64,000 nucleotides of DNA from Halanaerobiaceae bacterium (GCA_003553225.1 PWDW01000024.1:1-64000); one strand, 5' to 3'; positions 1-64,000 are shown, counted from the stretch's first letter. Notes: generated by a model not told the origin, from the letters alone. Made by a program: numbers and translations.

Positions 1-698
1 AGCTCAGAGAAGCTGTGCTGGCTGCCCAGAGTACTGAGGTGGATAAAGTTTCCGGAGCCACGGTGACCAGTGAGGCCTATCTGGAGGCTATAAGAGAGAT
101 ATTAAGAGAAGCCGGTATTGGAGAAGATGAAATAGAGCCTGAAGAAGAAGCACAAATGGAAATATTCACCGGCAGTGCTGAGGGCTATGGTGGGGAAATC
201 ATTCTGGAAGTTAAGCTGGTGGATGGTGAGATAATTGAGATAGAGATTGTCGAACATGCTGAGACAGAAGATATTGCCGATCCTGCTTTTGAGGATCTAA
301 AAGAGGCGGTTATATCACAGCAGATTATTGAAGTAGACACTATTTCTGGAGCCACGATTACCAGTGAAGCATTCATTTCAGCTCTAAAAGAGGCACTGGC
401 CGATAAAGAGGTGGGAGATATAGAACTGGTTGAGGTTGATTATACTGAATCTTTTATAGGTAATGCTGAAGGATATGGAGGAGAGATGGAAGTAGAAGTT
501 TTTGTTAAAAATGACGAAATTGTAGATATTAAAATTATTCAGCATCAGGAAACAGATGAGATTGCCCAACCTGCTTTTGAAGAGTTAATAAATTCTGTTC
601 TGGAAACTCAGAGTGTTGAAGTAGATAATATTTCTGGTGCTACAATAACCAGTGAAGCATTTCTGGAAGCAGTTGGAGAGGCTCTGGCCCAGGATTAA
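1..698 (+). CDS. FMN-binding domain repeat protein, 5' truncated by window edge
   Basis: The reading frame is open to the left edge; the codons before the first GTG at 15 already match the repeat pattern (L-R-E-A-V), so the real start lies upstream. Visible are three copies of the motif SGAT(V/I)TSEA, each closing an FMN-binding domain of about 88 residues; the second and third units are complete and begin with G-(S/N)-AEGYGGE. In NqrC/RnfG-type proteins the second Thr of SGATxT carries covalently linked FMN, so this is probably a multi-flavin electron-transfer protein on the outer face of the membrane. The signal or anchor would be in the missing part. The protein is very acidic. It ends just before a bidirectional terminator. 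Confidence 0.85.
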   Translation, partial: LREAVLAAQSTEVDKVSGATVTSEAYLEAIREILREAGIGEDEIEPEEEAQMEIFTGSAEGYGGEIILEVKLVDGEIIEIEIVEHAETEDIADPAFEDLKEAVISQQIIEVDTISGATITSEAFISALKEALADKEVGDIELVEVDYTESFIGNAEGYGGEMEVEVFVKNDEIVDIKIIQHQETDEIAQPAFEELINSVLETQSVEVDNISGATITSEAFLEAVGEALAQD

Positions 699-720
699 AT
701 ATTTAAATATATCAAAACAA

Positions 721-795
721 AAAAGCTTTACTCTGACCGAATATCCTGATTAAGAAAGATTTTTAACAGGTGGGATCAGAGTAAAGCCTTTTATT
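721..795. terminator. Bidirectional terminator between convergent genes
   Basis: Arms at 723-736 and 776-790 (GCTTTACTCTGA against TCAGAGTAAAGC) are complementary and flanked by A and T runs on both sides. It lies between the ends of the FMN-binding gene and the AIM24-family gene and would serve both strands. The loop of about 40 bases is long for an intrinsic terminator. Confidence 0.65.
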
Positions 796-796
796 T

Positions 797-1471
797 TTAT
801 TTTTTAGTTTCAATATATTTGCTGATTTCGCCTACATGACTCTGCACGGGCATTGTCTGGAGCCAAACTTTTCCCGGTCCTTCCAGAGTTGTTAAAAATA
901 ATCCTTCCCCACCAAAAAATAAATTTTTTGCTCCTTTAACTCGTTCTACATTTATATTTATTGTGGAGTCAAACATGCCTACAGCTCCGGTTTCAACTTT
1001 AATTTTTTCACCAGGAGCCAGTTCTCTGGTAACAATTTCTCCATCAAGTTCAACAAAAGCCATCCCAGAACCGGAGAGTTTTTGCAGAATAAAACCTTCT
1101 CCACTAAAAAATCCACTGCCCAGCTTTTTTTGCAGATAAATATCTAGTTCAATGTTTTCTGTGGCACACAGAAAAGCTCGTCTCTGGCATATTATAGGTT
1201 CTTTTATTTCCAGTGGAATTATGTGCCCGGGATAGGAATGACCAAAACTCAAAATACTGTCCGAAGCGGCAGCTTCAAACTTGTTCAAAAAACCACTTTC
1301 TCCCATGGCTTTACGTTTAATAAAACCACCTATTCCTCCCTGCATTTCAGTGTCCATTTTTATATTACTGTCCATCCATTTCATTGCTCCCGCCTGTGAT
1401 TTTATTTTTTCTCCTTTTTCCAGTGTAAATTCAAGAGCAGGCATGACTTCACCAATTATTTTATATTCCAT
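797..1471 (-). CDS. AIM24/TIGR00266 family protein
   Basis: A 224-residue soluble protein of the AIM24 (former DUF124, TIGR00266) family. Family features visible are the N-terminal VMPALEFTLEKGEKIKSQAGA segment, the glycine-rich GGIGGFIKRKAMGESGF stretch, the FSGEGFILQKLSGSGMAFVELDGE repeat half and the final FFGGEGLFLTTLEGPGKVWLQTMP. These make the two-fold beta-sandwich (tryptophan RNA-binding attenuator-like fold) of the family. Its biochemical role is not established. An AAAAAGGGGG Shine-Dalgarno precedes the ATG. It is transcribed alone, convergent with the FMN-binding gene. Length is normal. Confidence 0.85.
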   Translation of the reverse strand: MEYKIIGEVMPALEFTLEKGEKIKSQAGAMKWMDSNIKMDTEMQGGIGGFIKRKAMGESGFLNKFEAAASDSILSFGHSYPGHIIPLEIKEPIICQRRAFLCATENIELDIYLQKKLGSGFFSGEGFILQKLSGSGMAFVELDGEIVTRELAPGEKIKVETGAVGMFDSTININVERVKGAKNLFFGGEGLFLTTLEGPGKVWLQTMPVQSHVGEISKYIETKK

Positions 1472-1489
1472 TAAAATTCCCCCTTTTTA

Positions 1490-2138
1490 GAATAAGATTA
1501 ATATTTAAAAAACAATCACAACCCTGAATTGTTTTTTCAGTAATAAAGCCCGTGAAAAAATTTAAATATTTTAAAGGTATGCATTTCTTTTTTTATAAAA
1601 TGAGAATATTATTTATCTGAGATTATCCTGTTAAAACTGACTAAATTCAGCTGATTTAAAAAAATAGGGTAAAAATAAATGATCTACAAATAAGAAAATG
1701 ATCAACAAATAAGAATTTGTTACTACTAAAAATTTTTCATCTCCTGTTGTTTATTCTTATGAACCATCATATCCTTTTTGCCGGGTATTAATTATATTTC
1801 ATTAATTGGAATAAATTTTTAAAACAAAAGCTGAAGTATATTATTAATTCAATGAAAATTAAAAAAATCCTTTTTATATTTTAAATAATTTGTTTTCTGA
1901 ACAAACAGCAATAATTTTTTAGTTTTAATTCATCAATTTATTTGCGAGATTCAGATTTAAAAAAGGGATTTATGATAAAGTTTTTTTAAATATGCAGGAT
2001 AATAATTGTTATTATAGAAAATTATATACAGATACATAAATAAATAATTAACAAATAATTATATCAATTAAACAGAAAAAATGTAATATTATACATTATT
2101 AAGGATTGAAAAATGTTAAAAGTGGGGGAGAGCTGCAG
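1490..2138. other. AT-rich intergenic region, no gene seen
   Basis: About 650 bases of very AT-rich DNA between divergent genes. I see no open frame with a ribosome-binding site and no RNA gene. The only clear structure is a short tandem repeat at 1678-1715. Promoters for both flanking genes must lie here, but no box stands out against the AT background. Confidence 0.6.
1678..1715. repeat. 19-bp tandem repeat, two copies
   Basis: Two adjacent 19-base units, AATGATCTACAAATAAGAA (1678-1696) and AATGATCAACAAATAAGAA (1697-1715), differ at one base. Location between divergent genes allows a regulatory role, but slippage in AT-rich DNA is equally possible. Confidence 0.7.
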
Positions 2139-3116
2139 ATGAGCAATTTTTTAAAAATAGCTAAAAAAAACGATGGTTTTTCGGGCTGTCTGGCTGCTTT
2201 ACTTATATTGCTGGCCCTTTTCATTATACTCGTGGGTGTTGTATATTTCCAGTGGTCAAATATCAGGGAGCTGGCTTCAGACAGAATTAATGAGCTTATT
2301 GAAATAGCAGATAGTTTTGATGGTTTTGAAAATATTCAGCAGCTGCAGGAAATCTTACCTGAAGATATAGAAGATATAGAAGAATTAACCGAGGAGGATT
2401 TAAAAGAGCTGCAGGAAGCCGATGAGTTAGATCTGGAAGGTATTGATTTAAAAGAAATGGATCTTGAGGAAATAGATCTGGAGAGATTGAGTGAAATCAG
2501 CACTTTTGTTATTCGGGTTTATGAGATGATTCCACCAAATATAAGAGAAACTTTATTCAATGGAAATAATTCAATTTTTGATGAAAAAGAAGAACGGGAA
2601 GCTGGAGTTGCTGAACTGGAAAGAGATTTTTTGCCAAACAGTATACCGGTCCATCCGGCTTTTAGGCTGAAAAATTATCAGAAATATGAAGATATTCCGG
2701 AAAGCTTCTTTGAAGAAATAGAAAATGAAGTTAATGAGAGATACTTCACTTCAAAGTCAGTAGTTTTATACTATGATACTGACTTCCCGGAAAGGTCAAC
2801 TACAGAAATGAAATCAATGGAAGAACTGGCCGCTCTGGATTTTGAGGAGGATGAAATTCCAGAAAGTTTTATTGAGGAAAATCGGGATAATTTAGAAAAA
2901 TTATATAATTTTAAAGAAGTTGGGGACTGGTATCAAACAAATTTGCTTGAGAACAACTGGCGGGTTGTTCAGGAAACAGAAGAAGGGCTGCAGATGTTTA
3001 TAGAAAGAGAAGCTGGAATTGATTATTATATTATGTTTGAACATGAATATGATGGTTATTTTTTCATCGGTGGTCCGGATAGTGTTTTTTACACTCCGAA
3101 AGAAAATGAGTTATAA
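2139..3116 (+). CDS. Membrane-anchored acidic hypothetical protein
   Basis: I do not recognise this 325-residue protein. The ATG at 2139 is chosen over a TTG at 2106 because GGGGGAG at 2124-2130 sits 8 bases before it. One transmembrane helix lies near residues 17-40 (CLAALLILLALFIILVGVVYF); the rest should be extracytoplasmic. Residues about 50-115 are an extremely Glu/Asp/Leu-rich stretch with repeated DIEELTEEDLKEL / DLEGIDLKEMDLEEIDLE units, probably a coiled coil or amphipathic helix. The C-terminal 150 residues have alternating aromatic and acidic positions and look globular. The extreme acidity fits a halophile. No operon partner is evident; an MFS gene follows after 70 bases. Confidence 0.7.
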   Translation: MSNFLKIAKKNDGFSGCLAALLILLALFIILVGVVYFQWSNIRELASDRINELIEIADSFDGFENIQQLQEILPEDIEDIEELTEEDLKELQEADELDLEGIDLKEMDLEEIDLERLSEISTFVIRVYEMIPPNIRETLFNGNNSIFDEKEEREAGVAELERDFLPNSIPVHPAFRLKNYQKYEDIPESFFEEIENEVNERYFTSKSVVLYYDTDFPERSTTEMKSMEELAALDFEEDEIPESFIEENRDNLEKLYNFKEVGDWYQTNLLENNWRVVQETEEGLQMFIEREAGIDYYIMFEHEYDGYFFIGGPDSVFYTPKENEL

Positions 3117-3186
3117 TTCTGGATTATAATCAAAAGAAAATTTTAGTATAAATTTTTATAATTGCAGTTTTTAATGGAGGCTGTTC

Positions 3187-4314
3187 ATGTTTTTTAAAAT
3201 AATATATTTTATGTTTAACTCTCACATTGCAGCTTTTTTCCCTTTTTTTCCACTTTATTTAGAAAGAGCCGGTATTCCCGGCACCCAAATAGGTCTCCTG
3301 CTGGCAGTATTTCCTGTGGTCAATATATTAATAGCTCCTCTGTGGGGTATGCTGGCCGATTACAAGAACTGGCATGGAAGAATTGTCATGCTGACCGCGG
3401 TAGGAGGAGCACTGGTAATTCCTGCTTATGTAATAACTTCTACATTCTGGAGTTTTCTTTTATTGCAGATCCTCTTTTGTTCATTGGTAAGCCCCATAGA
3501 ACCATTTATAAACAAACTTGCTATTGAGGTCCAGAGGATAAGAGATATTGACTTTGGTAGAGTTCGCCTGTATGGTAGTCTGGGGTTTGCTTTAACTGTC
3601 TTAATTGGGGGCAGAGTATTTCAGGAATATGGTATTTATCTGGGCTTTCTTGTGGCTTCTGGATTTTTGATTATATTATCTTTTTCCTCAAGGAAGCTGC
3701 CCCAAACTACGGATATCTCTTCTGAGAACATTTTTTCTGATGTCAAAGAAGTGTTTACCATAAAACCCATATTAATCTTTTTATTATCGATTACTCTTAT
3801 CAGGACGGCTTCCATGTCTCTGGATACATATATATCAATTATTATAGAACATATGGGTTCAGGTGAGTCGGTGACCGGTTTGTCATGGGCCTTACCGGCA
3901 TTTATTGAAATTCCGATATTCTTTTTTTCAGCTAAATTTCTCGGAAAATATGGTTTGAAAAAAGTCATATTTTGTGGGTTTTTATTAACTATTGTTCAGG
4001 TAATACTTTTTAATCTGGCCTTTTCAACTGTACTGGTTGTTATAGCGCAGATGTTTAGGGGTTTTGGATTTGCTTTACTTTTTATTGCAGGTATTAATTT
4101 TCTGGAAAAAATGTCACCACCAAAAGTGAAAACAACCTGTCAGACTTTGTTTATAACCTCCCTTTTTGGTCTGTCTTCTTTGTTTGGAAGTTTGATTGGC
4201 GGATTTTTATATGAAAATTTTAGTTTGACGGCTCTTTATCGTTTTTCACTGGTGGTTGTACTCAGTGGAACATTTCTGTTCTATTATTATTTTTTCCAGA
4301 GAAAAGCATATTAA
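3187..4314 (+). CDS. MFS transporter, MFS_1-like/LacY-type
   Basis: A 375-residue integral membrane protein with about 12 hydrophobic helices. The early PLYLERAGIPGTQIGLLLA segment, the loop 2-3 motif GMLADYKNWHGR and the central RDIDFGRVRLYGSLGFAL are typical of the MFS_1-like group that includes LacY- and nucleoside-permease-type carriers. The substrate cannot be read from sequence. A TGGAGG Shine-Dalgarno lies just before the ATG. A 29-base gap separates it from the pyruvate-kinase-domain gene, so the two may be cotranscribed. Confidence 0.8.
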   Translation: MFFKIIYFMFNSHIAAFFPFFPLYLERAGIPGTQIGLLLAVFPVVNILIAPLWGMLADYKNWHGRIVMLTAVGGALVIPAYVITSTFWSFLLLQILFCSLVSPIEPFINKLAIEVQRIRDIDFGRVRLYGSLGFALTVLIGGRVFQEYGIYLGFLVASGFLIILSFSSRKLPQTTDISSENIFSDVKEVFTIKPILIFLLSITLIRTASMSLDTYISIIIEHMGSGESVTGLSWALPAFIEIPIFFFSAKFLGKYGLKKVIFCGFLLTIVQVILFNLAFSTVLVVIAQMFRGFGFALLFIAGINFLEKMSPPKVKTTCQTLFITSLFGLSSLFGSLIGGFLYENFSLTALYRFSLVVVLSGTFLFYYYFFQRKAY

Positions 4315-4343
4315 AAATTGACAGTATTCGAGGAGGTAGAAAA

Positions 4344-4919
4344 ATGGCTGAAAGAACAGTTAAATATTTCCAGGAAAGTGGAGAGCAAAACACGGGGGAG
4401 GCTCTTGCAATTTCAGGGAAGACAGCTGTTAAAGAGAATATTAATCATGTTGTAATTCCCACTGGTGGGGATACAATTTTGCGGGCTGCAGAAATGTATA
4501 AGCTAAAAGGCTGGGAGGATATTACTTTAATTGGAGTAACCTTACATGCCGGGACCTGGGAAAAATATGGTGAACCTGATCGTAAAAAATTAGAGAAGGC
4601 ACGACAGCTTGGGGCTCAGATATTGACCCCTACTCATGCCCTTATGGGTAATGTTGAAGCAAGTATTAAGGAAAAGTTTGGGGGCCTGCCCCCGGTAGAA
4701 TTGATTGCCTACACTTATTATACCTTTTCTCAGGGTACAAAAGTTGCCGTAGAAATATCAATGAATGCTGTGGATTCAGGTTTAATTCCGGCCGGCAAAA
4801 AAATTATTGCCCTGGGAGGAGACAGTAGTGGTGTGGATACTTCTTTAATCCTGAGAGCGGTTTCTACGGTTGATTTTTTTGATTTAAGAATTCAGGAAAT
4901 ATTATGTAAGCCGCTTTAA
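4344..4919 (+). CDS. Stand-alone pyruvate kinase alpha/beta (C-terminal) domain protein
   Basis: The 191-residue protein corresponds to the C-terminal alpha/beta domain of pyruvate kinase (PK_C, Pfam PF02887), without the catalytic barrel. Recognisable are N-TGEALAISGKTAVKENINHVVIPT, the glycine-rich GGDTILRAAEMYK and a C-terminal IIALGGDSSGVDTSLI. In full enzymes this domain carries allosteric effector sites; free-standing copies are known in clostridia but their function is not settled. Without the barrel it cannot itself be a pyruvate kinase. An AGGAGG Shine-Dalgarno precedes the ATG and a strong terminator follows. Confidence 0.8.
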   Translation: MAERTVKYFQESGEQNTGEALAISGKTAVKENINHVVIPTGGDTILRAAEMYKLKGWEDITLIGVTLHAGTWEKYGEPDRKKLEKARQLGAQILTPTHALMGNVEASIKEKFGGLPPVELIAYTYYTFSQGTKVAVEISMNAVDSGLIPAGKKIIALGGDSSGVDTSLILRAVSTVDFFDLRIQEILCKPL

Positions 4920-4953
4920 TTCTTTTTTGCTATTTTAAAAATAAAAAAGCTTA

Positions 4954-4990
4954 CGGGGTTATCAGAGAGTCTGCTGATAGCCCTGTTTTT
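4954..4990 (+). terminator. Intrinsic terminator
   Basis: A 12-base-pair stem (4954-4965 with 4974-4985, two G-U pairs) with an 8-base loop is followed directly by TTTTT. It ends the MFS/pyruvate-kinase-domain transcript. Confidence 0.85.
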
Positions 4991-5088
4991 AAGTAAAATC
5001 CAGCAGGTTAATTAAGGATAAAGTAATATATCAGGTTACTTTTCCCAAATCAAATATAAATACAAACAATTAAGGAGAATTATAACCC

Positions 5089-6261
5089 ATGAATTTGGAC
5101 AGGCAATTAAGGATTGCAGTATATCTGCTTATGGCTTTGTTTTCTATATCTTTAACTATGATCAGCCCCATGCTGCCTGTAATTGTAAGACAATTTAATA
5201 TTACAGCAGCCCAGGGGGGGTTATTGATTACTTTTCAAAGTATTGGTGGCCTGTTAATCACTATTTTAATGGCATTTATAGCAGATAAATATAATAAGGC
5301 TTTATTAATCGTGATCGGTTTTTTTATTTTTGTGGTCTCTCTTTTTTCCATTAGTTTTGCTGCTGTTTACAGCACTTTACTTTTTCTGTTTTTTTTATAT
5401 GGTCTGGGCAGTAAAGTACCCGATAATCTGAATAATTCATTTTTAGCCGAACAGTTTCCCGATAATCGGGCAGTATATCTTAATATTCTACATGCAGTAT
5501 TTGGGATTGGGGCACTCATAGGGCCACTCATGGCCAGTATATTAATGGAACAGGGCCTGAACTGGGGCCTTATATTTAGATTGATGGCTGTTTTATCATT
5601 GTTGGGTTTATTATATTTCGTTATTTTAGTGAAAAAAAACAAAAAGGTATCTATTGTAGATTCCCAAAATCAAAAGCAGGTAAACTTCAATATAATATTA
5701 AAAAATAAACGTATGTGGTTCATTCTAATCATTATGCTGTTATATGTGGGTAATCAGGCTTCACTTACAACCTGGCTTCCAATGTATATGGAAACTCATC
5801 TGCGGGCTTCTCCTGTTACTGCAGGACTATCATTATCTATGTTCTGGATTGGAATAATATTGAGTAGATTTTTAACCACCCAATTTACCCGCAGTTATAG
5901 TAATATATTTTTAATAAAGTGGGGTAATTTTACAGGAGGAATTATACTACTGCTGTCTGTGTTTTTACAGCTGCAGTGGTTAATTCTTTTTAATTTTGTG
6001 CTGGTTGGTCTTTTCACAGGGGCTACATTCCCTCTGGTGGTGGATTCAGCTTCAAAAATATTTCCCGATTATACGGGTACCGTGACTTCTATTATATTTA
6101 TCATAGTTAATCTCTCATTAATGTTTTTCCCCTGGTTCATTGGTTATCTTTCTGATCTTTATGATTTTCAGATAGCCTTTATTTTTGCCGGTATAATTTT
6201 GCTGCTGGTGTTTTTATTGACATTTTTGATAAAGCCAGAAAAAAAGAAGTGTGTTAAATAA
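5089..6261 (+). CDS. MFS transporter
   Basis: A 390-residue protein with 12 predicted membrane helices. The N-terminal half has the MFS pattern MISPMLPVIVRQFNITAAQGGLLITFQSIGG and loop 2-3 AFIADKYNKA; the second half starts after a polar central loop near residue 190 and has NQASLTTWLPMYMETHLRASP, which resembles FucP/YfkF-like sugar or drug carriers. The substrate is not predictable. It is monocistronic by position, with AAGGAGAA before the ATG. It is not closely similar by eye to the other MFS protein in this window. Confidence 0.8.
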   Translation: MNLDRQLRIAVYLLMALFSISLTMISPMLPVIVRQFNITAAQGGLLITFQSIGGLLITILMAFIADKYNKALLIVIGFFIFVVSLFSISFAAVYSTLLFLFFLYGLGSKVPDNLNNSFLAEQFPDNRAVYLNILHAVFGIGALIGPLMASILMEQGLNWGLIFRLMAVLSLLGLLYFVILVKKNKKVSIVDSQNQKQVNFNIILKNKRMWFILIIMLLYVGNQASLTTWLPMYMETHLRASPVTAGLSLSMFWIGIILSRFLTTQFTRSYSNIFLIKWGNFTGGIILLLSVFLQLQWLILFNFVLVGLFTGATFPLVVDSASKIFPDYTGTVTSIIFIIVNLSLMFFPWFIGYLSDLYDFQIAFIFAGIILLLVFLLTFLIKPEKKKCVK

Positions 6262-6288
6262 AAGATTAAACTCTGTTTATTTAAAATA

Positions 6289-6317
6289 TTGACAAAACTA
6301 TATTTCACTTGTATAAT
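6289..6317 (+). promoter_or_regulatory. Consensus sigma-A promoter for the sugar ABC operon
   Basis: TTGACA (6289-6294) and TATAAT (6312-6317) are separated by exactly 17 bases. The start would be near 6324, leaving a leader of about 115 bases before the binding-protein gene. A perfect consensus suggests strong expression unless repressed. Confidence 0.8.
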
Positions 6318-6439
6318 AAAGAAAGGAGACAATTATAAAATCATAATGTTTTTTCTATTCTGGAGGTGATAATCAATATTTCATGATCAAAAGTGGGGCT
6401 GAAATTAAATGTGATTAAAAAAATAAAAGGGGGAAAATC

Positions 6440-7750
6440 ATGAATAAGAAAATATTTATTGTTTCCTTGATTTTGATGTTTATTTTTATGTTTAGCCTGG
6501 TTGAGGTGGAGGCATTTTCTCTTTTTGATTTATTTAGAAGAACAGAAACTATCACTTTATGGGATATCAGAACACCTGAGGATCCAGCTCGAGCCGCAGT
6601 GGAGGATGCCATTGCCCGGTTTGAGGAAGATCATGACAATATTGAGATTGAACATGTACCTATACAGAATGATGACTATAAAACAAGATTAAGTGTAGCT
6701 GCAGCGGCAGATGATGAACCGGATATTTTTATGACCTGGGGTGGAGGAGGTCTAAAGAATTATGTAGATGAAGGTATGGTATATGATATTACAGCATACC
6801 TTGAAGAAGATAACTGGCGAGATAATTTTCTTGATGCTGCAATGAATAATTCAACCTTTGAAGGAAAAACGTATGGAGTACCGGTTACCAATGTAGCACC
6901 GGCAGTTATCTGGTATAGAGAAGATATGTTTGCTGAATATGATTTAACTCCTCCCGAAACCTATGAAGAGCTGCTTGAAATTATTGAAGTATTCAAAGAA
7001 AATGATATAGTTCCTTTTACTTTGGCCAATCAAAACAGGTGGCCAGGATCAATGTATTACATGTATTTTGTTGATCGTCTGGCCGGGCCAGAAGTATATA
7101 GAGCTGCTGTTTCTCCCGATATGGCTGGTTCGTTTACCGATGAACCATTTATAGAAGCCGGCCAGATGATCCGGGATCTGGTTGAAATGGATGCTTTTCC
7201 TGCTGGATTAAACGCCATGAATGAAGATGATGGTGATTCCAGAACTATGCTGTATACCAAAGATGCCGGAATGTATTTAATGGGCTCATGGGCATATTCC
7301 ACTATTGGCATGGAAGATGAGATAACTCAGGAACAGCTGAATTTCTTTCCTTTTCCCAGCATTGAAGGTGCAGACGGAACAACTTCTGGTATTGTAGGAA
7401 CTGTAGGAGATAATTTTTATTCTGTAGCTGAAAAATGTGAAAATAAAGAAATGGCTGTAGAATTCTTAAGATATCTAACTGATGAAAAGGCAAAACAGGA
7501 ATTACTAGCAGTTGGCAATATTCCTCCAATTTCCGGAGTTGCTGATGACCTTGATGATCCTATGCTGCAGAGTATATTCCGGGTTGTAGAAGAAGCTGAA
7601 TCTTCTCAGCTTTGGTATGATCAGGATTTGCCCCCGGAAATTGCCCAGGTCCATCTAAATCAATTACAGGGTTTATTTGGGGGAGATGTTACTCCTGAAG
7701 AAAAAGCTCAGGCCATGGCAGATGCTATAGAAGACTATTATGCGGACTAA
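6440..7750 (+). CDS. Extracellular sugar-binding protein of an ABC importer
   Basis: A 436-residue family 1 solute-binding protein (MalE/UgpB type). Residues 1-25 form a signal peptide with cleavage probably after VEVEA; there is no lipobox cysteine, so it is likely free in the periplasm, which suits a diderm cell. The mature protein starts with TITLWDI and has the typical ARAAVEDAIARFEEDHDNIEIEHVP and DEPDIFMTWGGG segments, then PVTNVAPAVIWYREDMFAEY and a C-terminal EFLRYLTDEKAKQELLAVGNIPP. It is strongly acidic. GGGGG precedes the ATG. The two permease genes follow beyond a hairpin. Confidence 0.9.
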   Translation: MNKKIFIVSLILMFIFMFSLVEVEAFSLFDLFRRTETITLWDIRTPEDPARAAVEDAIARFEEDHDNIEIEHVPIQNDDYKTRLSVAAAADDEPDIFMTWGGGGLKNYVDEGMVYDITAYLEEDNWRDNFLDAAMNNSTFEGKTYGVPVTNVAPAVIWYREDMFAEYDLTPPETYEELLEIIEVFKENDIVPFTLANQNRWPGSMYYMYFVDRLAGPEVYRAAVSPDMAGSFTDEPFIEAGQMIRDLVEMDAFPAGLNAMNEDDGDSRTMLYTKDAGMYLMGSWAYSTIGMEDEITQEQLNFFPFPSIEGADGTTSGIVGTVGDNFYSVAEKCENKEMAVEFLRYLTDEKAKQELLAVGNIPPISGVADDLDDPMLQSIFRVVEEAESSQLWYDQDLPPEIAQVHLNQLQGLFGGDVTPEEKAQAMADAIEDYYAD

Positions 7751-7758
7751 GATAATAT

Positions 7759-7792
7759 AAAGGGAGGGGAGGACTGCCCCTCCCTTTATTTT
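7759..7792 (+). terminator. Intra-operon hairpin/attenuating terminator
   Basis: AAAGGGAGGGG (7759-7769) pairs with CCCCTCCCTTT (7777-7787), a GC-rich 11-bp stem followed by ATTTTATT. It sits between binding-protein and permease genes, a common arrangement that protects the upstream message or reduces read-through so that the binding protein is made in excess. Confidence 0.8.
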
Positions 7793-7817
7793 ATTCTATT
7801 GTGAAAGGACTGATAAT

Positions 7818-8726
7818 TTGGAGAAAATAAATTCTGATAAAAAAAGAATAATAAATAATATTTTAAAATCCAATGGTTTTTTTGCTTTCTTATTTTTATT
7901 ACCCGCTTTTTTCTTTTTCACATTATATTTACTTGCTCCCATACCTCTTTCTGGTTATTATTCCCTTCTTAGATGGAGTGGTGTGGGAGAAGGGGTGTTT
8001 ATAGGACTTAACAACTGGTCACGTCTGATAAGGGATAGTACATTCTGGCTGGCTGTGGGAAATAATTTTAAACTCGTATTTTTATCACTTTTAATTCAGC
8101 TTCCAACTGCTTTATTTTTGGCAGTTGTTTTGACCAGTAAAATTAAGCTGGATAAATTCTTTAAAACTGTTTATTTTTTTCCTATGCTGCTTTCAACAGT
8201 TGCTATAGGAGTAATATGGGGTTATATTTATAATCCCAATGTTGGTCTATTAAATAATTTTTTAGAAGCTGTGGGATTAGAACATTTAATTCTAGATTGG
8301 CTGGGCAGCAGAAGATATGCTATTTACTCTACTATTGTTGCTATCTGCTGGCGATTTGTTCCCTTTCATATGATTTTATATATAGCGGGTATAGTAGGAA
8401 TTCCTGAACAGCTTTATGAAGCTGCTGAAATAGATGGGGCAAATGCCTGGGTATCCTTCCGGCATATTACTCTTCCACAATTAAAAACAGTTATTAAAAA
8501 TTCTGTAGTTTTAAGTATTGTGGGTTCTTTGAAAATTTTTGCTGAAATATTTGTTATGACAGGTGGAGGGCCTAACCATGCTTCTGAAGTAATGGCCACC
8601 TATATGTATACAACCTCTTTTGACAGTTATCGTATGGGTTATGGTAGTACAATTGCTGTTAGTCTGTTTCTGATTGCTTTTTCAGTTTCTCTAATATTTC
8701 TTTATTTGACCCGGAAAAAACAATAA
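7818..8726 (+). CDS. Sugar ABC transporter permease, MalF type
   Basis: A 302-residue inner-membrane permease with six predicted helices. The EAA cytoplasmic loop that docks to the ATPase is visible as YEAAEIDGANAWVSFRHITLPQL (near residues 205-227), and PAFFFFTLYLLAPIPLSGYYSL is the usual first helix. The TTG start at 7818 has GAAAGGA 8 bases upstream and gives the family length. It forms the channel together with the next gene. The operon lacks an ATPase gene. Confidence 0.9.
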   Translation: MEKINSDKKRIINNILKSNGFFAFLFLLPAFFFFTLYLLAPIPLSGYYSLLRWSGVGEGVFIGLNNWSRLIRDSTFWLAVGNNFKLVFLSLLIQLPTALFLAVVLTSKIKLDKFFKTVYFFPMLLSTVAIGVIWGYIYNPNVGLLNNFLEAVGLEHLILDWLGSRRYAIYSTIVAICWRFVPFHMILYIAGIVGIPEQLYEAAEIDGANAWVSFRHITLPQLKTVIKNSVVLSIVGSLKIFAEIFVMTGGGPNHASEVMATYMYTTSFDSYRMGYGSTIAVSLFLIAFSVSLIFLYLTRKKQ

Positions 8727-8753
8727 GAGTTTAACCAGGGGGAGGTTGATAAC

Positions 8754-9581
8754 ATGTTATTAGGGAAAATAACAATTTTTCTTAAATATATATTTTGTTT
8801 AGTTTGGCTTGTGATTGCAGGTTATCCTTTTATATTTGTTTTTAACACCAGTCTGAAAGAAAGAAGAGAATTTTTCACTACTTCTGTATGGTCTTCACCT
8901 GAAAGCTGGCAGTTTCAAAACTACATAGAAGCTGTCAAAGCCGGTTTTTTAAGATATTTTCTTAATACCGGTTTTGTGACTTTTTCTGCTGTTATTTTAA
9001 TTGTTATTATTGCTGCTATGGCCAGTTATGTTATTACCAGAATTGAATTCAAATACAGCAATTTGGTTTTTTTAATTTTTGTTGCCGGGATGATGATTCC
9101 CATTCACAGTACTTTGATTCCTGTTTATCGGGTTACAAGGACAATCGGGTTATACAATACTTTAACCGGACTTATAGGTCCTTATGTTGCTTTTGGGCTT
9201 CCTATTTCTGTATTTATTTTGACCGGTTTTATGCGTGATATTCCACCTCAAATGGAAGAAGCAGCAATTATTGATGGTGCTTCTAAGTTTCAAATCTTTA
9301 CAAAAATTATATTTCCGCTTTCCCGGCCCGCTATTTTTACTGTGGCAATATATAATCTTGTTATATTTTGGAATGAATTTGTTTATGCATTAATTTTAAT
9401 TTCAAGCCCCGGCAAATGGAATATTACTTTGGGATTGTGGAATTTTCAGGGTCGTTATGGTACAAATATACCAATGGTAATGACTGGAGTTATTATTTCA
9501 GCGGTTCCTGTAATTATTTTATATCTGTTTTTCCAGGATCAGGTTATTCGCGGGATGACAGCAGGTGCCCTCAAAGAGTGA
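8754..9581 (+). CDS. Sugar ABC transporter permease, MalG type
   Basis: A 275-residue inner-membrane permease, second half of the channel. The EAA loop is MEEAAIIDGASKFQIFTKIIFPLSRPA (about residues 166-192); the region PFIFVFNTSLKERREFF near the N-terminus is typical for MalG-type carbohydrate uptake 2 family members. GGGGAGG lies upstream of the ATG, 27 bases after the previous gene. The importer probably borrows a shared MsmX/UgpC-type ATPase encoded elsewhere, as described for other Firmicutes. Confidence 0.9.
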   Translation: MLLGKITIFLKYIFCLVWLVIAGYPFIFVFNTSLKERREFFTTSVWSSPESWQFQNYIEAVKAGFLRYFLNTGFVTFSAVILIVIIAAMASYVITRIEFKYSNLVFLIFVAGMMIPIHSTLIPVYRVTRTIGLYNTLTGLIGPYVAFGLPISVFILTGFMRDIPPQMEEAAIIDGASKFQIFTKIIFPLSRPAIFTVAIYNLVIFWNEFVYALILISSPGKWNITLGLWNFQGRYGTNIPMVMTGVIISAVPVIILYLFFQDQVIRGMTAGALKE

Positions 9582-9958
9582 TCTTTCCCGATTAATATAT
9601 TATTAACTTATTTGTTTTCATGAAGTTTCTCTATAAGTTGAAAATTAACAATGGTTTGATATACTTAAAAAAAGTTAGGATCTACAAAAATTCTGTTATT
9701 TTTGTTATTCTCCTATCTGAGTTGTTACAATTGGACCTTCTTTTCTGGTACTTTTAAACTGGAAAAGGAGGTTTTAAAATTAGAGCCGGGTAGAAAATAG
9801 AAACTTAAATCAGGAGAGAATGAAAAAGCTTATATGATATAATGTGAATAAAGCAAACATATTTTTCATTGGGGTACTGGAATCCTTTTGGTTGAGCTGT
9901 GGTCGGGTTAAAGCTATTTTTAAAATAGCAAACAAAATATAAATCAGAGGGGGTAATC
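9582..9958. other. Intergenic region with hairpin and -10 element
   Basis: The 377 bases hold no supported gene. An 11-bp stem (9735-9745 with 9762-9772, loop of 16) contains in its 3' arm a perfect AAGGAGG Shine-Dalgarno-like sequence that is not followed by any start codon and frame. Further on, an extended -10 (TGATATAAT, 9835-9843) could drive the VOC gene. I see no terminator after the permease gene. Confidence 0.5.
9835..9843 (+). promoter_or_regulatory. Extended -10 promoter element
   Basis: TG-A-TATAAT matches an extended -10 box exactly; no good -35 lies 17 bases upstream, as expected for extended -10 promoters. It is 115 bases before the VOC gene. Confidence 0.4.
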
Positions 9959-10312
9959 ATGAACTGGCAGGACAGTATTATATTTTTGGGAGCTGAAGAC
10001 CTGGAAAAAGTAGATGAATTTTATGGTAATTTTTTAGGCCTTTCTCTGTTTAAAGATCAGGGGTTATGTCGGATATATGATATTCCTGGTGGTGGTAAAA
10101 TAGGTTTTTGTTCTCATATGGAAAAAAATACAGGAGACAAAAGTCCTATAATTACTCTGCTTACAGAAGAAGTTGATTCAGTATATCAAGATAGTAAAAA
10201 CAAGGGGCTTGAAATAGTAAAAAAACCTGCTGAAAATAAGAGGTTTAACATTTACCATTTTTTCATGAAAGACCCTGAAGGTTAATGTGTTGAGGTGCAA
10301 AAATTTCTTTAG
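9959..10312 (+). pseudogene. VOC/glyoxalase family gene interrupted by an in-frame stop
   Basis: The open frame encodes a small vicinal-oxygen-chelate protein: FLGAEDLEKVDEFYGNFLGL at the start, YHFFMKDPEG near the end. At 10283-10285 the codon after DPEG is TAA. Reading on in the same frame gives C-V-E-V-Q-K-F-L and then TAG at 10310-10312. This tail is the standard ending of the family, and its Glu is normally a metal ligand, so the stop removes the last strand and one metal ligand. A single base change (from a Tyr, Gln or Lys codon) explains it. A sequencing error is the alternative. An AGAGGGGG Shine-Dalgarno supports the start. Confidence 0.75.
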
Positions 10313-10400
10313 TTAAGGTTTATGAAGGAAATAAGAAAGTATAAATTTCTTTTAATTGTCTTTAAAAATATTTTCGCATAATAAAAAAGGAGCTGATTCT

Positions 10401-11768
10401 ATGTTATTTGAAAAGATTAAAACTCCCGGTCTGGCCCACAATTCTTATATAATAGGTGATGGTGGTCAGGCTGCTGTAATTGACCCGAGACGAGATGTGG
10501 ATGTTTATCTTTCCCGGGCGGTAGAGGCTGGATATAAAATAGTTAATGTTCTGGAAACCCATCGTAATGAAGATTACTTAATTGGTTCACTGGAGATAAA
10601 AGAAAAAACAGGTGCTAAAATATGGCATGCTGATGATTATGTTGATTATCAATACGGAGCACCGGTAGAAGATGGCCAGGAATTTCAAATCGGCAGGTTG
10701 AAAATTGAAGCTCTGCATACTCCCGGACATACTCCCGGTTCTTTTAGTTATGTATTATACGGATATGAAGAAGAGCCCTGGATGGTCTTTACAGGGGATG
10801 CTTTATTTGCCGGAGATGTCGGCAGGGTAGATTTTTTAGATGAAGATAAGCTGGACCATACTGCCGGTCAGCTTTATGATTCTATTTTTAATAAGATACT
10901 TCCTCTGGGGGATGAGGTTATATTATGTCCCGCTCATGGTTCAGGTTCTGTATGTGCAAGTGCTATTTCTGACAGGGAATGGACCACTCTGGGGATAGAA
11001 AGAAACTTAAATCCTAAACTTCAGTATACGGACAAAGATAAATTTATTGATAATGTTGGTAAAATGCTGGAATATCCTCCTTATTTTGAGAACATGGAGA
11101 AATATAATAAACTCGGGCCTGAACCTCTAAGCCAGTATCAGAAACCGGCCTCTCTAACACCCGAAGAAATTTCTGACCTTAGGAAGGATGAAAACACCTA
11201 TATTATTGATGTACGAACTGAAGTTAGTTTTGCTTCTGCTCATATTCCGGGTTCTATCTCCATTCCCCTGCCCAATCTGACCGGCTTTATAGGCTGGTTT
11301 GTACCGGTGGGTGCCCGAGTTATTCTTATATCTGAAGGAGAATACCCCACAGAAGCAATTAATCATCTTTATAGAACCGGATATGATAATATAGCAGGTT
11401 ATCTTGGTGGGGGACTTATAGACTGGCATATGGCAGGCAAGAGCAGTTCAACAGTAAATACGGTTCGGGTTAAAGAGCTGTGTCATCTTCTGGACACTGA
11501 TCCCGATCAAAAATATATTCTTGATATTCGCGCCGAAGAAGAAATAAAAGAAGAAGGAGAAATTGCCGATGCGATTAACATCCATCTGACCCAGCTTCTG
11601 GACCATCTTGATGAACTGCCCCGGAAAAAAGAAATATTTATATTCTGTGGCAGTGGTTTGCGCTCTATTACGGCAGGAAGTTTATTGAAAAGAAATGGGT
11701 TTGAAAAGGTAAATGTTGTTTTAGGAGGTTTAATTGCCTGGTCATCCACCACCTGTCCAATAGTATAA
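10401..11768 (+). CDS. Metallo-beta-lactamase fold protein with two rhodanese domains
   Basis: A 455-residue protein with the layout of persulfide dioxygenase/rhodanese fusions: MBL domain (1-240), rhodanese (about 255-350), rhodanese (about 360-455). The ATG at 10401 is preceded by AAAAAGGAG. The first metal motif is not canonical: HxHxDH is H-R-N-E-D-Y (near residue 53), so two of three His are replaced; HTPGHTPGS, GDALFAGDVGR and CPAHGSG are retained. The first rhodanese has no active-site Cys, the second has FCGSGLRS with Cys near 415. Sulfur-related function is likely (persulfide or sulfurtransfer). Whether the MBL part binds two metals is doubtful. It is monocistronic, with a terminator after it. 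Confidence 0.85.
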   Translation: MLFEKIKTPGLAHNSYIIGDGGQAAVIDPRRDVDVYLSRAVEAGYKIVNVLETHRNEDYLIGSLEIKEKTGAKIWHADDYVDYQYGAPVEDGQEFQIGRLKIEALHTPGHTPGSFSYVLYGYEEEPWMVFTGDALFAGDVGRVDFLDEDKLDHTAGQLYDSIFNKILPLGDEVILCPAHGSGSVCASAISDREWTTLGIERNLNPKLQYTDKDKFIDNVGKMLEYPPYFENMEKYNKLGPEPLSQYQKPASLTPEEISDLRKDENTYIIDVRTEVSFASAHIPGSISIPLPNLTGFIGWFVPVGARVILISEGEYPTEAINHLYRTGYDNIAGYLGGGLIDWHMAGKSSSTVNTVRVKELCHLLDTDPDQKYILDIRAEEEIKEEGEIADAINIHLTQLLDHLDELPRKKEIFIFCGSGLRSITAGSLLKRNGFEKVNVVLGGLIAWSSTTCPIV

Positions 11769-11781
11769 ATTTAACTTTTAT

Positions 11782-11820
11782 ACACAGCCGGTAATTTTGC
11801 CGGTTGTGTATTTATTTTTG
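11782..11820 (+). terminator. Intrinsic terminator
   Basis: ACACAGCCGG (11782-11791) pairs with CCGGTTGTGT (11800-11809), followed by ATTTATTTTT. It separates the MBL/rhodanese gene from the TPR-PglZ operon promoter. Confidence 0.85.
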
Positions 11821-11846
11821 TTATATATTGTTTTTTTTGATATAAT
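11818..11846 (+). promoter_or_regulatory. Promoter of the TPR/ATPase-PglZ operon
   Basis: TTGTTA (11818-11823), 17-base spacer, TATAAT (11841-11846) with an extended TG one base before the -10. The start would be near 11853, giving a leader of about 115 bases before the small membrane protein. It lies directly behind the upstream terminator, so it probably defines the 5' end of this operon. Confidence 0.65.
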
Positions 11847-11967
11847 TTTAATAAAATATCAGGTTTAAATAGATATTTTCCAAAAATGATAATCCAATCT
11901 GCTGATATTATTATCTATATATGATGATTCATTATATGCTGATTTTAAATCAGGAGGTCAATATGTA

Positions 11968-12156
11968 ATGAGGAAAAGTATTAAGGATAAACCGGTTATG
12001 GTTTATTTTATTCTGGCACTGGCTGTACTGGGTTCTGTTTTTTTATATTTTTATTCTGAAGGTTTTACTGAAGACATTATGGTTGAATTAATTGGGGCTG
12101 CTATTTTCGTATTAATTTTTATCTCTACAGCAAAAAGGTTACTCACATGTGAATAG
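11968..12156 (+). CDS. Small two-helix membrane protein
   Basis: A 62-residue protein that I cannot assign to a family. It has two hydrophobic segments (PVMVYFILALAVLGSVFLYF and LIGAAIFVLIFISTA) separated by a short acidic turn, then a basic end. CAGGAGGTCA lies just before the ATG, a strong ribosome-binding site that supports translation. It is first in the transcript that continues with the TPR and ATPase-PglZ genes, 35 bases before the next start. It could anchor that system to the membrane, but this is only inferred from position. Confidence 0.65.
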   Translation: MRKSIKDKPVMVYFILALAVLGSVFLYFYSEGFTEDIMVELIGAAIFVLIFISTAKRLLTCE

Positions 12157-12191
12157 ATTTGAAGAAACATAAGATTAGGAGTGTACATTTT

Positions 12192-13181
12192 ATGGGAGAA
12201 TTTCAAAAGGTAAAAGAAATGGTTCAGAAAGCTCGAAACTTCAAAAAAGAAAAGAAATATGAAAAAGCCCGGGATCTTCTTGAAGAAGGAAAAGAAACTT
12301 ATCCTGAAAATAATTATCTTACTGCCAGTCTGGCTGATGTTTATCTTAGATTAAATCGGATAGGGCGGGCAGAAGACCTGGCTGAAAATGTACTGGCTTC
12401 TGATCCGGAAAACGTCCATGCCCTGACTGTTATGGGTAATATAAATTACCGAAATATGAATTATGAAAAGGCAGAGGAGTATTTTAGCCAGGGCTATCAA
12501 ATAAAGCAGTCTCCTTATCTGGCTTCCAGATTAATCAGGACCTTTATTAGAAGAGAAAAGTATGAACAGGCCCTGGATCTATGTCAGGAACAGCTTACCG
12601 AAAATCCCGATGATAGTCGTTTTACTAAATTAAAAGCTAAAATTTATGATATGCAGGATGAAAGTGAATTGGCTGAAAAAATGCTGGAAGATTATCTTCA
12701 AAAAGAAGAAGATAATTTTGCCTTCAGGGAAAAATTAAAGATAAGACTTAAGGATCGAAAACCCGGAGAGGCGGAAAAAGAGCTGAGAAAAATGTTAAAA
12801 CTGGATAAATATGCAGAAAATATTTATATTCACACCCTGCTGGCCGAAAAGTTAAGAGAACAGGAAAAATATAAGGAAGCTGCTGATGTATACAGGGAGG
12901 CTCTTCATCTGGAACCTGAGGACACATTTATTAGAAAAAATCTTGGTTTAAGTCTTTATAAAGCAGAAAAATATGAAAAAGCCTTACCCTATCTAAAACA
13001 AAGCTGCCGGGAAGAACCGGGGGATTATTATCTTAGAAATACCCTGCAGTTTGTATTTAAACAGCTTAATCAGGAACAGGAAGGAATGAAGTATTTTCGG
13101 GAACTGATTAATGAAACCGGTATGAAAAATCTATGGGGAGCTTATAATAGATTGAAAAAAGAGGTGGATGGGGATGAATAA
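12192..13181 (+). CDS. TPR-repeat protein
   Basis: A 329-residue protein made almost wholly of tetratricopeptide repeats: units with the pattern A-x2-L-x7-P-x-N/D (YEKARDLLEEGKETYPENN, GRAEDLAENVLASDPENVHA, YKEAADVYREALHLEPEDT, YEKALPYLKQSCREEPGD) run from residue 20 to 320. It should be a protein-binding scaffold in the cytoplasm. The ATG at 12192 is favoured over an upstream TTG/GTG because TAGGAG precedes it by about 10 bases. Its last codons overlap the start of the ATPase-PglZ gene (ATGAATAA), so the two are probably translationally coupled and may form a complex. Confidence 0.8.
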   Translation: MGEFQKVKEMVQKARNFKKEKKYEKARDLLEEGKETYPENNYLTASLADVYLRLNRIGRAEDLAENVLASDPENVHALTVMGNINYRNMNYEKAEEYFSQGYQIKQSPYLASRLIRTFIRREKYEQALDLCQEQLTENPDDSRFTKLKAKIYDMQDESELAEKMLEDYLQKEEDNFAFREKLKIRLKDRKPGEAEKELRKMLKLDKYAENIYIHTLLAEKLREQEKYKEAADVYREALHLEPEDTFIRKNLGLSLYKAEKYEKALPYLKQSCREEPGDYYLRNTLQFVFKQLNQEQEGMKYFRELINETGMKNLWGAYNRLKKEVDGDE

Positions 13182-16100
13182 AATAAAAGATCTGATTGAA
13201 GTACCTGAAGTCAGGACTGTGATCCAGCTCTCTGATAGTCAGGACCCGAAACTAAGAAAATTTTTAACCCACAGCTTTTTATTAACCGGGGAAGCAAAAA
13301 AAGTACTGACCTCATTATTCCATAATATTTCAAAAAAAGCAGGAAAAGGTTTTTTTCTGGAGGGAAACTTTGGTTCGGGAAAATCACATTTGTTGACAAT
13401 TATTAATTTGCTCCTTAATTATGAAGACAGCTGGGAGCCTCTTTTAGAGCAGGATGATACCGGTAAACTGAAGAAATATAAGAATGAAATTAAAATAAAA
13501 GATTTTACAACGGTAAATATTTCACTGGTTGAACACAGCAGCTCAGAGAATCTGGAAGATATTATAGGCCGTAAATTAATAGATAATTTTTCATCTTTAT
13601 CTATGTATAAAGATGAAAACACCTATCTGAGGAAAGAGTTTTATCAAACACTGGCCCAGGAATTTGATAACCGCAATTCTGAGGGTCTGATTATTTTAAT
13701 TGATGAACTTTCAGAATTTTTGCGTTCCAAACCTGACGGCCGAAGTTTTAATGAAGATATTCGTTATTTACAGTTTATGGGGGAGTTTGTTACCGGTCGC
13801 AGCTGCTGGTTAATGGCCACACTTCAGGAGGCTATTGAAAAAACCGGGGAAATAACCCAGGAAATATTTGGTAAGATAAAGGATAGATATCCTGTTCATT
13901 TTCATTTATCAGGTACTCATATTAAACAAATTGTATCTAAAAGATTAATCAAGAAAAAACCAGGTTCTGAGGAAATTATAGAAAATATATATAAAAAATA
14001 TAGCTCTTCGTTTAAAAATTGGCAGGTCAATAAAAAACAATTTATTGATTTATACCCCGTTAATCCACTGACTATTTCATTGCTGGATAATTTAAAACCT
14101 CTTTTTTCCCAGCACCGAGGTATTATCGATTTCATACATTACCGCCTTCGCGGTGATGAATCACGAGGGATTCCGGCTATGCTGGCTGAACCTGCTTCTG
14201 TGCTTTTGAATCCAGATTTAATATTTGATCATTTTCTGGACCGTCTGCGTGAGAGGATGGAAACCAGAGAATATTATGAAAAAGTTTTTCGTTATTATGA
14301 ACAGGAGATTTCATCAATTCTGGATGAAGAAGATATTGATACAGGACTGCGTTTGATTAAATTATTGACACTGTTTGCCGTGTCTCCGGTGGAAAAAGAA
14401 TATACTGTAAGTGATATGGTCCATATGGTGATGGAACCGATAACCGATCTGGAAGCAGAAGTAAATTATGAATATATATCAGACCTACTGGAAAAAATGT
14501 ACCATCATGGAGCCTATCTTGTAAGAAATAATAACCATGAGGCTGATCAAGTTAGTTATAAACTTGATCTGGAGGCAGATATAAATCGGATAATTAAAGA
14601 AAAAACCAGATTTATCAGAAGTAATTTTTTTGCTGAGGAAGAAAGGATCTTTACCCGGGTAGGACAGATTGTTGATGAATCATATCTTCCCCTGTCTCGA
14701 CTTCTGGAAAAATCGAGATCAGCCAGGAGTTTAACCTGGCAAAATACCCGAAGAAAAGGTTTTTTTGTTTTATCTGCATTTACTGATATTACACTAAAAA
14801 ATATTTCTCAGGTGCAGAAGCGTCTGCAAGAAGCAGTTTTAAATTCCGAAGATATACCGGAAGACTTTATTATATTTGCCGGCTATCCTCTTAAGGTAGA
14901 AGAACAGAAAGAGTATTTAAAAGAGGTAATATTACCTGAATTAGATGCTGAAATACGGTCTGCATTTTGTTTTTGGCTTCCCCGGGAGGCTGAAAAAAAA
15001 GAATTTTTAAGAGAAGTTTTAGCACGTCAGCTTCTTTATGAACAGTATGAAAATAAAGATGGTGAGACCTCAAATAAAGTACAAACCAGGCTTTCTTCTC
15101 TGCTGCAAAAAGATGCCCAGCAGGCAGCCGCTGTTTTTCGAGACTCATTTTTTGAAGGGGTTATTATTGATGGTAATGGAGAAAATATTTTATCAGATCA
15201 GGATCGGGGACCCGTTTCTTTCAATAAATTTTTTAATAAAATAGCTCAGCAAATTTTAAACAAAAGATATTCTTCTCATGTAGAAATTGCCCCCTATAGA
15301 TCAGTACTTAACAAAAGCCAGCTGAACCGGCTGGCCGGTCATTTTCTGGAACAGGGTGTTATTACCGAACAGGAAGCACAGGATCGAGGAGTTTTGAATA
15401 TAATTGAAGATTTTCTACAGCCCATGGGATTGATAAAAAAAAGAAGCAGTAAAATAAGGCTGGATCTTAATCCAGGTGAAAATCCACTAATTAGAGAATT
15501 TTTTGCCTTACTTGAGCGGGAAAAAACAGATATAAATGATATTTTTTGTACTCTACGAAGAAGCAGCTGGGGGTTGTGTAATCAGCAGTTTATACTTTTG
15601 AATCTGGTTTTATTGTTTGGTGGTTATATTACAGCATATTCTGAACATCAAAAGATAGCTCTAAATCAGCTTAATGTATATAATTTTGATCGAATAAAGT
15701 ATATAGGGCCCGGGGAGATTGTAAATGAGGAATTTCAGGAGATTCTTCAGAAATGTGATTTACTGCCCCCCCGTTTTAAAAAACAGCCTTTTTCACTTCC
15801 CGTACAGAAACAGATGTGGGATTATATTACCGAGTGGAAGAGGGATTATGATCAAAAAGTGGATGATTTGAATACAAAAATAAGCACCCTGCAGCCCGAA
15901 AATGGATTTTCTTTTCTGGATGATAATGAGATAAATAAAATTTTCAACAAATTAAATGATTTGCTGTCAGAGATCAAGGTAAGCTATTCCGCCGAAGAAG
16001 GTCTGGAAAGATTTGCCGCATTTTATCGGAGTTCACCAAATATAGATAGATATCGAGAACGTTTTGAAAAACTGAGTCAGTTTTTCACAGAATATATTGA

Positions 16101-18369
16101 AAGATACAGAGATATGGAAAATTATTTATCAGAGATGCCCGCTCTTACAGAAGATAATTATCGAAAATTAAAAAACAAAAAAGAAGAACTTCAGTCAGAG
16201 CTGCAGGATAGGGAGATTGTTTTTTCTGATGATTTTAGAAAAAATGTAGAAGATAAATTTAAAGAATTTCGTGGTGAATATACCGAAAAATATTATCAGG
16301 AACATAATAAATTTTTTGCAGGAGAAAATTTTCAAAAATACAAAAAAATTAAAGAGAAGAAAAATTATCTTGTCTTATCTTATCTTTCTGATATTGAGAT
16401 GATTTCAGTTAAAAATGATTTTATAAAAGTAAAAAGATTACTGGCCAGGATTTTACGTCAGCAGTGCGGCAATCTAAAACAGCATTATTTAATGCAGAAT
16501 CCGGTCTGCAGATGTGGGTTTAAACCTGGAGATCGGCCGGAAATGGTTTCCCTGGAAGAAATATATGCCCTGATAAGCAGAGGAATAAATGAATATATGC
16601 AGAAACTGATAAGTGATGAATTTAGACCTCTTATTGAGGAATATCTGTCCGGAATGGAAGAAGTCGGCAAAAAAAGATTTGCCCGTCCTATTAGAGATTT
16701 ACTGTCAGCTGCCGATGAGATACAGACCGGTCAGCTTTCTGGGGAGATGATTGAACAACTTGAATCAATTTTGAACAGGAATATAATTAACAGAATAAAT
16801 CAGGCCCTAAAAGGCAATATTTCTCTGGAAGAAAGAGATCTGGAAGAACTTTATGAAAATTTAGTAGGCAGGAGTTTTGCTCCGGACCAGATTAGAAAGA
16901 TTTTCAATGAATGGCTGGAAGGGGACCAAAAGCTTGACCGGCACAGCTATATACGAATTATCACAAAGAAAGACAGAAAACAGCCTAAAAAAGAACAGCC
17001 CGTGGGAGATTATTTAATGGAATATTATCCCGAGCTGCTTAATTTGTTTGATGAAATGGGTTCAGAGCATTTTGTTTTTTATACTGCCCTCTGGGTCTGG
17101 AAAGATAACCATAATATATCCACTGCCAGTATTAAAGAAAAGTTTTCTTTTCCAGAAAAAATCAAAGCTGCAGATACAAAATTATATCATGAAATCTGGC
17201 AGCAGGTTCTTAATCAAGAACAAAATGATAAATTTGAGAACCACATCAAAGTTGGCCAAAAGATGAGAAAAATACTTGATTCGTTTCTGCTGGAGGATAA
17301 CAGGTTAGAAAGGCTGCTGGATCTTCTGTCATTAGAAGAGATAGAGGATATTACCACAGTTTTAAAAAACGAATTTATATCAGAAGAACTGCAAAAAAAG
17401 CTTATTTTACTTCTTTTTAAAACCGGAGAACAGATTTCCCGGCCCCGCTTTCGGGAAGATCTTGTTCCTGAGCTCAGATCAGAAGCTGAAAAGACGTCTG
17501 AGCCCGTTCACAGTTCAGCTTTGCAAACCACAGCTCTGTATTTAGATATTTGTTCGGTTCTTTCTTTTGTAGAAGATACATTTTTAGCCGATGAAAGTAA
17601 TGATGAAGTTAAAACAGAAGAATTTTATAAGAAATATATTTCGAATCTTGAATTTGACTTTTCTCATTTGATTTATCTTACCAGGGAATTAAATATTAAA
17701 TCAAAATTACCGCTTAACAGGTTAAAAAGGAAAATTGATCGGGTGCTGAATAATTTCTCTAAAAGATTTTCTACCTCTAAAGAAAAAATGGATATATCGG
17801 AATTAATTCTGGATCATTTTCCAGATTTGCTGGATAAGATAAGTTTCCAGCATAATTGTGTACTGCTGATGGATGGAATGAGGTGGGATACCTGGGAGAT
17901 AATAAGAGCTGAAATCAGAAAAGATATTCCCTTAAGAATAATTAATGAAGGAAGTATATATGCTCAGCAACCCACAAATACGGAAACCCAGATAAAAAAA
18001 CTGGAAGACAAAGGCTATCCGGGACAGATTATTAAACCCCGGGATTTTAAAATTGAAAATTTACAAAGCCAGGATGATTATGGGAAAAACAATATTACCC
18101 GATTTTCCTATATTGATGATCGGATCCATACTTCAAAAGACAATTATTATAATTTTATGCAGGAAATCATTTTTCATACCCAGAATAGATTGCTGCCTTT
18201 TATAAAAGAGCTGCCCTCCAGAACAGCAGTACTTATATTTTCTGACCACGGCTATCGTATTAATCATAAATTTTCAGAAAGGAATAAATTTGAAGAACCA
18301 CGCTATCTTCATGGTGGTGATAGTGCATTTGAAATTATTGTACCCTGGGCTCTGCTTTATCTGGTATAA
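13174..18369 (+). CDS. Giant BrxC/DUF6079-like ATPase fused to a PglZ-type phosphatase domain
   Basis: A 1731-residue cytoplasmic protein. The N-terminal third looks like the DUF6079/BrxC ATPase group: LIEVPEVRTVIQL opening, Walker A GNFGSGKS (residues 64-71) and Walker B LIILIDELSEF near 170-180. The middle (about 880-1100) is charged and helical with a C-R-C-G motif near 1110, perhaps a partial zinc site. The C-terminal 180 residues carry alkaline-phosphatase-superfamily motifs as in PglZ: LLMDGMRWDTW (near 1560, metal Asp), TNTETQ (near 1600, likely nucleophile Thr), FSDHGYR (near 1690) and RYLHGGDSAFEIIVP (near 1710). In BREX systems BrxC and PglZ are separate proteins. ATG at 13174 is chosen because GAGGTGG precedes it at good spacing. 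Function is inferred. Confidence 0.75.
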   Translation: MNKIKDLIEVPEVRTVIQLSDSQDPKLRKFLTHSFLLTGEAKKVLTSLFHNISKKAGKGFFLEGNFGSGKSHLLTIINLLLNYEDSWEPLLEQDDTGKLKKYKNEIKIKDFTTVNISLVEHSSSENLEDIIGRKLIDNFSSLSMYKDENTYLRKEFYQTLAQEFDNRNSEGLIILIDELSEFLRSKPDGRSFNEDIRYLQFMGEFVTGRSCWLMATLQEAIEKTGEITQEIFGKIKDRYPVHFHLSGTHIKQIVSKRLIKKKPGSEEIIENIYKKYSSSFKNWQVNKKQFIDLYPVNPLTISLLDNLKPLFSQHRGIIDFIHYRLRGDESRGIPAMLAEPASVLLNPDLIFDHFLDRLRERMETREYYEKVFRYYEQEISSILDEEDIDTGLRLIKLLTLFAVSPVEKEYTVSDMVHMVMEPITDLEAEVNYEYISDLLEKMYHHGAYLVRNNNHEADQVSYKLDLEADINRIIKEKTRFIRSNFFAEEERIFTRVGQIVDESYLPLSRLLEKSRSARSLTWQNTRRKGFFVLSAFTDITLKNISQVQKRLQEAVLNSEDIPEDFIIFAGYPLKVEEQKEYLKEVILPELDAEIRSAFCFWLPREAEKKEFLREVLARQLLYEQYENKDGETSNKVQTRLSSLLQKDAQQAAAVFRDSFFEGVIIDGNGENILSDQDRGPVSFNKFFNKIAQQILNKRYSSHVEIAPYRSVLNKSQLNRLAGHFLEQGVITEQEAQDRGVLNIIEDFLQPMGLIKKRSSKIRLDLNPGENPLIREFFALLEREKTDINDIFCTLRRSSWGLCNQQFILLNLVLLFGGYITAYSEHQKIALNQLNVYNFDRIKYIGPGEIVNEEFQEILQKCDLLPPRFKKQPFSLPVQKQMWDYITEWKRDYDQKVDDLNTKISTLQPENGFSFLDDNEINKIFNKLNDLLSEIKVSYSAEEGLERFAAFYRSSPNIDRYRERFEKLSQFFTEYIERYRDMENYLSEMPALTEDNYRKLKNKKEELQSELQDREIVFSDDFRKNVEDKFKEFRGEYTEKYYQEHNKFFAGENFQKYKKIKEKKNYLVLSYLSDIEMISVKNDFIKVKRLLARILRQQCGNLKQHYLMQNPVCRCGFKPGDRPEMVSLEEIYALISRGINEYMQKLISDEFRPLIEEYLSGMEEVGKKRFARPIRDLLSAADEIQTGQLSGEMIEQLESILNRNIINRINQALKGNISLEERDLEELYENLVGRSFAPDQIRKIFNEWLEGDQKLDRHSYIRIITKKDRKQPKKEQPVGDYLMEYYPELLNLFDEMGSEHFVFYTALWVWKDNHNISTASIKEKFSFPEKIKAADTKLYHEIWQQVLNQEQNDKFENHIKVGQKMRKILDSFLLEDNRLERLLDLLSLEEIEDITTVLKNEFISEELQKKLILLLFKTGEQISRPRFREDLVPELRSEAEKTSEPVHSSALQTTALYLDICSVLSFVEDTFLADESNDEVKTEEFYKKYISNLEFDFSHLIYLTRELNIKSKLPLNRLKRKIDRVLNNFSKRFSTSKEKMDISELILDHFPDLLDKISFQHNCVLLMDGMRWDTWEIIRAEIRKDIPLRIINEGSIYAQQPTNTETQIKKLEDKGYPGQIIKPRDFKIENLQSQDDYGKNNITRFSYIDDRIHTSKDNYYNFMQEIIFHTQNRLLPFIKELPSRTAVLIFSDHGYRINHKFSERNKFEEPRYLHGGDSAFEIIVPWALLYLV

Positions 18370-18534
18370 CTCGTTTGTTATTGGGTTTTCTGCTGGATAA
18401 ATAATTATCCTGAAGAAAAAATAAATGAGATGAATAAAAGGATTATACATATTTTTATTGAATATTTATAGTGTGGTAATAAATTTACTGCAGCTGCTAT
18501 TTATAAAGAAAAGTAAAGGGGTGCAGGTTTTTTT

Positions 18535-19935
18535 ATGGGTAAGAAAACAGGTATTAATAATCATAATAATATTAAATTTACAGAGCTTTATCAGGAATTT
18601 AAAGACAGCAAATTTTACACTAAGCTGTCTTTAGAATCTTTGAGATTTTGTGAAGAGTCAATAAAATTTTTTGTTAACTACCTTAACGAAAAATTTAATC
18701 AGGAGCCCGAAGAATGGGATGCTTTTAGTATTCGCGCTGTAATAGAAAAAGCAGCCCATTTAAATATTAACAACAATTTTTTCACATTTTTTATTGAGAT
18801 AATTCCTCAATTTCTGGAGTTTATGGAGAGCAAATCATATATAGATAAAGACTCTTCTAATCTGTCTGCTGTTGTGGAGATGTATGCTCAAAAAGACATA
18901 GAGAAAAAAAGCTATTTAGCCGAAGATGATAAAACAGATGCAGAAAATGAGCTTCTGAAAGCAGTCCTGGTTGACATTTTAAGGGATAATAACAGCCCCC
19001 AGGATACAGAGGATACTAGAGGAAAAATGAGAAAAAACAATTTCCGGGAAAGCCATAACAGTTTTAAGGAACAGCCTTCCGGTTACTGGGAAGCCCAATA
19101 TGTTCATCAGAGCAAAGATATGGTTATAAAGAAGCTTCTTTCTTTTAGAGAAATAATTCAGGATCATGATAAAATGAGCACCAATTATATCCTGCTATTC
19201 TGGTTAAAAGAGGAAAATCCAACATCTGTGAAGGGCAATTTTTTGATTAATGATAAGCAAATAGTGGTACGTTCACATCGGCAGGATTTTTTTGGAGAAG
19301 CCTGTGATTTAATTGAAGACCTTTTTTCTTTTACTGTTATGTTAAAAGAAAAGAAAAAAATAATTCCTGAAGAGGAGAAGATGAACAGTATACTACATGC
19401 CGGCCAGAGAAGTGATGAAGAATCTGATTTGATAGTCGATATGTTTTTAAATACTCCCCTGGATAGGGAGGAGCTGGGAGAGGTAACTCCCCTTGAGCTT
19501 GCCGAAAACCGAGAAGGTCAGGAAATTCTTAGATATTATATTGAAATCATGGAGCTAAGAGTTCATTTGATTTCAGAAGAAGATGTTCTAAATGAAGAGG
19601 AAATTAAAAAAATCAAAAACAAACTTGGCCTTGATTCCACACAGACAGTGCTTCTGAAAGATGAGATTGAGCGACTGCTTGTAAATAATAACCAGCCGGA
19701 AAGTGAAGGTGAATTTGTCAGCAGCTGTATTGTTCTCTGGCGGGATTTTATCAAATCAGCAGATGATTTGGGAGGCCACCCCGGCAGCTGGGCGGCTGCT
19801 TTAGAATATTTAACAGGTCTGCTGGGAAATTATACATTTACCCAGCAGGAGATTGGAAACAAGTATGGAGTTACGGCCCAAACAATTTCTCGTAAGTACA
19901 GACAGATTGCAGCTGAACTGGGAATACCATTATAA
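18535..19935 (+). CDS. Hypothetical protein with C-terminal helix-turn-helix
   Basis: A 466-residue acidic protein without a clear family. The C-terminal 70 residues read as HPGSWAAALEYLTGLL followed by FTQQEIGNKYGVTAQTISRKYRQIAAELGI, a helix-turn-helix like those at the end of DUF6398/SEC-C-associated proteins; that resemblance is from memory. The N-terminal part (residues 15-100) is helical with FCEESIKFFVNYLNEKF, somewhat like an integrase SAM-like domain; residues 125-260 are polar. AAAGGGG lies upstream of the ATG at rather long spacing. It follows the ATPase-PglZ gene after 165 bases on the same strand and could be its regulator or an independent gene. Confidence 0.6.
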   Translation: MGKKTGINNHNNIKFTELYQEFKDSKFYTKLSLESLRFCEESIKFFVNYLNEKFNQEPEEWDAFSIRAVIEKAAHLNINNNFFTFFIEIIPQFLEFMESKSYIDKDSSNLSAVVEMYAQKDIEKKSYLAEDDKTDAENELLKAVLVDILRDNNSPQDTEDTRGKMRKNNFRESHNSFKEQPSGYWEAQYVHQSKDMVIKKLLSFREIIQDHDKMSTNYILLFWLKEENPTSVKGNFLINDKQIVVRSHRQDFFGEACDLIEDLFSFTVMLKEKKKIIPEEEKMNSILHAGQRSDEESDLIVDMFLNTPLDREELGEVTPLELAENREGQEILRYYIEIMELRVHLISEEDVLNEEEIKKIKNKLGLDSTQTVLLKDEIERLLVNNNQPESEGEFVSSCIVLWRDFIKSADDLGGHPGSWAAALEYLTGLLGNYTFTQQEIGNKYGVTAQTISRKYRQIAAELGIPL

Positions 19936-19988
19936 CAAATTTATTTCTTAAAATATATATGATAATTAATAAAAACAGAGGTGATAAA

Positions 19989-21185
19989 ATGAGAAGCATT
20001 GGGACACATGTGCGTGGAATCAGGGCCCCGATTATTAAAGAAGGAGATGATGTGGTTGATATTGCTGTTGATTCCCTTAAAAACTCATGGGAAAGTGAAG
20101 GATATTCACTGAAGGATAAAGATGTGGTGGGTATTACAGAATCATTTGTAGCTCGAGCTCAGGGCAACTATATTACAGTTGATGATATAGCTCAAAAAAT
20201 AAAAGAAAAATATTCCCGAAGTGTGGGGATTATATTTCCCATTTTAAGTCGTAATCGTTTTTCTTTAATATTGAAAGGTATTGCTCGTAGTAACAGGGAT
20301 ATATATCTACAGCTTAGTTACCCGGATGATGAAGTGGGTAATTCACTTTTACAGGAAGAAAAGATCGAAGAACTGGGCATAAACCCTTATACTGATGTGA
20401 TTAGTGAAGAGGAATATTACCGTCATTTCGGTGATTTTGAACATCCCTTCACAGGAATAAATTATGTGGGATATTATAGAAATATTATAGAAAAAGAAGT
20501 CTCATCAGAAACCGAGGTTAAAATAATATTATCCAACAGAGTCAATACTATCCTGGATTATACTAAAGATGTTCTGGCTGCGGATATTCATACCCGTTTC
20601 AAAACCAAAAGGAAATTGAAAGGTCAGGGGGCCCGGACAGTATATGGTCTTGATGATCTGTTTACTGAACCAGAGAATAAAAAGGGTTATAATCCAAAAT
20701 ATGGACTTCTGGGTTCTAATAAAGCCTCTGAAGAAAGACTAAAACTTTTCCCCAAAAACGGGGAAAAGGTAGTTAATGAAATTCAAAAAAAACTTCATGA
20801 TCTTACAGGCCGAAATGTTGAAGTGATGATTTTTGGGGATGGTGCTTTTAAAGATCCGGTGGGCAAGATATGGGAGCTCGCTGACCCGGTAGTTTCTCCA
20901 GCATACACATCGGGGCTGGACGGAACTCCCAATGAAGTCAAGTTAAAATATCTGGCTGATAATAAGCTAAATGACCTTAATGATCAGCATTTACTGGATA
21001 CCATTAAAAAAGAAATAAAACAAAAAGAAGATAATCTGGTTGGGGAAAACAAATCACAGGGAACCCCCCCCCGCCAGCTCACAGATTTGCTGGGCAGCTT
21101 ATGTGATTTAGCCTGTGGAAGTGGGGATAAAGGTACTCCTATTATATTGATACAGGGCTATTTTGACAGTCTGGCAGAAAATTAA
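19989..21185 (+). CDS. CofE/FbiB-like glutamate ligase (F420-0:gamma-glutamyl ligase family)
   Basis: A 398-residue protein of the COG1478 family. The opening [29 protein letters not shown], the [21 protein letters not shown] segment, the central VGYYRNII and the late [22 protein letters not shown] are family hallmarks. CofE adds glutamate to coenzyme F420-0 using GTP. Such long Firmicute members occur in organisms not known to make F420, so the acceptor may be something else. The ATG at 19989 has AGAGGTG six bases upstream and starts at the conserved region. No other F420 gene is in the window. It ends 12 bases before a convergent gene. Confidence 0.8.
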
Positions 21186-21196
21186 GCTATTTGTTT

Positions 21197-21478
21197 TTAA
21201 TCATCTTTCTTCATTTTTTTAACTGCTCCTGATTCGGCATCAACATGAAAAATTTTATAGATCCGGGGCAGCTGGCCGGTTTTTTCTGTAAGACGGGCAC
21301 TGGTTGGTTGAGCTCCCCCCAGCAGCTGAGGGTCGTTCCAGCCCAGTTTAACCAGCCAGGTTGTACCATCATCGGAAAGCTCAACTTCTTCAACCCTCAG
21401 GGCTTCCAGTTTTTGATCATCATTTATATATTCGGCAAAACTGGTGGCGGCTTCAACTGCTTTTTTGGCGTCAATCAT
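21197..21478 (-). CDS. Small PepSY-like hypothetical protein
   Basis: A 93-residue soluble protein starting MIDAKKAVEAATSFAEYI, with a central KVEEVELSDDGTTWLVKLGW-like strand pair and a final IYKIFHVDAESGAVKKMKK. The helix followed by strands and the D-A-x-S-G-x-V ending resemble PepSY or cystatin-fold domains, but I cannot assign a family firmly. There is no signal peptide. AAAGGAGGC precedes the ATG. It follows nagB on the same strand by 87 bases and may be cotranscribed. Confidence 0.6.
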   Translation of the reverse strand: MIDAKKAVEAATSFAEYINDDQKLEALRVEEVELSDDGTTWLVKLGWNDPQLLGGAQPTSARLTEKTGQLPRIYKIFHVDAESGAVKKMKKDD

Positions 21479-21565
21479 ATTAAGCCTCCTTTTTATAAAT
21501 AGTTAACATACCGGTAACTGTTTTTATAATATTTTTATCCAGCTCAGTTTGAGTATAACTTAAAA

Positions 21566-22291
21566 TCAAAGTAAAGAAGCCGCTTTTTCGTCCAGTATTA
21601 AAATAAGCTCAGGATGGGTCTGCAGCAGAGTAGATGGTGTGGCTGTTGTTACATAATCACTTACAGTTTTTTTTATGGCTTCAGCTTTGTCCCGACCACT
21701 GGCCAAAAGGATTATTCTTTTGGCTTTGAGGATAGTTGAAATACCAACTGTTAGAGCCTTGCGGGGCACATCCTCTTTACTATCAAAAAAACGGCTGTTA
21801 CTTTTAATTGTTTCTTCTTTAAGATTTACCAGATGAGTGGTCACGTTTAACTTATCTCCAGGTTCATTAAATCCGATATGACCATTAGTTCCAATACCCA
21901 GTATCTGAAGGTCAATTCCCCCACATTGTTTTATTTTTTGTTCATAATTTTTGCATTCCTGTTCTACATTTTCAGCAGTTCCATCAAGTAAATGAACATT
22001 GTTATTTTTGATATTAATATGGTTGAACAGATTAGTTTTCATGTAGTGATGGTAACTCTGGGGGTTATCTGGTTTAATGGGATAGTATTCATCCAGATTA
22101 AAGGTTTTAACCCGGGAAAAATCAATGTCATCATTTTCATACATTTTTATCAGATTTTTGTACATTCCCAGAGGTGTACTACCAGTTGCCAGTCCAAGTA
22201 CACAGTCAGGTTGAAGATGAATTAAACTGGATGTGAACAGGGCAGCCTGTTTGCTCATTTGCTGGTAATTTTCTTTGACAATAATACGCAC
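21566..22291 (-). CDS. nagB: Glucosamine-6-phosphate deaminase
   Basis: A 241-residue enzyme that converts glucosamine-6-phosphate to fructose-6-phosphate and ammonia, linking amino-sugar breakdown to glycolysis. Phosphate-binding LGLATGSTPLGMY (residues 34-46), the catalytic DEYYPI and the ILGIGTNGHIGFNEPG block with catalytic His are all present. Length is normal for the Firmicute NagB type. No nagA is in the window. The GH18 gene and DUF401 permease nearby support a role in chitin or peptidoglycan-derived sugar use. Confidence 0.92.
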   Translation of the reverse strand: MRIIVKENYQQMSKQAALFTSSLIHLQPDCVLGLATGSTPLGMYKNLIKMYENDDIDFSRVKTFNLDEYYPIKPDNPQSYHHYMKTNLFNHINIKNNNVHLLDGTAENVEQECKNYEQKIKQCGGIDLQILGIGTNGHIGFNEPGDKLNVTTHLVNLKEETIKSNSRFFDSKEDVPRKALTVGISTILKAKRIILLASGRDKAEAIKKTVSDYVTTATPSTLLQTHPELILILDEKAASLL

Positions 22292-22453
22292 TATTCTCCC
22301 TCCTGTTTTTAATATAATTTCTTATTAACTTCTTATTATTAGATAAAAATAGAAAACTGCTGTGTGCTCTAAATCTATTTTTTTAGGTTCAATGAATATT
22401 TTCCGTAAATAGGGCCTGATAATTTAATTAGTTTGGGGATAAGCTAAAGAAAG

Positions 22454-23692
22454 CTATAGGATGAGCACCTGGATGATGCCCATAAACAGCATTGTTAGAG
22501 CCGGAATAGATAATTTTTTGTATATAAAGCTGAAGTCAGTGACAAAGTATTCTTTCGTTAAAATCAGACAGAGATGTATGGGGGACAAAAGATATCCCAG
22601 AAAAGAAGCTGTAAATAACAAAGAGATATAGGGCCCGGCTCCAGCAGCAGGCATTAAAGGAGCAAAAATCGGTATTAATATCCCCATAGAAGCTGTATTA
22701 ACCCCCAGAAGATAACCGGGCAAAAGTCCTAAAAATACTATCATCACTACCAGTGGTAAACCAGTAGTGGTTAAAAAAGCTGCAATTATTTCTACCACAC
22801 CACTGGCTTCAATCATTTCTTTGAAAGTCATAACTCCGAATATTAAGGCCAGCATGTTGTAATTGGTTCCTTTTATGAAAAATTCTTTTGTTCTGGAAAT
22901 ATATTCTTTCAGATAATTATCTGAGGATAAATTTCGGCCGAGGCCGATAAACAGGCCGATAAAAACGGCCAGATAGAAAGGGACCCCCAGCACAATTGCC
23001 AAAATCAATATTGATAATATAGGAGAAAAACTCAATATGAACTTTAATATATTTCTAAACAGGGACCCTGATTCAAAGTTATTGGTTCCATAATCAAGAC
23101 CCTTAAAATAGATAAAGTAAGCTGCAGTAAAGCCCAGCAGCATGATCAAAAAATTATATTTAATTATTGTCATAATATCAACTTCAAAAAGCTGACTGGT
23201 GATTATGATTGTGGGCTGCAGAGGATAAATAAAAAACCCAATATGCCGATAAAAGATATTGACCACTGTTTTTTGATCATTATTTAAGTTTATTTTATCA
23301 CCACTCTTATCAACCATAGGAGCGGAAATAATGGCTCCTCCGGGGAAATTAATGGTACCCATCATGGCCGGCATTAGCATGCTCAATAATTTACCATTCT
23401 GAAAAATTTTAAATAGAGAATTAATTATTTTATCCATATCCCCGGTTAGTTTAAACAGATAACCAAAACCACTAACTACCATTACTACCACCATTAATTC
23501 CAGAGTAACCGGATCTGTGATAACATTAAGGCCGGTTTGCAAAAATTCAGCAGGCTGCAGCCGGGCAAAAAGCCCAATTAATAAGGAACCTATCAGCAGG
23601 GCAAATCCCATATCTATATCTCGAGAATTTAAAAAAAGTACCAGGATAAAAGCAAGGACAACTCCCAGAAGATTCAAAATTAAAGCCCCCAT
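22454..23692 (-). CDS. DUF401 family membrane permease
   Basis: A 412-residue polytopic membrane protein of the DUF401 group, related to anion and TRAP-like permeases. Around ten hydrophobic helices are visible; GTINFPGGAIISAPMVDK (near residue 110) and LLPGYLLGVNTASMGILIPIF (near 330) are the conserved re-entrant-type segments. The substrate is unknown. Its position upstream of nagB on the same strand (163 bases) suggests transport of a sugar-related compound, an inference only. A pair of perfect 19-bp direct repeats lies 55-98 bases upstream. Confidence 0.75.
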   Translation of the reverse strand: MGALILNLLGVVLAFILVLFLNSRDIDMGFALLIGSLLIGLFARLQPAEFLQTGLNVITDPVTLELMVVVMVVSGFGYLFKLTGDMDKIINSLFKIFQNGKLLSMLMPAMMGTINFPGGAIISAPMVDKSGDKINLNNDQKTVVNIFYRHIGFFIYPLQPTIIITSQLFEVDIMTIIKYNFLIMLLGFTAAYFIYFKGLDYGTNNFESGSLFRNILKFILSFSPILSILILAIVLGVPFYLAVFIGLFIGLGRNLSSDNYLKEYISRTKEFFIKGTNYNMLALIFGVMTFKEMIEASGVVEIIAAFLTTTGLPLVVMIVFLGLLPGYLLGVNTASMGILIPIFAPLMPAAGAGPYISLLFTASFLGYLLSPIHLCLILTKEYFVTDFSFIYKKLSIPALTMLFMGIIQVLIL

Positions 23693-23746
23693 CTATATAT
23701 ATTGATTGTCTTTATTATGCATATTTTGTTTATACTATCATATTAA

Positions 23747-23790
23747 AGAATGATAATTCAACTTATGTACCAGAATGATAATTCAACTTA
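23747..23790. repeat. Perfect 19-bp direct repeat, 25-bp period (possible operator)
   Basis: AGAATGATAATTCAACTTA occurs at 23747-23765 and again at 23772-23790. It lies in the divergent region, 55-98 bases before the DUF401 start. Read on the minus strand each copy supplies a TTGAAT box that could act as -35. Repressor or activator sites are likely but the regulator is unknown. Confidence 0.7.
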
Positions 23791-23853
23791 AACCTCTAAT
23801 CTGTTTTTTTATCCCTCCTCATGTAATAGTTGCTAACTTTTTATACTTATTTT

Positions 23854-23882
23854 TTGCCGTATATAGATATTGCTATTAAAAT
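23854..23882 (+). promoter_or_regulatory. Candidate promoter for the GH18 gene
   Basis: TTGCCG (23854-23859), 17-base spacer, TAAAAT (23877-23882); a second -10-like TATAAT lies a few bases on. The region before (23701-23853) holds only the direct repeats. Confidence 0.35.
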
Positions 23883-23995
23883 CGTTTATAATAATATATG
23901 AAATAACACTATGAACTGAATTATATTAAATTCATGCTCATAATAAGGGGATATAGGAGTTTAATTAAATTAATATTAATTAATGGAGGGTTAAA

Positions 23996-25030
23996 ATGAC
24001 AAACAAAAAAGATTATATTCTGGCCGCTTATTCGGGAGATGAAAGTGTTGATCATTTAAGTGGGGATGATCTGGAAAAATTGACTCATATCAATCATTTT
24101 GCCGCCGGATTGGCAGATGGCAAAATAGATGAAAAAAGTGTTGGTGGATTAGATGATATAGAAAAACTTAAAAATTTTGATGTAGATATTTTAATTTCTA
24201 TAGGAGGGTGGGGAGTGGATGGATTTTCTCAGGCGGCTTCTACCTCCCGGGGAAGAAAAAGACTGGCAGAATCTATTGTAAATTTTGTTGATAAACATAA
24301 TTTTGATGGTATAGATCTTGACTGGGAATATCCCGGTATTCCTGGGGGTGGTATTGCCGCCAGCCCAGATGACAAAAAGAATTTTACTCTTCTGTTGAAA
24401 AAAATCAGGCAGCTGCTGGATGATCTGGAACATAAAAAAAACAGGCATCTGCTGCTGACTATTGCCGCAGGTGCTTATCAAAAATGTGCTGAAAATATGG
24501 AGCTGGAAAAAATTACTGAAAAATATCTAGATTTTATTAACTTAATGACCTATGATATGGGCAGTTCCCGTGAAATAACGGGTCATCATACAAATCTTTA
24601 TGCCCCTGAATTTGCCCCTGATGATTATTGTGTACAGAAAGCGGTTGATATATACAAAAAGAGAGGAGTTCCTTCCGCAAAACTTGTTATCGGAGGAGCA
24701 TTTTATGGTCATTCCTGGCAGGGTGTAGAAAACACAAACAATGGTTTAAATCAACCTGCAGAAACTGATGGGGGTACTTTTCATGATTTTTCTGAAATTG
24801 CTGATGAATATATGAACAAAGATCAGTTTAATAGATACTGGGATGAAAAGGCCTGTGCTCCTTATCTTTTCAATGGTGAAAAATTCTTAAGTTATGATGA
24901 TGAAGAATCACTTCGGGAAAAAGTTAAATTTGTAAAAGAAAAAAACCTGGGGGGGATGATGTATTTTATACATCATGCTGATTATAAGGGTCTGCTTTTG
25001 GAGGCTCTTTTTGATGAATTTCAAAAATAG
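23996..25030 (+). CDS. Glycoside hydrolase family 18 protein, no signal peptide
   Basis: A 344-residue GH18 enzyme. The catalytic motif DxxDxDxE is present as FDGIDLDWEYPG (near residue 100), with the preceding strand ILISIGGWG and the substrate-binding LMTYDMGSS; the C-terminal LGGMMYFIHHADYKG is the last barrel strand. Family members hydrolyse chitin or related N-acetylglucosamine polymers by a substrate-assisted mechanism. There is no signal peptide, so it should act on imported oligosaccharides in the cytoplasm. GGAGGG precedes the ATG. The next gene follows after 35 bases. Confidence 0.88.
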   Translation: MTNKKDYILAAYSGDESVDHLSGDDLEKLTHINHFAAGLADGKIDEKSVGGLDDIEKLKNFDVDILISIGGWGVDGFSQAASTSRGRKRLAESIVNFVDKHNFDGIDLDWEYPGIPGGGIAASPDDKKNFTLLLKKIRQLLDDLEHKKNRHLLLTIAAGAYQKCAENMELEKITEKYLDFINLMTYDMGSSREITGHHTNLYAPEFAPDDYCVQKAVDIYKKRGVPSAKLVIGGAFYGHSWQGVENTNNGLNQPAETDGGTFHDFSEIADEYMNKDQFNRYWDEKACAPYLFNGEKFLSYDDEESLREKVKFVKEKNLGGMMYFIHHADYKGLLLEALFDEFQK

Positions 25031-25065
25031 CAAAAGTAATAAAAAATTAGTGAGGGGTTCTATAT

Positions 25066-26523
25066 ATGAAAATCGGAATTGGATTAATTAAACATGAATC
25101 AAATTCTTTTAATCCTGAATTGACAGAAATTGATGATTTTAAGATTTTGCGGGGAGCAGAAATTTTTAATAATGAGGTCCTGATGAAAAATTCCAGTATG
25201 GGAGGGATGGTTGATTTTTTTGCACGAAAAAATGAGGAAGTTGAACTTGTCCCTTTAGTTTCTGCAATTCCTAAGTATCTGGGAGGTCTTATCTCTCTTG
25301 AGGCCTATAGAGAGATAAAAGAAATATTCTTTGATAAATTAAGGAGTTCACAAAACCTGGATGCTATCTGTATGGATTTTCATGGTTCTATGACTGTTGA
25401 GGATGGTATTGATGGTGAAGGTGATCTTCTGGAAGGAATTAGAGAAATAATCGGGCCCGGCAATCCGGTGGTTTGTTCTCTGGATCTGCATGGCATGGTA
25501 ACCAAAAAGATGATTAAGCATGGAGATGGATTTGTTGGTTACCGTACGGCTCCTCATGTTGATAAATTTGAGACCGGGAATAAAGCTGCAAATTTACTCT
25601 ATGATGCATTAAAAAACAATTATCAACTGAAAACGGCCTCCGTTTTTTTACCACTGCTGGTTTCAGGTGAAATGTCTGAAACAGAGAAAGAACCCATGAA
25701 ATCACTCATCAAAGAACTGGAAAATGCAGAAAATGGTTCTGTATTGTCTGCTTCCTATTTTCTGGGTTTTCCCTGGGTGGATGTAGAATTTAATCATGGT
25801 GCGGCTCTGGTTGTAGGCAGAAAGAAAGAAGCAGCTGTTCAAACAGCTTTAAAACTGGGGGAAAGATTCTGGCAGGAGCACAAAAATTTTGATTTTACAA
25901 CCGAGACTCACAGTATGGATCAGGCTTTAAAAAAGGCCCGGGTTTCAGAAAAAAAACCGGTCTATATATGTGACTGTGGTGATAATCCCGGGGCTGGAGG
26001 AAGTCAGAATATGACCTATACCCTGCATACAATGCTGAAAATGGAACTGGAGAGGGCTCTACTGGGTGTAATTGCAGACAAAAAGGCCTGCAGTTATTGT
26101 TTTAAAAAGAAGCATGGTTCCCGGGTTAATTTAAAATTAGGACGTTTCAATGTTGAAGACCCTACACCCCTGGAAATTGAAGGTACATTAAAGCTTACCG
26201 TTACCTGGAAAGGTGTTCAGGCAGCTGTAATTGAACTTGATGGTGTGGAGGTTGTTATAACTTCAGAGAGAACTGCAATGGTTGATCCAGACTTTTTTAA
26301 GGAGCTGGGTATAGTACTTCAGGATTATGATATTGTAGTTCTAAAAGGTGGTTATCTGGCTCCTAAATTTCAGACCTATGCCGCACAGGTTTTGTTTGGA
26401 CTGGCACCGGGCTATACAAATCAGATTTTTGAAGAATTAAACTATAAAAATCTGTCTCGTCCCATTTATCCCCTTGATCAAAATTTTGAATTCAATGCTC
26501 AGGATTATTTATTTTTTAGTTGA
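25066..26523 (+). CDS. M81 family metallopeptidase (MlrC-like)
   Basis: A 485-residue member of the M81/MlrC family, first known from microcystin degradation but widespread with unknown substrates. Metal-ligand regions are visible as ICMDFHGSM (near residue 103) and CSLDLHGMVT (near 144), followed by GYRTAPHVDKFETG; the C-terminal half has ICDCGDNPGAGGSQNMTY. It probably acts on small amide or peptide compounds in the cytoplasm. GTGAGGGG lies before the ATG. It is in the same direction and close behind the GH18 gene, so it is likely cotranscribed. Confidence 0.88.
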   Translation: MKIGIGLIKHESNSFNPELTEIDDFKILRGAEIFNNEVLMKNSSMGGMVDFFARKNEEVELVPLVSAIPKYLGGLISLEAYREIKEIFFDKLRSSQNLDAICMDFHGSMTVEDGIDGEGDLLEGIREIIGPGNPVVCSLDLHGMVTKKMIKHGDGFVGYRTAPHVDKFETGNKAANLLYDALKNNYQLKTASVFLPLLVSGEMSETEKEPMKSLIKELENAENGSVLSASYFLGFPWVDVEFNHGAALVVGRKKEAAVQTALKLGERFWQEHKNFDFTTETHSMDQALKKARVSEKKPVYICDCGDNPGAGGSQNMTYTLHTMLKMELERALLGVIADKKACSYCFKKKHGSRVNLKLGRFNVEDPTPLEIEGTLKLTVTWKGVQAAVIELDGVEVVITSERTAMVDPDFFKELGIVLQDYDIVVLKGGYLAPKFQTYAAQVLFGLAPGYTNQIFEELNYKNLSRPIYPLDQNFEFNAQDYLFFS

Positions 26524-26702
26524 GAAACAATTTTCAGATGTTTAGAGAAATAATAAATTAGCTGTAATTTTAGAAACGGTATAATTTAGGGAGCGCATTA
26601 TTAATAAAATCTTGAAATACAAGCTTTCTTAGGAGTTCAATATTTCGGCAGCAGACAGGAATAACAAAAGGAGGAGGAAAAATTATTAATAAAATAGTTA
26701 AT

Positions 26703-27719
26703 ATGGCTCTTATTGGGGCCGGGGTCTGGGGAGAAACTCATGCCTATCTATATAATAACCATGATGATGTTAATTTACAGGCAATATGTGACCTGCAGGA
26801 AGATAAAGCTCAAAAACTGGCAGACAAATTCAATATAGAACATGTTTTCACAGATCATAAAAAGATGCTTGCCGAAGTTAACTGTGATGCAGTGGCGGTG
26901 GTTACACCTGACTTTACTCATCCACCTTTAGTTTTGGATTGTGCAGAGGCCCAAAAAGACATACTGCTGGAAAAACCGATGGCTACTACCAGAAAAGGTG
27001 TTCAAAAAATAATTAATGTGGTAAAGAAACAGGATATTAGATTAATGGTTGATCTTCATAACCGCTGGAATCCGCCTTTTGCTGAGGCCAGAAAAAAAAT
27101 AAAAGAAGGTGAGATTGGAAAACCGGTTAATGCTTACTTTCGTTTAAATGATAAAATGTGGGTAGCCACAGATATGCTGTCCTGGGCAGAAGAATCCTCA
27201 ATACTCTGGTTTTTGGGCAGCCATACTATTGACACTTTACAGTGGTTATTTGATGATAAGATTGATCGAGTTTATTCTGTTTCTCATCACGGGGTTCTTG
27301 ATAAAAAGGGGGTGGATACAGAAGACATATATCAGACTGTTCTTGAATTTAAGCAGGGGGGTATTGCAACCATAGAAAATGGCTGGATCACCCCTGATTC
27401 TCACCCTAATATTAATGATATAAAATTTAATATTACCGGATCTCAGGGTATGATAAATATTGATACTACCAATAATGGACTGCTTGAAATGTATAATCAG
27501 GATGGTCATGAAAACCCGGATACTCTGGTAAATCACTTTGTTCATGGCCGGGCAGAAGGATTTGCTTATAAAAGTATTCTTCATTTTGTGGAAAAAATTA
27601 AGAAAGGAGAGGATTTTCTGGTTTCGATTAAAGATGCTGCTGATACCTCACTTGTAATACTGGCAATTATGGAATCAGCTAAAAAAGGTAAACCGATCAA
27701 AGTTGATTATGATATATAA
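26703..27719 (+). CDS. Gfo/Idh/MocA family oxidoreductase
   Basis: A 338-residue NAD(P)-dependent dehydrogenase. Rossmann motif ALIGAGVWGETHAYLY at the N-terminus, VAVVTPDFTHPPLVLDCAEA and the catalytic EKPMATT (Lys-Pro) are present, followed by the C-terminal sheet domain with DLHNRWNPPF and WFLGSHTIDTLQW. The substrate is probably a sugar or inositol derivative. The ATG given lies 25 bases after the only Shine-Dalgarno (GAGGAGG, 26671-26677). An in-frame ATT at 26685, 7 bases from that site, would give a natural INKIVNM extension, so the true start may be ATT. Confidence 0.85.
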   Translation: MALIGAGVWGETHAYLYNNHDDVNLQAICDLQEDKAQKLADKFNIEHVFTDHKKMLAEVNCDAVAVVTPDFTHPPLVLDCAEAQKDILLEKPMATTRKGVQKIINVVKKQDIRLMVDLHNRWNPPFAEARKKIKEGEIGKPVNAYFRLNDKMWVATDMLSWAEESSILWFLGSHTIDTLQWLFDDKIDRVYSVSHHGVLDKKGVDTEDIYQTVLEFKQGGIATIENGWITPDSHPNINDIKFNITGSQGMINIDTTNNGLLEMYNQDGHENPDTLVNHFVHGRAEGFAYKSILHFVEKIKKGEDFLVSIKDAADTSLVILAIMESAKKGKPIKVDYDI

Positions 27720-27841
27720 ATAAATACTGCCGGCAGCTGATAACCAGAAACAGGCCAGAAACACTGAATTAATATACTTCCTTTTTTTAAAAAAAAGAGA
27801 TTATTAAAAAAGTTATTCGAAAGCATCCCGGTACTTCTTTG

Positions 27842-27871
27842 TTGTTTGATAGCTTTTAGATGTGTTATAAT
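27842..27871 (+). promoter_or_regulatory. Candidate promoter of the DUF58-DUF4129 operon
   Basis: TTGTTT (27842-27847), 18-base spacer, TATAAT (27866-27871), about 57 bases before the DUF58 start. No competing box is visible in this intergenic stretch. Confidence 0.5.
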
Positions 27872-27928
27872 TGGTGTGTAATAATCAAAATAAGATGAAA
27901 TCCTTAATCAATATACAGGATGGTTCTT

Positions 27929-29158
27929 ATGAGATATACACCGCTAAATATTGTATTAATAATTTTTGCTGCAGCTGGCTTCATCGCAGGATATTATGGG
28001 GTGCCTCTGTTAGCTGCCGGGTGTATGTTTTTTATTTTTATCATTCTTCTGTCCCGTTACTGGAACCATAATGCATTTTCCAGTTTTGATATAAATACAG
28101 GTATCAGCAAATCCCATGCTGAGTTTGATGAAGAGATTTCATTTAATGTAGAATTAATAAACAGAAAATTTTTGCCTCTGGTCTGGTTAAAACTGGAGCA
28201 CCGGGTTGATAAAAATCTGGTGTTTTCCGCAGGACAGCTTATTAGAGAAAACATTTCCCGCAGCTATAATTTTCTTCAGGATTATCTTAGTTTGAAGTGG
28301 TTTGAAAGGGTCAAAAGAAAGTATATGTTTCGGGTTCGTCATCGCGGACTTTATTTTCTGGGCCAGGGCAGTATCATATTTAACGGGATTTTAGGTCTGC
28401 ATTATAATATCAAAAAAATTTCCCGGAAAAAATGTTTTATTGTTTACCCCCGGATTGTTCCGGTTCAATTTTCCGTGATTGAAGAAAGTCAGCTGTTTGG
28501 TTCTACTCCCCACAGAGGGTGGCTGCACCAGGACCGGTTAAACAGAGTGGGGACCAGACCATATGTTGCTGCAGATGCAGTGCGTGATATCAACTGGAAG
28601 ACTTCAGCCCGTCACAACAGGCTGGAAACCAATATATACCAGCCCTCATTAAACAAAGAAGTTCATTTGTTTTTAAATAATATACATTCTCGACTGGAGA
28701 GACAAAAACTTCTGGAAAAGCAAGTTCTTGCTGCAGCCTCTCTGGCAGAAAGGGCCCTCAGAGATGATTACAGTGTCGGATTTTATTCCAACTTAATCCC
28801 GGTTAAAGGTGATGAGCGATATTTCATAAAAATTAAAGCAGATGATAATCCGGGTCAGAGAGATAAAATTATGTCTTCTCTGGCCCTTGTACAAAATTAT
28901 TATATTTTAAAGATGAATAATCTTATGTCCCTTAACAATCCGGCCCTAAAATCAGGATCAGCGGTTATTTTAATTACAGATAGAGTTACAGAAAAATTAC
29001 ATCGGATACTTTATGAATACAATAAAAATTATAATCTGACTGTGCTTTATATTGGTTCCCAAAAACCAGGGGAGCATAAATTAAGTGGTATAAGAGAGCT
29101 CAGAGTTCGTGGGGAGGGAGCATGGAATGAAATCCAGAACCTTGAACTTGTTGATTGA
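27929..29158 (+). CDS. DUF58 domain protein
   Basis: A 409-residue protein with two membrane helices at the N-terminus (residues 8-45) and a cytoplasmic DUF58 region. The signature is clear: GTRPYVAADAVRDINWKTSARHNRLETNIYQ (near residues 207-237), with PRIVPVQF upstream. DUF58 proteins are vWA-like and normally work with a MoxR AAA ATPase in envelope or redox-protein maturation. The ATG at 27929 is preferred to one nine bases earlier because AGGA is then properly spaced. It overlaps the following DUF4129 gene by 32 bases, implying coupled translation. Confidence 0.85.
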   Translation: MRYTPLNIVLIIFAAAGFIAGYYGVPLLAAGCMFFIFIILLSRYWNHNAFSSFDINTGISKSHAEFDEEISFNVELINRKFLPLVWLKLEHRVDKNLVFSAGQLIRENISRSYNFLQDYLSLKWFERVKRKYMFRVRHRGLYFLGQGSIIFNGILGLHYNIKKISRKKCFIVYPRIVPVQFSVIEESQLFGSTPHRGWLHQDRLNRVGTRPYVAADAVRDINWKTSARHNRLETNIYQPSLNKEVHLFLNNIHSRLERQKLLEKQVLAAASLAERALRDDYSVGFYSNLIPVKGDERYFIKIKADDNPGQRDKIMSSLALVQNYYILKMNNLMSLNNPALKSGSAVILITDRVTEKLHRILYEYNKNYNLTVLYIGSQKPGEHKLSGIRELRVRGEGAWNEIQNLELVD

Positions 29159-30500
29159 AGGGATGGCAGTTTTTGTCTTTAGTCTGTGGTTTTCTCTGCT
29201 GCTTGAACCCTGGTTATATGCTGCAAATGAACTGCTGGAGTATACAGCTGCACCTTATTATAGATATGTATGGCTTATTATAGTTATAATTTCTGGAATC
29301 ACAGTTCAAAAATTTATTCCTGGCTTAAATTTTACATACAGTATGGAACTGATGCTTTTTGGTTTGCTGGTAATTAATATTTTGATTATCTGGTTTTTGG
29401 ACTGGCCGCTGCTGGTGTTTATACCTCTGTTATTTGTTGTACTTCTTTATAGTTTTCGCTATGGATTATTAAGGTCCGGGACCTCCTTTATATTTGATTT
29501 CATATGTGGCACCGCTTTTATGATGTTTACAGTTTTTCTGGATTATTATTTGAATTTATTCGTAAACCCGCTTTATAGTTTGGTTTTTTATTTTGTTGCT
29601 TCAATTTTCTTATTTTTTATATTAAACTTAAGATATACTGAAATACACAAATATATTATAAGACCGGGTATGCTTTCAGGAGTGCTCTTTTTATTTATTG
29701 TATCGGTTCTGTTTTTGGGGGTTTTGGGGGGCGTAATTGTCGGGGAGCAGTTTTATATTACTGTTTTCAATTATATTTCCTGGGGCATAAGATGGATTGT
29801 CTTTGGAGTTCTTTTGCTTTTTTATCCCGTAATCTGGCTTTTGTCACCATTCATTGAATATGTCAGTCAGCTTACCTATGATATAGTAGAAAGAATTTCA
29901 GAAACAACTCTGGGAGAACAGCTGCAGCAGCAGATGGAAGAGATTGAAGAAAATGGAGAGGCTTTCACTGAGCTCTGGACCTATCTAAATTATTTTTTGG
30001 TTGGATTATTATTTATTTTTGGCTGTCTTTTACTTTATATAATTTTAAAAAAAATTGTGGAAAAAATAAAGAAATATATGGAAGAAAAATCCGGGGAAGA
30101 AGAGCCGGGTTATGAAGAAGAAAGGGAGTCGATATTTTCTGCAGCTGAATTTAAAAAGAGCATGGGGGGCTTGAAGAGGTTATTTAATTCCTGGTTGAGT
30201 AAAAACAAAGATAGTGGTCCTGAATATGGAAATAACCCGGAAGGAGTTATCAGAGAGATATATTATAAACTGCTAAAAAAATATTCAAAAATAGCTATTT
30301 TAAAAAAACATAATACTCCTCTTGAATATATGTCCAAACTGCAGAAGAAGCTAAAGAATCATCAGTTATTTCTGGAGATTACCGAACTATACAATAAAGC
30401 CCGCTACAGCAGCCGGGTTGATAAAGAAGATGCGGTCCGGGCCCAGAAAATATGGGAATCAATAAAAAATATTTCTTCCGGTAATGATGAACGGGAATAA
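29127..30500 (+). CDS. DUF4129 domain multi-pass membrane protein
   Basis: A 457-residue membrane protein with about nine helices up to residue 320, then a cytoplasmic tail. The tail has the DUF4129 pattern GVIREIYYKLLKKYSKI, HNTPLEYMSKL and ITELYNKARYS, seen next to transglutaminase-like and DUF58 genes. The ATG at 29127 has GGGAGGGA 8 bases upstream. In related loci MoxR, DUF58, DUF4129 and a transglutaminase-like protein are adjacent; here MoxR is 21 kb away and no transglutaminase domain is visible, so the tail-bearing protein may stand in for the fused version. Confidence 0.8.
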   Translation: MKSRTLNLLIEGMAVFVFSLWFSLLLEPWLYAANELLEYTAAPYYRYVWLIIVIISGITVQKFIPGLNFTYSMELMLFGLLVINILIIWFLDWPLLVFIPLLFVVLLYSFRYGLLRSGTSFIFDFICGTAFMMFTVFLDYYLNLFVNPLYSLVFYFVASIFLFFILNLRYTEIHKYIIRPGMLSGVLFLFIVSVLFLGVLGGVIVGEQFYITVFNYISWGIRWIVFGVLLLFYPVIWLLSPFIEYVSQLTYDIVERISETTLGEQLQQQMEEIEENGEAFTELWTYLNYFLVGLLFIFGCLLLYIILKKIVEKIKKYMEEKSGEEEPGYEEERESIFSAAEFKKSMGGLKRLFNSWLSKNKDSGPEYGNNPEGVIREIYYKLLKKYSKIAILKKHNTPLEYMSKLQKKLKNHQLFLEITELYNKARYSSRVDKEDAVRAQKIWESIKNISSGNDERE

Positions 30501-30779
30501 CAAAAAAAGCAGGCTCAGCCGGAAAAATATAGAGGCCCAAAAAAGGATATTCACTGGTTTTCTTGAATAATGTAAAAAGTGAACTTTATTACATATGTTT
30601 TTTGGTAAACTTTATTTATTTTTCATTTTTCATTTTTGGAATATAGATTTAGAGAGGGAATTTATGGTTTGCATTAATAAGTTTTGCTGTTTTCAGGACA
30701 AAAATAGAGATTATTAATGTGATGTTAGGAACTGTTTTGCTGGTCGGCCATATATTATATTTACAGGAGGTTTTTATTA

Positions 30780-31667
30780 ATGGATAAACTTAGGATAGGT
30801 ACTCTGGTCGGAGGGAATAATGCAGTAGAGGTGCTTCCGCAGATATTACCCCATGGTTTTGAATCTTTTACTCTCACTTTCTGGCAGACAACCGGTGATA
30901 TTGATCTAAAAGAACTTGCAAAAAAAGTTAATGATATTCTGGCTGAGGAAGATGCCGTTATTTCTGCATTATCTATTTTTGGCAATCCACTGACCGGTGA
31001 GGGTGATAATAAAGATGCACTGGCCAGCTGGAAGAGATTAATTGAAAGTGCCCACCTTTTTGATACTGACATAGTAAGCGGTTTTACCGGGCGAATTCCC
31101 GATAAACCAATTTCAGAGTCTATTCCAAAATTCAAAGAAATTTTTTCTGACTTAAGTCGGAGAGCGCAGGACAATAATGTTCGTCTGGCATTTGAAAACT
31201 GTGATATGGGCGGCAGCTGGGAACAGGGGGGCTGGAATATTGCCCACAATCCCACCGCCTGGGAGATGATGTTTGAGGCCGTTCCCGAAGATAACATGGG
31301 GCTGGAGTGGGAGCCCTGCCATCAGATGGTCAGTCTGATTGATCCCATACCTCAGCTTCGCAAGTGGGTGGATAAAATATTTCATGTTCACGGCAAAGAT
31401 GCCACTATTGCATATGATATAATAGATGAATACGGTATTCATGGTCCCAAACAGTTTGTCTGGCACCGAACTCCCGGTTTTGGAGATACGGACTGGACGG
31501 ATATCATTACTATATTACGGCAGAACAATTATCAGGGTACTATTGATATAGAGGGCTATCATGACCCGGTTTATAAAGGAGAGCTGGAAATGACCGGCCA
31601 GGTTAGAGGGCTTAATTACCTCAAAAAATGTCGGGGTGGAGATTTTATTCCTAATCCGGAAGTTTGA
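30780..31667 (+). CDS. Sugar phosphate isomerase/epimerase family protein
   Basis: A 295-residue xylose-isomerase-like TIM barrel (AP endonuclease 2 superfamily). Metal-site regions visible are VRLAFENCDMGG, MGLEWEPCHQM (Glu and His ligands), KIFHVHGKDA and GTIDIEGYHDP. Such proteins isomerise or epimerise free or phosphorylated sugars and inositols and often partner with Gfo/Idh/MocA dehydrogenases, one of which follows 420 bases downstream. ACAGGAGG precedes the ATG. The exact substrate cannot be told. Confidence 0.85.
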   Translation: MDKLRIGTLVGGNNAVEVLPQILPHGFESFTLTFWQTTGDIDLKELAKKVNDILAEEDAVISALSIFGNPLTGEGDNKDALASWKRLIESAHLFDTDIVSGFTGRIPDKPISESIPKFKEIFSDLSRRAQDNNVRLAFENCDMGGSWEQGGWNIAHNPTAWEMMFEAVPEDNMGLEWEPCHQMVSLIDPIPQLRKWVDKIFHVHGKDATIAYDIIDEYGIHGPKQFVWHRTPGFGDTDWTDIITILRQNNYQGTIDIEGYHDPVYKGELEMTGQVRGLNYLKKCRGGDFIPNPEV

Positions 31668-32088
31668 ATAACAGGGTTTTTCTCCAAAATCGCCGCTTAA
31701 ATAACAGGAATTGCATAATCTAGAAAAATGTTGAACCCTTAGTTAATAGGTTTAGGAGGCAGTGTAACCTTCAAATGAATAATGCAATATCTTTACTTAA
31801 ACATAAAAATATAGTATTTTTTCTACAAGTAAGTAAGCTTCCATATATCTGAAGCAAAAAGGAGAAAAACAGGGTAAAAAGTTATATGATGTATTCCTGC
31901 TGGTTATTGAAGTTCAAAAAAAGTTGTTTTTGTTTAATTAATGGTTATTCTGCCAAAAGCGTTATTTTAGATTTGACAATTTATGAATGCTGTCATGACG
32001 GTAATGTTATTTCTTGAATTAAATAAAATTGATTTTTTGCAGTGCAACCATTAATACATTAATCAAAAAATTAAGAAAGGATAATCTA
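31668..32088. other. Intergenic region carrying a dispersed repeat
   Basis: No gene is supported in these 421 bases. The first 270 bases show no structure I can name. The last part (31942-32052) is a diverged copy of a sequence that recurs at 56307-56414. No convincing terminator follows the isomerase gene. Confidence 0.5.
31942..32052. repeat. Dispersed intergenic repeat, copy A
   Basis: About 110 bases match a second intergenic stretch at 56307-56414. The best-conserved parts are CAATTTATGA, ATGAC-GTAATGTTATTTC, AAATAAAAT and CAGTGCA-CATT, in the same order and nearly the same spacing. No coding frame or transposase is present. A degenerate mobile-element end or a conserved RNA or regulatory element would both fit. 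Confidence 0.6.
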
Positions 32089-33120
32089 ATGCAGAAATTT
32101 AATATAGGAGTTGTTGGCTGTGGAAGTATGGCTCAGACCTGGATTGAATATGCACGACAGAGAAAGGATTGTGAGATTAAAGCACTGGTGGATTTAGATT
32201 TAGATCAGGCCCGGAAAACTAAAAAAGAACAGGAACTTTCCGGGGCTGATACTTTTAGTGATATTAACACTATGCTTAAGCAGCATGATCTCAACTTAGT
32301 ATTTGATATTACCCCTCCGGAAGCTCATTATGAAACCGTAACTAAATCCCTGTCAGCAGGATGTCATGTTCTGGGTGAAAAACCCATGGCTTCTTCAATG
32401 GATGAAGCAAGGGAAATGGTGGCTCGTGCTGAAAAAACCGGACTCACCTATGCTGTAATGCAGAACCGCCGTTATAATAAAAATATTCGTTCTCTCAGGC
32501 ATATGATTAAGGAAGGTATTATTGGTAAACCGGGACTGATCAGTTCTGATTTTTTTATTGGGGCTCACTTTGAAGGGTTTAGAACTGAAATGGACAGTCC
32601 TTTAATTCTTGATATGGCGGTTCATACATTTGATCAGGCCCGGTTTATTATGAACTCTGATCCTGTATCAGTCTACTGTCAGGAATCAAATCCTCCCGGG
32701 TCCTGGTATAAAGGTAAGGCTGCTGCTTCGGCTATTTTTGAATTTGATGATGGTTCTATTTATACCTACAGTGGTTCCTGGTGTGCTGAAGGGGCACAGA
32801 CTTCCTGGGAGGCCGACTGGAGGGTTAATGGCAGCCGGGGTAGTTTGCTCTGGGATGGGGAAAAAGAGCCCCGGGCAGAAATAGTTATTTCAGAAGATGA
32901 AGATAAATTTATAAATGATTTCCAAACTGTGACTCCCGAATATAAATGGCAGGGCCAGAATGGCCATCAGGGCTGTCTGGATGAAATGTTTTCTGGACTT
33001 AAGGAAGGCTATCGACCGGAGACAGATTGCCGGGATAATATTAAAACTATGGCTATGGTTTTTGGTGCCCTTGAAAGTTCACAGCAGGGCAAAAAGATAA
33101 ATATTGAGGTTAACTGCTGA
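32089..33120 (+). CDS. Gfo/Idh/MocA family oxidoreductase
   Basis: A 343-residue NAD(P)-dependent sugar or inositol dehydrogenase. The Rossmann motif is VVGCGSMAQTWIEYA, the catalytic Lys is in LGEKPMASSMDEA (near residue 100), and the C-terminal domain has DMAVHTFDQARFI with the usual His. The ATG at 32089 has AGAAAGG 8 bases before it; an upstream in-frame TTG lacks a ribosome-binding site. It is distinct from the other Gfo/Idh/MocA gene in this window. Its last 11 bases overlap the end of the convergent ECF transporter gene. Confidence 0.88.
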   Translation: MQKFNIGVVGCGSMAQTWIEYARQRKDCEIKALVDLDLDQARKTKKEQELSGADTFSDINTMLKQHDLNLVFDITPPEAHYETVTKSLSAGCHVLGEKPMASSMDEAREMVARAEKTGLTYAVMQNRRYNKNIRSLRHMIKEGIIGKPGLISSDFFIGAHFEGFRTEMDSPLILDMAVHTFDQARFIMNSDPVSVYCQESNPPGSWYKGKAAASAIFEFDDGSIYTYSGSWCAEGAQTSWEADWRVNGSRGSLLWDGEKEPRAEIVISEDEDKFINDFQTVTPEYKWQGQNGHQGCLDEMFSGLKEGYRPETDCRDNIKTMAMVFGALESSQQGKKINIEVNC

Positions 33121-33631
33121 ATTTTTTAAACTGGGACTGGAGAAGATTACCCAGGGGTTTGTACAGCAGGAGTACGATTATGAAATTTGAAATTCCATGT
33201 ACTACATCAAAAGGCAGACCCCTTATCCAGTAGGAAAATCCGTAAACATAACCGTAAAATATAGACTCAATGAGAGCAAAGAAAGCCCCAAAAAGCAGAC
33301 CGAATATTCCTGCCAGCAGGGCATAACCATATTCGGTCTGTATTATTTTTCTCATCAGGGCTGTAATTAAAATCAGCAGAGGCCAAAACAGATAATATCC
33401 CAAAAGCCAGGTGGCAAAACCATACATTAAAATTTCAGTGGTTGAAAAGATAAAAGAAGCAAGCAGAGTTTTTTTTACTCCCAGTGAAACGGTATATACA
33501 ATAAACAGCAGGGTTACCACTTCTACATTGGGTATAAAGGAGAGGGCCAGCTTACCGGCGGTTATAGTGGCACTCATAAGCCCTATCAGGGCAATATCAC
33601 GGACGGTAAGCGAAGAACTTAATTTGTTCAT
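33110..33631 (-). CDS. ECF-type transporter S component, probably corrinoid-related
   Basis: A 173-residue membrane protein with five to six helices, opening TVRDIALIGLMSATITAGKLALSFIPNVE, typical for substrate-binding S components of energy-coupling-factor importers. No A or T component is nearby, so it would use a shared energising module. Its ATG overlaps the stop of the DUF4430 gene (ATGA), and both lie behind a cobalamin riboswitch, so a corrinoid or a precursor is the likely cargo. The 3' end overlaps a convergent gene by 11 bases. Confidence 0.78.
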   Translation of the reverse strand: MNKLSSSLTVRDIALIGLMSATITAGKLALSFIPNVEVVTLLFIVYTVSLGVKKTLLASFIFSTTEILMYGFATWLLGYYLFWPLLILITALMRKIIQTEYGYALLAGIFGLLFGAFFALIESIFYGYVYGFSYWIRGLPFDVVHGISNFIIVLLLYKPLGNLLQSQFKKFSS

Positions 33632-34023
33632 CAGAATTCAGTCAATTCAAAGGTGTATATTTCCTCATCCTGCAGGGGAATCTCAGCAATACCTCTTTCT
33701 GCCTGTTCACCATCGACCAGCACCAGATAAAACTCATTGTCCTGGGCCTCAATATCCAGAAGGCCGGTCAGCATGGTTCCCAGTTCGTGTTCTTCAAAAC
33801 TGGCCTGAAGTTCATCTTCCTGCTCTTTAAGCAGTTCCAGCAGAAATTCATGTTCAGTGTTAAAATTAAAAGTTTCATTAATGTTTTCTCTTTCAATTAT
33901 TATCTCCAGAGTAATATCCTTTTCTCCGGAGACACCTTCAGGGGCTAAAAATGCATTATAACCCCACAGAAAAAGGCCCCCGATAATTACTGCCAGCACA
34001 ACAAGAATTAATTTTTGTTTCAT
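33631..34023 (-). CDS. DUF4430 (transcobalamin-like) membrane-anchored protein
   Basis: A 130-residue protein with one N-terminal helix (residues 4-24, LILVVLAVIIGGLFLWGYNAF) and an extracytoplasmic acidic domain. DITLEIIIERENINETFNF, EFLLELLKEQ, GTMLTGLLDIEA and FYLVLVDGEQAERGIAEIPLQDEEIYTFEL match the DUF4430 pattern, related to the C-terminal domain of transcobalamin. It probably captures a corrinoid outside the membrane and passes it to the coupled S component. A GGGAG Shine-Dalgarno precedes the ATG. Expression should fall when cobalamin is plentiful because the riboswitch lies directly upstream. Confidence 0.8.
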   Translation of the reverse strand: MKQKLILVVLAVIIGGLFLWGYNAFLAPEGVSGEKDITLEIIIERENINETFNFNTEHEFLLELLKEQEDELQASFEEHELGTMLTGLLDIEAQDNEFYLVLVDGEQAERGIAEIPLQDEEIYTFELTEF

Positions 34024-34099
34024 TTAAAATAACTCCCTTCTTTAGTTAAGTATGATTGATATTATTTAAGCCTTTAGTTCCAAACAAGACATTTAAATA

Positions 34100-34177
34100 A
34101 AATAAAAGCCTTCATATTTGATATAGAAGGCTTTTTAGGATAAGTATTTCAAATTCTGATAACAGAATTTGAAATAC
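34100..34177 (-). terminator. Expression platform hairpins of the cobalamin riboswitch
   Basis: Two hairpins lie between aptamer and gene. The proximal one pairs AAAGCCTTC with GAAGGCTTT (34108-34137 region) and on the minus strand is followed by a T-rich stretch, giving an intrinsic terminator. The other is a perfect 15-bp stem (34144-34158 with 34163-34177, loop of four), which could be an alternative structure. Confidence 0.7.
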
Positions 34178-34204
34178 AGTATATCCACCTTCCTATATCC
34201 CCGT

Positions 34205-34380
34205 AGGTCAACGGTGTCTTCATAACAGGCAGGTTTTCTGACTGAGCTTCAGCACCCAAGTTATCCTTCCCGGTTAAAAAATCGGTGGTTGTATCTGGGG
34301 CTCAGCAACACAGCGGCGGGACCGTACCGGATTCACACCGGCTTCCCTATTAAAATCAGCATACATGATACAATATTCTA
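34205..34380 (-). ncRNA. Cobalamin (B12) riboswitch
   Basis: Read on the minus strand the region contains GGGAAGCCGGTG, GAATCCGGTACGGTCCCGCC, CTGAGCC and the B12 box AGTCAGAAAACCTGCC, in the canonical order and spacing. A transcription terminator follows before the DUF4430 start, so ligand binding should stop transcription of the DUF4430-ECF S pair. Confidence 0.93.
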
Positions 34381-34761
34381 TACTGATACACCCGTTATAC
34401 ATATTATGGACCCAAAACACATAATAAATTGAGTCATTTTTAAGTTATGATTTGAATATCTGTCTTTATTGTTCTGAATCTTTCTGACTTAATCCGTCTT
34501 TTTGTCTCTTCTTCTGCACCCATTAAATAATTATATTATTAATTTTAAAGAATTCTATTAATAATTAATTTCTATATGATCATTAAAAATCCTTCATTTA
34601 TTTTTATTTCCATTTAACTTTTTTATTATTTTTAAAGATATTACTATTTTAGGAAGGAAACAGTTTATGATTCCAGAATTATAAAATATACAGTAAATTA
34701 AAAATTTGAATAAAATTTTTGGGCCTAAATAAAAATGGTATAAAAGACAGGAGGAAAAAAC
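34381..34761. other. AT-rich divergent intergenic region
   Basis: About 380 bases between the riboswitch and the divergently transcribed desaturase gene. It must hold promoters for both, but no clear -35/-10 pair stands out. No gene is visible. Confidence 0.5.
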
Positions 34762-36258
34762 ATGGGGCGGCCAAAAGTCTTAATTATTGGTGGTGGACTG
34801 GGAGGGATTTCAGCAGCATTATCTCTTTCAGCCCTGGATTATTCAGTAGAAATTTTTGAAAAAAACAAATTTTTGGGGGGCAAACTTTATCAAACAGAAG
34901 AACAGGGCTTTATTTATGAAACGGGACCCTCTATTTTAACTATGCCTCATGTGATTGAAAAATTATTTACGATACACAATAGAAAGTTAAAAAATTATGT
35001 TGATTTAGAAAGAACAGAACCGGACTGGCGCTGTTTTTTTCCCGATAAAAAGGTTATTGATTTATTTTCAGATCCCAGCAGACTCTGTGCTGTAAATGAT
35101 TGTGTGCCGGAAAAAGAGCTTTTTAATTTAATAAAATATAATAGATACTGCAGAAAAATGGGTAAACTGGTTGAGAAAACATATTTCAAACAGGGCTTAG
35201 AGAGCTTCTGGCAGGTTTTAAAAAGCTACGGAGTTCTGAATTCACTGAGAGGAATGGATTATTTAACCACCATGAATGCTGCTGTAGAAGGTTTTTTGGA
35301 TAATGAACATTTAAAGACAATATTTAATAATTTTAGCTTTTATGTGGGTTCTTCCCCTTTCCGGGCCCCGGCTGTGTTCAATCTTCTTCCTTATATACAG
35401 TTTGAATATGGTATATGGTATGTATCGGGTGGTTTGAGCCGTCTGATTGAAGCTCTGCAAAAATTGATGACAGAACTTGATATTAAGATTCACACCACCC
35501 AGGAGGTCAAACGAGTTCAGGTTGCCAAAGAAGATAATACTGTAACTGGTTTAATTCTTCAGGATGGAAGTCAGATAACTGGTGATATAATTGTGTCTAA
35601 CATGGAAGTTATTCCCTTTTACCGGGATTTAATCTCAGACAAAAGAAATAATAAGCTGCTTAATTCCTATAAAGAAAAATATGAGCCATCATGCTCCGGT
35701 TATGAGTTACATTTAGGTGTTGACCGGAAATATCCTGATTTAAATCACCACAATTTCTTCTTTTCGGCTGATCAAAAACAGTATTTTAACAGTGTATTTG
35801 AAAAATATAAATTACCTTCAGATCCCACAGTTTATCTGGCTGTTCCCAGCCGGACTGACCTCGACCGGGCTCCTTCGGGAGGTGAAATTTTCAAAACACT
35901 GGTTCAAATACCTCATCTTGGTAAATTAGATTACAGTCAGGATGATTTTAATAAACTAAAAAGCAAAATTATACAAAAACTGGAGAATATGGGGGTTCAA
36001 GATTTAAATGAACATATAGTTTTTAGCCGTGAAATATTACCCCGGGATATCAGGAATATATCCTATTCTCACAGAGGTTCAATGTATGGGGTGGTTAGTG
36101 ACAGCAAAAAGAATAAGGGATTTAAAGCACCCCGCAGAAGTGAGCTTTATGATAATTTATTTTTCGTGGGTGCAAGTGTAAACCCGGGAGGTAGTATTCC
36201 CATGGTAATTTTGTCCGGGCAAAAAACAGCCAAAATGATAAAAGAAAAGATTAATTAA
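34762..36258 (+). CDS. Phytoene desaturase-family oxidoreductase (CrtI/CrtN-like)
   Basis: A 498-residue FAD enzyme. The dinucleotide-binding motif VLIIGGGLGGISAALSL is followed by VEIFEKNKFLGGKLYQTEEQGF and YETGPSILTMP; the C-terminal FVGASVNPGGSIPMVILSGQ is the family's carotenoid-desaturase signature. Family enzymes desaturate or oxidise C30/C40 carotenoids and are membrane-associated. No phytoene or squalene synthase gene is in the window, so the pathway cannot be confirmed and a related retinol or lipid desaturase role is possible. AGGAGG precedes the ATG. It appears to be monocistronic. Confidence 0.85.
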   Translation: MGRPKVLIIGGGLGGISAALSLSALDYSVEIFEKNKFLGGKLYQTEEQGFIYETGPSILTMPHVIEKLFTIHNRKLKNYVDLERTEPDWRCFFPDKKVIDLFSDPSRLCAVNDCVPEKELFNLIKYNRYCRKMGKLVEKTYFKQGLESFWQVLKSYGVLNSLRGMDYLTTMNAAVEGFLDNEHLKTIFNNFSFYVGSSPFRAPAVFNLLPYIQFEYGIWYVSGGLSRLIEALQKLMTELDIKIHTTQEVKRVQVAKEDNTVTGLILQDGSQITGDIIVSNMEVIPFYRDLISDKRNNKLLNSYKEKYEPSCSGYELHLGVDRKYPDLNHHNFFFSADQKQYFNSVFEKYKLPSDPTVYLAVPSRTDLDRAPSGGEIFKTLVQIPHLGKLDYSQDDFNKLKSKIIQKLENMGVQDLNEHIVFSREILPRDIRNISYSHRGSMYGVVSDSKKNKGFKAPRRSELYDNLFFVGASVNPGGSIPMVILSGQKTAKMIKEKIN

Positions 36259-36347
36259 ATAATCAATAAATTTGCAGGATTTTCATTTTATTTATTGAAT
36301 TTATAAAATACTGTTTGTTTGATAGTACAGGGGAAGGGGGGACTAAT

Positions 36348-37136
36348 TTGCATAACTGGTTTAAATGCAGAACCTGTCAGGAAGAATTTTTTATGGATGG
36401 TAATAAACAGGGATTAATTAAGAATAATTGTGAAAAATGTGGAGGAGAGCTGTATAAAATTTATCGTAAGGTAAACCGGGTATTGAAGGAAGGTAGAAAG
36501 GTAAATGTACTTATTGGCCCGGATCTTGAACAGCTTGAAAAACAGTTTTTTGTTGAAGAAGTTCATGAAAGCAAAATTGATTTTTCTTTACAGAATAATT
36601 TTACTATACAGAAGAATGTATCTCCCGGCCGGAGAATTAGAATTGATTTCAGCCACAGCAAACAGCCTGAGGGCAGATTTTATTTTGAAAGTATTGTCCT
36701 TGAATATTTTAATAGTGATGATAATGATCTTGTGGTAAGTAGACCTGATTATTTGATTTTTCAAAATGAAAGAAGAGCAGCCCGGATCACCATGAACTTT
36801 CAGGCTGGTTTCAAATTTGATTTTGAAGATAAAATACATAATGATAATTTTAAAAAGGTTCAGGTTTCTGATCTGAGTACTACCGGTATATTTGTAATTA
36901 CTTCTGATGTCTGTCATGAGGAAATCAAAAAAGGTAGATCTGTTAAAATAAATTTTGAAGTAAATAAAAATGAGCTGCTGTTAAAAGGCAGGATCGTTAG
37001 AGCTGAAAACATTGATTTAAGAAACCAGAAAATGGGCCTGGGTATTGAATTTATGAATATTGATCAGGAAAAAAAAGATTTAATTAGAAGAATCCAGCAA
37101 ATGGAGATCAAGTCAGAATCAAAAAACACTATCTAA
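36348..37136 (+). CDS. Zinc-ribbon plus PilZ domain protein
   Basis: A 262-residue cytoplasmic protein. The TTG at 36348 is chosen because AAGGGGG lies 7 bases upstream and translation starts right before the zinc ribbon CRTCQEEF...CEKCGGEL. Residues about 45-140 resemble the YcgR-type N-terminal flagellar brake domain. The C-terminal PilZ domain carries ERRAARI (RxxxR-like) near residue 145 and DLSTTGIF (DxSxxG), the two cyclic-di-GMP-binding motifs. It is likely a c-di-GMP receptor controlling motility or surface behaviour. The attached zinc ribbon is unusual. No flagellar gene is near. Confidence 0.8.
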   Translation: MHNWFKCRTCQEEFFMDGNKQGLIKNNCEKCGGELYKIYRKVNRVLKEGRKVNVLIGPDLEQLEKQFFVEEVHESKIDFSLQNNFTIQKNVSPGRRIRIDFSHSKQPEGRFYFESIVLEYFNSDDNDLVVSRPDYLIFQNERRAARITMNFQAGFKFDFEDKIHNDNFKKVQVSDLSTTGIFVITSDVCHEEIKKGRSVKINFEVNKNELLLKGRIVRAENIDLRNQKMGLGIEFMNIDQEKKDLIRRIQQMEIKSESKNTI

Positions 37137-37160
37137 AATTTGAAAAGTGTTAAATAAACA

Positions 37161-37190
37161 TGGTGGGGCTGTGTCGGTCCCACTATTTTA
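37161..37190 (+). terminator. Likely intrinsic terminator
   Basis: TGGTGGGG (37161-37168) pairs with TCCCACTA (37178-37185), including G-U pairs, followed by TTTTAGTTT. It ends the PilZ gene transcript. Confidence 0.55.
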
Positions 37191-37323
37191 GTTTAAATGT
37201 TGCTGAGATTTACTGGTTAAGCTGTAAGCTGAAAGAACTAAAATAATATGTCACTAATAAATTAAAATAAATTAAAATATAAGTTCAATTTATTTCCAAA
37301 AGAAAGCTATCAGGAGAACAACA

Positions 37324-38076
37324 ATGAAAAAAATAAAATTTCGATTTTACAGCCGGTTAAATTTGTTTTTGGACAAATCTTCTCACAAAAAGGAACTTAT
37401 TCATAGTTTTTTTGGCCGGCAGAGTATCAAAGACCGCATTGAGACCATAGGTATTCCCCATACTGAGGTTCATCTTATTTTAGAAAATGGTACTCCAGTA
37501 GATTTCAAACACCAGGCCCGGGCGGGCACGTTATATAGTGTTTATCCTTTTTTTCATAACTTAGATCTTACAGAAGATATGCAGTTACGGGTTCCGTATA
37601 AAGGTAAACCTAAATTCATTCTGGACACCCATCTGGGCAAACTGGCCCGTTATCTTAGGTTTTATAATTTTGATACTGTTTATCAAAACAAATATAAAGA
37701 TAAAAAAATAGTTGATACTGCTGTTGAGGACAACCGGATTATTTTAACCCGTGATCATGGACTGTTAAAAAGGAAAAGAGTTGTTTATGGGTTTTTTATA
37801 CACCATGATGATCCTATATATCAGCTGGCATCTGTTATTGATCGTTATAATCTGTTTTCATATGATTTAAAAACAAACAGCCGCTGTCCGCTGTGCAATA
37901 AATCACTACAAAAGGTGCCCAAACAAAAAATTGTGGACCGCCTGGAACCTTTAACCAAAAAACATTATCATGATTTTCAAATATGTGTAAACTGTGATAA
38001 AATTTACTGGAAAGGTTCCCACTATCAAAAGAACCAAAAATTACTGGAAAAAGTAAAATGCTTAAAGATTTATTAG
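37324..38076 (+). CDS. Mut7-C RNase domain protein with N-terminal ubiquitin-like domain
   Basis: A 250-residue protein. Residues 1-85 match the ubiquitin-like Mut7-C partner (IKFRFYSRLNLFL, IPHTEVHLILENGTPVDF). Residues 95-240 are the Mut7-C PIN-type nuclease domain: FILDTHLGKLARYLRFYNFDT, IILTRDHGLLKR with acidic residues expected to bind metal, and a zinc ribbon CPLCNKSL...CVNCDKIYWKGSHY. The family is thought to act on RNA; no substrate is established. AGGAGAA precedes the ATG. It stands alone. Confidence 0.88.
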   Translation: MKKIKFRFYSRLNLFLDKSSHKKELIHSFFGRQSIKDRIETIGIPHTEVHLILENGTPVDFKHQARAGTLYSVYPFFHNLDLTEDMQLRVPYKGKPKFILDTHLGKLARYLRFYNFDTVYQNKYKDKKIVDTAVEDNRIILTRDHGLLKRKRVVYGFFIHHDDPIYQLASVIDRYNLFSYDLKTNSRCPLCNKSLQKVPKQKIVDRLEPLTKKHYHDFQICVNCDKIYWKGSHYQKNQKLLEKVKCLKIY

Positions 38077-38082
38077 TTTTAA

Positions 38083-38108
38083 AAATAGCAAATATAAATA
38101 GCAAATAT
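38083..38108. repeat. 13-bp tandem repeat, two copies
   Basis: AAATAGCAAATAT occurs twice in direct succession (38083-38095 and 38096-38108), just before the beta-galactosidase gene. The core AGCAAATATA also recurs in the intergenic repeat at 47191-47213. Confidence 0.6.
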
Positions 38109-38153
38109 AAAATTTTGTTATACTGTCAATAAAATTTCAGGGAGGCTGAAAAG

Positions 38154-41100
38154 ATGAGCAAAAATCAGAAGCATAATGAACTTAATATCTGGGAAGACCC
38201 TACAATTTTTAAACAGGGACAGGTTAAACCCCATACTCCAATTGTTCCTTTTAATGATGAAAAAGAGGCCCGAAACAGTAAAAAGGATCAGTCCCAATTG
38301 TTTAAATCTTTAAATGGAGATTGGTATTTTAAGTGGTCAGAAAATTTACAGGAGGCTCCGGATGAATTTTATAATTCTGAATATGATGTTGGTGGCTGGG
38401 ACAAAATTTCTGTACCTTCCTGCTGGCAGATGGAAGGGTATGGTTATCCTATGTTCAGAAATGTTGCTCATACCTTTATCAGTGATCCTCCCCGGGTACC
38501 TCATGATTTTAATCCAGTTGGGTCATATGTAAGAAAATTTCAGATACCTGAAAACTGGTTACAGAAAAAGATTTTGCTTCGATTTGAGGGAGTCAAATCT
38601 GCTTCCTTTGTTTATTTAAATGGCCAGAAAGTGGGTTATAATCAGGGAGGAATGGAACCGGCTGAATATGATATAACAGATTATTTGCAAACCGGGGAGA
38701 ATAAGCTGGCCGTTAAAGTACTGCGTTATTCGGATGGCACATATATGGAATGTCAGGATATGTGGCGTCTGGCGGGTATATACCGGGATGTTTATTTAAC
38801 AGCAGTACCCAGGATACATATTCGTGATTATTTTGTCCAGACCAAACTGGATGATAATTATGAAGATGCTAACCTGGATATTTCTGTGGAAATTCAGCAC
38901 AATTTAAATGAAAATAGGGATAACGAACTCCGGAAATATTCGTTATTATTTAAATTATATGATACTGAAGGAGATAATATTGTCCATAAAAAAGCATCTC
39001 TTTCTGAAGTTGAAAAAAGTTCTCCGGGACTTACCACCCTTAAATTTCGGGAAAATATCAAAAACCCTCAAAAATGGTCTGCCGAATATCCTAATTTATA
39101 TGATTTTACTTTAGAACTAATTACTCCCACCGGAGAGACCGGGGAAGTTGTTGCCGACAGGATTGGATTCAGGGAAATTGAAATTAAAAATCAGGCTCTT
39201 TATGTTAATGGTGTTCAGGTAAAGTTAAATGGGGTGAACAGTCATATGCATCACCCGGAGACGGGAAGAAGAGTTGATAAAGAAACCCTGTGTAAGGATT
39301 TAATTCTCATGAAACAGTTTAATATTAACTGTGTCCGAACCTCTCATTATCCTCCTGAACCCGAATATTTAGCTCTGGCAGATGAACTTGGTATGTATAT
39401 AATAGATGAAACAGGAGATGAAGCTCATGCAGCAGAATTTATTTCAGATAAACCGGAATGGAAACAGCAGTATCTGGATAGGATGCGCAGAATGGTTTAC
39501 CGGGATCGCAATCATCCTTCGGTAATAATGTGGAGTGCGGGCAATGAAAGTGGCTGGGGAGAGAACATCTGCTCCTTAATTAAAGAAGGAAAAGAAATAG
39601 ATCCCACCCGTCCGGGCTGGATGTATGGAGGGAATCAGGATGGAGATCCCCGGAATAATCCTATTAAGTGTGAAGATATAGTGGGTCCCCGCTATCAAAA
39701 ACCATTTTTATTAAAAAATAGATTTGGCAGAATTGATTCGAATATTGATGATCGCCCTTCTTTTATGGATGAATACCTTTCTGCAGCCGGCAATGGTCTG
39801 GGAGGACTTGATGAATACTGGGATGTTATTCGGGATCACCCACGTTTGACCGGTGGTGCTATCTGGGACTGGGTTAGTCCGGGAATTAAAAAAGATGTTA
39901 TAACCATACCCGATAAAGCTGAAGGTCATATTCAGTGTACACTTATGGGCCAGGCCCGGGTTGTAGAAACCGAGCAGAAAAATGTTCTCCAGTTGAGTGG
40001 TCATGATGACTGGGTGGAAGTATATCAGTCTCCTTATCTCGATATAACGGGTGATGAGCTTTCTTTATATATTAAAGTTAAACCCAAAAAATCACAGGGT
40101 GAAAATACTTTTATCACCAAAGGGAGCTATCAATTTGGGATAATAGAAAACAATAATGAAAACCTGGAATTTTACATTGGCGGCCAAAACAGGACTTCTC
40201 TGGAGGTTGAACTTCCCCGAAATTGGTGGGACAGCTGGCATGAATTAATGGGAGTTTTGGCCGGTAATCAGCTAAAAATATATATTGACGGAGTATTAGC
40301 CGGTACCAGGGATTGTGCTCATAAAATTACCAATACTCCCTTTCCGGTTCAAATTGGCCGTGATATACAAAAACAGGGTCAGGATGATGAGGAGTTCACC
40401 TGTAGTGCTGAAATTGAAAAAGTTGGTATCTTTGCAGGTGAAATAGAGCCTGATCAGCTGGAAAAATTTAATAATCCGGAATCTGAAAAAGAAACCAGAC
40501 TCTGGCTTGATTTTGAATCAAAAGCAAAAGAAGGCTATTTTTTCTCACGGGGTCGTGAAGCCAGAACTTATGGGTTAATCTGGCCGGATCGTAAAATAAA
40601 GCCGGAATTGTGGCAGGTGAAAAAAAGTGCTCAACCTGTAAAAATCACAAAACAAAAACAGAATTTTCGAAAATATGAAATTCAAAATCTGCATCATTTT
40701 CGCAATTTAGCTGAACTTAACTGCAGCTGGAAACTTACAGAACAGGGAAGCAGAGTCAAACAGCAGGGTCAGCTGGAAATAGAGCTGCCGCCTGGAGACA
40801 GCAAAGTTATTGAAATTCCATTCCATAAACCTGAAATAACTGATGATAGTACTGATTACTTTTTGACAATTCAGTTTACCCTGCCGGAAAGAAAAAGCTG
40901 GGCTGAAAAAGGACACGAGATAGCCTGGGCCCAATTTAATATACCTTTTTCTGATTCATTTCTGGAATTGAAATCAGAAACAGAGAATAATGAATCTGAT
41001 ACTTCAGGCAGCTCAAAGAAGTTAGAAGTTAAGGAAGATTTAGAAGGTCAGGAAAGTATTATTGTCTCAGGAGAAGATTTTAAATATACATTTGATACAA

Positions 41101-41933
41101 AAACCGGTCAGCTGTCAGAAGCCAGTAAAAAAGGAAAATTATTTATTTCTTCCGGTCCCCGTTTTAATGTCTGGCGCCCTCCGGTGGCCAATGAGCTTGA
41201 TAGCTGGTGTATGTTTCATATGGATCTTCCCCATCAGTCTGATGAACTGGGGGATAATGTAGCTTCTGCCTGGAGGGCTGTAGGACTCGATAAATTGAAA
41301 ACTGAACTGGACAATATATCATTAAAAACCACAGACCGAAAAGTACAGTTAACAGCTGATCAAATTTTATCAGCAAATTATTATAATACAGGTTTTGAAA
41401 TTAAATTTAAGTATATTATTGACCAAAAGGGAGTTCTTACCGTAAGGGTGAAAGTGCTTCCCCGGGGCCAGCAGCCCTGCTGGCTGCCGAAAGCGGGTCT
41501 GCAGATGCGTGTTCCCCGTCAGTTCTCAAATTTAAGATGGTATGGACGTGGTCCTTTCAGCACATACCCGGATAGAAAAAGTGGAGCTAAAATAGGAATA
41601 TATGAAAGCTCTGTTGAACAGGAATATGAGCCCTATCTAATTCCACAGGATTATGGAAATAAAACCGAAGTAAAAAGGGTGGACCTGGAAGATGATCAGG
41701 GACGGGGGCTTAGAGTAACTGGTGCTGAAAAATTTAATTTCAATGCCCGCTTACATGATATAGAAAATCTGACAAGAGCACGTTATACCTATCAGCTTAA
41801 GGATAGTGAAGAAATAACTTTAAATATAGATCATAAGGTAAGTGGAGTTGGGGGAACTTCAATATCAGTATTAAATAAGTACCGGATTGTACCTGAAGAA
41901 TACAATTTTCAGTATACAATAAATGGCAAATAA
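38154..41933 (+). CDS. GH2 beta-galactosidase (LacZ-like) with inserted LamG-like domain
   Basis: A 1259-residue glycoside hydrolase family 2 enzyme with no signal peptide. The order is sugar-binding domain (1-215), immunoglobulin-like domain (220-340), TIM barrel, then galactose-mutarotase-like Bgal-small-N domain (about 965-1259). GVNSHMHHPETGRRV, WSAGNESGWGEN (acid/base Glu near 463) and SFMDEYLSAAGN (nucleophile Glu near 538) mark the active site. Between IWDWVSPGIKK and GLIWPDRKIKPELWQVKK, where the family normally has a short loop, about 170 extra residues (592-765) form a concanavalin/LamG-like domain (VLQLSGHDDWVEV, LSLYIKVKP, WHELMGVLAGNQLKIYIDG). GGGAGG precedes the ATG. The insertion may bind polymeric substrate. 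Confidence 0.88.
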   Translation: MSKNQKHNELNIWEDPTIFKQGQVKPHTPIVPFNDEKEARNSKKDQSQLFKSLNGDWYFKWSENLQEAPDEFYNSEYDVGGWDKISVPSCWQMEGYGYPMFRNVAHTFISDPPRVPHDFNPVGSYVRKFQIPENWLQKKILLRFEGVKSASFVYLNGQKVGYNQGGMEPAEYDITDYLQTGENKLAVKVLRYSDGTYMECQDMWRLAGIYRDVYLTAVPRIHIRDYFVQTKLDDNYEDANLDISVEIQHNLNENRDNELRKYSLLFKLYDTEGDNIVHKKASLSEVEKSSPGLTTLKFRENIKNPQKWSAEYPNLYDFTLELITPTGETGEVVADRIGFREIEIKNQALYVNGVQVKLNGVNSHMHHPETGRRVDKETLCKDLILMKQFNINCVRTSHYPPEPEYLALADELGMYIIDETGDEAHAAEFISDKPEWKQQYLDRMRRMVYRDRNHPSVIMWSAGNESGWGENICSLIKEGKEIDPTRPGWMYGGNQDGDPRNNPIKCEDIVGPRYQKPFLLKNRFGRIDSNIDDRPSFMDEYLSAAGNGLGGLDEYWDVIRDHPRLTGGAIWDWVSPGIKKDVITIPDKAEGHIQCTLMGQARVVETEQKNVLQLSGHDDWVEVYQSPYLDITGDELSLYIKVKPKKSQGENTFITKGSYQFGIIENNNENLEFYIGGQNRTSLEVELPRNWWDSWHELMGVLAGNQLKIYIDGVLAGTRDCAHKITNTPFPVQIGRDIQKQGQDDEEFTCSAEIEKVGIFAGEIEPDQLEKFNNPESEKETRLWLDFESKAKEGYFFSRGREARTYGLIWPDRKIKPELWQVKKSAQPVKITKQKQNFRKYEIQNLHHFRNLAELNCSWKLTEQGSRVKQQGQLEIELPPGDSKVIEIPFHKPEITDDSTDYFLTIQFTLPERKSWAEKGHEIAWAQFNIPFSDSFLELKSETENNESDTSGSSKKLEVKEDLEGQESIIVSGEDFKYTFDTKTGQLSEASKKGKLFISSGPRFNVWRPPVANELDSWCMFHMDLPHQSDELGDNVASAWRAVGLDKLKTELDNISLKTTDRKVQLTADQILSANYYNTGFEIKFKYIIDQKGVLTVRVKVLPRGQQPCWLPKAGLQMRVPRQFSNLRWYGRGPFSTYPDRKSGAKIGIYESSVEQEYEPYLIPQDYGNKTEVKRVDLEDDQGRGLRVTGAEKFNFNARLHDIENLTRARYTYQLKDSEEITLNIDHKVSGVGGTSISVLNKYRIVPEEYNFQYTINGK

Positions 41934-42002
41934 TATATTTTAAATCCTATTCAGGCTTTTATCCTCTCTTCCAGATCACACCACTCTAAGCTGTATTTAA
42001 AA

Positions 42003-42054
42003 GGGGGGATGAAGGCCTGTTTCTATATATAAAACCGTAGATTTCATCCTCCCC
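42003..42054. terminator. Hairpin after the beta-galactosidase gene
   Basis: GGGGGGATGAA (42003-42013) pairs with TTCATCCTCCCC (42043-42054), a GC-rich stem around a loop of about 30 bases. The trailing bases are AAAAATATATT, so it is not a classical T-tract terminator; it may still end or protect the message. Confidence 0.45.
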
Positions 42055-42092
42055 AAAAATATATTATATCCCTGTAGACTGTAGATTTTAAT

Positions 42093-42121
42093 TTGACAAT
42101 CACTGGATTTAAAGATAAAAT
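42093..42121 (+). promoter_or_regulatory. Promoter for the TolC-ABC exporter operon
   Basis: TTGACA (42093-42098), 17-base spacer, TAAAAT (42116-42121). The start near 42128 leaves a leader of about 120 bases. Confidence 0.65.
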
Positions 42122-42250
42122 GATTATATTAATCAATTGATATACATTTTACAAAAGAACTGTTATTACATAAAAATATATTTAGGTTAGTATGTTTTTT
42201 AGGGAAAAATGAGCAATTTTTTAAAAATAAGGAAGGAAGTGTTAATTGCT

Positions 42251-43363
42251 ATGAAATACAGAAATATCATGATTATCATTTTTTTACTTTTTACAGGAAT
42301 GATGATTTTTTCATTTTCTGCTTCTGCTGAACAGGAGACTGCTGAACAGGAGACTGCTGAACAGGAAATAGTTGAATTGATTCCTTCGGAGACAATTGAA
42401 CGGGCTCTGGAACACAGTATTGATCTTAAAATTGCCCGGCTGGAATTAGAAAATGCTGAAATTGAATATGAAAAAACACAGGCTGAAGAACTAAGCACTC
42501 AATCAAGATATGATGAGCTGCAGGCTGAGCTGCAGATGGATCAGGCCAGAGAATCCTTTCAGGGACAGAAAAGAGGAACCATCATTTCGATTACCGAAAT
42601 GTATCTTGAAATTTTAACATCCCGGGAAGAAATAGAGATACTAGAAAAACAGAAACAGCTGCAGAAAAGACAGCTGGAAGTTACCGAAGCCCAGTATGAA
42701 GCAGGATATACGGGGCGGATGAGTCTGGCAGGTGCTGAACATGCTTACGAAAATGCCCAGATTGAACTGGAATATTCCCGAAGAGAACTGGAGCATAAAA
42801 TACAGGAGTTCAGGGATGAAATTGGCCTTATAGATGATGTTGATTTTAAATTAGCTGAGGTGGAACAGCCCGCAGTAATGGATTATTCCCGGGAGGAAAC
42901 GGTAAATATGATTCTGGAAAATGATTTCAGCCTGGAGGTTGATCAGCGGCAGGTAGAGCTTAATGAAGTTTCTTTAGAACGGGCCCGGGTCTCAGGTGTT
43001 TCCAGGCTGGATGAAAAACAGCTGGAAAATAATTTAGAGCTGGCCAATTTAAATTTAGAACAAAATACTCGCAGGATAAAAAACCAGGCTCGAAGTCAAT
43101 TTAATTCTTTTCAGAGAACCGCAGAACAGATGAGAATGAGTGAAAAAAGTCTTGAACAGGAACAAGAAAATTTCAAGATTACTGAAGAACAGTACAGGGC
43201 GGGAACGAGAACAGAAAATGAACTGCTGTCGGCAGAAATTGATTTACTTGAAGCAGAGAACAGATTGAATGGAGCAATAATAAATTATCTGATAAGTGAA
43301 CTTAATCTAATGCAGAGTATGGGGTTGGACCTCGGGAGGGTATATGATGAGCAGCTTAAGTAG
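42251..43363 (+). CDS. TolC-family outer membrane efflux protein
   Basis: A 370-residue exported protein. A signal peptide covers residues 1-25 (MIIIFLLFTGMMIFSFSASA, cleavage after ASA). The mature part is long alpha-helical coiled coil with the two-fold TolC pattern: IDLKIARLELENAEIEYEKTQAE and LLSAEIDLLEAENRLNGAIINYLISELNL. It should trimerise into an outer-membrane channel, evidence for a diderm cell. Just after the cleavage site a 15-base unit (EQETA) is repeated. An in-frame ATG at 42209 would lengthen the N-terminus by 14 residues; 42251 gives a normal signal peptide and has AGGAAG 11 bases upstream. The next gene overlaps its 3' end. Confidence 0.85.
   Translation: MKYRNIMIIIFLLFTGMMIFSFSASAEQETAEQETAEQEIVELIPSETIERALEHSIDLKIARLELENAEIEYEKTQAEELSTQSRYDELQAELQMDQARESFQGQKRGTIISITEMYLEILTSREEIEILEKQKQLQKRQLEVTEAQYEAGYTGRMSLAGAEHAYENAQIELEYSRRELEHKIQEFRDEIGLIDDVDFKLAEVEQPAVMDYSREETVNMILENDFSLEVDQRQVELNEVSLERARVSGVSRLDEKQLENNLELANLNLEQNTRRIKNQARSQFNSFQRTAEQMRMSEKSLEQEQENFKITEEQYRAGTRTENELLSAEIDLLEAENRLNGAIINYLISELNLMQSMGLDLGRVYDEQLK
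42326..42370 (+). repeat. 15-bp in-frame tandem repeat
   Basis: GCTGAACAGGAGACT occurs twice in succession (42326-42355), with a third diverged copy ending in GAAATA to 42370. It encodes A-E-Q-E-T repeats at the N-terminus of the mature TolC-family protein and could vary in copy number by slippage. Confidence 0.8.
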
Positions 43364-44738
43364 GGGGAAAATATGGATTTTCATAACAGCAATTTTGCTG
43401 TTTATTATATGTACCTGTACTGCTGCAGGTCAAAATAAGATCAAGCTGGAAGAAGCCATTAATATTGGTATTGAAAACAATAATGAGCTAAGAGAAACCC
43501 GAAAAAACATATTAAATATGGAAAGAAATTTGAGAATACAAAAAGCAGGAAGGGATTGGAATCTTGAATTAAGTGGTGGGTACAGCTATATGTCTGACCC
43601 AGTTTATGAGGAAAGGTCTGATATATCATTAAGTTTATCTTCCTTTCGTGAATATCAGGGCTTTAATATTAATCCTTCACTGGGAATATCCGGGAGCAGT
43701 ACCGGTGATTTAATTAATTTTGAAGATAGCATTGATCTGTCAATAAATTTTAGTACAGTACTTTTTCCCCGAATTATAACTGAAAGTGAAGCCAGGGTTA
43801 AACAGCTCCAGGATAATATAATACTGCAGAAAGAAAGATATAAATATCAAGAAAATGATAAAATAATTGAATGGATAAGTGATTATCTTTCTTTAATACG
43901 GTCTCAAAAAAGAGTGGAATTTGGTCAAGAACAGCTGAAATACGCTAAAGATCACTATAACACCGTAAAACGTCAGTTAGAAATTGATGAAGCCGGGGAA
44001 AGAGATCTCATAAATGCTGAAATTTAAAAAAAAGATGCCCGAATAAATTTTAGACAGCTGGAGGAAAATTTTAATCAGGAGAATAAAAGTTTTGCCCTTA
44101 GCCTGGGTCTGGATGAAAATGAAGAATTAATAATTACTGATCAAGCAGAATATTTAAATAAAAAACAGGATTTAATTGAAAAAACAGATATTTTTCATGA
44201 TCAAAAAAGAAAAAAAGAATTGTTGCTGGAGAATAGTACCGCTCTGCTGGCCTTCGAAAATGAAAAAAAATGGGCCACAAAAGATCTGGTAAAGCTTAAA
44301 AAAGAAACAGCACCTGAAATAACTGTAGGCGGAAATTTTATGCTGCCGGATCCAGAATGGAGTGCGGATATATCTTTTTCGTACAGTGTTTTTGATGGGG
44401 GAGTAAGTGATCTAGAGATTGAAAAACAGCAGGATGAGTTAACTCATATAGAAAGAAATTATGAAGAACAAAAGCAGGAACTGTTAAGTGATCTGGAAAA
44501 TAAAATGAATAATCTATATTTGAGGAAAGAACAGAAAGAATTGAGTGAGCTGAGGCTGCAAAGAGAAGAAATGAACAGTCAGCATCAAAAAGAAAAACTG
44601 AACAGGGGCACAATAACTGAACTGGAATATAAGCAGCAGCTTTTGCAGGAAGATGAAAGTCATCTCACCCTAGAAGAGGCCCATGATTTAATTATGATCA
44701 GCAAATTAGAAATACTTAATATAACAGGTATTTTTTAA
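43347..44738 (+). pseudogene. Second TolC-family gene with one in-frame stop codon
   Basis: Reading from the ATG at 43347 (GGGAGGG six bases upstream, overlapping the previous gene) gives a signal peptide (IWIFITAILLFIICTCTAAG) and TolC-like coiled coil, ending RDLINAEI. There the frame meets TAA at 44025-44027. The same frame continues without any other stop as KKDARINFRQLEENF to the natural TAA at 44738, with a normal C-terminal TolC half (GTITELEYKQQLLQEDESHL). So one nonsense change splits an otherwise intact 463-codon gene; CAA to TAA (Gln) would suffice. A sequencing error or recent inactivation are both possible. No independent start for the second half is convincing. Confidence 0.82.
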
Positions 44739-44814
44739 GAATAAAACATTAAGATAAGAAAAATCATAAGAAAAACAACAAAAAATTATTGACAAATAAC
44801 AGGGAGGAAAACAA

Positions 44815-46869
44815 TTGCATTATCATGGACCCAGAGGAGACAGAAAAGATGACCGGGAGGTAAATTATCGGGAAACTTATTTTAGACTTTTAAAGTTTGC
44901 CCGCCCGTATTTACCTTTGATTATCATAGTGTTATTTTTGGCTCTGGCAGGTTCTTTTATTGGAGTCCTGCCGGACCAGGTCCTGGGTGTGGCCGTGGAT
45001 AATATTTTTAGTTATGGTCAGAGGAGTAATTCCGGTCAAATTCTTGAAGAAAGAGAACAGGCGGCTGTACTGAATGGGGAAAGAGCTCAGGATACAGATG
45101 AGGAATTAATATCTCCGGAAGATCAGTTTACCCGAATGCTGCCTATAACGCCATATATTGAAAGAGCAGTTGACTATATGTCTAACAACTGGATGAGAGA
45201 ATATCCGGCTGTGGTAACAGAGTCGGTTACTCTGGCTCTTGTTTTTATTATTCTTTTTATTTTGAGCAGGTTGCTTACCGTAATACAGGGTTTTATTACC
45301 GTGTATGTGGGCCAGTCCCTAATTTTTGATTTAAGGGGTAAAGTATATGGTCATCTGCAGAAACTTTCCTTTAAATATTATGAGAATAACCGTACCGGTG
45401 ATATAATGGCCCGGGTGGTAAATGATGTTGACTCCCTGGCAGATATGATTATTAATCCGGTTATTGACTTTGTGCGTAATGTTTCGGCTCTTATTTTTGT
45501 TTTATATTTTTGTTTGCTCTGGGACTGGAGGCTAACACTGCTGGCCTTAATTGCTGCTCCTCTGTTGATTATAACCACCAGATTTTTCGGTTTAAAATTT
45601 AGAAAAAATTTTCGCAGATTAAGAAAAAGAATTGGTGATCTTAATGGACTGCTTCAGGATAATATTGCCGGTATAAGGGTAATAAAAGGTTTTACTCGAG
45701 AAGATTATGAATATGAACGCTTTGAAGAAAAAAACAGGAAAAATTATCAGTCTCGTCTGCGTCTGGGAATACTCTTTCGTACTTTTCGGCCTATTATTGA
45801 TTTTTTGAATCAGGTGGGGACAATTGTTGTTCTGGGATACGGAAGCCTGAAGGTTTATGCCGGGTCAATAAGTCCGGGAATTTTTGTCACTTTTATTCGA
45901 TATTTACCCCGGCTGTATAACCCTATAACTGGTTTTTCCCGGTTTTACAATCAGATCCAGCAGGCCCTGGCCTCCTGTGAAAGAGTTTTTGAAGTTATGG
46001 ATATTGAGCCTGAAATCAAAGATGACCCTGATGCTAAAGATCTCAAAGAGGTTCAGGGACTGGTTGAATTTGATGATGTTTCATTTAGTTATGATGAAGA
46101 AGTAGAAGTTCTAAAAGATATAAATATTACTGTAAAACCGGGAGAGATGGCTGCTTTTGTGGGGCCCAGTGGAGCCGGTAAAACTACTCTAACTAATCTT
46201 ATCCCTCGTTTTTATGATCCGACGAGAGGTAAAATTAAAATTGATGGTTATGATCTGAAAAAAATAAAAGCACAGACCTTAAGATCCCATATTGGTATTG
46301 TGCAGCAGGATCCTTTTTTATTTAATGATACCCTGCTGGCTAATATTAATTACGGAAAACTGGATGCTGATGAAGATGAAGTAAAACAGGCCGCCCGGGC
46401 GGCCAACTGTGATAATTTTATTGAAGAAATGCCTAAGGGTTTTAATACAGTAATTGGTGAACGGGGGGTTAAACTGTCGGGAGGACAGAAACAGCGTGTT
46501 TCTATCGCCCGGGCTATTCTTGCTGATCCTAAAATATTAATTCTGGATGAAGCAACTTCCTCGGTAGATACCGAGACGGAGATATTGATTCAGAAGGCAA
46601 TAGATCATCTTGTTCAGGATAGGACCACTTTTGTCATTGCCCACCGCCTGTCAACTATTCAGGGAGCGGATAACATTATTGTTATGGATAAAGGGATGAT
46701 TGTGGAGACGGGAACCCATCAGGAACTTATTAATAATGATGGATTATACAGTAAACTGCACCAGCTGCAGTTTACTTCTCTTGAAAATAATGATAATACA
46801 AAGGAAGAATTTAATTCCGGACAATCTTTTCCAGATCTTAATTTGGGTGGGGAAGATGATATTTTTTAG
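44815..46869 (+). CDS. ABC exporter, fused permease and ATPase (MsbA/LmrA type)
   Basis: A 684-residue half-transporter that should work as a dimer. Six membrane helices precede an ATPase domain with Walker A GPSGAGKTT (near residue 452), Q-loop VQQDPF, signature LSGGQKQR, Walker B ILILDEATSSVD and the H-loop AHRLST. Between helices 1 and 2 there is an expanded polar loop of about 90 residues (from FSYGQRS to REYPAV), longer than usual. The TTG start at 44815 has GGGAGGA upstream. It follows two TolC-family genes, which suggests export across both membranes, although no membrane-fusion protein is present here. The substrate is unknown. Confidence 0.88.
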   Translation: MHYHGPRGDRKDDREVNYRETYFRLLKFARPYLPLIIIVLFLALAGSFIGVLPDQVLGVAVDNIFSYGQRSNSGQILEEREQAAVLNGERAQDTDEELISPEDQFTRMLPITPYIERAVDYMSNNWMREYPAVVTESVTLALVFIILFILSRLLTVIQGFITVYVGQSLIFDLRGKVYGHLQKLSFKYYENNRTGDIMARVVNDVDSLADMIINPVIDFVRNVSALIFVLYFCLLWDWRLTLLALIAAPLLIITTRFFGLKFRKNFRRLRKRIGDLNGLLQDNIAGIRVIKGFTREDYEYERFEEKNRKNYQSRLRLGILFRTFRPIIDFLNQVGTIVVLGYGSLKVYAGSISPGIFVTFIRYLPRLYNPITGFSRFYNQIQQALASCERVFEVMDIEPEIKDDPDAKDLKEVQGLVEFDDVSFSYDEEVEVLKDINITVKPGEMAAFVGPSGAGKTTLTNLIPRFYDPTRGKIKIDGYDLKKIKAQTLRSHIGIVQQDPFLFNDTLLANINYGKLDADEDEVKQAARAANCDNFIEEMPKGFNTVIGERGVKLSGGQKQRVSIARAILADPKILILDEATSSVDTETEILIQKAIDHLVQDRTTFVIAHRLSTIQGADNIIVMDKGMIVETGTHQELINNDGLYSKLHQLQFTSLENNDNTKEEFNSGQSFPDLNLGGEDDIF

Positions 46870-47316
46870 AAGACGAAAGTTCTGTCTTTTATTGAATGAA
46901 GCAAGGACAGCTTGTATCCGGATTTTTCACCAAAGAAGTGGCTGTGACTCATATTATATAAGATCAGTAATCTACTTTAGCACTTAACTAAAATAGTATT
47001 CTGCTGCAAATATTTTTATTATACAGAGATATAATTTTGCAAATTTCATTTTCCTACAAAGGATTTTATCGTTTCTTATTGAATATTATAATACAATGCA
47101 TCTATATCACATAACTAATTTAATCCACAAAATTATAAAAAATTTAATATAACAAATTAAAAACTCATATAATCAAATATAATCAAATATTAGCAAATAT
47201 ATAAGCAAATATAAAATAGATACAGCCTTCGGATTGCAAAAATATTATTTCTTATGTGTAACATATCATATAAAGAACCGAATGCTGTGTTATATACTAA
47301 GAGGAGTGATTAAGAT
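46870..47316. other. AT-rich intergenic region with short repeats
   Basis: About 450 bases with no supported gene. The notable structure is a run of near-identical 10-base units at 47171-47213. No clear promoter or terminator could be singled out. Confidence 0.5.
47171..47213. repeat. Short tandem repeat AATCAAATAT/TAGCAAATAT
   Basis: AATCAAATAT at 47171-47180 and 47181-47190, TAGCAAATAT at 47191-47200 and a further AAGCAAATAT a few bases later. The unit is close to the 13-bp repeat before the beta-galactosidase gene. Confidence 0.6.
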
Positions 47317-48435
47317 ATGTCTGAGAAACCAACCCGGAAACCCAAAAGACCGACCTTTTCTTCAGGTCCCTGTGCAAAATATCCATCTTTTGACCTCCAG
47401 AACTTATCATCCACACCTTTTGGGCGTTCACACAGGAGTGAAGAGGGTAAAAAGAAATTAAGTCTGGCAATTGATAAATCAAAAGAAATACTTGAATTAC
47501 CTGATGACTATCTGCTGGGAATTGTACCGGCTTCTGATACTGGAGCGGTTGAAATGGCTCTGTGGAATCTGCTCGGGCCCCGTCCGGTTGATGTTATTGC
47601 CTTTGAATCATTTGGTCATACCTGGGCTCAGGATATCAGAGAAGAACTGCAGCTTGAAGAACTAAGAGTGCTTTCTGCAGAGTATGGGAGACTACCCGAT
47701 CTTAGTAAAGTTAAGTTCAGCAGTGACGTGGTATTTACCTGGAATGGGACAACAAGCGGGGTGTGTGTACCCCATGGAGATTGGATTCCGGACAATCGAG
47801 AGGGTTTGACTATCTGTGATGCTACTTCAGCTGTTTTTGCCATGGATATAGCATGGGATAAAATTGATGTAGGTACATATTCCTGGCAGAAAGTCATGGG
47901 TGGTGAAGCAGCACATGGAATGTTGATTTTATCCCCAAGAGCTGTGGAAAGGGTAAAAAGTTATACTCCCGAATGGCCTTTACCTAAAATATTTCGTCTT
48001 TTCAAGAATGGTAGTTTTAATGAAGCTCTTTTTGCAGGCTCTACAATTAACACTCCTTCTTTACTCTGTACTCAGGATTACCTCGAATCTTTAAAATGGG
48101 CTGAATCTATTGGAGGGCTGAAAAATCTGATCAAACGCAGTAAAAATAATCTTGAGCAGATAGAGAAATTTGTTGATAAAAGAGACTGGATTAGTTTTTT
48201 AGCTGAGAAGCCGGAGATACGTTCTCATACCAGTGTTTGCCTTCAGCTGGATTTAAAAGAAGATAAAATTGACAAAATAGTACAGCTTCTGGCCAAAGAA
48301 GATGTGGCCTATGATATTTCTTCTTATCGGGCTGCTCCTCCGGGACTTAGAATCTGGTGTGGTTCAACAGTTGAGAGCAAGGACATTACTATTTTATGCA
48401 GCTGGCTGGACTGGGCTTACCAAAAGGTGAGGTGA
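47317..48435 (+). CDS. serC: Phosphoserine transaminase (TIGR01365-like)
   Basis: A 372-residue class V aminotransferase. [12 protein letters not shown] at the start, [33 protein letters not shown] (PLP-binding Asp) and the catalytic Lys in [15 protein letters not shown] are as in the alternative SerC branch (TIGR01365) rather than the E. coli type. It would transaminate 3-phosphohydroxypyruvate with glutamate in serine synthesis. GAGGAG precedes the ATG. serA and serB are not in this window, so the pathway role rests on family assignment. Confidence 0.85.
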
Positions 48436-48541
48436 ATAAGGTAATATAAGGTGAAATAAATTCATCTGTTACATTATAAGTTTAGCAAACCAGATATATA
48501 TATTTATATAAAAATAATAAAAAAATAATGAGGTGTCCGTT

Positions 48542-49351
48542 ATGGCATTTGTACAGTTTGATTTTTATTCTAAAATACTGGATCTAGAAACATCTATGAA
48601 TGTAATTTTACCCCAGCAGAGAAGTGAAGAAGAGGTTCAGGATGATTTATCCAATCTTGATTATATTATGCCGGAAAAAAACTTTCCGGTACTTTATTTA
48701 CTGCACGGACTTTCTGATAGTCATAGTGCCTGGATGAGGAAAACAGCAATTGAAAGGTATGCTTCCGAAAAAGGTCTGGCCGTTGTTATGCCGGCTGTGC
48801 ACAGGAGTTTTTATACGGACATGAAACAGGGTTATCCTTACTGGACATTTATAAGCAGAGAGGTTCCACTTATTGCCAGAAGATATTTTCCCCTTTCCCA
48901 AAAGAGAACCGATAATTTTGTGGCAGGTCTCTCAATGGGAGGTTTTGGGGCTTTTAAAATTGCTCTGAACAGGCCGGAAAAGTTTTCAGCTGCAGCCAGT
49001 CTGTCCGGTGCCCTGGATTTAATCCAGCTAATTAAGAATGAAGAGGGGGAGATGAATGAAGAGTTTAAAATGATTTTTGGAGATCTGGAAAACATAAAAA
49101 ACAGCAGGAATGATTTATGTTCTATTTTAAAATCAGGCAGAGTAAATGCGGCTGATTATCCTGATTTATATCAGTGCTGTGGGCAGGATGATTTTTTATA
49201 TAAAAATAATCTGCAATTTAAAAAAGCTGCCTTGGAGTCAGATATTAATTTGACATATGAGGAAGATGCTGGCGAAGAACACACCTGGAGTTACTGGGAT
49301 AATAAGATTCAGAGAGTACTGGACTGGCTGCCGGTAAATGCTGAACTCTAA
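48542..49351 (+). CDS. Esterase D/EstA-family alpha/beta hydrolase
   Basis: A 269-residue cytoplasmic serine hydrolase of the putative-esterase (tributyrin esterase) family. VLYLLHGLSDSHSAWMRKT forms the oxyanion region, GLSMGGFGAFKIAL contains the nucleophile Ser near residue 127, and GEEHTWSYWD near the end supplies the catalytic His. ATG at 48542 is selected because the GAGGTG immediately before serves as Shine-Dalgarno; the upstream GTG is part of it. Natural substrates are likely short-chain acyl esters or carbohydrate acetates. It is probably monocistronic. Confidence 0.85.
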   Translation: MAFVQFDFYSKILDLETSMNVILPQQRSEEEVQDDLSNLDYIMPEKNFPVLYLLHGLSDSHSAWMRKTAIERYASEKGLAVVMPAVHRSFYTDMKQGYPYWTFISREVPLIARRYFPLSQKRTDNFVAGLSMGGFGAFKIALNRPEKFSAAASLSGALDLIQLIKNEEGEMNEEFKMIFGDLENIKNSRNDLCSILKSGRVNAADYPDLYQCCGQDDFLYKNNLQFKKAALESDINLTYEEDAGEEHTWSYWDNKIQRVLDWLPVNAEL

Positions 49352-49451
49352 GAAAATAAATTTATATTGTAATTAATTATATATATTTGTTTTGTTTTTC
49401 GGATAACAAAGTTTTAAGAAATGGTTTTAAATTTTCGGGGAGCTGAATCTT

Positions 49452-50006
49452 TTGGAATTTTTTCTTTTGGTCTTCAGCACATTATTTATTGCAGAAATGG
49501 CGGATAAAAGCCAGCTGGTTACTTTTTGTTTATCTGTTTCTAATTCGGGATTAAAAGTTTTTCTGGGAGCTTTTATTGCTCTGAGTTTAAATATTGGCCT
49601 GGTGGTAATTTTTGGTTCTATTATCGTAAATCTTATTCCTCAAAATATTATAATATTAATCGGAGCTGCAATCTTTCTTGGTATTGGCTTTTACACCTTT
49701 TTTAGTGATCAAGAAAGTAAGCCGGTAACCTGTCCTGGTTCCGGATTCTGGACGGCTTTTACCCTTATTTTTATTGCGGAGATGGGAGATAAAACTCAGC
49801 TTGCAGTGCTCTCTCTTATTGCGGTTAGCAGTGATCCGCTGGTGGTACTGGCCGGTTCATTAAGTGCTATGGCTCTCAATCATGCCCTGGCAGCATTTCT
49901 GGGCAGCAGGTATATTTCAAAAATACCCAGGAAAAAACTGAATTTTATTGTTGCCTTTTTATTTGTATTTCTGGGAATAATGATTATTTTTGCAGAATTT
50001 GTATAA
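49452..50006 (+). CDS. GDT1/TMEM165 (UPF0016) family cation transporter
   Basis: A 184-residue membrane protein with six helices in two halves. Each half carries the family motif ExxDKS/T: FIAEMADKSQLVTF near residue 14 and FIAEMGDKTQLAVL near 108. Members export Mn2+ or exchange Ca2+/Mn2+ for protons. The TTG at 49452 has GGGGAG upstream and starts directly at the first helix. There is no manganese riboswitch visible before it. Length is standard. Confidence 0.88.
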   Translation: MEFFLLVFSTLFIAEMADKSQLVTFCLSVSNSGLKVFLGAFIALSLNIGLVVIFGSIIVNLIPQNIIILIGAAIFLGIGFYTFFSDQESKPVTCPGSGFWTAFTLIFIAEMGDKTQLAVLSLIAVSSDPLVVLAGSLSAMALNHALAAFLGSRYISKIPRKKLNFIVAFLFVFLGIMIIFAEFV

Positions 50007-50074
50007 ACAGATTTACAGCTGGTTTGAATAATATATTTTATTTTTTAAAATTATTCACAAAGGAGGAGTAATTT

Positions 50075-51004
50075 ATGTCCAGAACCGGTAAAAGAGTTAT
50101 TTTTGTTGTCATTTTATTTGGAGCCCTGCTGGCAGTTGGTATATTGATTACCGCACCGGAAGAAAGACCGGCTGTAGAAAACAGAGAACTGGTGGGCAGG
50201 ATTAAATTAAGTGGTTCTATAGTTGATACTCATCCGGGTTTTGGTACGGCGGCAATCACTCCGGAATTGGTAGGTAGACGTATTCGGGAAGCAGAGGACA
50301 GAAATTTACAGGCAGTGGTTCTTAGAATTGATTCTCCAGGTGGAAGTGTAGCAGCTTCTCAGGAAATATATAATATAATACAGCAGGCTGAAATACCAAT
50401 AATAATATCAATGGGAGATATGGCTGCTTCCGGGGGTTATTATATTTCGGCTCCGGCAGATGTTATAGTGGCTCAACCGGGAACCATGACCGGATCCATT
50501 GGAGTTATTTATCAAACAATAAATCCGGAAGGTCTCCTGGATATGCTGGGTATTAAAATGGAAACTATTACTTCTGGAGAACATAAAGATATGGCTATCA
50601 GGGAATTGACTGATGAAGAAAGACAGCTGCTTCAGGATCTGACAGATAATTTTTATGACCAGTTTATTGATGATATTGTTGGGGGCAGAGATATGGATGA
50701 AAGTGATATTCGGGAACTGGCAACTGGAGAAATATTCAGCGGTCAGCAGGCTCTAAATCATGGTCTTGTTGATCTGTTAGGTGGAATGGATGAAGCCCTT
50801 GCGGCTGCCGGCCGGGAGGCTGAACTGGATGATCCTGTATATTATGATTTTCCGGAACCTGGTTTATGGGAACAGCTTAGGTTTTTTACGGCTAATTTCC
50901 CGGAGTTTATTTCCCTGATATTCTCATCTTCAGAAGAAAAAATAGCTGATAAAATAGAAGATACTCTAAAATCATCAATAGAGTACAGAGTACCCGGTTA
51001 TTAA
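50075..51004 (+). CDS. sppA: Signal peptide peptidase SppA
   Basis: A 309-residue membrane-anchored S49 serine peptidase that degrades residual signal peptides. One N-terminal helix (VIFVVILFGALLAVGILIT) anchors it. RIDSPGGSVAASQEIY, the nucleophile Ser in DMAASGGYYIS (near residue 128) and the general-base Lys in TSGEHKDM (near 178) are present. This is the short, single-domain type. AAGGAGG precedes the ATG. It is followed closely by Yip1 and MoxR genes on the same strand. Confidence 0.92.
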   Translation: MSRTGKRVIFVVILFGALLAVGILITAPEERPAVENRELVGRIKLSGSIVDTHPGFGTAAITPELVGRRIREAEDRNLQAVVLRIDSPGGSVAASQEIYNIIQQAEIPIIISMGDMAASGGYYISAPADVIVAQPGTMTGSIGVIYQTINPEGLLDMLGIKMETITSGEHKDMAIRELTDEERQLLQDLTDNFYDQFIDDIVGGRDMDESDIRELATGEIFSGQQALNHGLVDLLGGMDEALAAAGREAELDDPVYYDFPEPGLWEQLRFFTANFPEFISLIFSSSEEKIADKIEDTLKSSIEYRVPGY

Positions 51005-51050
51005 TATTTCATAATAAATGATAATTATGAGTACAGAGGGGGCAAAAAGG

Positions 51051-51629
51051 GTGAATAATTTAGACCTGATGATTGGTATATTTACAGACCCGGCAGCTGC
51101 TTTAAACGAAATCTCCTATAGAAAGCCAATTTTCTGGTCAGCAATTATATTTTTGGTTTTCAATATGATCAACAATATTATAAGTCAGTACTTTGTGAAT
51201 CCTCTTTTTTTACAGAACAGAACTTATCTGCTGTTATATTTGTTTGTGGTTCCTTTGGTCGGTATTTTATCTCTTTTGATTATGACTTTTATTTTTTCGG
51301 TTTCCGGCAGTATTATTGGAGGAGAATGGGATTTCTGGGGTCTTTTTTCCTCTTTTGGTTTTATTAGTGTAGTCAATGTTATACTTCCGTTTATAGCACT
51401 TTTTGTGGTTCGTTTAAACAGCCAGGATTTACTGTATATTTCATTTTCAATTTTGTTTATCTGGACTAGTATTCTAATTATTATTTCTTTAAGAGAGTGT
51501 ATGTATCTGGGAACGGGAAGGGCTTTAATAGCTTATTTTTTGAGTTATGTTGTTGGTTTTATTTTACTGGCAGCTGCTGTAATTGTTCCTCTGGTTATTT
51601 TCATGCTGATGGGTTCTTTATTGATTTAA
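51051..51629 (+). CDS. Yip1 family membrane protein
   Basis: A 192-residue membrane protein with five helices and the Yip1 opening LMIGIFTDPAAALNEISYRKPIFWS. The role in bacteria is unknown. The GTG at 51051 is preferred because GAGGGGG lies 8 bases before it, whereas the ATG at 51018 lacks a site. It lies 46 bases after sppA and 35 before MoxR, so the three genes may be one transcript. Confidence 0.78.
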   Translation: MNNLDLMIGIFTDPAAALNEISYRKPIFWSAIIFLVFNMINNIISQYFVNPLFLQNRTYLLLYLFVVPLVGILSLLIMTFIFSVSGSIIGGEWDFWGLFSSFGFISVVNVILPFIALFVVRLNSQDLLYISFSILFIWTSILIIISLRECMYLGTGRALIAYFLSYVVGFILLAAAVIVPLVIFMLMGSLLI

Positions 51630-51664
51630 GTGGACCATAATTTTTTTATTCCGGGAGGAATAAT

Positions 51665-52609
51665 ATGATTGACGAAAAAATAAGGAAACTAAAACAAAAT
51701 ATTGCCCGGGTTATAGTGGGTAAACAGGAAGTTGTTGACCTGCTATTAACCGGTCTCTTAGCCGGGGGACATATATTAATCAATGATGTCCCGGGCACCG
51801 GAAAAACCAAACTGGTAAAAAGTCTGGCCCGTTCTATTAATGCCAGCTTTAAGAGAATTCAATTCACCCCCGACCTGCAGCCTGCTGATATTACAGGAAT
51901 GTATTACTATAATCAAAAAAAGGGTGATTTTGAATTTAGACCCGGGCCTATAATGAACAATATTATACTTGCAGATGAAATAAACAGGGCTGTACCCCGC
52001 ACCCAATCAAGTCTGCTGGAGGCAATGCAGGAAAAACAGGTGACTATAGAAGGTGAGTATCATCGGCTTAAAGAACCATTTATGGTGATTGCCACCCAAA
52101 ACCCGGTGGAGCTGGAGGGGACTTTTCCCTTACCGGAAGCTCAGCTGGACCGATTTTTTATGGAAGTTGCCATGGGATATCCTGATAAAAATGAAGAAAT
52201 AAAAATTATGCAGAGATTTAAGCGGAAGTCCCCCCTGTCAGACCTAAAACCGGTTATTGAGGCTGAAGATATAATCTCTTTACGGAAAAAAGTACAGGAG
52301 ATTGAAATATCCAGAGTTTTATTGGAATATATTAGGGATTTGAGTCGGGAAACACGTCAGGAAGAAAAAATTGAACTGGGTATCAGTCCCCGGGGTTCAC
52401 TGTTTTTGATGCAGGCAGCTCAGGCTTATAGTTTTGTGACCGGACGTAAATATGTTCTTCCAGATGATATTAAATTTTTGTTTCCCTACCTGGCCCGACA
52501 CCGTATAAAACTAAAATATGAACATCAGCTGACCGGAGAAGGAAGAGATGAGTTTATTGAGGAAATATTAACCAGGGTAGAAGTTCCGGCTGAAGATATA
52601 GATGATTGA
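51665..52609 (+). CDS. MoxR family AAA+ ATPase
   Basis: A 314-residue AAA+ chaperone-like ATPase. Walker A DVPGTGKTKLVK (near residue 41), Walker B ILADEINRAVPRTQSSLLEAMQE (near 100), sensor ATQNPVELEGTFPLPEAQLDRF and a C-terminal lid with ELGISPRGSLFLM and YVLPDDIKFLFPYLARHRI are typical. MoxR proteins normally act with DUF58/vWA partners; the only DUF58 gene in this window is 22 kb upstream, so they may cooperate at a distance. GGGAGGA precedes the ATG. Confidence 0.9.
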   Translation: MIDEKIRKLKQNIARVIVGKQEVVDLLLTGLLAGGHILINDVPGTGKTKLVKSLARSINASFKRIQFTPDLQPADITGMYYYNQKKGDFEFRPGPIMNNIILADEINRAVPRTQSSLLEAMQEKQVTIEGEYHRLKEPFMVIATQNPVELEGTFPLPEAQLDRFFMEVAMGYPDKNEEIKIMQRFKRKSPLSDLKPVIEAEDIISLRKKVQEIEISRVLLEYIRDLSRETRQEEKIELGISPRGSLFLMQAAQAYSFVTGRKYVLPDDIKFLFPYLARHRIKLKYEHQLTGEGRDEFIEEILTRVEVPAEDIDD

Positions 52610-52633
52610 TTGGAAACAAAAAGGGTATACATC

Positions 52634-52662
52634 TTGACATTTAATGAAGAGTAATATATAAT
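52634..52662 (+). promoter_or_regulatory. Consensus promoter for the T-box-pheA transcript
   Basis: TTGACA (52634-52639), 17-base spacer, TATAAT (52657-52662). The start near 52669 lies just ahead of T-box stem I. Confidence 0.8.
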
Positions 52663-52681
52663 TAATAAAAATTAAAATATA

Positions 52682-52945
52682 ATAAAAACTGGGAACAGGG
52701 AAAGTAGAGGACTGTATTTTTTCTAAAGCGAGTCCGGAATGGTGGAAGCCGGTCAAAAATACAGTACTTGAAGTTCCCCTGGGAGTTATGAGCTGAAATT
52801 AAAGTAGGTTTTATCGGTTAGTCCTCCGTTAGAGGGACAGGCTATTGTTAACCAGTAGCTTTTTGAGTATGGGCTATTTAGACAGCTTAAAAAGATGGTA
52901 CCGCGAAGTGACCTTCGTTCTTTTATAGGACGGAGTTTTTTTTAT
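52682..52945 (+). ncRNA. T-box leader upstream of pheA
   Basis: The leader has the stem I elements AAAGTAGA and GGTGGAAGCCGGT, the T-box sequence AAAAAGATGGTACCGCG (52888-52904) that pairs with the uncharged tRNA end, and a terminator (stem CTTCGTTC/GGACGGAG, loop TTTTATA, then eight T) at about 52912-52945. The specifier codon lies in TACTTGAAGTTC after the upper stem; UAC (Tyr) and UUC (Phe) are both possible by eye. Either fits an aromatic amino-acid operon. Confidence 0.92.
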
Positions 52946-53025
52946 TGGGCAAAGTTATTATTCATAAATAAGTCGGTTTTAAATAATTTTTAAAATAGCT
53001 ATTTTTTTAAAAAAGGAGTGAAAAG

Positions 53026-53937
53026 ATGACAGATAATACAGAACCAAAAAACAGATGTGGTTATCTTGGCCCCCGGGGCACATTTAGTGAAATGGCAGTT
53101 TTGAATTACGAAAAATTTTGTGATAAAATAATTCCGTATAAAACAATTAGAGAAGTTGTAGAAAATGTCCGCCAGAATAATATTGAACGGGGTATTATAC
53201 CTCTGGAAAATTCACAGGAGGGCTCTGTGAATATTAGTCTGGATCTTTTGCTCGATAAATCTGATTTAAAAATAATTGATGAAGTTATTATACCTATCGA
53301 ACATTTCCTTTTAGCTGAACCAGATACTGTTCTTGATGATATTAAGGAAATATATTCTCATCCTCAGGCTCTGGCCCAGTCGGGAGACTTTGTTTATGAA
53401 CATCTGCCTGATGTTGAATTAAAATATACCGATAGTACGGCTTCAGCCGCCCAAAAAATACGAGGCAGAGAAAACAGTGCCATGATAGGTTCCCGGCGTA
53501 TTTCTGAGATATACCCTCTGGAGATTCTGGCCGAAAATATTGAGGGAGAGTTGAAAAATCAAACTCGTTTTGTTGTACTGGCCCGGGAATGTGCTGCTGA
53601 AGATGTAAATAAATATAAACCACATAAAAAATATAAAACCTCTATTATATGTGCTCCTGAGGTTAACAGACCCGGTGTGCTCCACGAAATCCTCAGTGCT
53701 TTTGCCGAAAGAAACATCGACCTGACCCGCATTGAATCACGACCCACCAAAAAGAAGCTGGGAGAGTATTTATTTTATATTGATCTGGCAGGTCATCAGG
53801 AGCAATGTATTCTAAAAAATGCTTTAATTGAAGTAAAGAACAAATGTGGTCTGTTCAAAATATTAGGAAGTTATCAGTGTGCTGAAAAAAAATCAGAAGA
53901 GGATGGTGATAGGAATGGAAGAAAAAAAGCTCAGTAA
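53026..53937 (+). CDS. pheA: Prephenate dehydratase
   Basis: A 303-residue enzyme converting prephenate to phenylpyruvate in phenylalanine synthesis. GYLGPRGTFSEMAVLNY opens the catalytic domain, GIIPLENSQEGSVNISLDLL and the catalytic-loop NQTRFVVLA follow, and the C-terminal ACT domain (GVLHEILSAFAERNIDLTRIESRPTK, about residues 212-280) should bind Phe as inhibitor. It is the monofunctional type without chorismate mutase. AAGGAGTG precedes the ATG. Expression is controlled by the T-box just upstream. It overlaps hisC by 23 bases. Confidence 0.93.
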   Translation: MTDNTEPKNRCGYLGPRGTFSEMAVLNYEKFCDKIIPYKTIREVVENVRQNNIERGIIPLENSQEGSVNISLDLLLDKSDLKIIDEVIIPIEHFLLAEPDTVLDDIKEIYSHPQALAQSGDFVYEHLPDVELKYTDSTASAAQKIRGRENSAMIGSRRISEIYPLEILAENIEGELKNQTRFVVLARECAAEDVNKYKPHKKYKTSIICAPEVNRPGVLHEILSAFAERNIDLTRIESRPTKKKLGEYLFYIDLAGHQEQCILKNALIEVKNKCGLFKILGSYQCAEKKSEEDGDRNGRKKAQ

Positions 53938-55030
53938 AGGCTGGAAAAAATCACTAAGAGATGAAATTGACCAGATTCAACCTTATATACCGGGTAAGCC
54001 GATCTCAGAGGTAAAAGCAGAGCTGGGGCTAAAAGAAGTTATCAAATTAGCCTCCAATGAAAATCCGCTCCCGGTTTCCCAAAAGGTAAAAAAGGCACTT
54101 AAAGAAGAAATGGACAGCATTAATTTATATCCAGATGGAGCATCAAGAAAGTTTAAAAAAGTTCTATGTGAGCATTTGAATTTAGATAATGAAATGGTTG
54201 CTGTAGGTAATGGTTCTGATGGTTTAATTAAGGTTATTGGAGAAACATTTTTGAATAATAACAGTCAGGTTATTATCTCCTATCCTTCTTTTGTTGAATA
54301 TAAATTTATAGCCAATCTTATGGGCAGTGATATTATCCGGGTCTGGACCAAAGATTATCAACAAAATTTAGCAGGAATTCAAAATGCTGTGAGTTCCAGA
54401 ACCAATATGATTTTTCTGACCAGTCCTGATAATCCTACCGGTTCAATAATCAAAAGAAATGAACTGGAGAAGTTTTTAAAAAAGATACCTGATGATGTCC
54501 TGGTTATCCTGGATCAGGCTTATTATGAATATGTTCAGGATGAAGATTATGTTGATGGTATTGAATACATAAAAAAGGGTTATCCTCTTATTGTACTTAG
54601 AACTTTTTCTAAAGCATATGGGCTGGCCGGTTTAAGGCTGGGATATGCAGTTGCTGACCCGGAGATTATAGGTTCTTTGATGAAAGCTCGTGATCCTTTT
54701 AATGTCAATCGACTTGCTCAAGCTGCGGGCCGGGCTGTACTGAATGATAAAAAGTTTCTTGAACAAACAATTGAAAACAATGAACAGGGCAAAAAATTTC
54801 TTTATAATGAATTTGAAAAAATGGGTATGGATTATGTACCCACAGAGGCCAATTTTATTCTGGTCAATGTTAAGACAAATTCAGGGGAGCTATTTGAAAA
54901 CATGTTAAAAAAAGGAGTTATTATTCGGCCGGGTAAGCCTCTGGGTTATCCCGGACATATCAGGGTAACTATTGGTTTGCCTGAAGAAAATAAAAAATTC
55001 ATCAAAGTCCTGAAAGAAGAATTAAAATAA
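53915..55030 (+). CDS. hisC: Histidinol-phosphate/aromatic aminotransferase
   Basis: A 371-residue class I/II PLP aminotransferase of the HisC family. IKLASNENPLPVS, YPDGASRKFKKVL, TSPDNPTGSII, LDQAYYEYV and the PLP Lys in RTFSKAYGLAGLRLGYAVA are all present. Translation starts at ATG 53915 inside pheA, so the two are coupled. Next to pheA and under an aromatic-type T-box, it most likely transaminates phenylpyruvate or 4-hydroxyphenylpyruvate; HisC enzymes often have this second activity. No other histidine gene is in the window. Confidence 0.88.
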   Translation: MEEKKLSKGWKKSLRDEIDQIQPYIPGKPISEVKAELGLKEVIKLASNENPLPVSQKVKKALKEEMDSINLYPDGASRKFKKVLCEHLNLDNEMVAVGNGSDGLIKVIGETFLNNNSQVIISYPSFVEYKFIANLMGSDIIRVWTKDYQQNLAGIQNAVSSRTNMIFLTSPDNPTGSIIKRNELEKFLKKIPDDVLVILDQAYYEYVQDEDYVDGIEYIKKGYPLIVLRTFSKAYGLAGLRLGYAVADPEIIGSLMKARDPFNVNRLAQAAGRAVLNDKKFLEQTIENNEQGKKFLYNEFEKMGMDYVPTEANFILVNVKTNSGELFENMLKKGVIIRPGKPLGYPGHIRVTIGLPEENKKFIKVLKEELK

Positions 55031-55050
55031 ATAACTGTGAGTGAAAAATT

Positions 55051-56202
55051 ATGGCGGAAAGCAAAAAATTAAAAGACAGATATAACCGAATTGTTATTAA
55101 AATAGGGAGCAGCACCTTAACCCATAATGGTGGTAAACTTAACCTGACACTTATTGACCGGCTGCTGAGACAAATTGTTGACTTGAAAAATCAGGGGCGA
55201 GAAATACTCCTGGTTACTTCAGGAGCCATTGCTGCTGGTATGGGAGAATTAAACCTGTCTCAAAAACCGCAGTCTATCAAAAAGCAGCAGGCTGCGGCTG
55301 CCGTCGGTCAGGGGCAGTTAATTGGAATATATAATAAACTGCTGCGGGAATATGGTGAAAAGGGGGCTCAGGTACTTCTTACAGCCAGTGATCTTGAGGA
55401 TCGAACTCGTTATTTGAATGCTTTTAATACCCTGGATACTCTTCTGGATTATGGTATTATACCAATTATTAATGAAAATGATACTGTTGTTACAGAAGAA
55501 ATTCAATTTGGGGATAATGATACTCTTTCAGCCCGGGTAGCGGGGTTGGTAGAAGCTGAACTGCTGATCAATCTTACAGATATTAAAGGGCTTTATAATC
55601 AGGATCCTGCCCGGGACTGCAAAGATCTTAAAATAATTCATCGGGTTGATCAAATTTCTACAGAAATAGAAAAAATGGCCGGGAGCCGGGGCAGTGATGT
55701 ATCTACCGGGGGCATGTATACCAAAATAGAAGCTGCCCGGATAGCTGTTGAATCCGGTATTACAATGATAATTGGTTATGGAGCTCAAAAAAATATTCTT
55801 TTAGATATCATTGAAATGCTTGAACAAAAAAAGGATTTTTCCCTGGGAACTACTTTTCTTCCTGCTGAGGAAACTTTATCCAAAAGGAAACACTGGTTTT
55901 GCTTTAATCTGGAAACACAGGGTGAAATACTGGTGGATAAAGGTGCTGCCAGAGCACTACTTCAAAGAGATAAAAGCCTTTTGCCCGGGGGTGTACTGCG
56001 GGTAGATGGTGATTTCAAACGGGGAGATTTAGTAAATATAATTAATCAGGAAGAAGCTGTTATTGCCAAAGGTCTGGTAAATTATTCTGCTGATGAAGTA
56101 AGAAAAATAAAAGGAAGCCATTCCAGTGAAATTAATGATATTTTAAATTATGTACATCAGGATGAGATAATTCATAAAGATAATTTAGTTCTGTTAAGAT
56201 AA
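55051..56202 (+). CDS. proB: Glutamate 5-kinase with PUA domain
   Basis: A 383-residue enzyme that phosphorylates glutamate, the first step of proline synthesis. IVIKIGSSTLTHNGGKL at the start, VTSGAIAAGMGELNL, INENDTVVTEEIQFGDNDTLSA and GTGGM-like STGGMYTKIEAARIA belong to the amino-acid kinase domain; the C-terminal 100 residues are a PUA domain (GEILVDKGAARALL...SLLPGGVLRVDG). proA and proC are not adjacent. It follows hisC by 20 bases and is probably in the same transcript, which would put proline synthesis partly under the aromatic T-box. Confidence 0.93.
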   Translation: MAESKKLKDRYNRIVIKIGSSTLTHNGGKLNLTLIDRLLRQIVDLKNQGREILLVTSGAIAAGMGELNLSQKPQSIKKQQAAAAVGQGQLIGIYNKLLREYGEKGAQVLLTASDLEDRTRYLNAFNTLDTLLDYGIIPIINENDTVVTEEIQFGDNDTLSARVAGLVEAELLINLTDIKGLYNQDPARDCKDLKIIHRVDQISTEIEKMAGSRGSDVSTGGMYTKIEAARIAVESGITMIIGYGAQKNILLDIIEMLEQKKDFSLGTTFLPAEETLSKRKHWFCFNLETQGEILVDKGAARALLQRDKSLLPGGVLRVDGDFKRGDLVNIINQEEAVIAKGLVNYSADEVRKIKGSHSSEINDILNYVHQDEIIHKDNLVLLR

Positions 56203-56943
56203 TTTATCCTTATTTTGTCCTGATATTTTTTAAAATTCTTTTTTTCATTATTATAAATATTAATGTAATGCTTTAAATTTTATTATATACATATTATGTA
56301 ATATTTGGTAATCCAGCATAACTGTTATTTAAGACTTATCAATTTATGATTGCTTTAATGACAGTAATGTTATTTCAAAATCAAATAAAATATACTTTTC
56401 ACAGTGCAGTCATTGTAGACAATTATATATATTAAGGAATAAAAAATACTAAAAATTTGCTTCAGGCAAATTACATAAATTTGCAGGACTTTTACTGTTT
56501 TATATAGAATATATTAAGTGGTATAAAAAGTGGTATAAAATAAAATTGGAAATAGCAGAATGGTTTTTTCTCCTGGTTGAATTATATTAGTTTTTTGATT
56601 ATTATAAGATTAAGAAAATATTATCATGAATTTTATTAGAAAAATTGATTGATTTTAATTATAAATGACTGCCCTGCAGGAAGTTATTTAACAGCAAAGC
56701 TATAGAAAAACATCTTTATTTGGTCAGGAATCATAAGTTTTTTTGTTTTTGAAATTTTATTTTTTACTGTACAAGCAATAATTAAATTTAAAAGGGATTA
56801 AATTTAAAAGAAGCTATCAAAAATTTTTCATATACAATTTTTTTAATTATTGTATTTTAAAAGTTAATCAACACCCAGTTAAATGTTTTTAAAAACTGGA
56901 AAATTATCATCAGGCAACTAAAAAAGAAAGGGCTGGTAATTAT
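56203..56943. other. Long AT-rich intergenic region with dispersed repeat
   Basis: About 740 bases without a supported gene. It contains the second copy of the dispersed repeat (56307-56414), a small hairpin AATTTGC/GCAAATT near 56453-56472 and a tandem GTGGTATAAAA pair near 56519-56539. I see no ORF with a Shine-Dalgarno and no canonical promoter. Confidence 0.55.
56307..56414. repeat. Dispersed intergenic repeat, copy B
   Basis: Partner of the copy at 31942-32052. Conserved blocks are CAATTTATGA, ATGAC-GTAATGTTATTTC, CAAATAAAAT and CAGTGCAGTCATT, in the same order and orientation. It lies about 530 bases before the EF-G-like gene and 105 after proB. It carries no coding potential. Confidence 0.6.
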
Positions 56944-58989
56944 ATGACAGTGCAAACCGCAAATATTAGAAATTTTGCTTTGATTTCTCATGGTGGTACA
57001 GGTAAAACCACCCTGACGGAAAAAATCTTACTTAATTCGGGAGTTATTGATCAGGCGGGAAGTGTAGAGAACAAAGACAGTAAATCAGATTTTATGCCAG
57101 AGGAGAAAGACCATAAATATTCCATCAACAATTCATATTTTACTTTTTCTGATTGTGATTATCTGGTTAATATGATTGATACACCGGGATATGCAGATTT
57201 CAGAGCTGAAGTTGTCAGTGCTTTAAGTATGGTGGAATCTTCGATCCTGCTGGTTGATAGTGAGGCAGGTATAGAAGTTAACACCAACCAGGTCTGGGAT
57301 CTTGCAGAAAAAAATGATTTATCCCGTTTTATATTTATAAACAAAATTGATCAGGAAGAATCAAATTTTTCCGGTACTTTAGCCGAGCTTGAAGAAACAT
57401 ATGATACAACCCTGCTGCCCATCACGGTTCCCGCCGGAGAGGGAGAAGAACTGCAGGGGGTAGTGGATATTTTATCCGAAAAAATGTATCAGGATCAAAA
57501 AGGCCAGGATGTTTCCGAAAATTTTCAGGATGTAATTGACAATTATAGATTTGATCTTATAGAAACTATTGTTGAACTAGATGATGAATTAATGATGAAA
57601 TATCTTGAGGATGAAGAAATAACGGGAGATGAACTAATAGGTGCTCTGGTTGAGGGGGTTAAAGCTGGTGATATAGTACCCGTTTTTGCCGGCTCAGCAC
57701 TGGACAATACGGGAGTCAAAGTTTTCTCTGATTATCTTCTTCAAATGCTTCCTGCTCCCGATCAGGGCAAAAAGATTTCCGAACAAAAAGAAAATGAAAT
57801 TGAATGTGATCCAGAAGGGCCTTTTGTCGGTCAGGTGGGGAAAACAATGGTTGATCCATATATCGGTAAACTTTCCATATTTCGAGTTTATTCCGGTTCC
57901 TTAAAAAAAGGAGATCAAATCATTGTATCTCGCAGTAAAGACAAGGCAGTTATCAGCAAATTATATCATTTGAAGGGCAGTGAACAGGAAGAGGTTGAGG
58001 AACTTACTGCAGGTCAGATAGGTGCTGTTGCTAAAATGGATGAACTGGAAACATCAGATACCATATGTGATCCGGATGTTGATCTTGTATTAGAGGAGAT
58101 TGATTTTCCAGAACCTATGCTCACTTTAGCCGCAGAACCGGCCGGAGGAGTTGACAGTGAAAAAATGTCTTCTGCCCTCCACCGTTACAGCAAAGAAGAC
58201 CCGACATTTAAAGTTAATTATAATCGGGAGACCAAAGAACTTTTGATTTCGGGAATGGGGAATATTCATTTAAATACAATTAATGATATCTGTCAACGTA
58301 AATTTGAAGTACAATTTAAAACCTTTACTCCCAGTGTAGCCTATAAAGAAACCATTCAAACCAAAGTAGATGTTGAGCATCGCCATAAAAAACAATCCGG
58401 GGGCCGGGGCCAGTATGGACATGTGTATTTAAAGATTGAACCACTTCCCCGGGGACAGGGATTTGAGTTTGAAGAAGAAATTTTTGGGGGAGCAATTCCC
58501 AATCAATATATACCGGCAGTTGAAAAAGGAGTCGATGAAGCTCGAAATGAAGGTGTATTAGCCGGTTATCCAGTGGTTGACTTTAAGGTTACAGTTTATG
58601 ATGGGGATTATCATGAAGTTGATTCCTCTGAGATGGCCTTCAAAATTGCGGCTTCAATGGCATTTAAAAAGGGTTTGGAACAGGCCAAACCTGTTTTACT
58701 GGAACCAATTATGAAAGTAAAGGTTGTAGTTCCCAAAAGATTTATGGGAGATATAATGGGAGATTTAAATTCTCGCCGTGGTAAAATACTGGGTATGGAT
58801 CCTGATGATGGAAACCAGATAATCAAAGCCGAAGTACCTCAAGAAGAAATGTTTTCTTATGTAAGTGATTTAAGATCAATCACCGGGGGATATGGCCATT
58901 ATGAAATGGAATTTTCACATTATGCTAAAGTTCCCGGTGAGCAACAGCAGAATATTATTGAGGAAGTCCAGCAGAAAAAAGCTGAATAG
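56944..58989 (+). CDS. Elongation factor G-like GTPase (FusA paralogue)
   Basis: A 681-residue translational GTPase with full EF-G domain order. G1 is HGGTGKTTLTE instead of the usual HxDAGKTT, G3 is DTPGYADF, G4 NKID; domain IV has GRGQYGHVYLKIEPL and ends FSYVSDLRSITGGYGHYEMEF. The altered G1 and slightly short length point to the EF-G-like (FusA2-type) group seen alongside a canonical EF-G, rather than to the main elongation factor; no rpsL/rpsG/tuf neighbours are present. Function could be recycling or stress-related translation. AAAGGG precedes the ATG. A terminator follows. Confidence 0.88.
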   Translation: MTVQTANIRNFALISHGGTGKTTLTEKILLNSGVIDQAGSVENKDSKSDFMPEEKDHKYSINNSYFTFSDCDYLVNMIDTPGYADFRAEVVSALSMVESSILLVDSEAGIEVNTNQVWDLAEKNDLSRFIFINKIDQEESNFSGTLAELEETYDTTLLPITVPAGEGEELQGVVDILSEKMYQDQKGQDVSENFQDVIDNYRFDLIETIVELDDELMMKYLEDEEITGDELIGALVEGVKAGDIVPVFAGSALDNTGVKVFSDYLLQMLPAPDQGKKISEQKENEIECDPEGPFVGQVGKTMVDPYIGKLSIFRVYSGSLKKGDQIIVSRSKDKAVISKLYHLKGSEQEEVEELTAGQIGAVAKMDELETSDTICDPDVDLVLEEIDFPEPMLTLAAEPAGGVDSEKMSSALHRYSKEDPTFKVNYNRETKELLISGMGNIHLNTINDICQRKFEVQFKTFTPSVAYKETIQTKVDVEHRHKKQSGGRGQYGHVYLKIEPLPRGQGFEFEEEIFGGAIPNQYIPAVEKGVDEARNEGVLAGYPVVDFKVTVYDGDYHEVDSSEMAFKIAASMAFKKGLEQAKPVLLEPIMKVKVVVPKRFMGDIMGDLNSRRGKILGMDPDDGNQIIKAEVPQEEMFSYVSDLRSITGGYGHYEMEFSHYAKVPGEQQQNIIEEVQQKKAE

Positions 58990-59044
58990 TTACTTTTCTT
59001 CTGATTTAAATTAAAAATTTATATAGATATTAATTTTATATTCT

Positions 59045-59073
59045 AACACCGGGAATTTCCCGGTGTTTTTTTC
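59045..59073 (+). terminator. Intrinsic terminator
   Basis: AACACCGGGA (59045-59054) pairs with TCCCGGTGTT (59058-59067) and is followed by a run of T. It ends the EF-G-like transcript. Confidence 0.9.
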
Positions 59074-59247
59074 TTGACATAATTCAAATTGAATTTATTT
59101 TTTTCATTAATTTCGTTTAATTTGTCCTAAAATTGGTTGTTTTTTTATATTCTAAATGATAAAATATCTATACTTGACTAAGTTGAAGTTCTCTGAACCA
59201 TTCAGGATTTTAAAAAAATATTTTATATAGGGAAAGGGTATAAAAAT

Positions 59248-60573
59248 ATGGTAAATATTGCGTTACTGGGTCTGGGCACCGTGGGTAGTGGTGTGGTAAA
59301 AGTATTACAGCAAAATAAGGACAATATTAATAACAAAATAGGTACAGAAATATCTCTAAAAAAAGTGCTGGTAAAAAACAGGGATAAGAAAAGAGATATA
59401 AATCTTAAGGACAGTATGATGACCACCAATCCTGATGAAATACTAAATGATGACGAAATAGATCTTATTGTTGAACTAATAGGTGGAGAACAGCCTGCCT
59501 ATGATTATATAAAACGGGCTATTCAATCTAAAAAAAGTGTAGTTACCGCCAATAAACTTGTTATTGCCCGGTATGGCCCGGAAATTCACCGTCTGGCTGA
59601 TAAAAACAGAGTGGAAATCAGTTATGAAGGTAGTGTTGCTGGTGGACTGCCAATTATTCGTCCTCTTAAGGAGTCTCTGGCTGCCAATAGAATAAAAGAA
59701 ATTTATGGTATATTAAATGGGACCACCAATTATATTCTAACAAAAATGACCCAAAACCAGGAAGAATTTTCAGATGTTTTAACTCAGGCCCAAAAACTTG
59801 GGTATGCAGAAAGAGATCCTTCCTCCGATATAAATGGACTTGATGCAGCCTATAAAATATCAATTCTGGCTTCAATTGCTTTCGAGTCTTTTATAGATGT
59901 GGAATCGATTTTTGTAGAAGGGATTCAGGATATTGAACAGGTTGATATTGAACTGGCCGGAGAATTGGGGTATGTTATAAAACTTCTGGCAATTGCAAAA
60001 GAAGATGGAGACAAGCTGGATGTAAGAGTACATCCAGCTTTTATTTCAAAAGATCATCCTTTGGCCCTTGTAAATGATATTTATAATGCTGTTTATCTTC
60101 AGGGAGATGCGGTGGGGGATGTTATGTCCTATGGGCAGGGAGCCGGTCAGATGCCCACAGCCAGTGCTGTAGTAGCTGATATCATTCAGGTTGCGAGATG
60201 TATATGTGAGCATAGACCGGGAGCCACTCTTATTGATTCCGGGGCCCGGGCAGATCTTAAAAAAATCAAAGATGTAAAAAATTCATTTTACCTGCGTATT
60301 AGAGTAAATGATAAACCCGGTGTTATGGCTAAAGTTACCAGAGTGCTGGGAGATCATCAGGTCAGTTTGGCTTCGGTTTTACAGAAACATCGTCGTTCAG
60401 CTGTGGTACCTCTGGTGCTGATTACACATCCGGTTCGAGAAGAATTTTTAATGAGATCTATTTCAGAACTGGAAAAAATTGAGGATGTTATTGAAATAAA
60501 CAGTGTGATCAGAGTACAGGAAGAAAAAAATCCTGGCCAGAATAAATCTACCAAAACTGAGAAAGGAGAATAG
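59248..60573 (+). CDS. hom: Homoserine dehydrogenase
   Basis: A 441-residue NAD(P) enzyme that reduces aspartate semialdehyde to homoserine. The Rossmann motif is ALLGLGTVGSGVVKVL, the catalytic core has VTANKLVIARYGPEI, YEGSVAGGLPIIRPL, GILNGTTNYILTKM and YAERDPSSDINGLDAAYKI; the C-terminal ACT domain (RIRVNDKPGVMAKVTRVLGDH) gives feedback control, probably by threonine. Its stop is one base before the aspartokinase start, so the two form an operon for the threonine/methionine branch. GGGAAAGGG precedes the ATG. Confidence 0.94.
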   Translation: MVNIALLGLGTVGSGVVKVLQQNKDNINNKIGTEISLKKVLVKNRDKKRDINLKDSMMTTNPDEILNDDEIDLIVELIGGEQPAYDYIKRAIQSKKSVVTANKLVIARYGPEIHRLADKNRVEISYEGSVAGGLPIIRPLKESLAANRIKEIYGILNGTTNYILTKMTQNQEEFSDVLTQAQKLGYAERDPSSDINGLDAAYKISILASIAFESFIDVESIFVEGIQDIEQVDIELAGELGYVIKLLAIAKEDGDKLDVRVHPAFISKDHPLALVNDIYNAVYLQGDAVGDVMSYGQGAGQMPTASAVVADIIQVARCICEHRPGATLIDSGARADLKKIKDVKNSFYLRIRVNDKPGVMAKVTRVLGDHQVSLASVLQKHRRSAVVPLVLITHPVREEFLMRSISELEKIEDVIEINSVIRVQEEKNPGQNKSTKTEKGE

Positions 60574-60574
60574 T

Positions 60575-61798
60575 ATGGGTCTGGTTGTACAAAAATATGG
60601 AGGAACATCTCTTGCTGATAAAAACAGGATTGAAAATGTTGCGGAAAGAATTATAGAATACTATAAAAAAGGAAACAAAATGGTTGTAGTTGCATCTGCA
60701 ATGGGGGATCGTACCGATCAGTTAATTGATCAGATGTATCGTATTACTGATGATCCTCCTCCCCGTGAACGAGATATGCTGTTGTGTACTGGAGAACAGG
60801 TATCAATTGCTCTTTTAAGTATGGCAATTCAGGAAAGGGGTTATCCCGCAATATCTTTAACCGGAAGTCAGGTGAAAATAAAAACCGATGATCAATTTAA
60901 TAAGGCCGAAATTCAAAAAATTGAGGGAGGCCGTCTGGAAGAGGAACTGGCTCAGGGAAAAATAGTTGTGGTTGCCGGTTTTCAGGGAGTCAATTCCAGC
61001 AATGATTTTACTACTTTAGGACGTGGTGGTTCAGATACAACAGCAGTAGCCCTGGCTGCAGCTCTTGATGCCGAAAAGTGTGAAATATTTTCCGATGTTG
61101 AAGGTATTTATACAGCTGACCCGGGTATTGTTAAACATGCTGAAAAGCTGGATGAAATATCATATGATGAAATGCTGGAGATGGCTAATTTAGGTGCCGA
61201 GGTATTACATCCCCGGGCTGTAGAAATGGCTAAATACTTTGGAATTGAGCTTTATATAGCTTCCAGTTTTAAAAATAAAAAAGGTACTGTAGTTCGGGAG
61301 GTAAAAAAAATGGAGGGCAGAAAAAATGTTACAGGGGTAACATTTGATAGTGATGTGGTAAAAATTACCGTACTGAAAGTGCCGGATAAACCTGGTGTTG
61401 CCGGAAAGTTTTTCACCAGTCTGGCAGATTATGGTATTAATGTTGATATGATTGTTCAGAACCTGCAGCATAATAATCTAAATGATATAACTTTCACTAT
61501 AAAAACTGAAGAACTAAAACAAAATAAAAATATTATAAAAAAGACAGCAGAAAGTGTTTCCGCACAAAAAGTTGAGATTGATGAAAATGTTGCTAAAGTA
61601 TCGATTGTAGGGGCAGGAATGATATCTACTCCCGGTATTGCGGCTAGAATGTTTTCAGTTCTTGGGGAACAAAATATTAATATTCAAAAAATAACCACTT
61701 CAGATATTAAAATATCTTGTTTAATTGATAAAAGTAAAATTGACAGGGCTGTTAATGCCCTGCATGATAGTTTTCAAATTACTAAAACCATGTCCTAA
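60575..61798 (+). CDS. lysC: Aspartokinase
   Basis: A 407-residue aspartate kinase, first step of the aspartate family. VVQKYGGTSLADKNRIENVA opens the kinase domain, TTLGRGGSDTTAVALAAAL and SDVEGIYTADPGIV follow, and two C-terminal ACT domains (KVPDKPGVAGKFFTSLADYGINVDMI and IVGAGMISTPGIAARMFSVLGEQNI) provide allosteric control. Length and layout match the monofunctional, lysine-sensitive type. AAAGGAG lies inside the end of hom, one base upstream of coupling, so both are made together. Confidence 0.94.
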   Translation: MGLVVQKYGGTSLADKNRIENVAERIIEYYKKGNKMVVVASAMGDRTDQLIDQMYRITDDPPPRERDMLLCTGEQVSIALLSMAIQERGYPAISLTGSQVKIKTDDQFNKAEIQKIEGGRLEEELAQGKIVVVAGFQGVNSSNDFTTLGRGGSDTTAVALAAALDAEKCEIFSDVEGIYTADPGIVKHAEKLDEISYDEMLEMANLGAEVLHPRAVEMAKYFGIELYIASSFKNKKGTVVREVKKMEGRKNVTGVTFDSDVVKITVLKVPDKPGVAGKFFTSLADYGINVDMIVQNLQHNNLNDITFTIKTEELKQNKNIIKKTAESVSAQKVEIDENVAKVSIVGAGMISTPGIAARMFSVLGEQNINIQKITTSDIKISCLIDKSKIDRAVNALHDSFQITKTMS

Positions 61799-61816
61799 AA
61801 TAGTGAATTTTGTGGA

Positions 61817-61845
61817 TTGACATCAACTTATTATTAATATATAAT
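61817..61845 (+). promoter_or_regulatory. Consensus promoter 170 bases before the HAD gene
   Basis: TTGACA (61817-61822) and TATAAT (61840-61845) with a 17-base spacer, perfect consensus. Transcription should start near 61852 and runs into a terminator at 61943-61988 before reaching the HAD gene. Confidence 0.8.
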
Positions 61846-61851
61846 TATTTT

Positions 61852-61990
61852 AACCATTAATTTATTTTTCTATTTTAGCAGTGAGATAGTATTCTATAAT
61901 TAGCAGTAATTTGCTAAAATGAAAAAGGTAATTGAGAATAAGAAGGCCTATTTTATGCATAAATCTGCATATTAAATAGGCTTTTTTAAA
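61852..61990 (+). ncRNA. Putative small RNA or attenuated leader
   Basis: A transcript from the consensus promoter would contain a small hairpin (TAGCAGTAATTTGCTA near 61901-61916) and end at the terminator hairpin at 61943-61983. No matching riboswitch class is recognised. It could be a stand-alone RNA of about 135 bases, or a leader regulating the HAD gene that starts 30 bases further on. Confidence 0.45.
61943..61988 (+). terminator. Intrinsic terminator upstream of the HAD gene
   Basis: AAGGCCTATTT (61943-61953) pairs with AAATAGGCTT (61974-61983) with one bulged G; the loop contains a second inner stem (TATGCA/TGCATA). A T6 run follows. It lies in front of, not behind, the HAD gene. Confidence 0.8.
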
Positions 61991-62019
61991 TCACTAATTG
62001 GCTAAAGGGGAATGTATTG

Positions 62020-62811
62020 ATGACCTTAAATGAAATAGAGTGTTTTATTCTGGATATGGATGGTACCATCTATCTGGGAGAAGAGCTTATTCCCGGTGCG
62101 GATAAATTTATAAAATTTCTTAAAAATAGCAAAAAAGAATTTGTGTTTCTTACCAATAACTCTTCAAAAAATTCAGCTAATTATCAGCAGAAATTACAGA
62201 AACTCGGTATAGATATTTCTCAAAATAGGATTATCACCTCCGGTGAGGTTACAGCTGATTATGTAAAAAAAAGGGATGAAAAAGCATCAGTATATATTGT
62301 GGGTACAGAAAAATTAAAAGAAGATTTTAAAGGTGCAGATTTAAAAATAAAAGAAGATAAAGAAGAGGATATTGATTTTCTGGTTCTGGGTTTTGACACT
62401 TCTCTAAACTATAAAAAGCTCTGGGATGCTCATGATTTAATTTTAAGGGGGACTGAATATATTGCAACCAATCCTGATAAGGTCTGCCCCCTGGAAAATG
62501 GAGCTACAATGCCGGACTGTGGAGCCATAATAGAGCTTTTACATACATCCACAGAAAAATATCCTTATGTGGTTGGCAAACCTAACACCTTAATGATTGA
62601 TTATATTTCCGAAATTTTTGGTGTAGAGCAGGAAAAAATTGCTTTAGTTGGTGATAGATTATATACAGATATTAAAACTGCCAATAAAGCCGATATAATG
62701 AGCATTCTTGTTTTAAGTGGTGAAACCAAGAGAGGTGATCTTGAGCGGGCAGAACAGGAACCTGACTTAATTATTAATTCGATTAAAGCTCTTTATTCAA
62801 GTCTGGTCTAA
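62020..62811 (+). CDS. HAD-IIA family phosphatase (NagD/PGP-like)
   Basis: A 263-residue hydrolase. HAD motif I is FILDMDGTIYLGEELIPGA with nucleophile Asp, motif II FLTNNSSKN, the cap has VLGFDTSLNYKKLWDAHDLI, and motifs III/IV are VGKPNTLMIDYI and ALVGDRLYTDIKTANKADI. Family members dephosphorylate nucleotides, sugar phosphates or glycolate/glycerol phosphates. ATG at 62020 has AAAGGGG nine bases upstream, while the TTG just before is less well spaced. Expression may depend on read-through of the terminator in its leader. Confidence 0.88.
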   Translation: MTLNEIECFILDMDGTIYLGEELIPGADKFIKFLKNSKKEFVFLTNNSSKNSANYQQKLQKLGIDISQNRIITSGEVTADYVKKRDEKASVYIVGTEKLKEDFKGADLKIKEDKEEDIDFLVLGFDTSLNYKKLWDAHDLILRGTEYIATNPDKVCPLENGATMPDCGAIIELLHTSTEKYPYVVGKPNTLMIDYISEIFGVEQEKIALVGDRLYTDIKTANKADIMSILVLSGETKRGDLERAEQEPDLIINSIKALYSSLV

Positions 62812-62904
62812 AATTTTTTATTTATTCCGGGGGAATTAAGGTGGATTATATTTTGTTTTTACCGAGCAGAAAGATATTATTTGACGATCAGGGGAGGTAC
62901 CCAA

Positions 62905-63429
62905 ATGGACAGTGGTAGTTATATAAGTTATTACCCTTCTCCGATTGGTATCTTAGAGGTTGAATTTGTTGTAAATTCTATTAAGAGCATGAAATTTGTT
63001 GAAGGGAAAATGAATGAGATTGACTGTAAAGGATTTTATTTTGACAAAAAGATTAGAAATACATATAATTTGATTTATGATCAGCTTAATGAATATTTCA
63101 CCGGGAAAAGAAATAAATTCAAGGTTAACCTTTCTTATAAGGGGACAAAATTTGAAAAAAAAGTATGGTCCTGTATTAAAAATATTCCCTATGGGGAGGT
63201 AAAATCATATCGGGATATTGCCTGTGAAATAGGAAAAGAAAATGCTGTTCGGGCGGTAGGCAGGGCCTGCAGAAAAAATCCAATAATTATATTCATTCCC
63301 TGTCATAGAGTTATTAAATCAAATGGAGAGACAGGTGGATATGCCGGTAAAAATTACAGGAAAAAGTGGCTGGTTCAACATGAAAAAAAACACAGCTGTC
63401 AGGAAAAAAAAGAGCTGGGAGGCCAATAA
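62905..63429 (+). CDS. ogt: Methylated-DNA--[protein]-cysteine S-methyltransferase
   Basis: A 174-residue DNA repair protein that removes alkyl groups from O6-alkylguanine by suicidal transfer to its own cysteine. FEKKVWSCIKNIPYGEVKSYRDIA is the helix-turn-helix entry, AVGRACRKNP the recognition segment and IPCHRVIKSNGETGGYAG contains the acceptor Cys. The N-terminal domain is short, as in Ogt types without the Ada domain. GGGGAGG precedes the ATG at 62905. Its stop overlaps or abuts the dipeptidase gene. Confidence 0.92.
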   Translation: MDSGSYISYYPSPIGILEVEFVVNSIKSMKFVEGKMNEIDCKGFYFDKKIRNTYNLIYDQLNEYFTGKRNKFKVNLSYKGTKFEKKVWSCIKNIPYGEVKSYRDIACEIGKENAVRAVGRACRKNPIIIFIPCHRVIKSNGETGGYAGKNYRKKWLVQHEKKHSCQEKKELGGQ

Positions 63430-63431
63430 TG

Positions 63432-64000
63432 ATGCAGTTAAACAAACTGGATAGTAAAATAGAATCATATCGTGATGATATAATATCAACTTTACAGGGT
63501 CTATTAAAAATAAAAAGTGTTGAACAAACTTCCCGGCCGGGTATGCCTTTTGGTCCCGGTGTAAATGAAGCTCTGGAATATATTTTGGAGTGTGGCACAA
63601 AAAATGGTTTAAATGCAAAAAATGTTGATGGATATGCCGGACATCTGGAGCTTGGAAAAGGCCCAAAAATGGCGGCTTCACTCTGTCATCTTGATGTTGT
63701 ACCGGCTGGAGATGGCTGGGATTATGAACCATTTGCCGGAACGGTTGAAAATGGTAAAATTTATGGAAGAGGCAGTGTGGATAATAAAGGTCCAGCTGTG
63801 ATTATGCTTTATGTGCTAAAGGCTTTAAAAGAAACTAATTTTTCTCTTAATAAAAAAATGAGAGTTATATATGGTACCAATGAAGAAAGTGGCTGGGGTG
63901 GAATAAATTATTATCTGGATAAAGAACAAATTCCGGATATGGCGTTTAGCCCTGATGCCAATTTCCCGGTCATACATGCCGAGAAAGGAATTTTAGTTTT
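63432..64000 (+). CDS. M20 family dipeptidase, PepV-like, 3' truncated by window edge
   Basis: The first about 190 residues of an M20 metallopeptidase. ASLCHLDVVPAGDGW (His-x-Asp metal motif near residue 80), GRGSVDNKGPAVIML with the bridging Asp, GTNEESGWGGINYYL with the catalytic Glu pair and FSPDANFPVIHAEKG are as in PepV-type dipeptidases. It should hydrolyse dipeptides in the cytoplasm with two zinc ions. GGGAGG (63417-63422) favours the ATG at 63432; another at 63429 overlaps the previous stop. Coding continues past the right edge. Confidence 0.9.
   Translation, partial: MQLNKLDSKIESYRDDIISTLQGLLKIKSVEQTSRPGMPFGPGVNEALEYILECGTKNGLNAKNVDGYAGHLELGKGPKMAASLCHLDVVPAGDGWDYEPFAGTVENGKIYGRGSVDNKGPAVIMLYVLKALKETNFSLNKKMRVIYGTNEESGWGGINYYLDKEQIPDMAFSPDANFPVIHAEKGILV

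What the first reader, a model, noticed from the sequence alone, without database searches (positions are those of the whole stretch)
12192..18369. TPR protein coupled to a giant BrxC/DUF6079-like ATPase fused to a PglZ-type phosphatase domain
Seen: Walker A (GNFGSGKS) and Walker B at the N-terminus, and the complete PglZ-like motif set (LLMDGMRWD, TNTETQ, FSDHGYR, HGGDSAFEIIVP) in the last 180 residues of the same 1731-residue chain; the start overlaps the stop of a TPR gene. Known: BrxC and PglZ are separate core proteins of BREX phage defence. Inference: a compact, BREX-related system in which both core activities are one polypeptide and a TPR protein is the partner. There is no methyltransferase, Lon-like protease or helicase in the neighbourhood, so it is not a standard BREX locus. 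A housekeeping role is also possible.
Basis: partly seen in the sequence, partly recalled or inferred. Interest (0 to 1): 0.78.

Follow-up and report, generated by a model that had tools for sequence, protein, structure and literature searches.

The report
Single-chain BrxC-PglZ ATPase-nuclease with TPR partner
Two proteins that bacterial anti-virus (BREX) systems normally make separately, a DNA-handling motor and a DNA-cutting enzyme, are here one giant protein paired with a helper gene; the pair recurs across many bacterial phyla, often next to DNA helicases, and seems not to have been described, although whether it fights viruses or maintains the cell's own DNA is open.

Summary
13174-18369 encodes an intact 1731-aa protein. 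Its N-terminal ~1250 residues are BrxC-like (DUF6079 E=3e-52; Foldseek's best PDB hits are BrxC) and its last ~470 residues are a PglZ module that Pfam misses. The PglZ call rests on a confident AlphaFold model (pLDDT 91) whose top hits are BREX PglZ and PorX, on a profile match to a bona fide BREX PglZ, and on near-invariant metal ligands across 40 relatives. The start overlaps a TPR gene (12192-13181).

It is not a local oddity. Of 60 loci from about ten phyla, 43 of 47 with a readable 3' end are fused, and 48 of 54 with a readable 5' end have an adjacent TPR gene; one Firmicutes bin is split into ATPase plus PglZ. Elsewhere the operon includes helicases (RecD2, a distinctive RecQ, a SWIM-SNF2). 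No operon examined contains a methyltransferase, BrxB or BrxL.

Defence is plausible but unproven: distribution is patchy, yet the tree follows phyla, selection is purifying, flanks look like housekeeping, and none was found on plasmids or viral contigs. Best reading: a BREX-derived, methylation-free, single-chain ATPase-nuclease that surveys DNA. I found no description of this fusion in the papers searched.

The parts
12192..13181 (+). TPR protein, ~329 aa (ORF opens at TTG 12159), no evident signal peptide by eye; partner gene
   Evidence: Pfam TPR families to 4.6e-21; RBS before ATG 12192; adjacent to the fusion in 48 of 54 loci with readable upstream DNA
13174..18369 (+). BrxC-like::PglZ fusion, 1731 aa (ORF from ATG 13168, 1733 aa)
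13168..14157 (+). ORC/Cdc6-type AAA+ domain, residues 1-330
   Evidence: Foldseek of the 1-925 model: ranks 1-6 BrxC (9zll, 9zdx), then ORC/Cdc6; DUF6079 stretch 3-327
13363..13389 (+). Walker A GNFGSGKSH, residues 66-74
   Evidence: G66, G69, G71, K72, S73, H74 invariant in 40 relatives
13684..13719 (+). Walker B region GLIILIDELSEF, residues 173-184
   Evidence: D179, E180, L181, S182, E183, F184 invariant in 40 relatives
14158..15942 (+). central region, residues 331-925; corresponds by position to the BrxC wHTH / alpha+beta / wHTH region
   Evidence: AF2 mean pLDDT 87.8; the Foldseek BrxC alignments span ~550-590 columns; domain names from PMC12839542, not separately verified
15943..16947 (+). 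BrxC-like coiled-coil region, residues 926-1260, with Cys1100/Cys1114/Cys1116 (Zn-hook-like apex inferred)
   Evidence: similar to the C-terminal part of BREX BrxC; cysteines invariant in A1
16948..17802 (+). helical connector of the PglZ module, residues 1261-1545
   Evidence: AF2 model 1261-1733, pLDDT 90.7, pTM 0.90; separate gene with the PglZ domain in L095
17803..18366 (+). PglZ catalytic domain, residues 1546-1733; metal ligands inferred D1569, D1650, H1654, D1693, H1694, H1715
   Evidence: 39-40 of 40 conserved; Foldseek PglZ 9zn5_B 6.4e-8, PorX 8tef 6.3e-7
11780..11811 (+). terminator-like hairpin that separates the upstream gene from the TPR-fusion unit
   Evidence: consensus match only
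18535..19935 (+). possible accessory: 466-aa protein with a C-terminal sigma-r4/HTH-like end; homologues sit next to the TPR gene in L067 and L072
   Evidence: weak Pfam Sigma70_r4 0.0034; neighbours; no terminator-like site called in the 165-nt gap

Best explanation
This is a BREX-derived two-gene core in which the DNA-binding AAA+ scaffold (BrxC) and the metal-dependent nuclease/phosphodiesterase (PglZ) are one polypeptide, with a TPR adaptor instead of BrxB. Proposed mechanism: the AAA+ domain oligomerises on DNA with ATP, the wHTH and coiled-coil region holds and dimerises the complex, the TPR protein brings in or senses a partner (in several lineages probably a helicase made from the same operon), and the tethered PglZ domain nicks the DNA. 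There is no methyl mark, so self/non-self or normal/abnormal DNA must be told apart through structure, a helicase intermediate or the TPR contact. Shown here: domain identities, conservation of the catalytic residues, the TPR linkage, the helicase linkage in relatives, strong purifying selection. Inferred: DNA nicking, oligomerisation, TPR recruitment. Role: methylation-independent defence against foreign DNA is my leading choice by a small margin over genome maintenance.
For: BrxC identity. PglZ identity. Metal site kept in 39-40 of 40 sequences. Fusion and TPR linkage across phyla. Natural split in L095 marks the domain boundary. Operonic RecD2, RecQ and SNF2 helicases; the RecQ matches at full length only inside the operon among the genomes searched. 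Patchy occurrence: 9/250 Bacillota, 9/26, 7/22 and, counting fusions, 9/85. dN/dS 0.06-0.14. [quoted passage not shown]
Against: No activity data. Loci lack defence-island character and most neighbours annotated look like housekeeping genes. The tree needs only 13 changes for 13 phylum groups (minimum 12), little sign of the frequent transfer usual for defence systems. The spirochaete RecD2 is the resident copy and also occurs without the fusion. No helicase is linked in the window. The nucleophile Thr is less well conserved than the metal ligands.
Confidence: 0.5

Rival explanations
1. Genome maintenance: a BREX-derived ATPase-nuclease that processes stalled replication or recombination intermediates of the cell's own chromosome together with RecD2, RecQ or SNF2 helicases and a TPR adaptor.
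For: Tree follows taxonomy; resident RecD2 is co-directional and overlapping or nearly so in seven spirochaete genomes; strong purifying selection, at or below neighbouring metabolic genes; no viral-contig relative and only weak BrxC matches on plasmids; 15 of 19 genomes in three related families.
Against: Absent from most genomes of most orders searched, so not essential maintenance; BrxC and PglZ relatives described in the papers read are mostly defence proteins; helicase partner changes with lineage.
Confidence: 0.33
2. Signalling module like PorX: the PglZ domain degrades cyclic or linear oligonucleotides, and ATPase and TPR regulate it.
For: PorX is among the top structural matches; PglZ enzymes cleave cyclic oligonucleotides (PMC11974810); an HTH-type gene recurs beside the locus.
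Against: No receiver domain or nucleotide cyclase found in the genes scanned; helicases rather than signalling genes are the recurrent extra partners.
Confidence: 0.1
3. A remnant or reduced BREX locus whose other genes were lost, with little or no present function.
For: No MTase, BrxA/B or BrxL beside it; a decayed copy in G029.
Against: Same two-gene architecture across about ten phyla, intact catalytic sites, dN/dS 0.06-0.14; fusions form one clade apart from the BREX BrxC rows in the coiled-coil tree.
Confidence: 0.05

Closest known systems
BREX BrxC (PglY, DUF6079) plus PglZ core, with BrxB as bridge
   Same: Same two activities; residues 1-925 match BrxC and 1261-1733 match PglZ structurally
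   Different: One polypeptide; no BrxB and, judged from domain length, no N-terminal BrxB-docking domain of PglZ; no methyltransferase, BrxA or BrxL; TPR partner
Type-3 BREX-Related (BR) systems: DUF499 ATPase with minimal PglZ, BrxB, Swi2/Snf2 helicase and MTase (PMC12839542; PMC13326643)
   Same: ATPase plus a PglZ domain plus, in some lineages here, an SNF2 helicase
   Different: ATPase is DUF6079-type, not DUF499; fused to PglZ; no MTase or BrxB
HerA/FtsK-centred BREX-related capture system (PMC12839542)
   Same: DUF6079 protein and PglZ occur together
   Different: There they are listed as separate components with HerA/FtsK, STAND, DUF4007, GNAT and TGT; none of these was seen beside the window's pair
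PorX (response regulator with PglZ domain)
   Same: PglZ-fold phosphodiesterase with helical linker
   Different: Receiver domain replaced by a giant AAA+ scaffold

Membership tests
BREX (canonical) | BrxC/DUF6079 ATPase | tested here: met
   Pfam 3.1e-52, PADLOC 8.3e-42, structure; but NCBIfam BREX_BrxC 80.9 bits against cutoff 400
BREX (canonical) | PglZ phosphatase/nuclease | tested here: met
   present, but as the C-terminal module of the ATPase; PF08665 itself silent
BREX (canonical) | PglX/BrxX methyltransferase (or phosphorothioation genes in type 4) | tested here: not met
   None among the four genes scanned in the window nor among the operon partners annotated in relatives; an MTase with an MjaI-type REase lies near L073 but is divergent
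BREX (canonical) | BrxB and BrxA homologues | tested here: not met
   Adjacent genes are TPR and an HTH-type protein; no BrxA or BrxB hit. Distant iSTAND/HTH versions not excluded
BREX (canonical) | phage restriction phenotype | not testable with these tools
   needs an experiment
BR (DUF499) systems | DUF499 ATPase as the best match | tested here: not met
   DUF6079 is the hit; no DUF499 hit reported at E<=1
HerA/FtsK BREX-related capture system | HerA/FtsK, DUF4007 and TGT in the locus | tested here: not met
   none of these among the window genes scanned
PglZ domain superfamily | alkaline-phosphatase-type metal site D..T..D/H..DH..H in a PglZ fold | tested here: met
   D1569, D1650, H1654, D1693, H1694, H1715 39-40/40; fold PglZ/PorX; which Thr is the nucleophile is uncertain
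PorX | N-terminal receiver domain | tested here: not met
   N terminus is AAA+

The most novel reading that the evidence does not exclude
A previously undescribed, ancient family of methylation-free BREX-related machines: a TPR protein plus a one-chain BrxC-PglZ ATPase-nuclease, with interchangeable helicases (RecD2, RecQ, SNF2), spread over about ten phyla and inherited mainly vertically, acting either as defence that needs no modification mark or as a BREX-core machine serving genome maintenance.
Probability: 0.5. Interest if true: 0.8.

Novelty: new variant of a known kind. Interest (0 to 1): 0.66.

Why it matters
How BREX restricts phage is still unsettled, partly because BrxC, BrxB and PglZ form changing multi-protein complexes. 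A natural single-chain BrxC-PglZ, with a split version in L095, supports the view that the two act as one unit and offers a simpler object for structure and biochemistry. If it defends without methylation, it raises the question of how self is spared; if it serves the chromosome, it suggests that core BREX parts also have, or came from, a housekeeping use.

Tried and rejected
(1) Pfam's PglZ model on the whole protein and on the C-terminal 233 aa: no hit; resolved with an AF2 model and family profiles. (2) Idea that the stand-alone ~420-aa proteins in related families (L051-L058) are remnants of the fusion: in the coiled-coil tree they lie on the BREX BrxC side of a 100% branch, away from all fusions; rejected. 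(3) Apparent N-terminal extensions of L096, L113 and L115: overlapping wrong-frame reads; the TPR gene is in the true frame. (4) Unlinked copy of the SNF2 partner in Halanaerobiales: no match at E<=1e-100 in relatives; with positive controls at E<=1e-60 none full-length. (5) Viral contigs: none (pattern-limited); plasmids: seven weak BrxC-type matches, none covering 80%. (6) Defence-island test: PADLOC tally over 125 neighbours shows chiefly RecD- and RecQ-type helicase models, the operon partners themselves; no control set was scanned. (7) Conserved genomic site for RecD2 in genomes without the fusion: no shared flanking genes with fusion-bearing genomes recognised. (8) Papers: no text on a BrxC-PglZ fusion or a TPR partner; the library holds open-licence papers only.

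Full report
Observation. The window carries an intact ORF 13168-18369+ (1733 aa; 1731 from the better-placed ATG 13174) whose start overlaps the end of a TPR gene ending at 13181. A terminator-like hairpin at 11780-11811 precedes the pair.

N-terminal part. DUF6079 matches at 3.1e-52 and a PADLOC BrxC model at 8.3e-42; the NCBIfam BREX BrxC equivalog is matched far below its cutoff, 80.9 against 400 bits, so it is a divergent relative. phmmer finds the solved BrxC N-domain. An AlphaFold model of residues 1-925 (pLDDT 87.8, pTM 0.59) has six BrxC chains as its first six PDB matches, then ORC/Cdc6. pTM 0.59 means that the relative placement of its domains is uncertain. Walker A and B residues are invariant in 40 relatives.

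C-terminal part. Pfam's PglZ model does not hit. The AlphaFold model of residues 1261-1733 is confident (pLDDT 90.7, pTM 0.90); its best PDB match is PglZ of Acinetobacter BREX (6.4e-8), then nine PorX chains, then Salmonella PglZ and nucleotide pyrophosphatases. A profile built only from fusion C-termini matches a PF08665-positive PglZ in a BREX locus (L062; PF08665 3.4e-14) at 8.5e-8 for a database of a million sequences, with DGM, PTxT, IDxxxH, SDHG and HGG aligned. D1569, D1650, H1654, D1693, H1694 and H1715 are kept in 39 or 40 of 40 sequences; their role as metal ligands is inferred from the fold. The threonine nucleophile position is ambiguous in part of the family.

Family. Orthologues of 41-43% identity over full length occur in relatives of the window's genome: 15 of 19 genomes of three families, none intact in the other 42. 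A scan of one genome per species found 59 further loci, from Halanaerobiales, Moorella and Syntrophomonadaceae to Myxococcota/Thermodesulfobacteriota, Spirochaetota, Planctomycetota, Fibrobacterota, Acidobacteriota, Caldifarciminota and Actinomycetota. The scan patterns came from Halanaerobiales sequences, so more distant members are under-sampled. Of 60 loci including the window, 43 of the 47 with a readable 3' end have the PglZ domain in the same chain, one (L095) has it as the next gene, three have none; of 54 with a readable 5' end, 45 have a co-directional TPR gene and 3 a divergent one. Most overlap or abut the fusion start.

Helicases. In seven spirochaete genomes a RecD2 gene follows the fusion directly; in four Desulfobacteria-class genomes a RecQ-type gene lies between TPR and fusion; in five loci a SWIM/SNF2 helicase gene is part of the run, upstream or downstream; L154 has SNF2-TPR-fusion-RecD2. 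The RecQ matches at full length only in the operon-bearing genomes (4 of 16 searched). RecD2 is found in 8 of 9 fusion-bearing and 6 of 17 other genomes of the spirochaete order. The window's own lineage has no linked helicase and no full-length SNF2 partner was found.

Evolution. Fusions form one clade separate from the three BREX BrxC rows tested in the coiled-coil tree, with 100% support in a quick tree. In the ATPase tree 13 phylum groups need 13 changes, against a minimum of 12 and a shuffled mean of 25.5; long branches and uneven composition limit this tree. dN/dS is 0.06-0.14 overall and among the highest in the helical connector in most pairs. The gene is patchy at wider range: 9 of 250 Bacillota, 9 of 26 and 7 of 22 in the order or class of two relatives, and 9 of 85 in the Desulfobacteria class after leaving out BrxC-only matches.

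Interpretation. [quoted passage not shown] The fusion joins the PglZ linker and catalytic domain to the end of the BrxC coiled coil, which would make the bridge unnecessary. With no methyltransferase nearby, a BREX-type self mark is unlikely. Defence and genome maintenance are both compatible with what I could measure; parentage, modular helicases and patchiness favour the first, tree shape, resident RecD2 and neighbourhood the second. I rank defence slightly ahead, without experimental support.

Novelty. The 2026 BREX survey (PMC12839542) does not mention TPR, RecQ, RecD or a BrxC-PglZ fusion in its main text, and no paper in the library holds such phrases. Supplementary files and subscription journals were not searched. 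I therefore call it a new variant of a known kind, possibly a new BREX-related type.

Noticed in passing
G000:C57 (L044:6226-12720): The same genome has a separate BREX-like locus: BrxA-like 261 aa (PF08849, E=1.3e-4, just below its cutoff), DUF6079 protein of 1302 aa, and a DUF6361 gene.
   Followed up: partly
L051-L058, e.g. L056:9271-10500: A stand-alone ~420-aa protein (697 aa in L057) homologous to the BrxC C-terminal coiled-coil region, with no Pfam hit, sits in a conserved cluster with CDP-alcohol transferase, amidohydrolase, RadC, VWA, UPF0182 and M16 genes, with TrkH/TrkA and SpoIVA nearby.
   Followed up: partly
window 18535-19935; L067:6654-7982; L072:132-1424: A ~430-466-aa protein with a sigma-r4/HTH-like C terminus (SEC-C motif in the L067 relative) recurs beside the TPR-fusion pair; a fragment also follows a BREX-type BrxC in L047.
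   Followed up: partly
G029:C243:23072-25426 (L043): A fusion copy broken into several frames with missing parts, probably decayed (or an assembly problem).
   Followed up: no
L081, L083, L084, L085: Near-identical fusion genes binned as Bacteroidota, Nitrospirota and unnamed bacteria; mis-binning or recent transfer, and no TPR gene seen beside L081 and L083.
   Followed up: no
L073:844-4413: An MjaI-type restriction enzyme, a DNA methyltransferase and a phage integrase directly beside a fusion gene in a deltaproteobacterial bin; this locus lacks the TPR gene.
   Followed up: no
window residues ~140-150 of the fusion (about 13585-13620): Relative to its closest orthologues the window protein lacks a ~70-residue insert in the AAA+ domain; several other clades lack it too.
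   Followed up: partly
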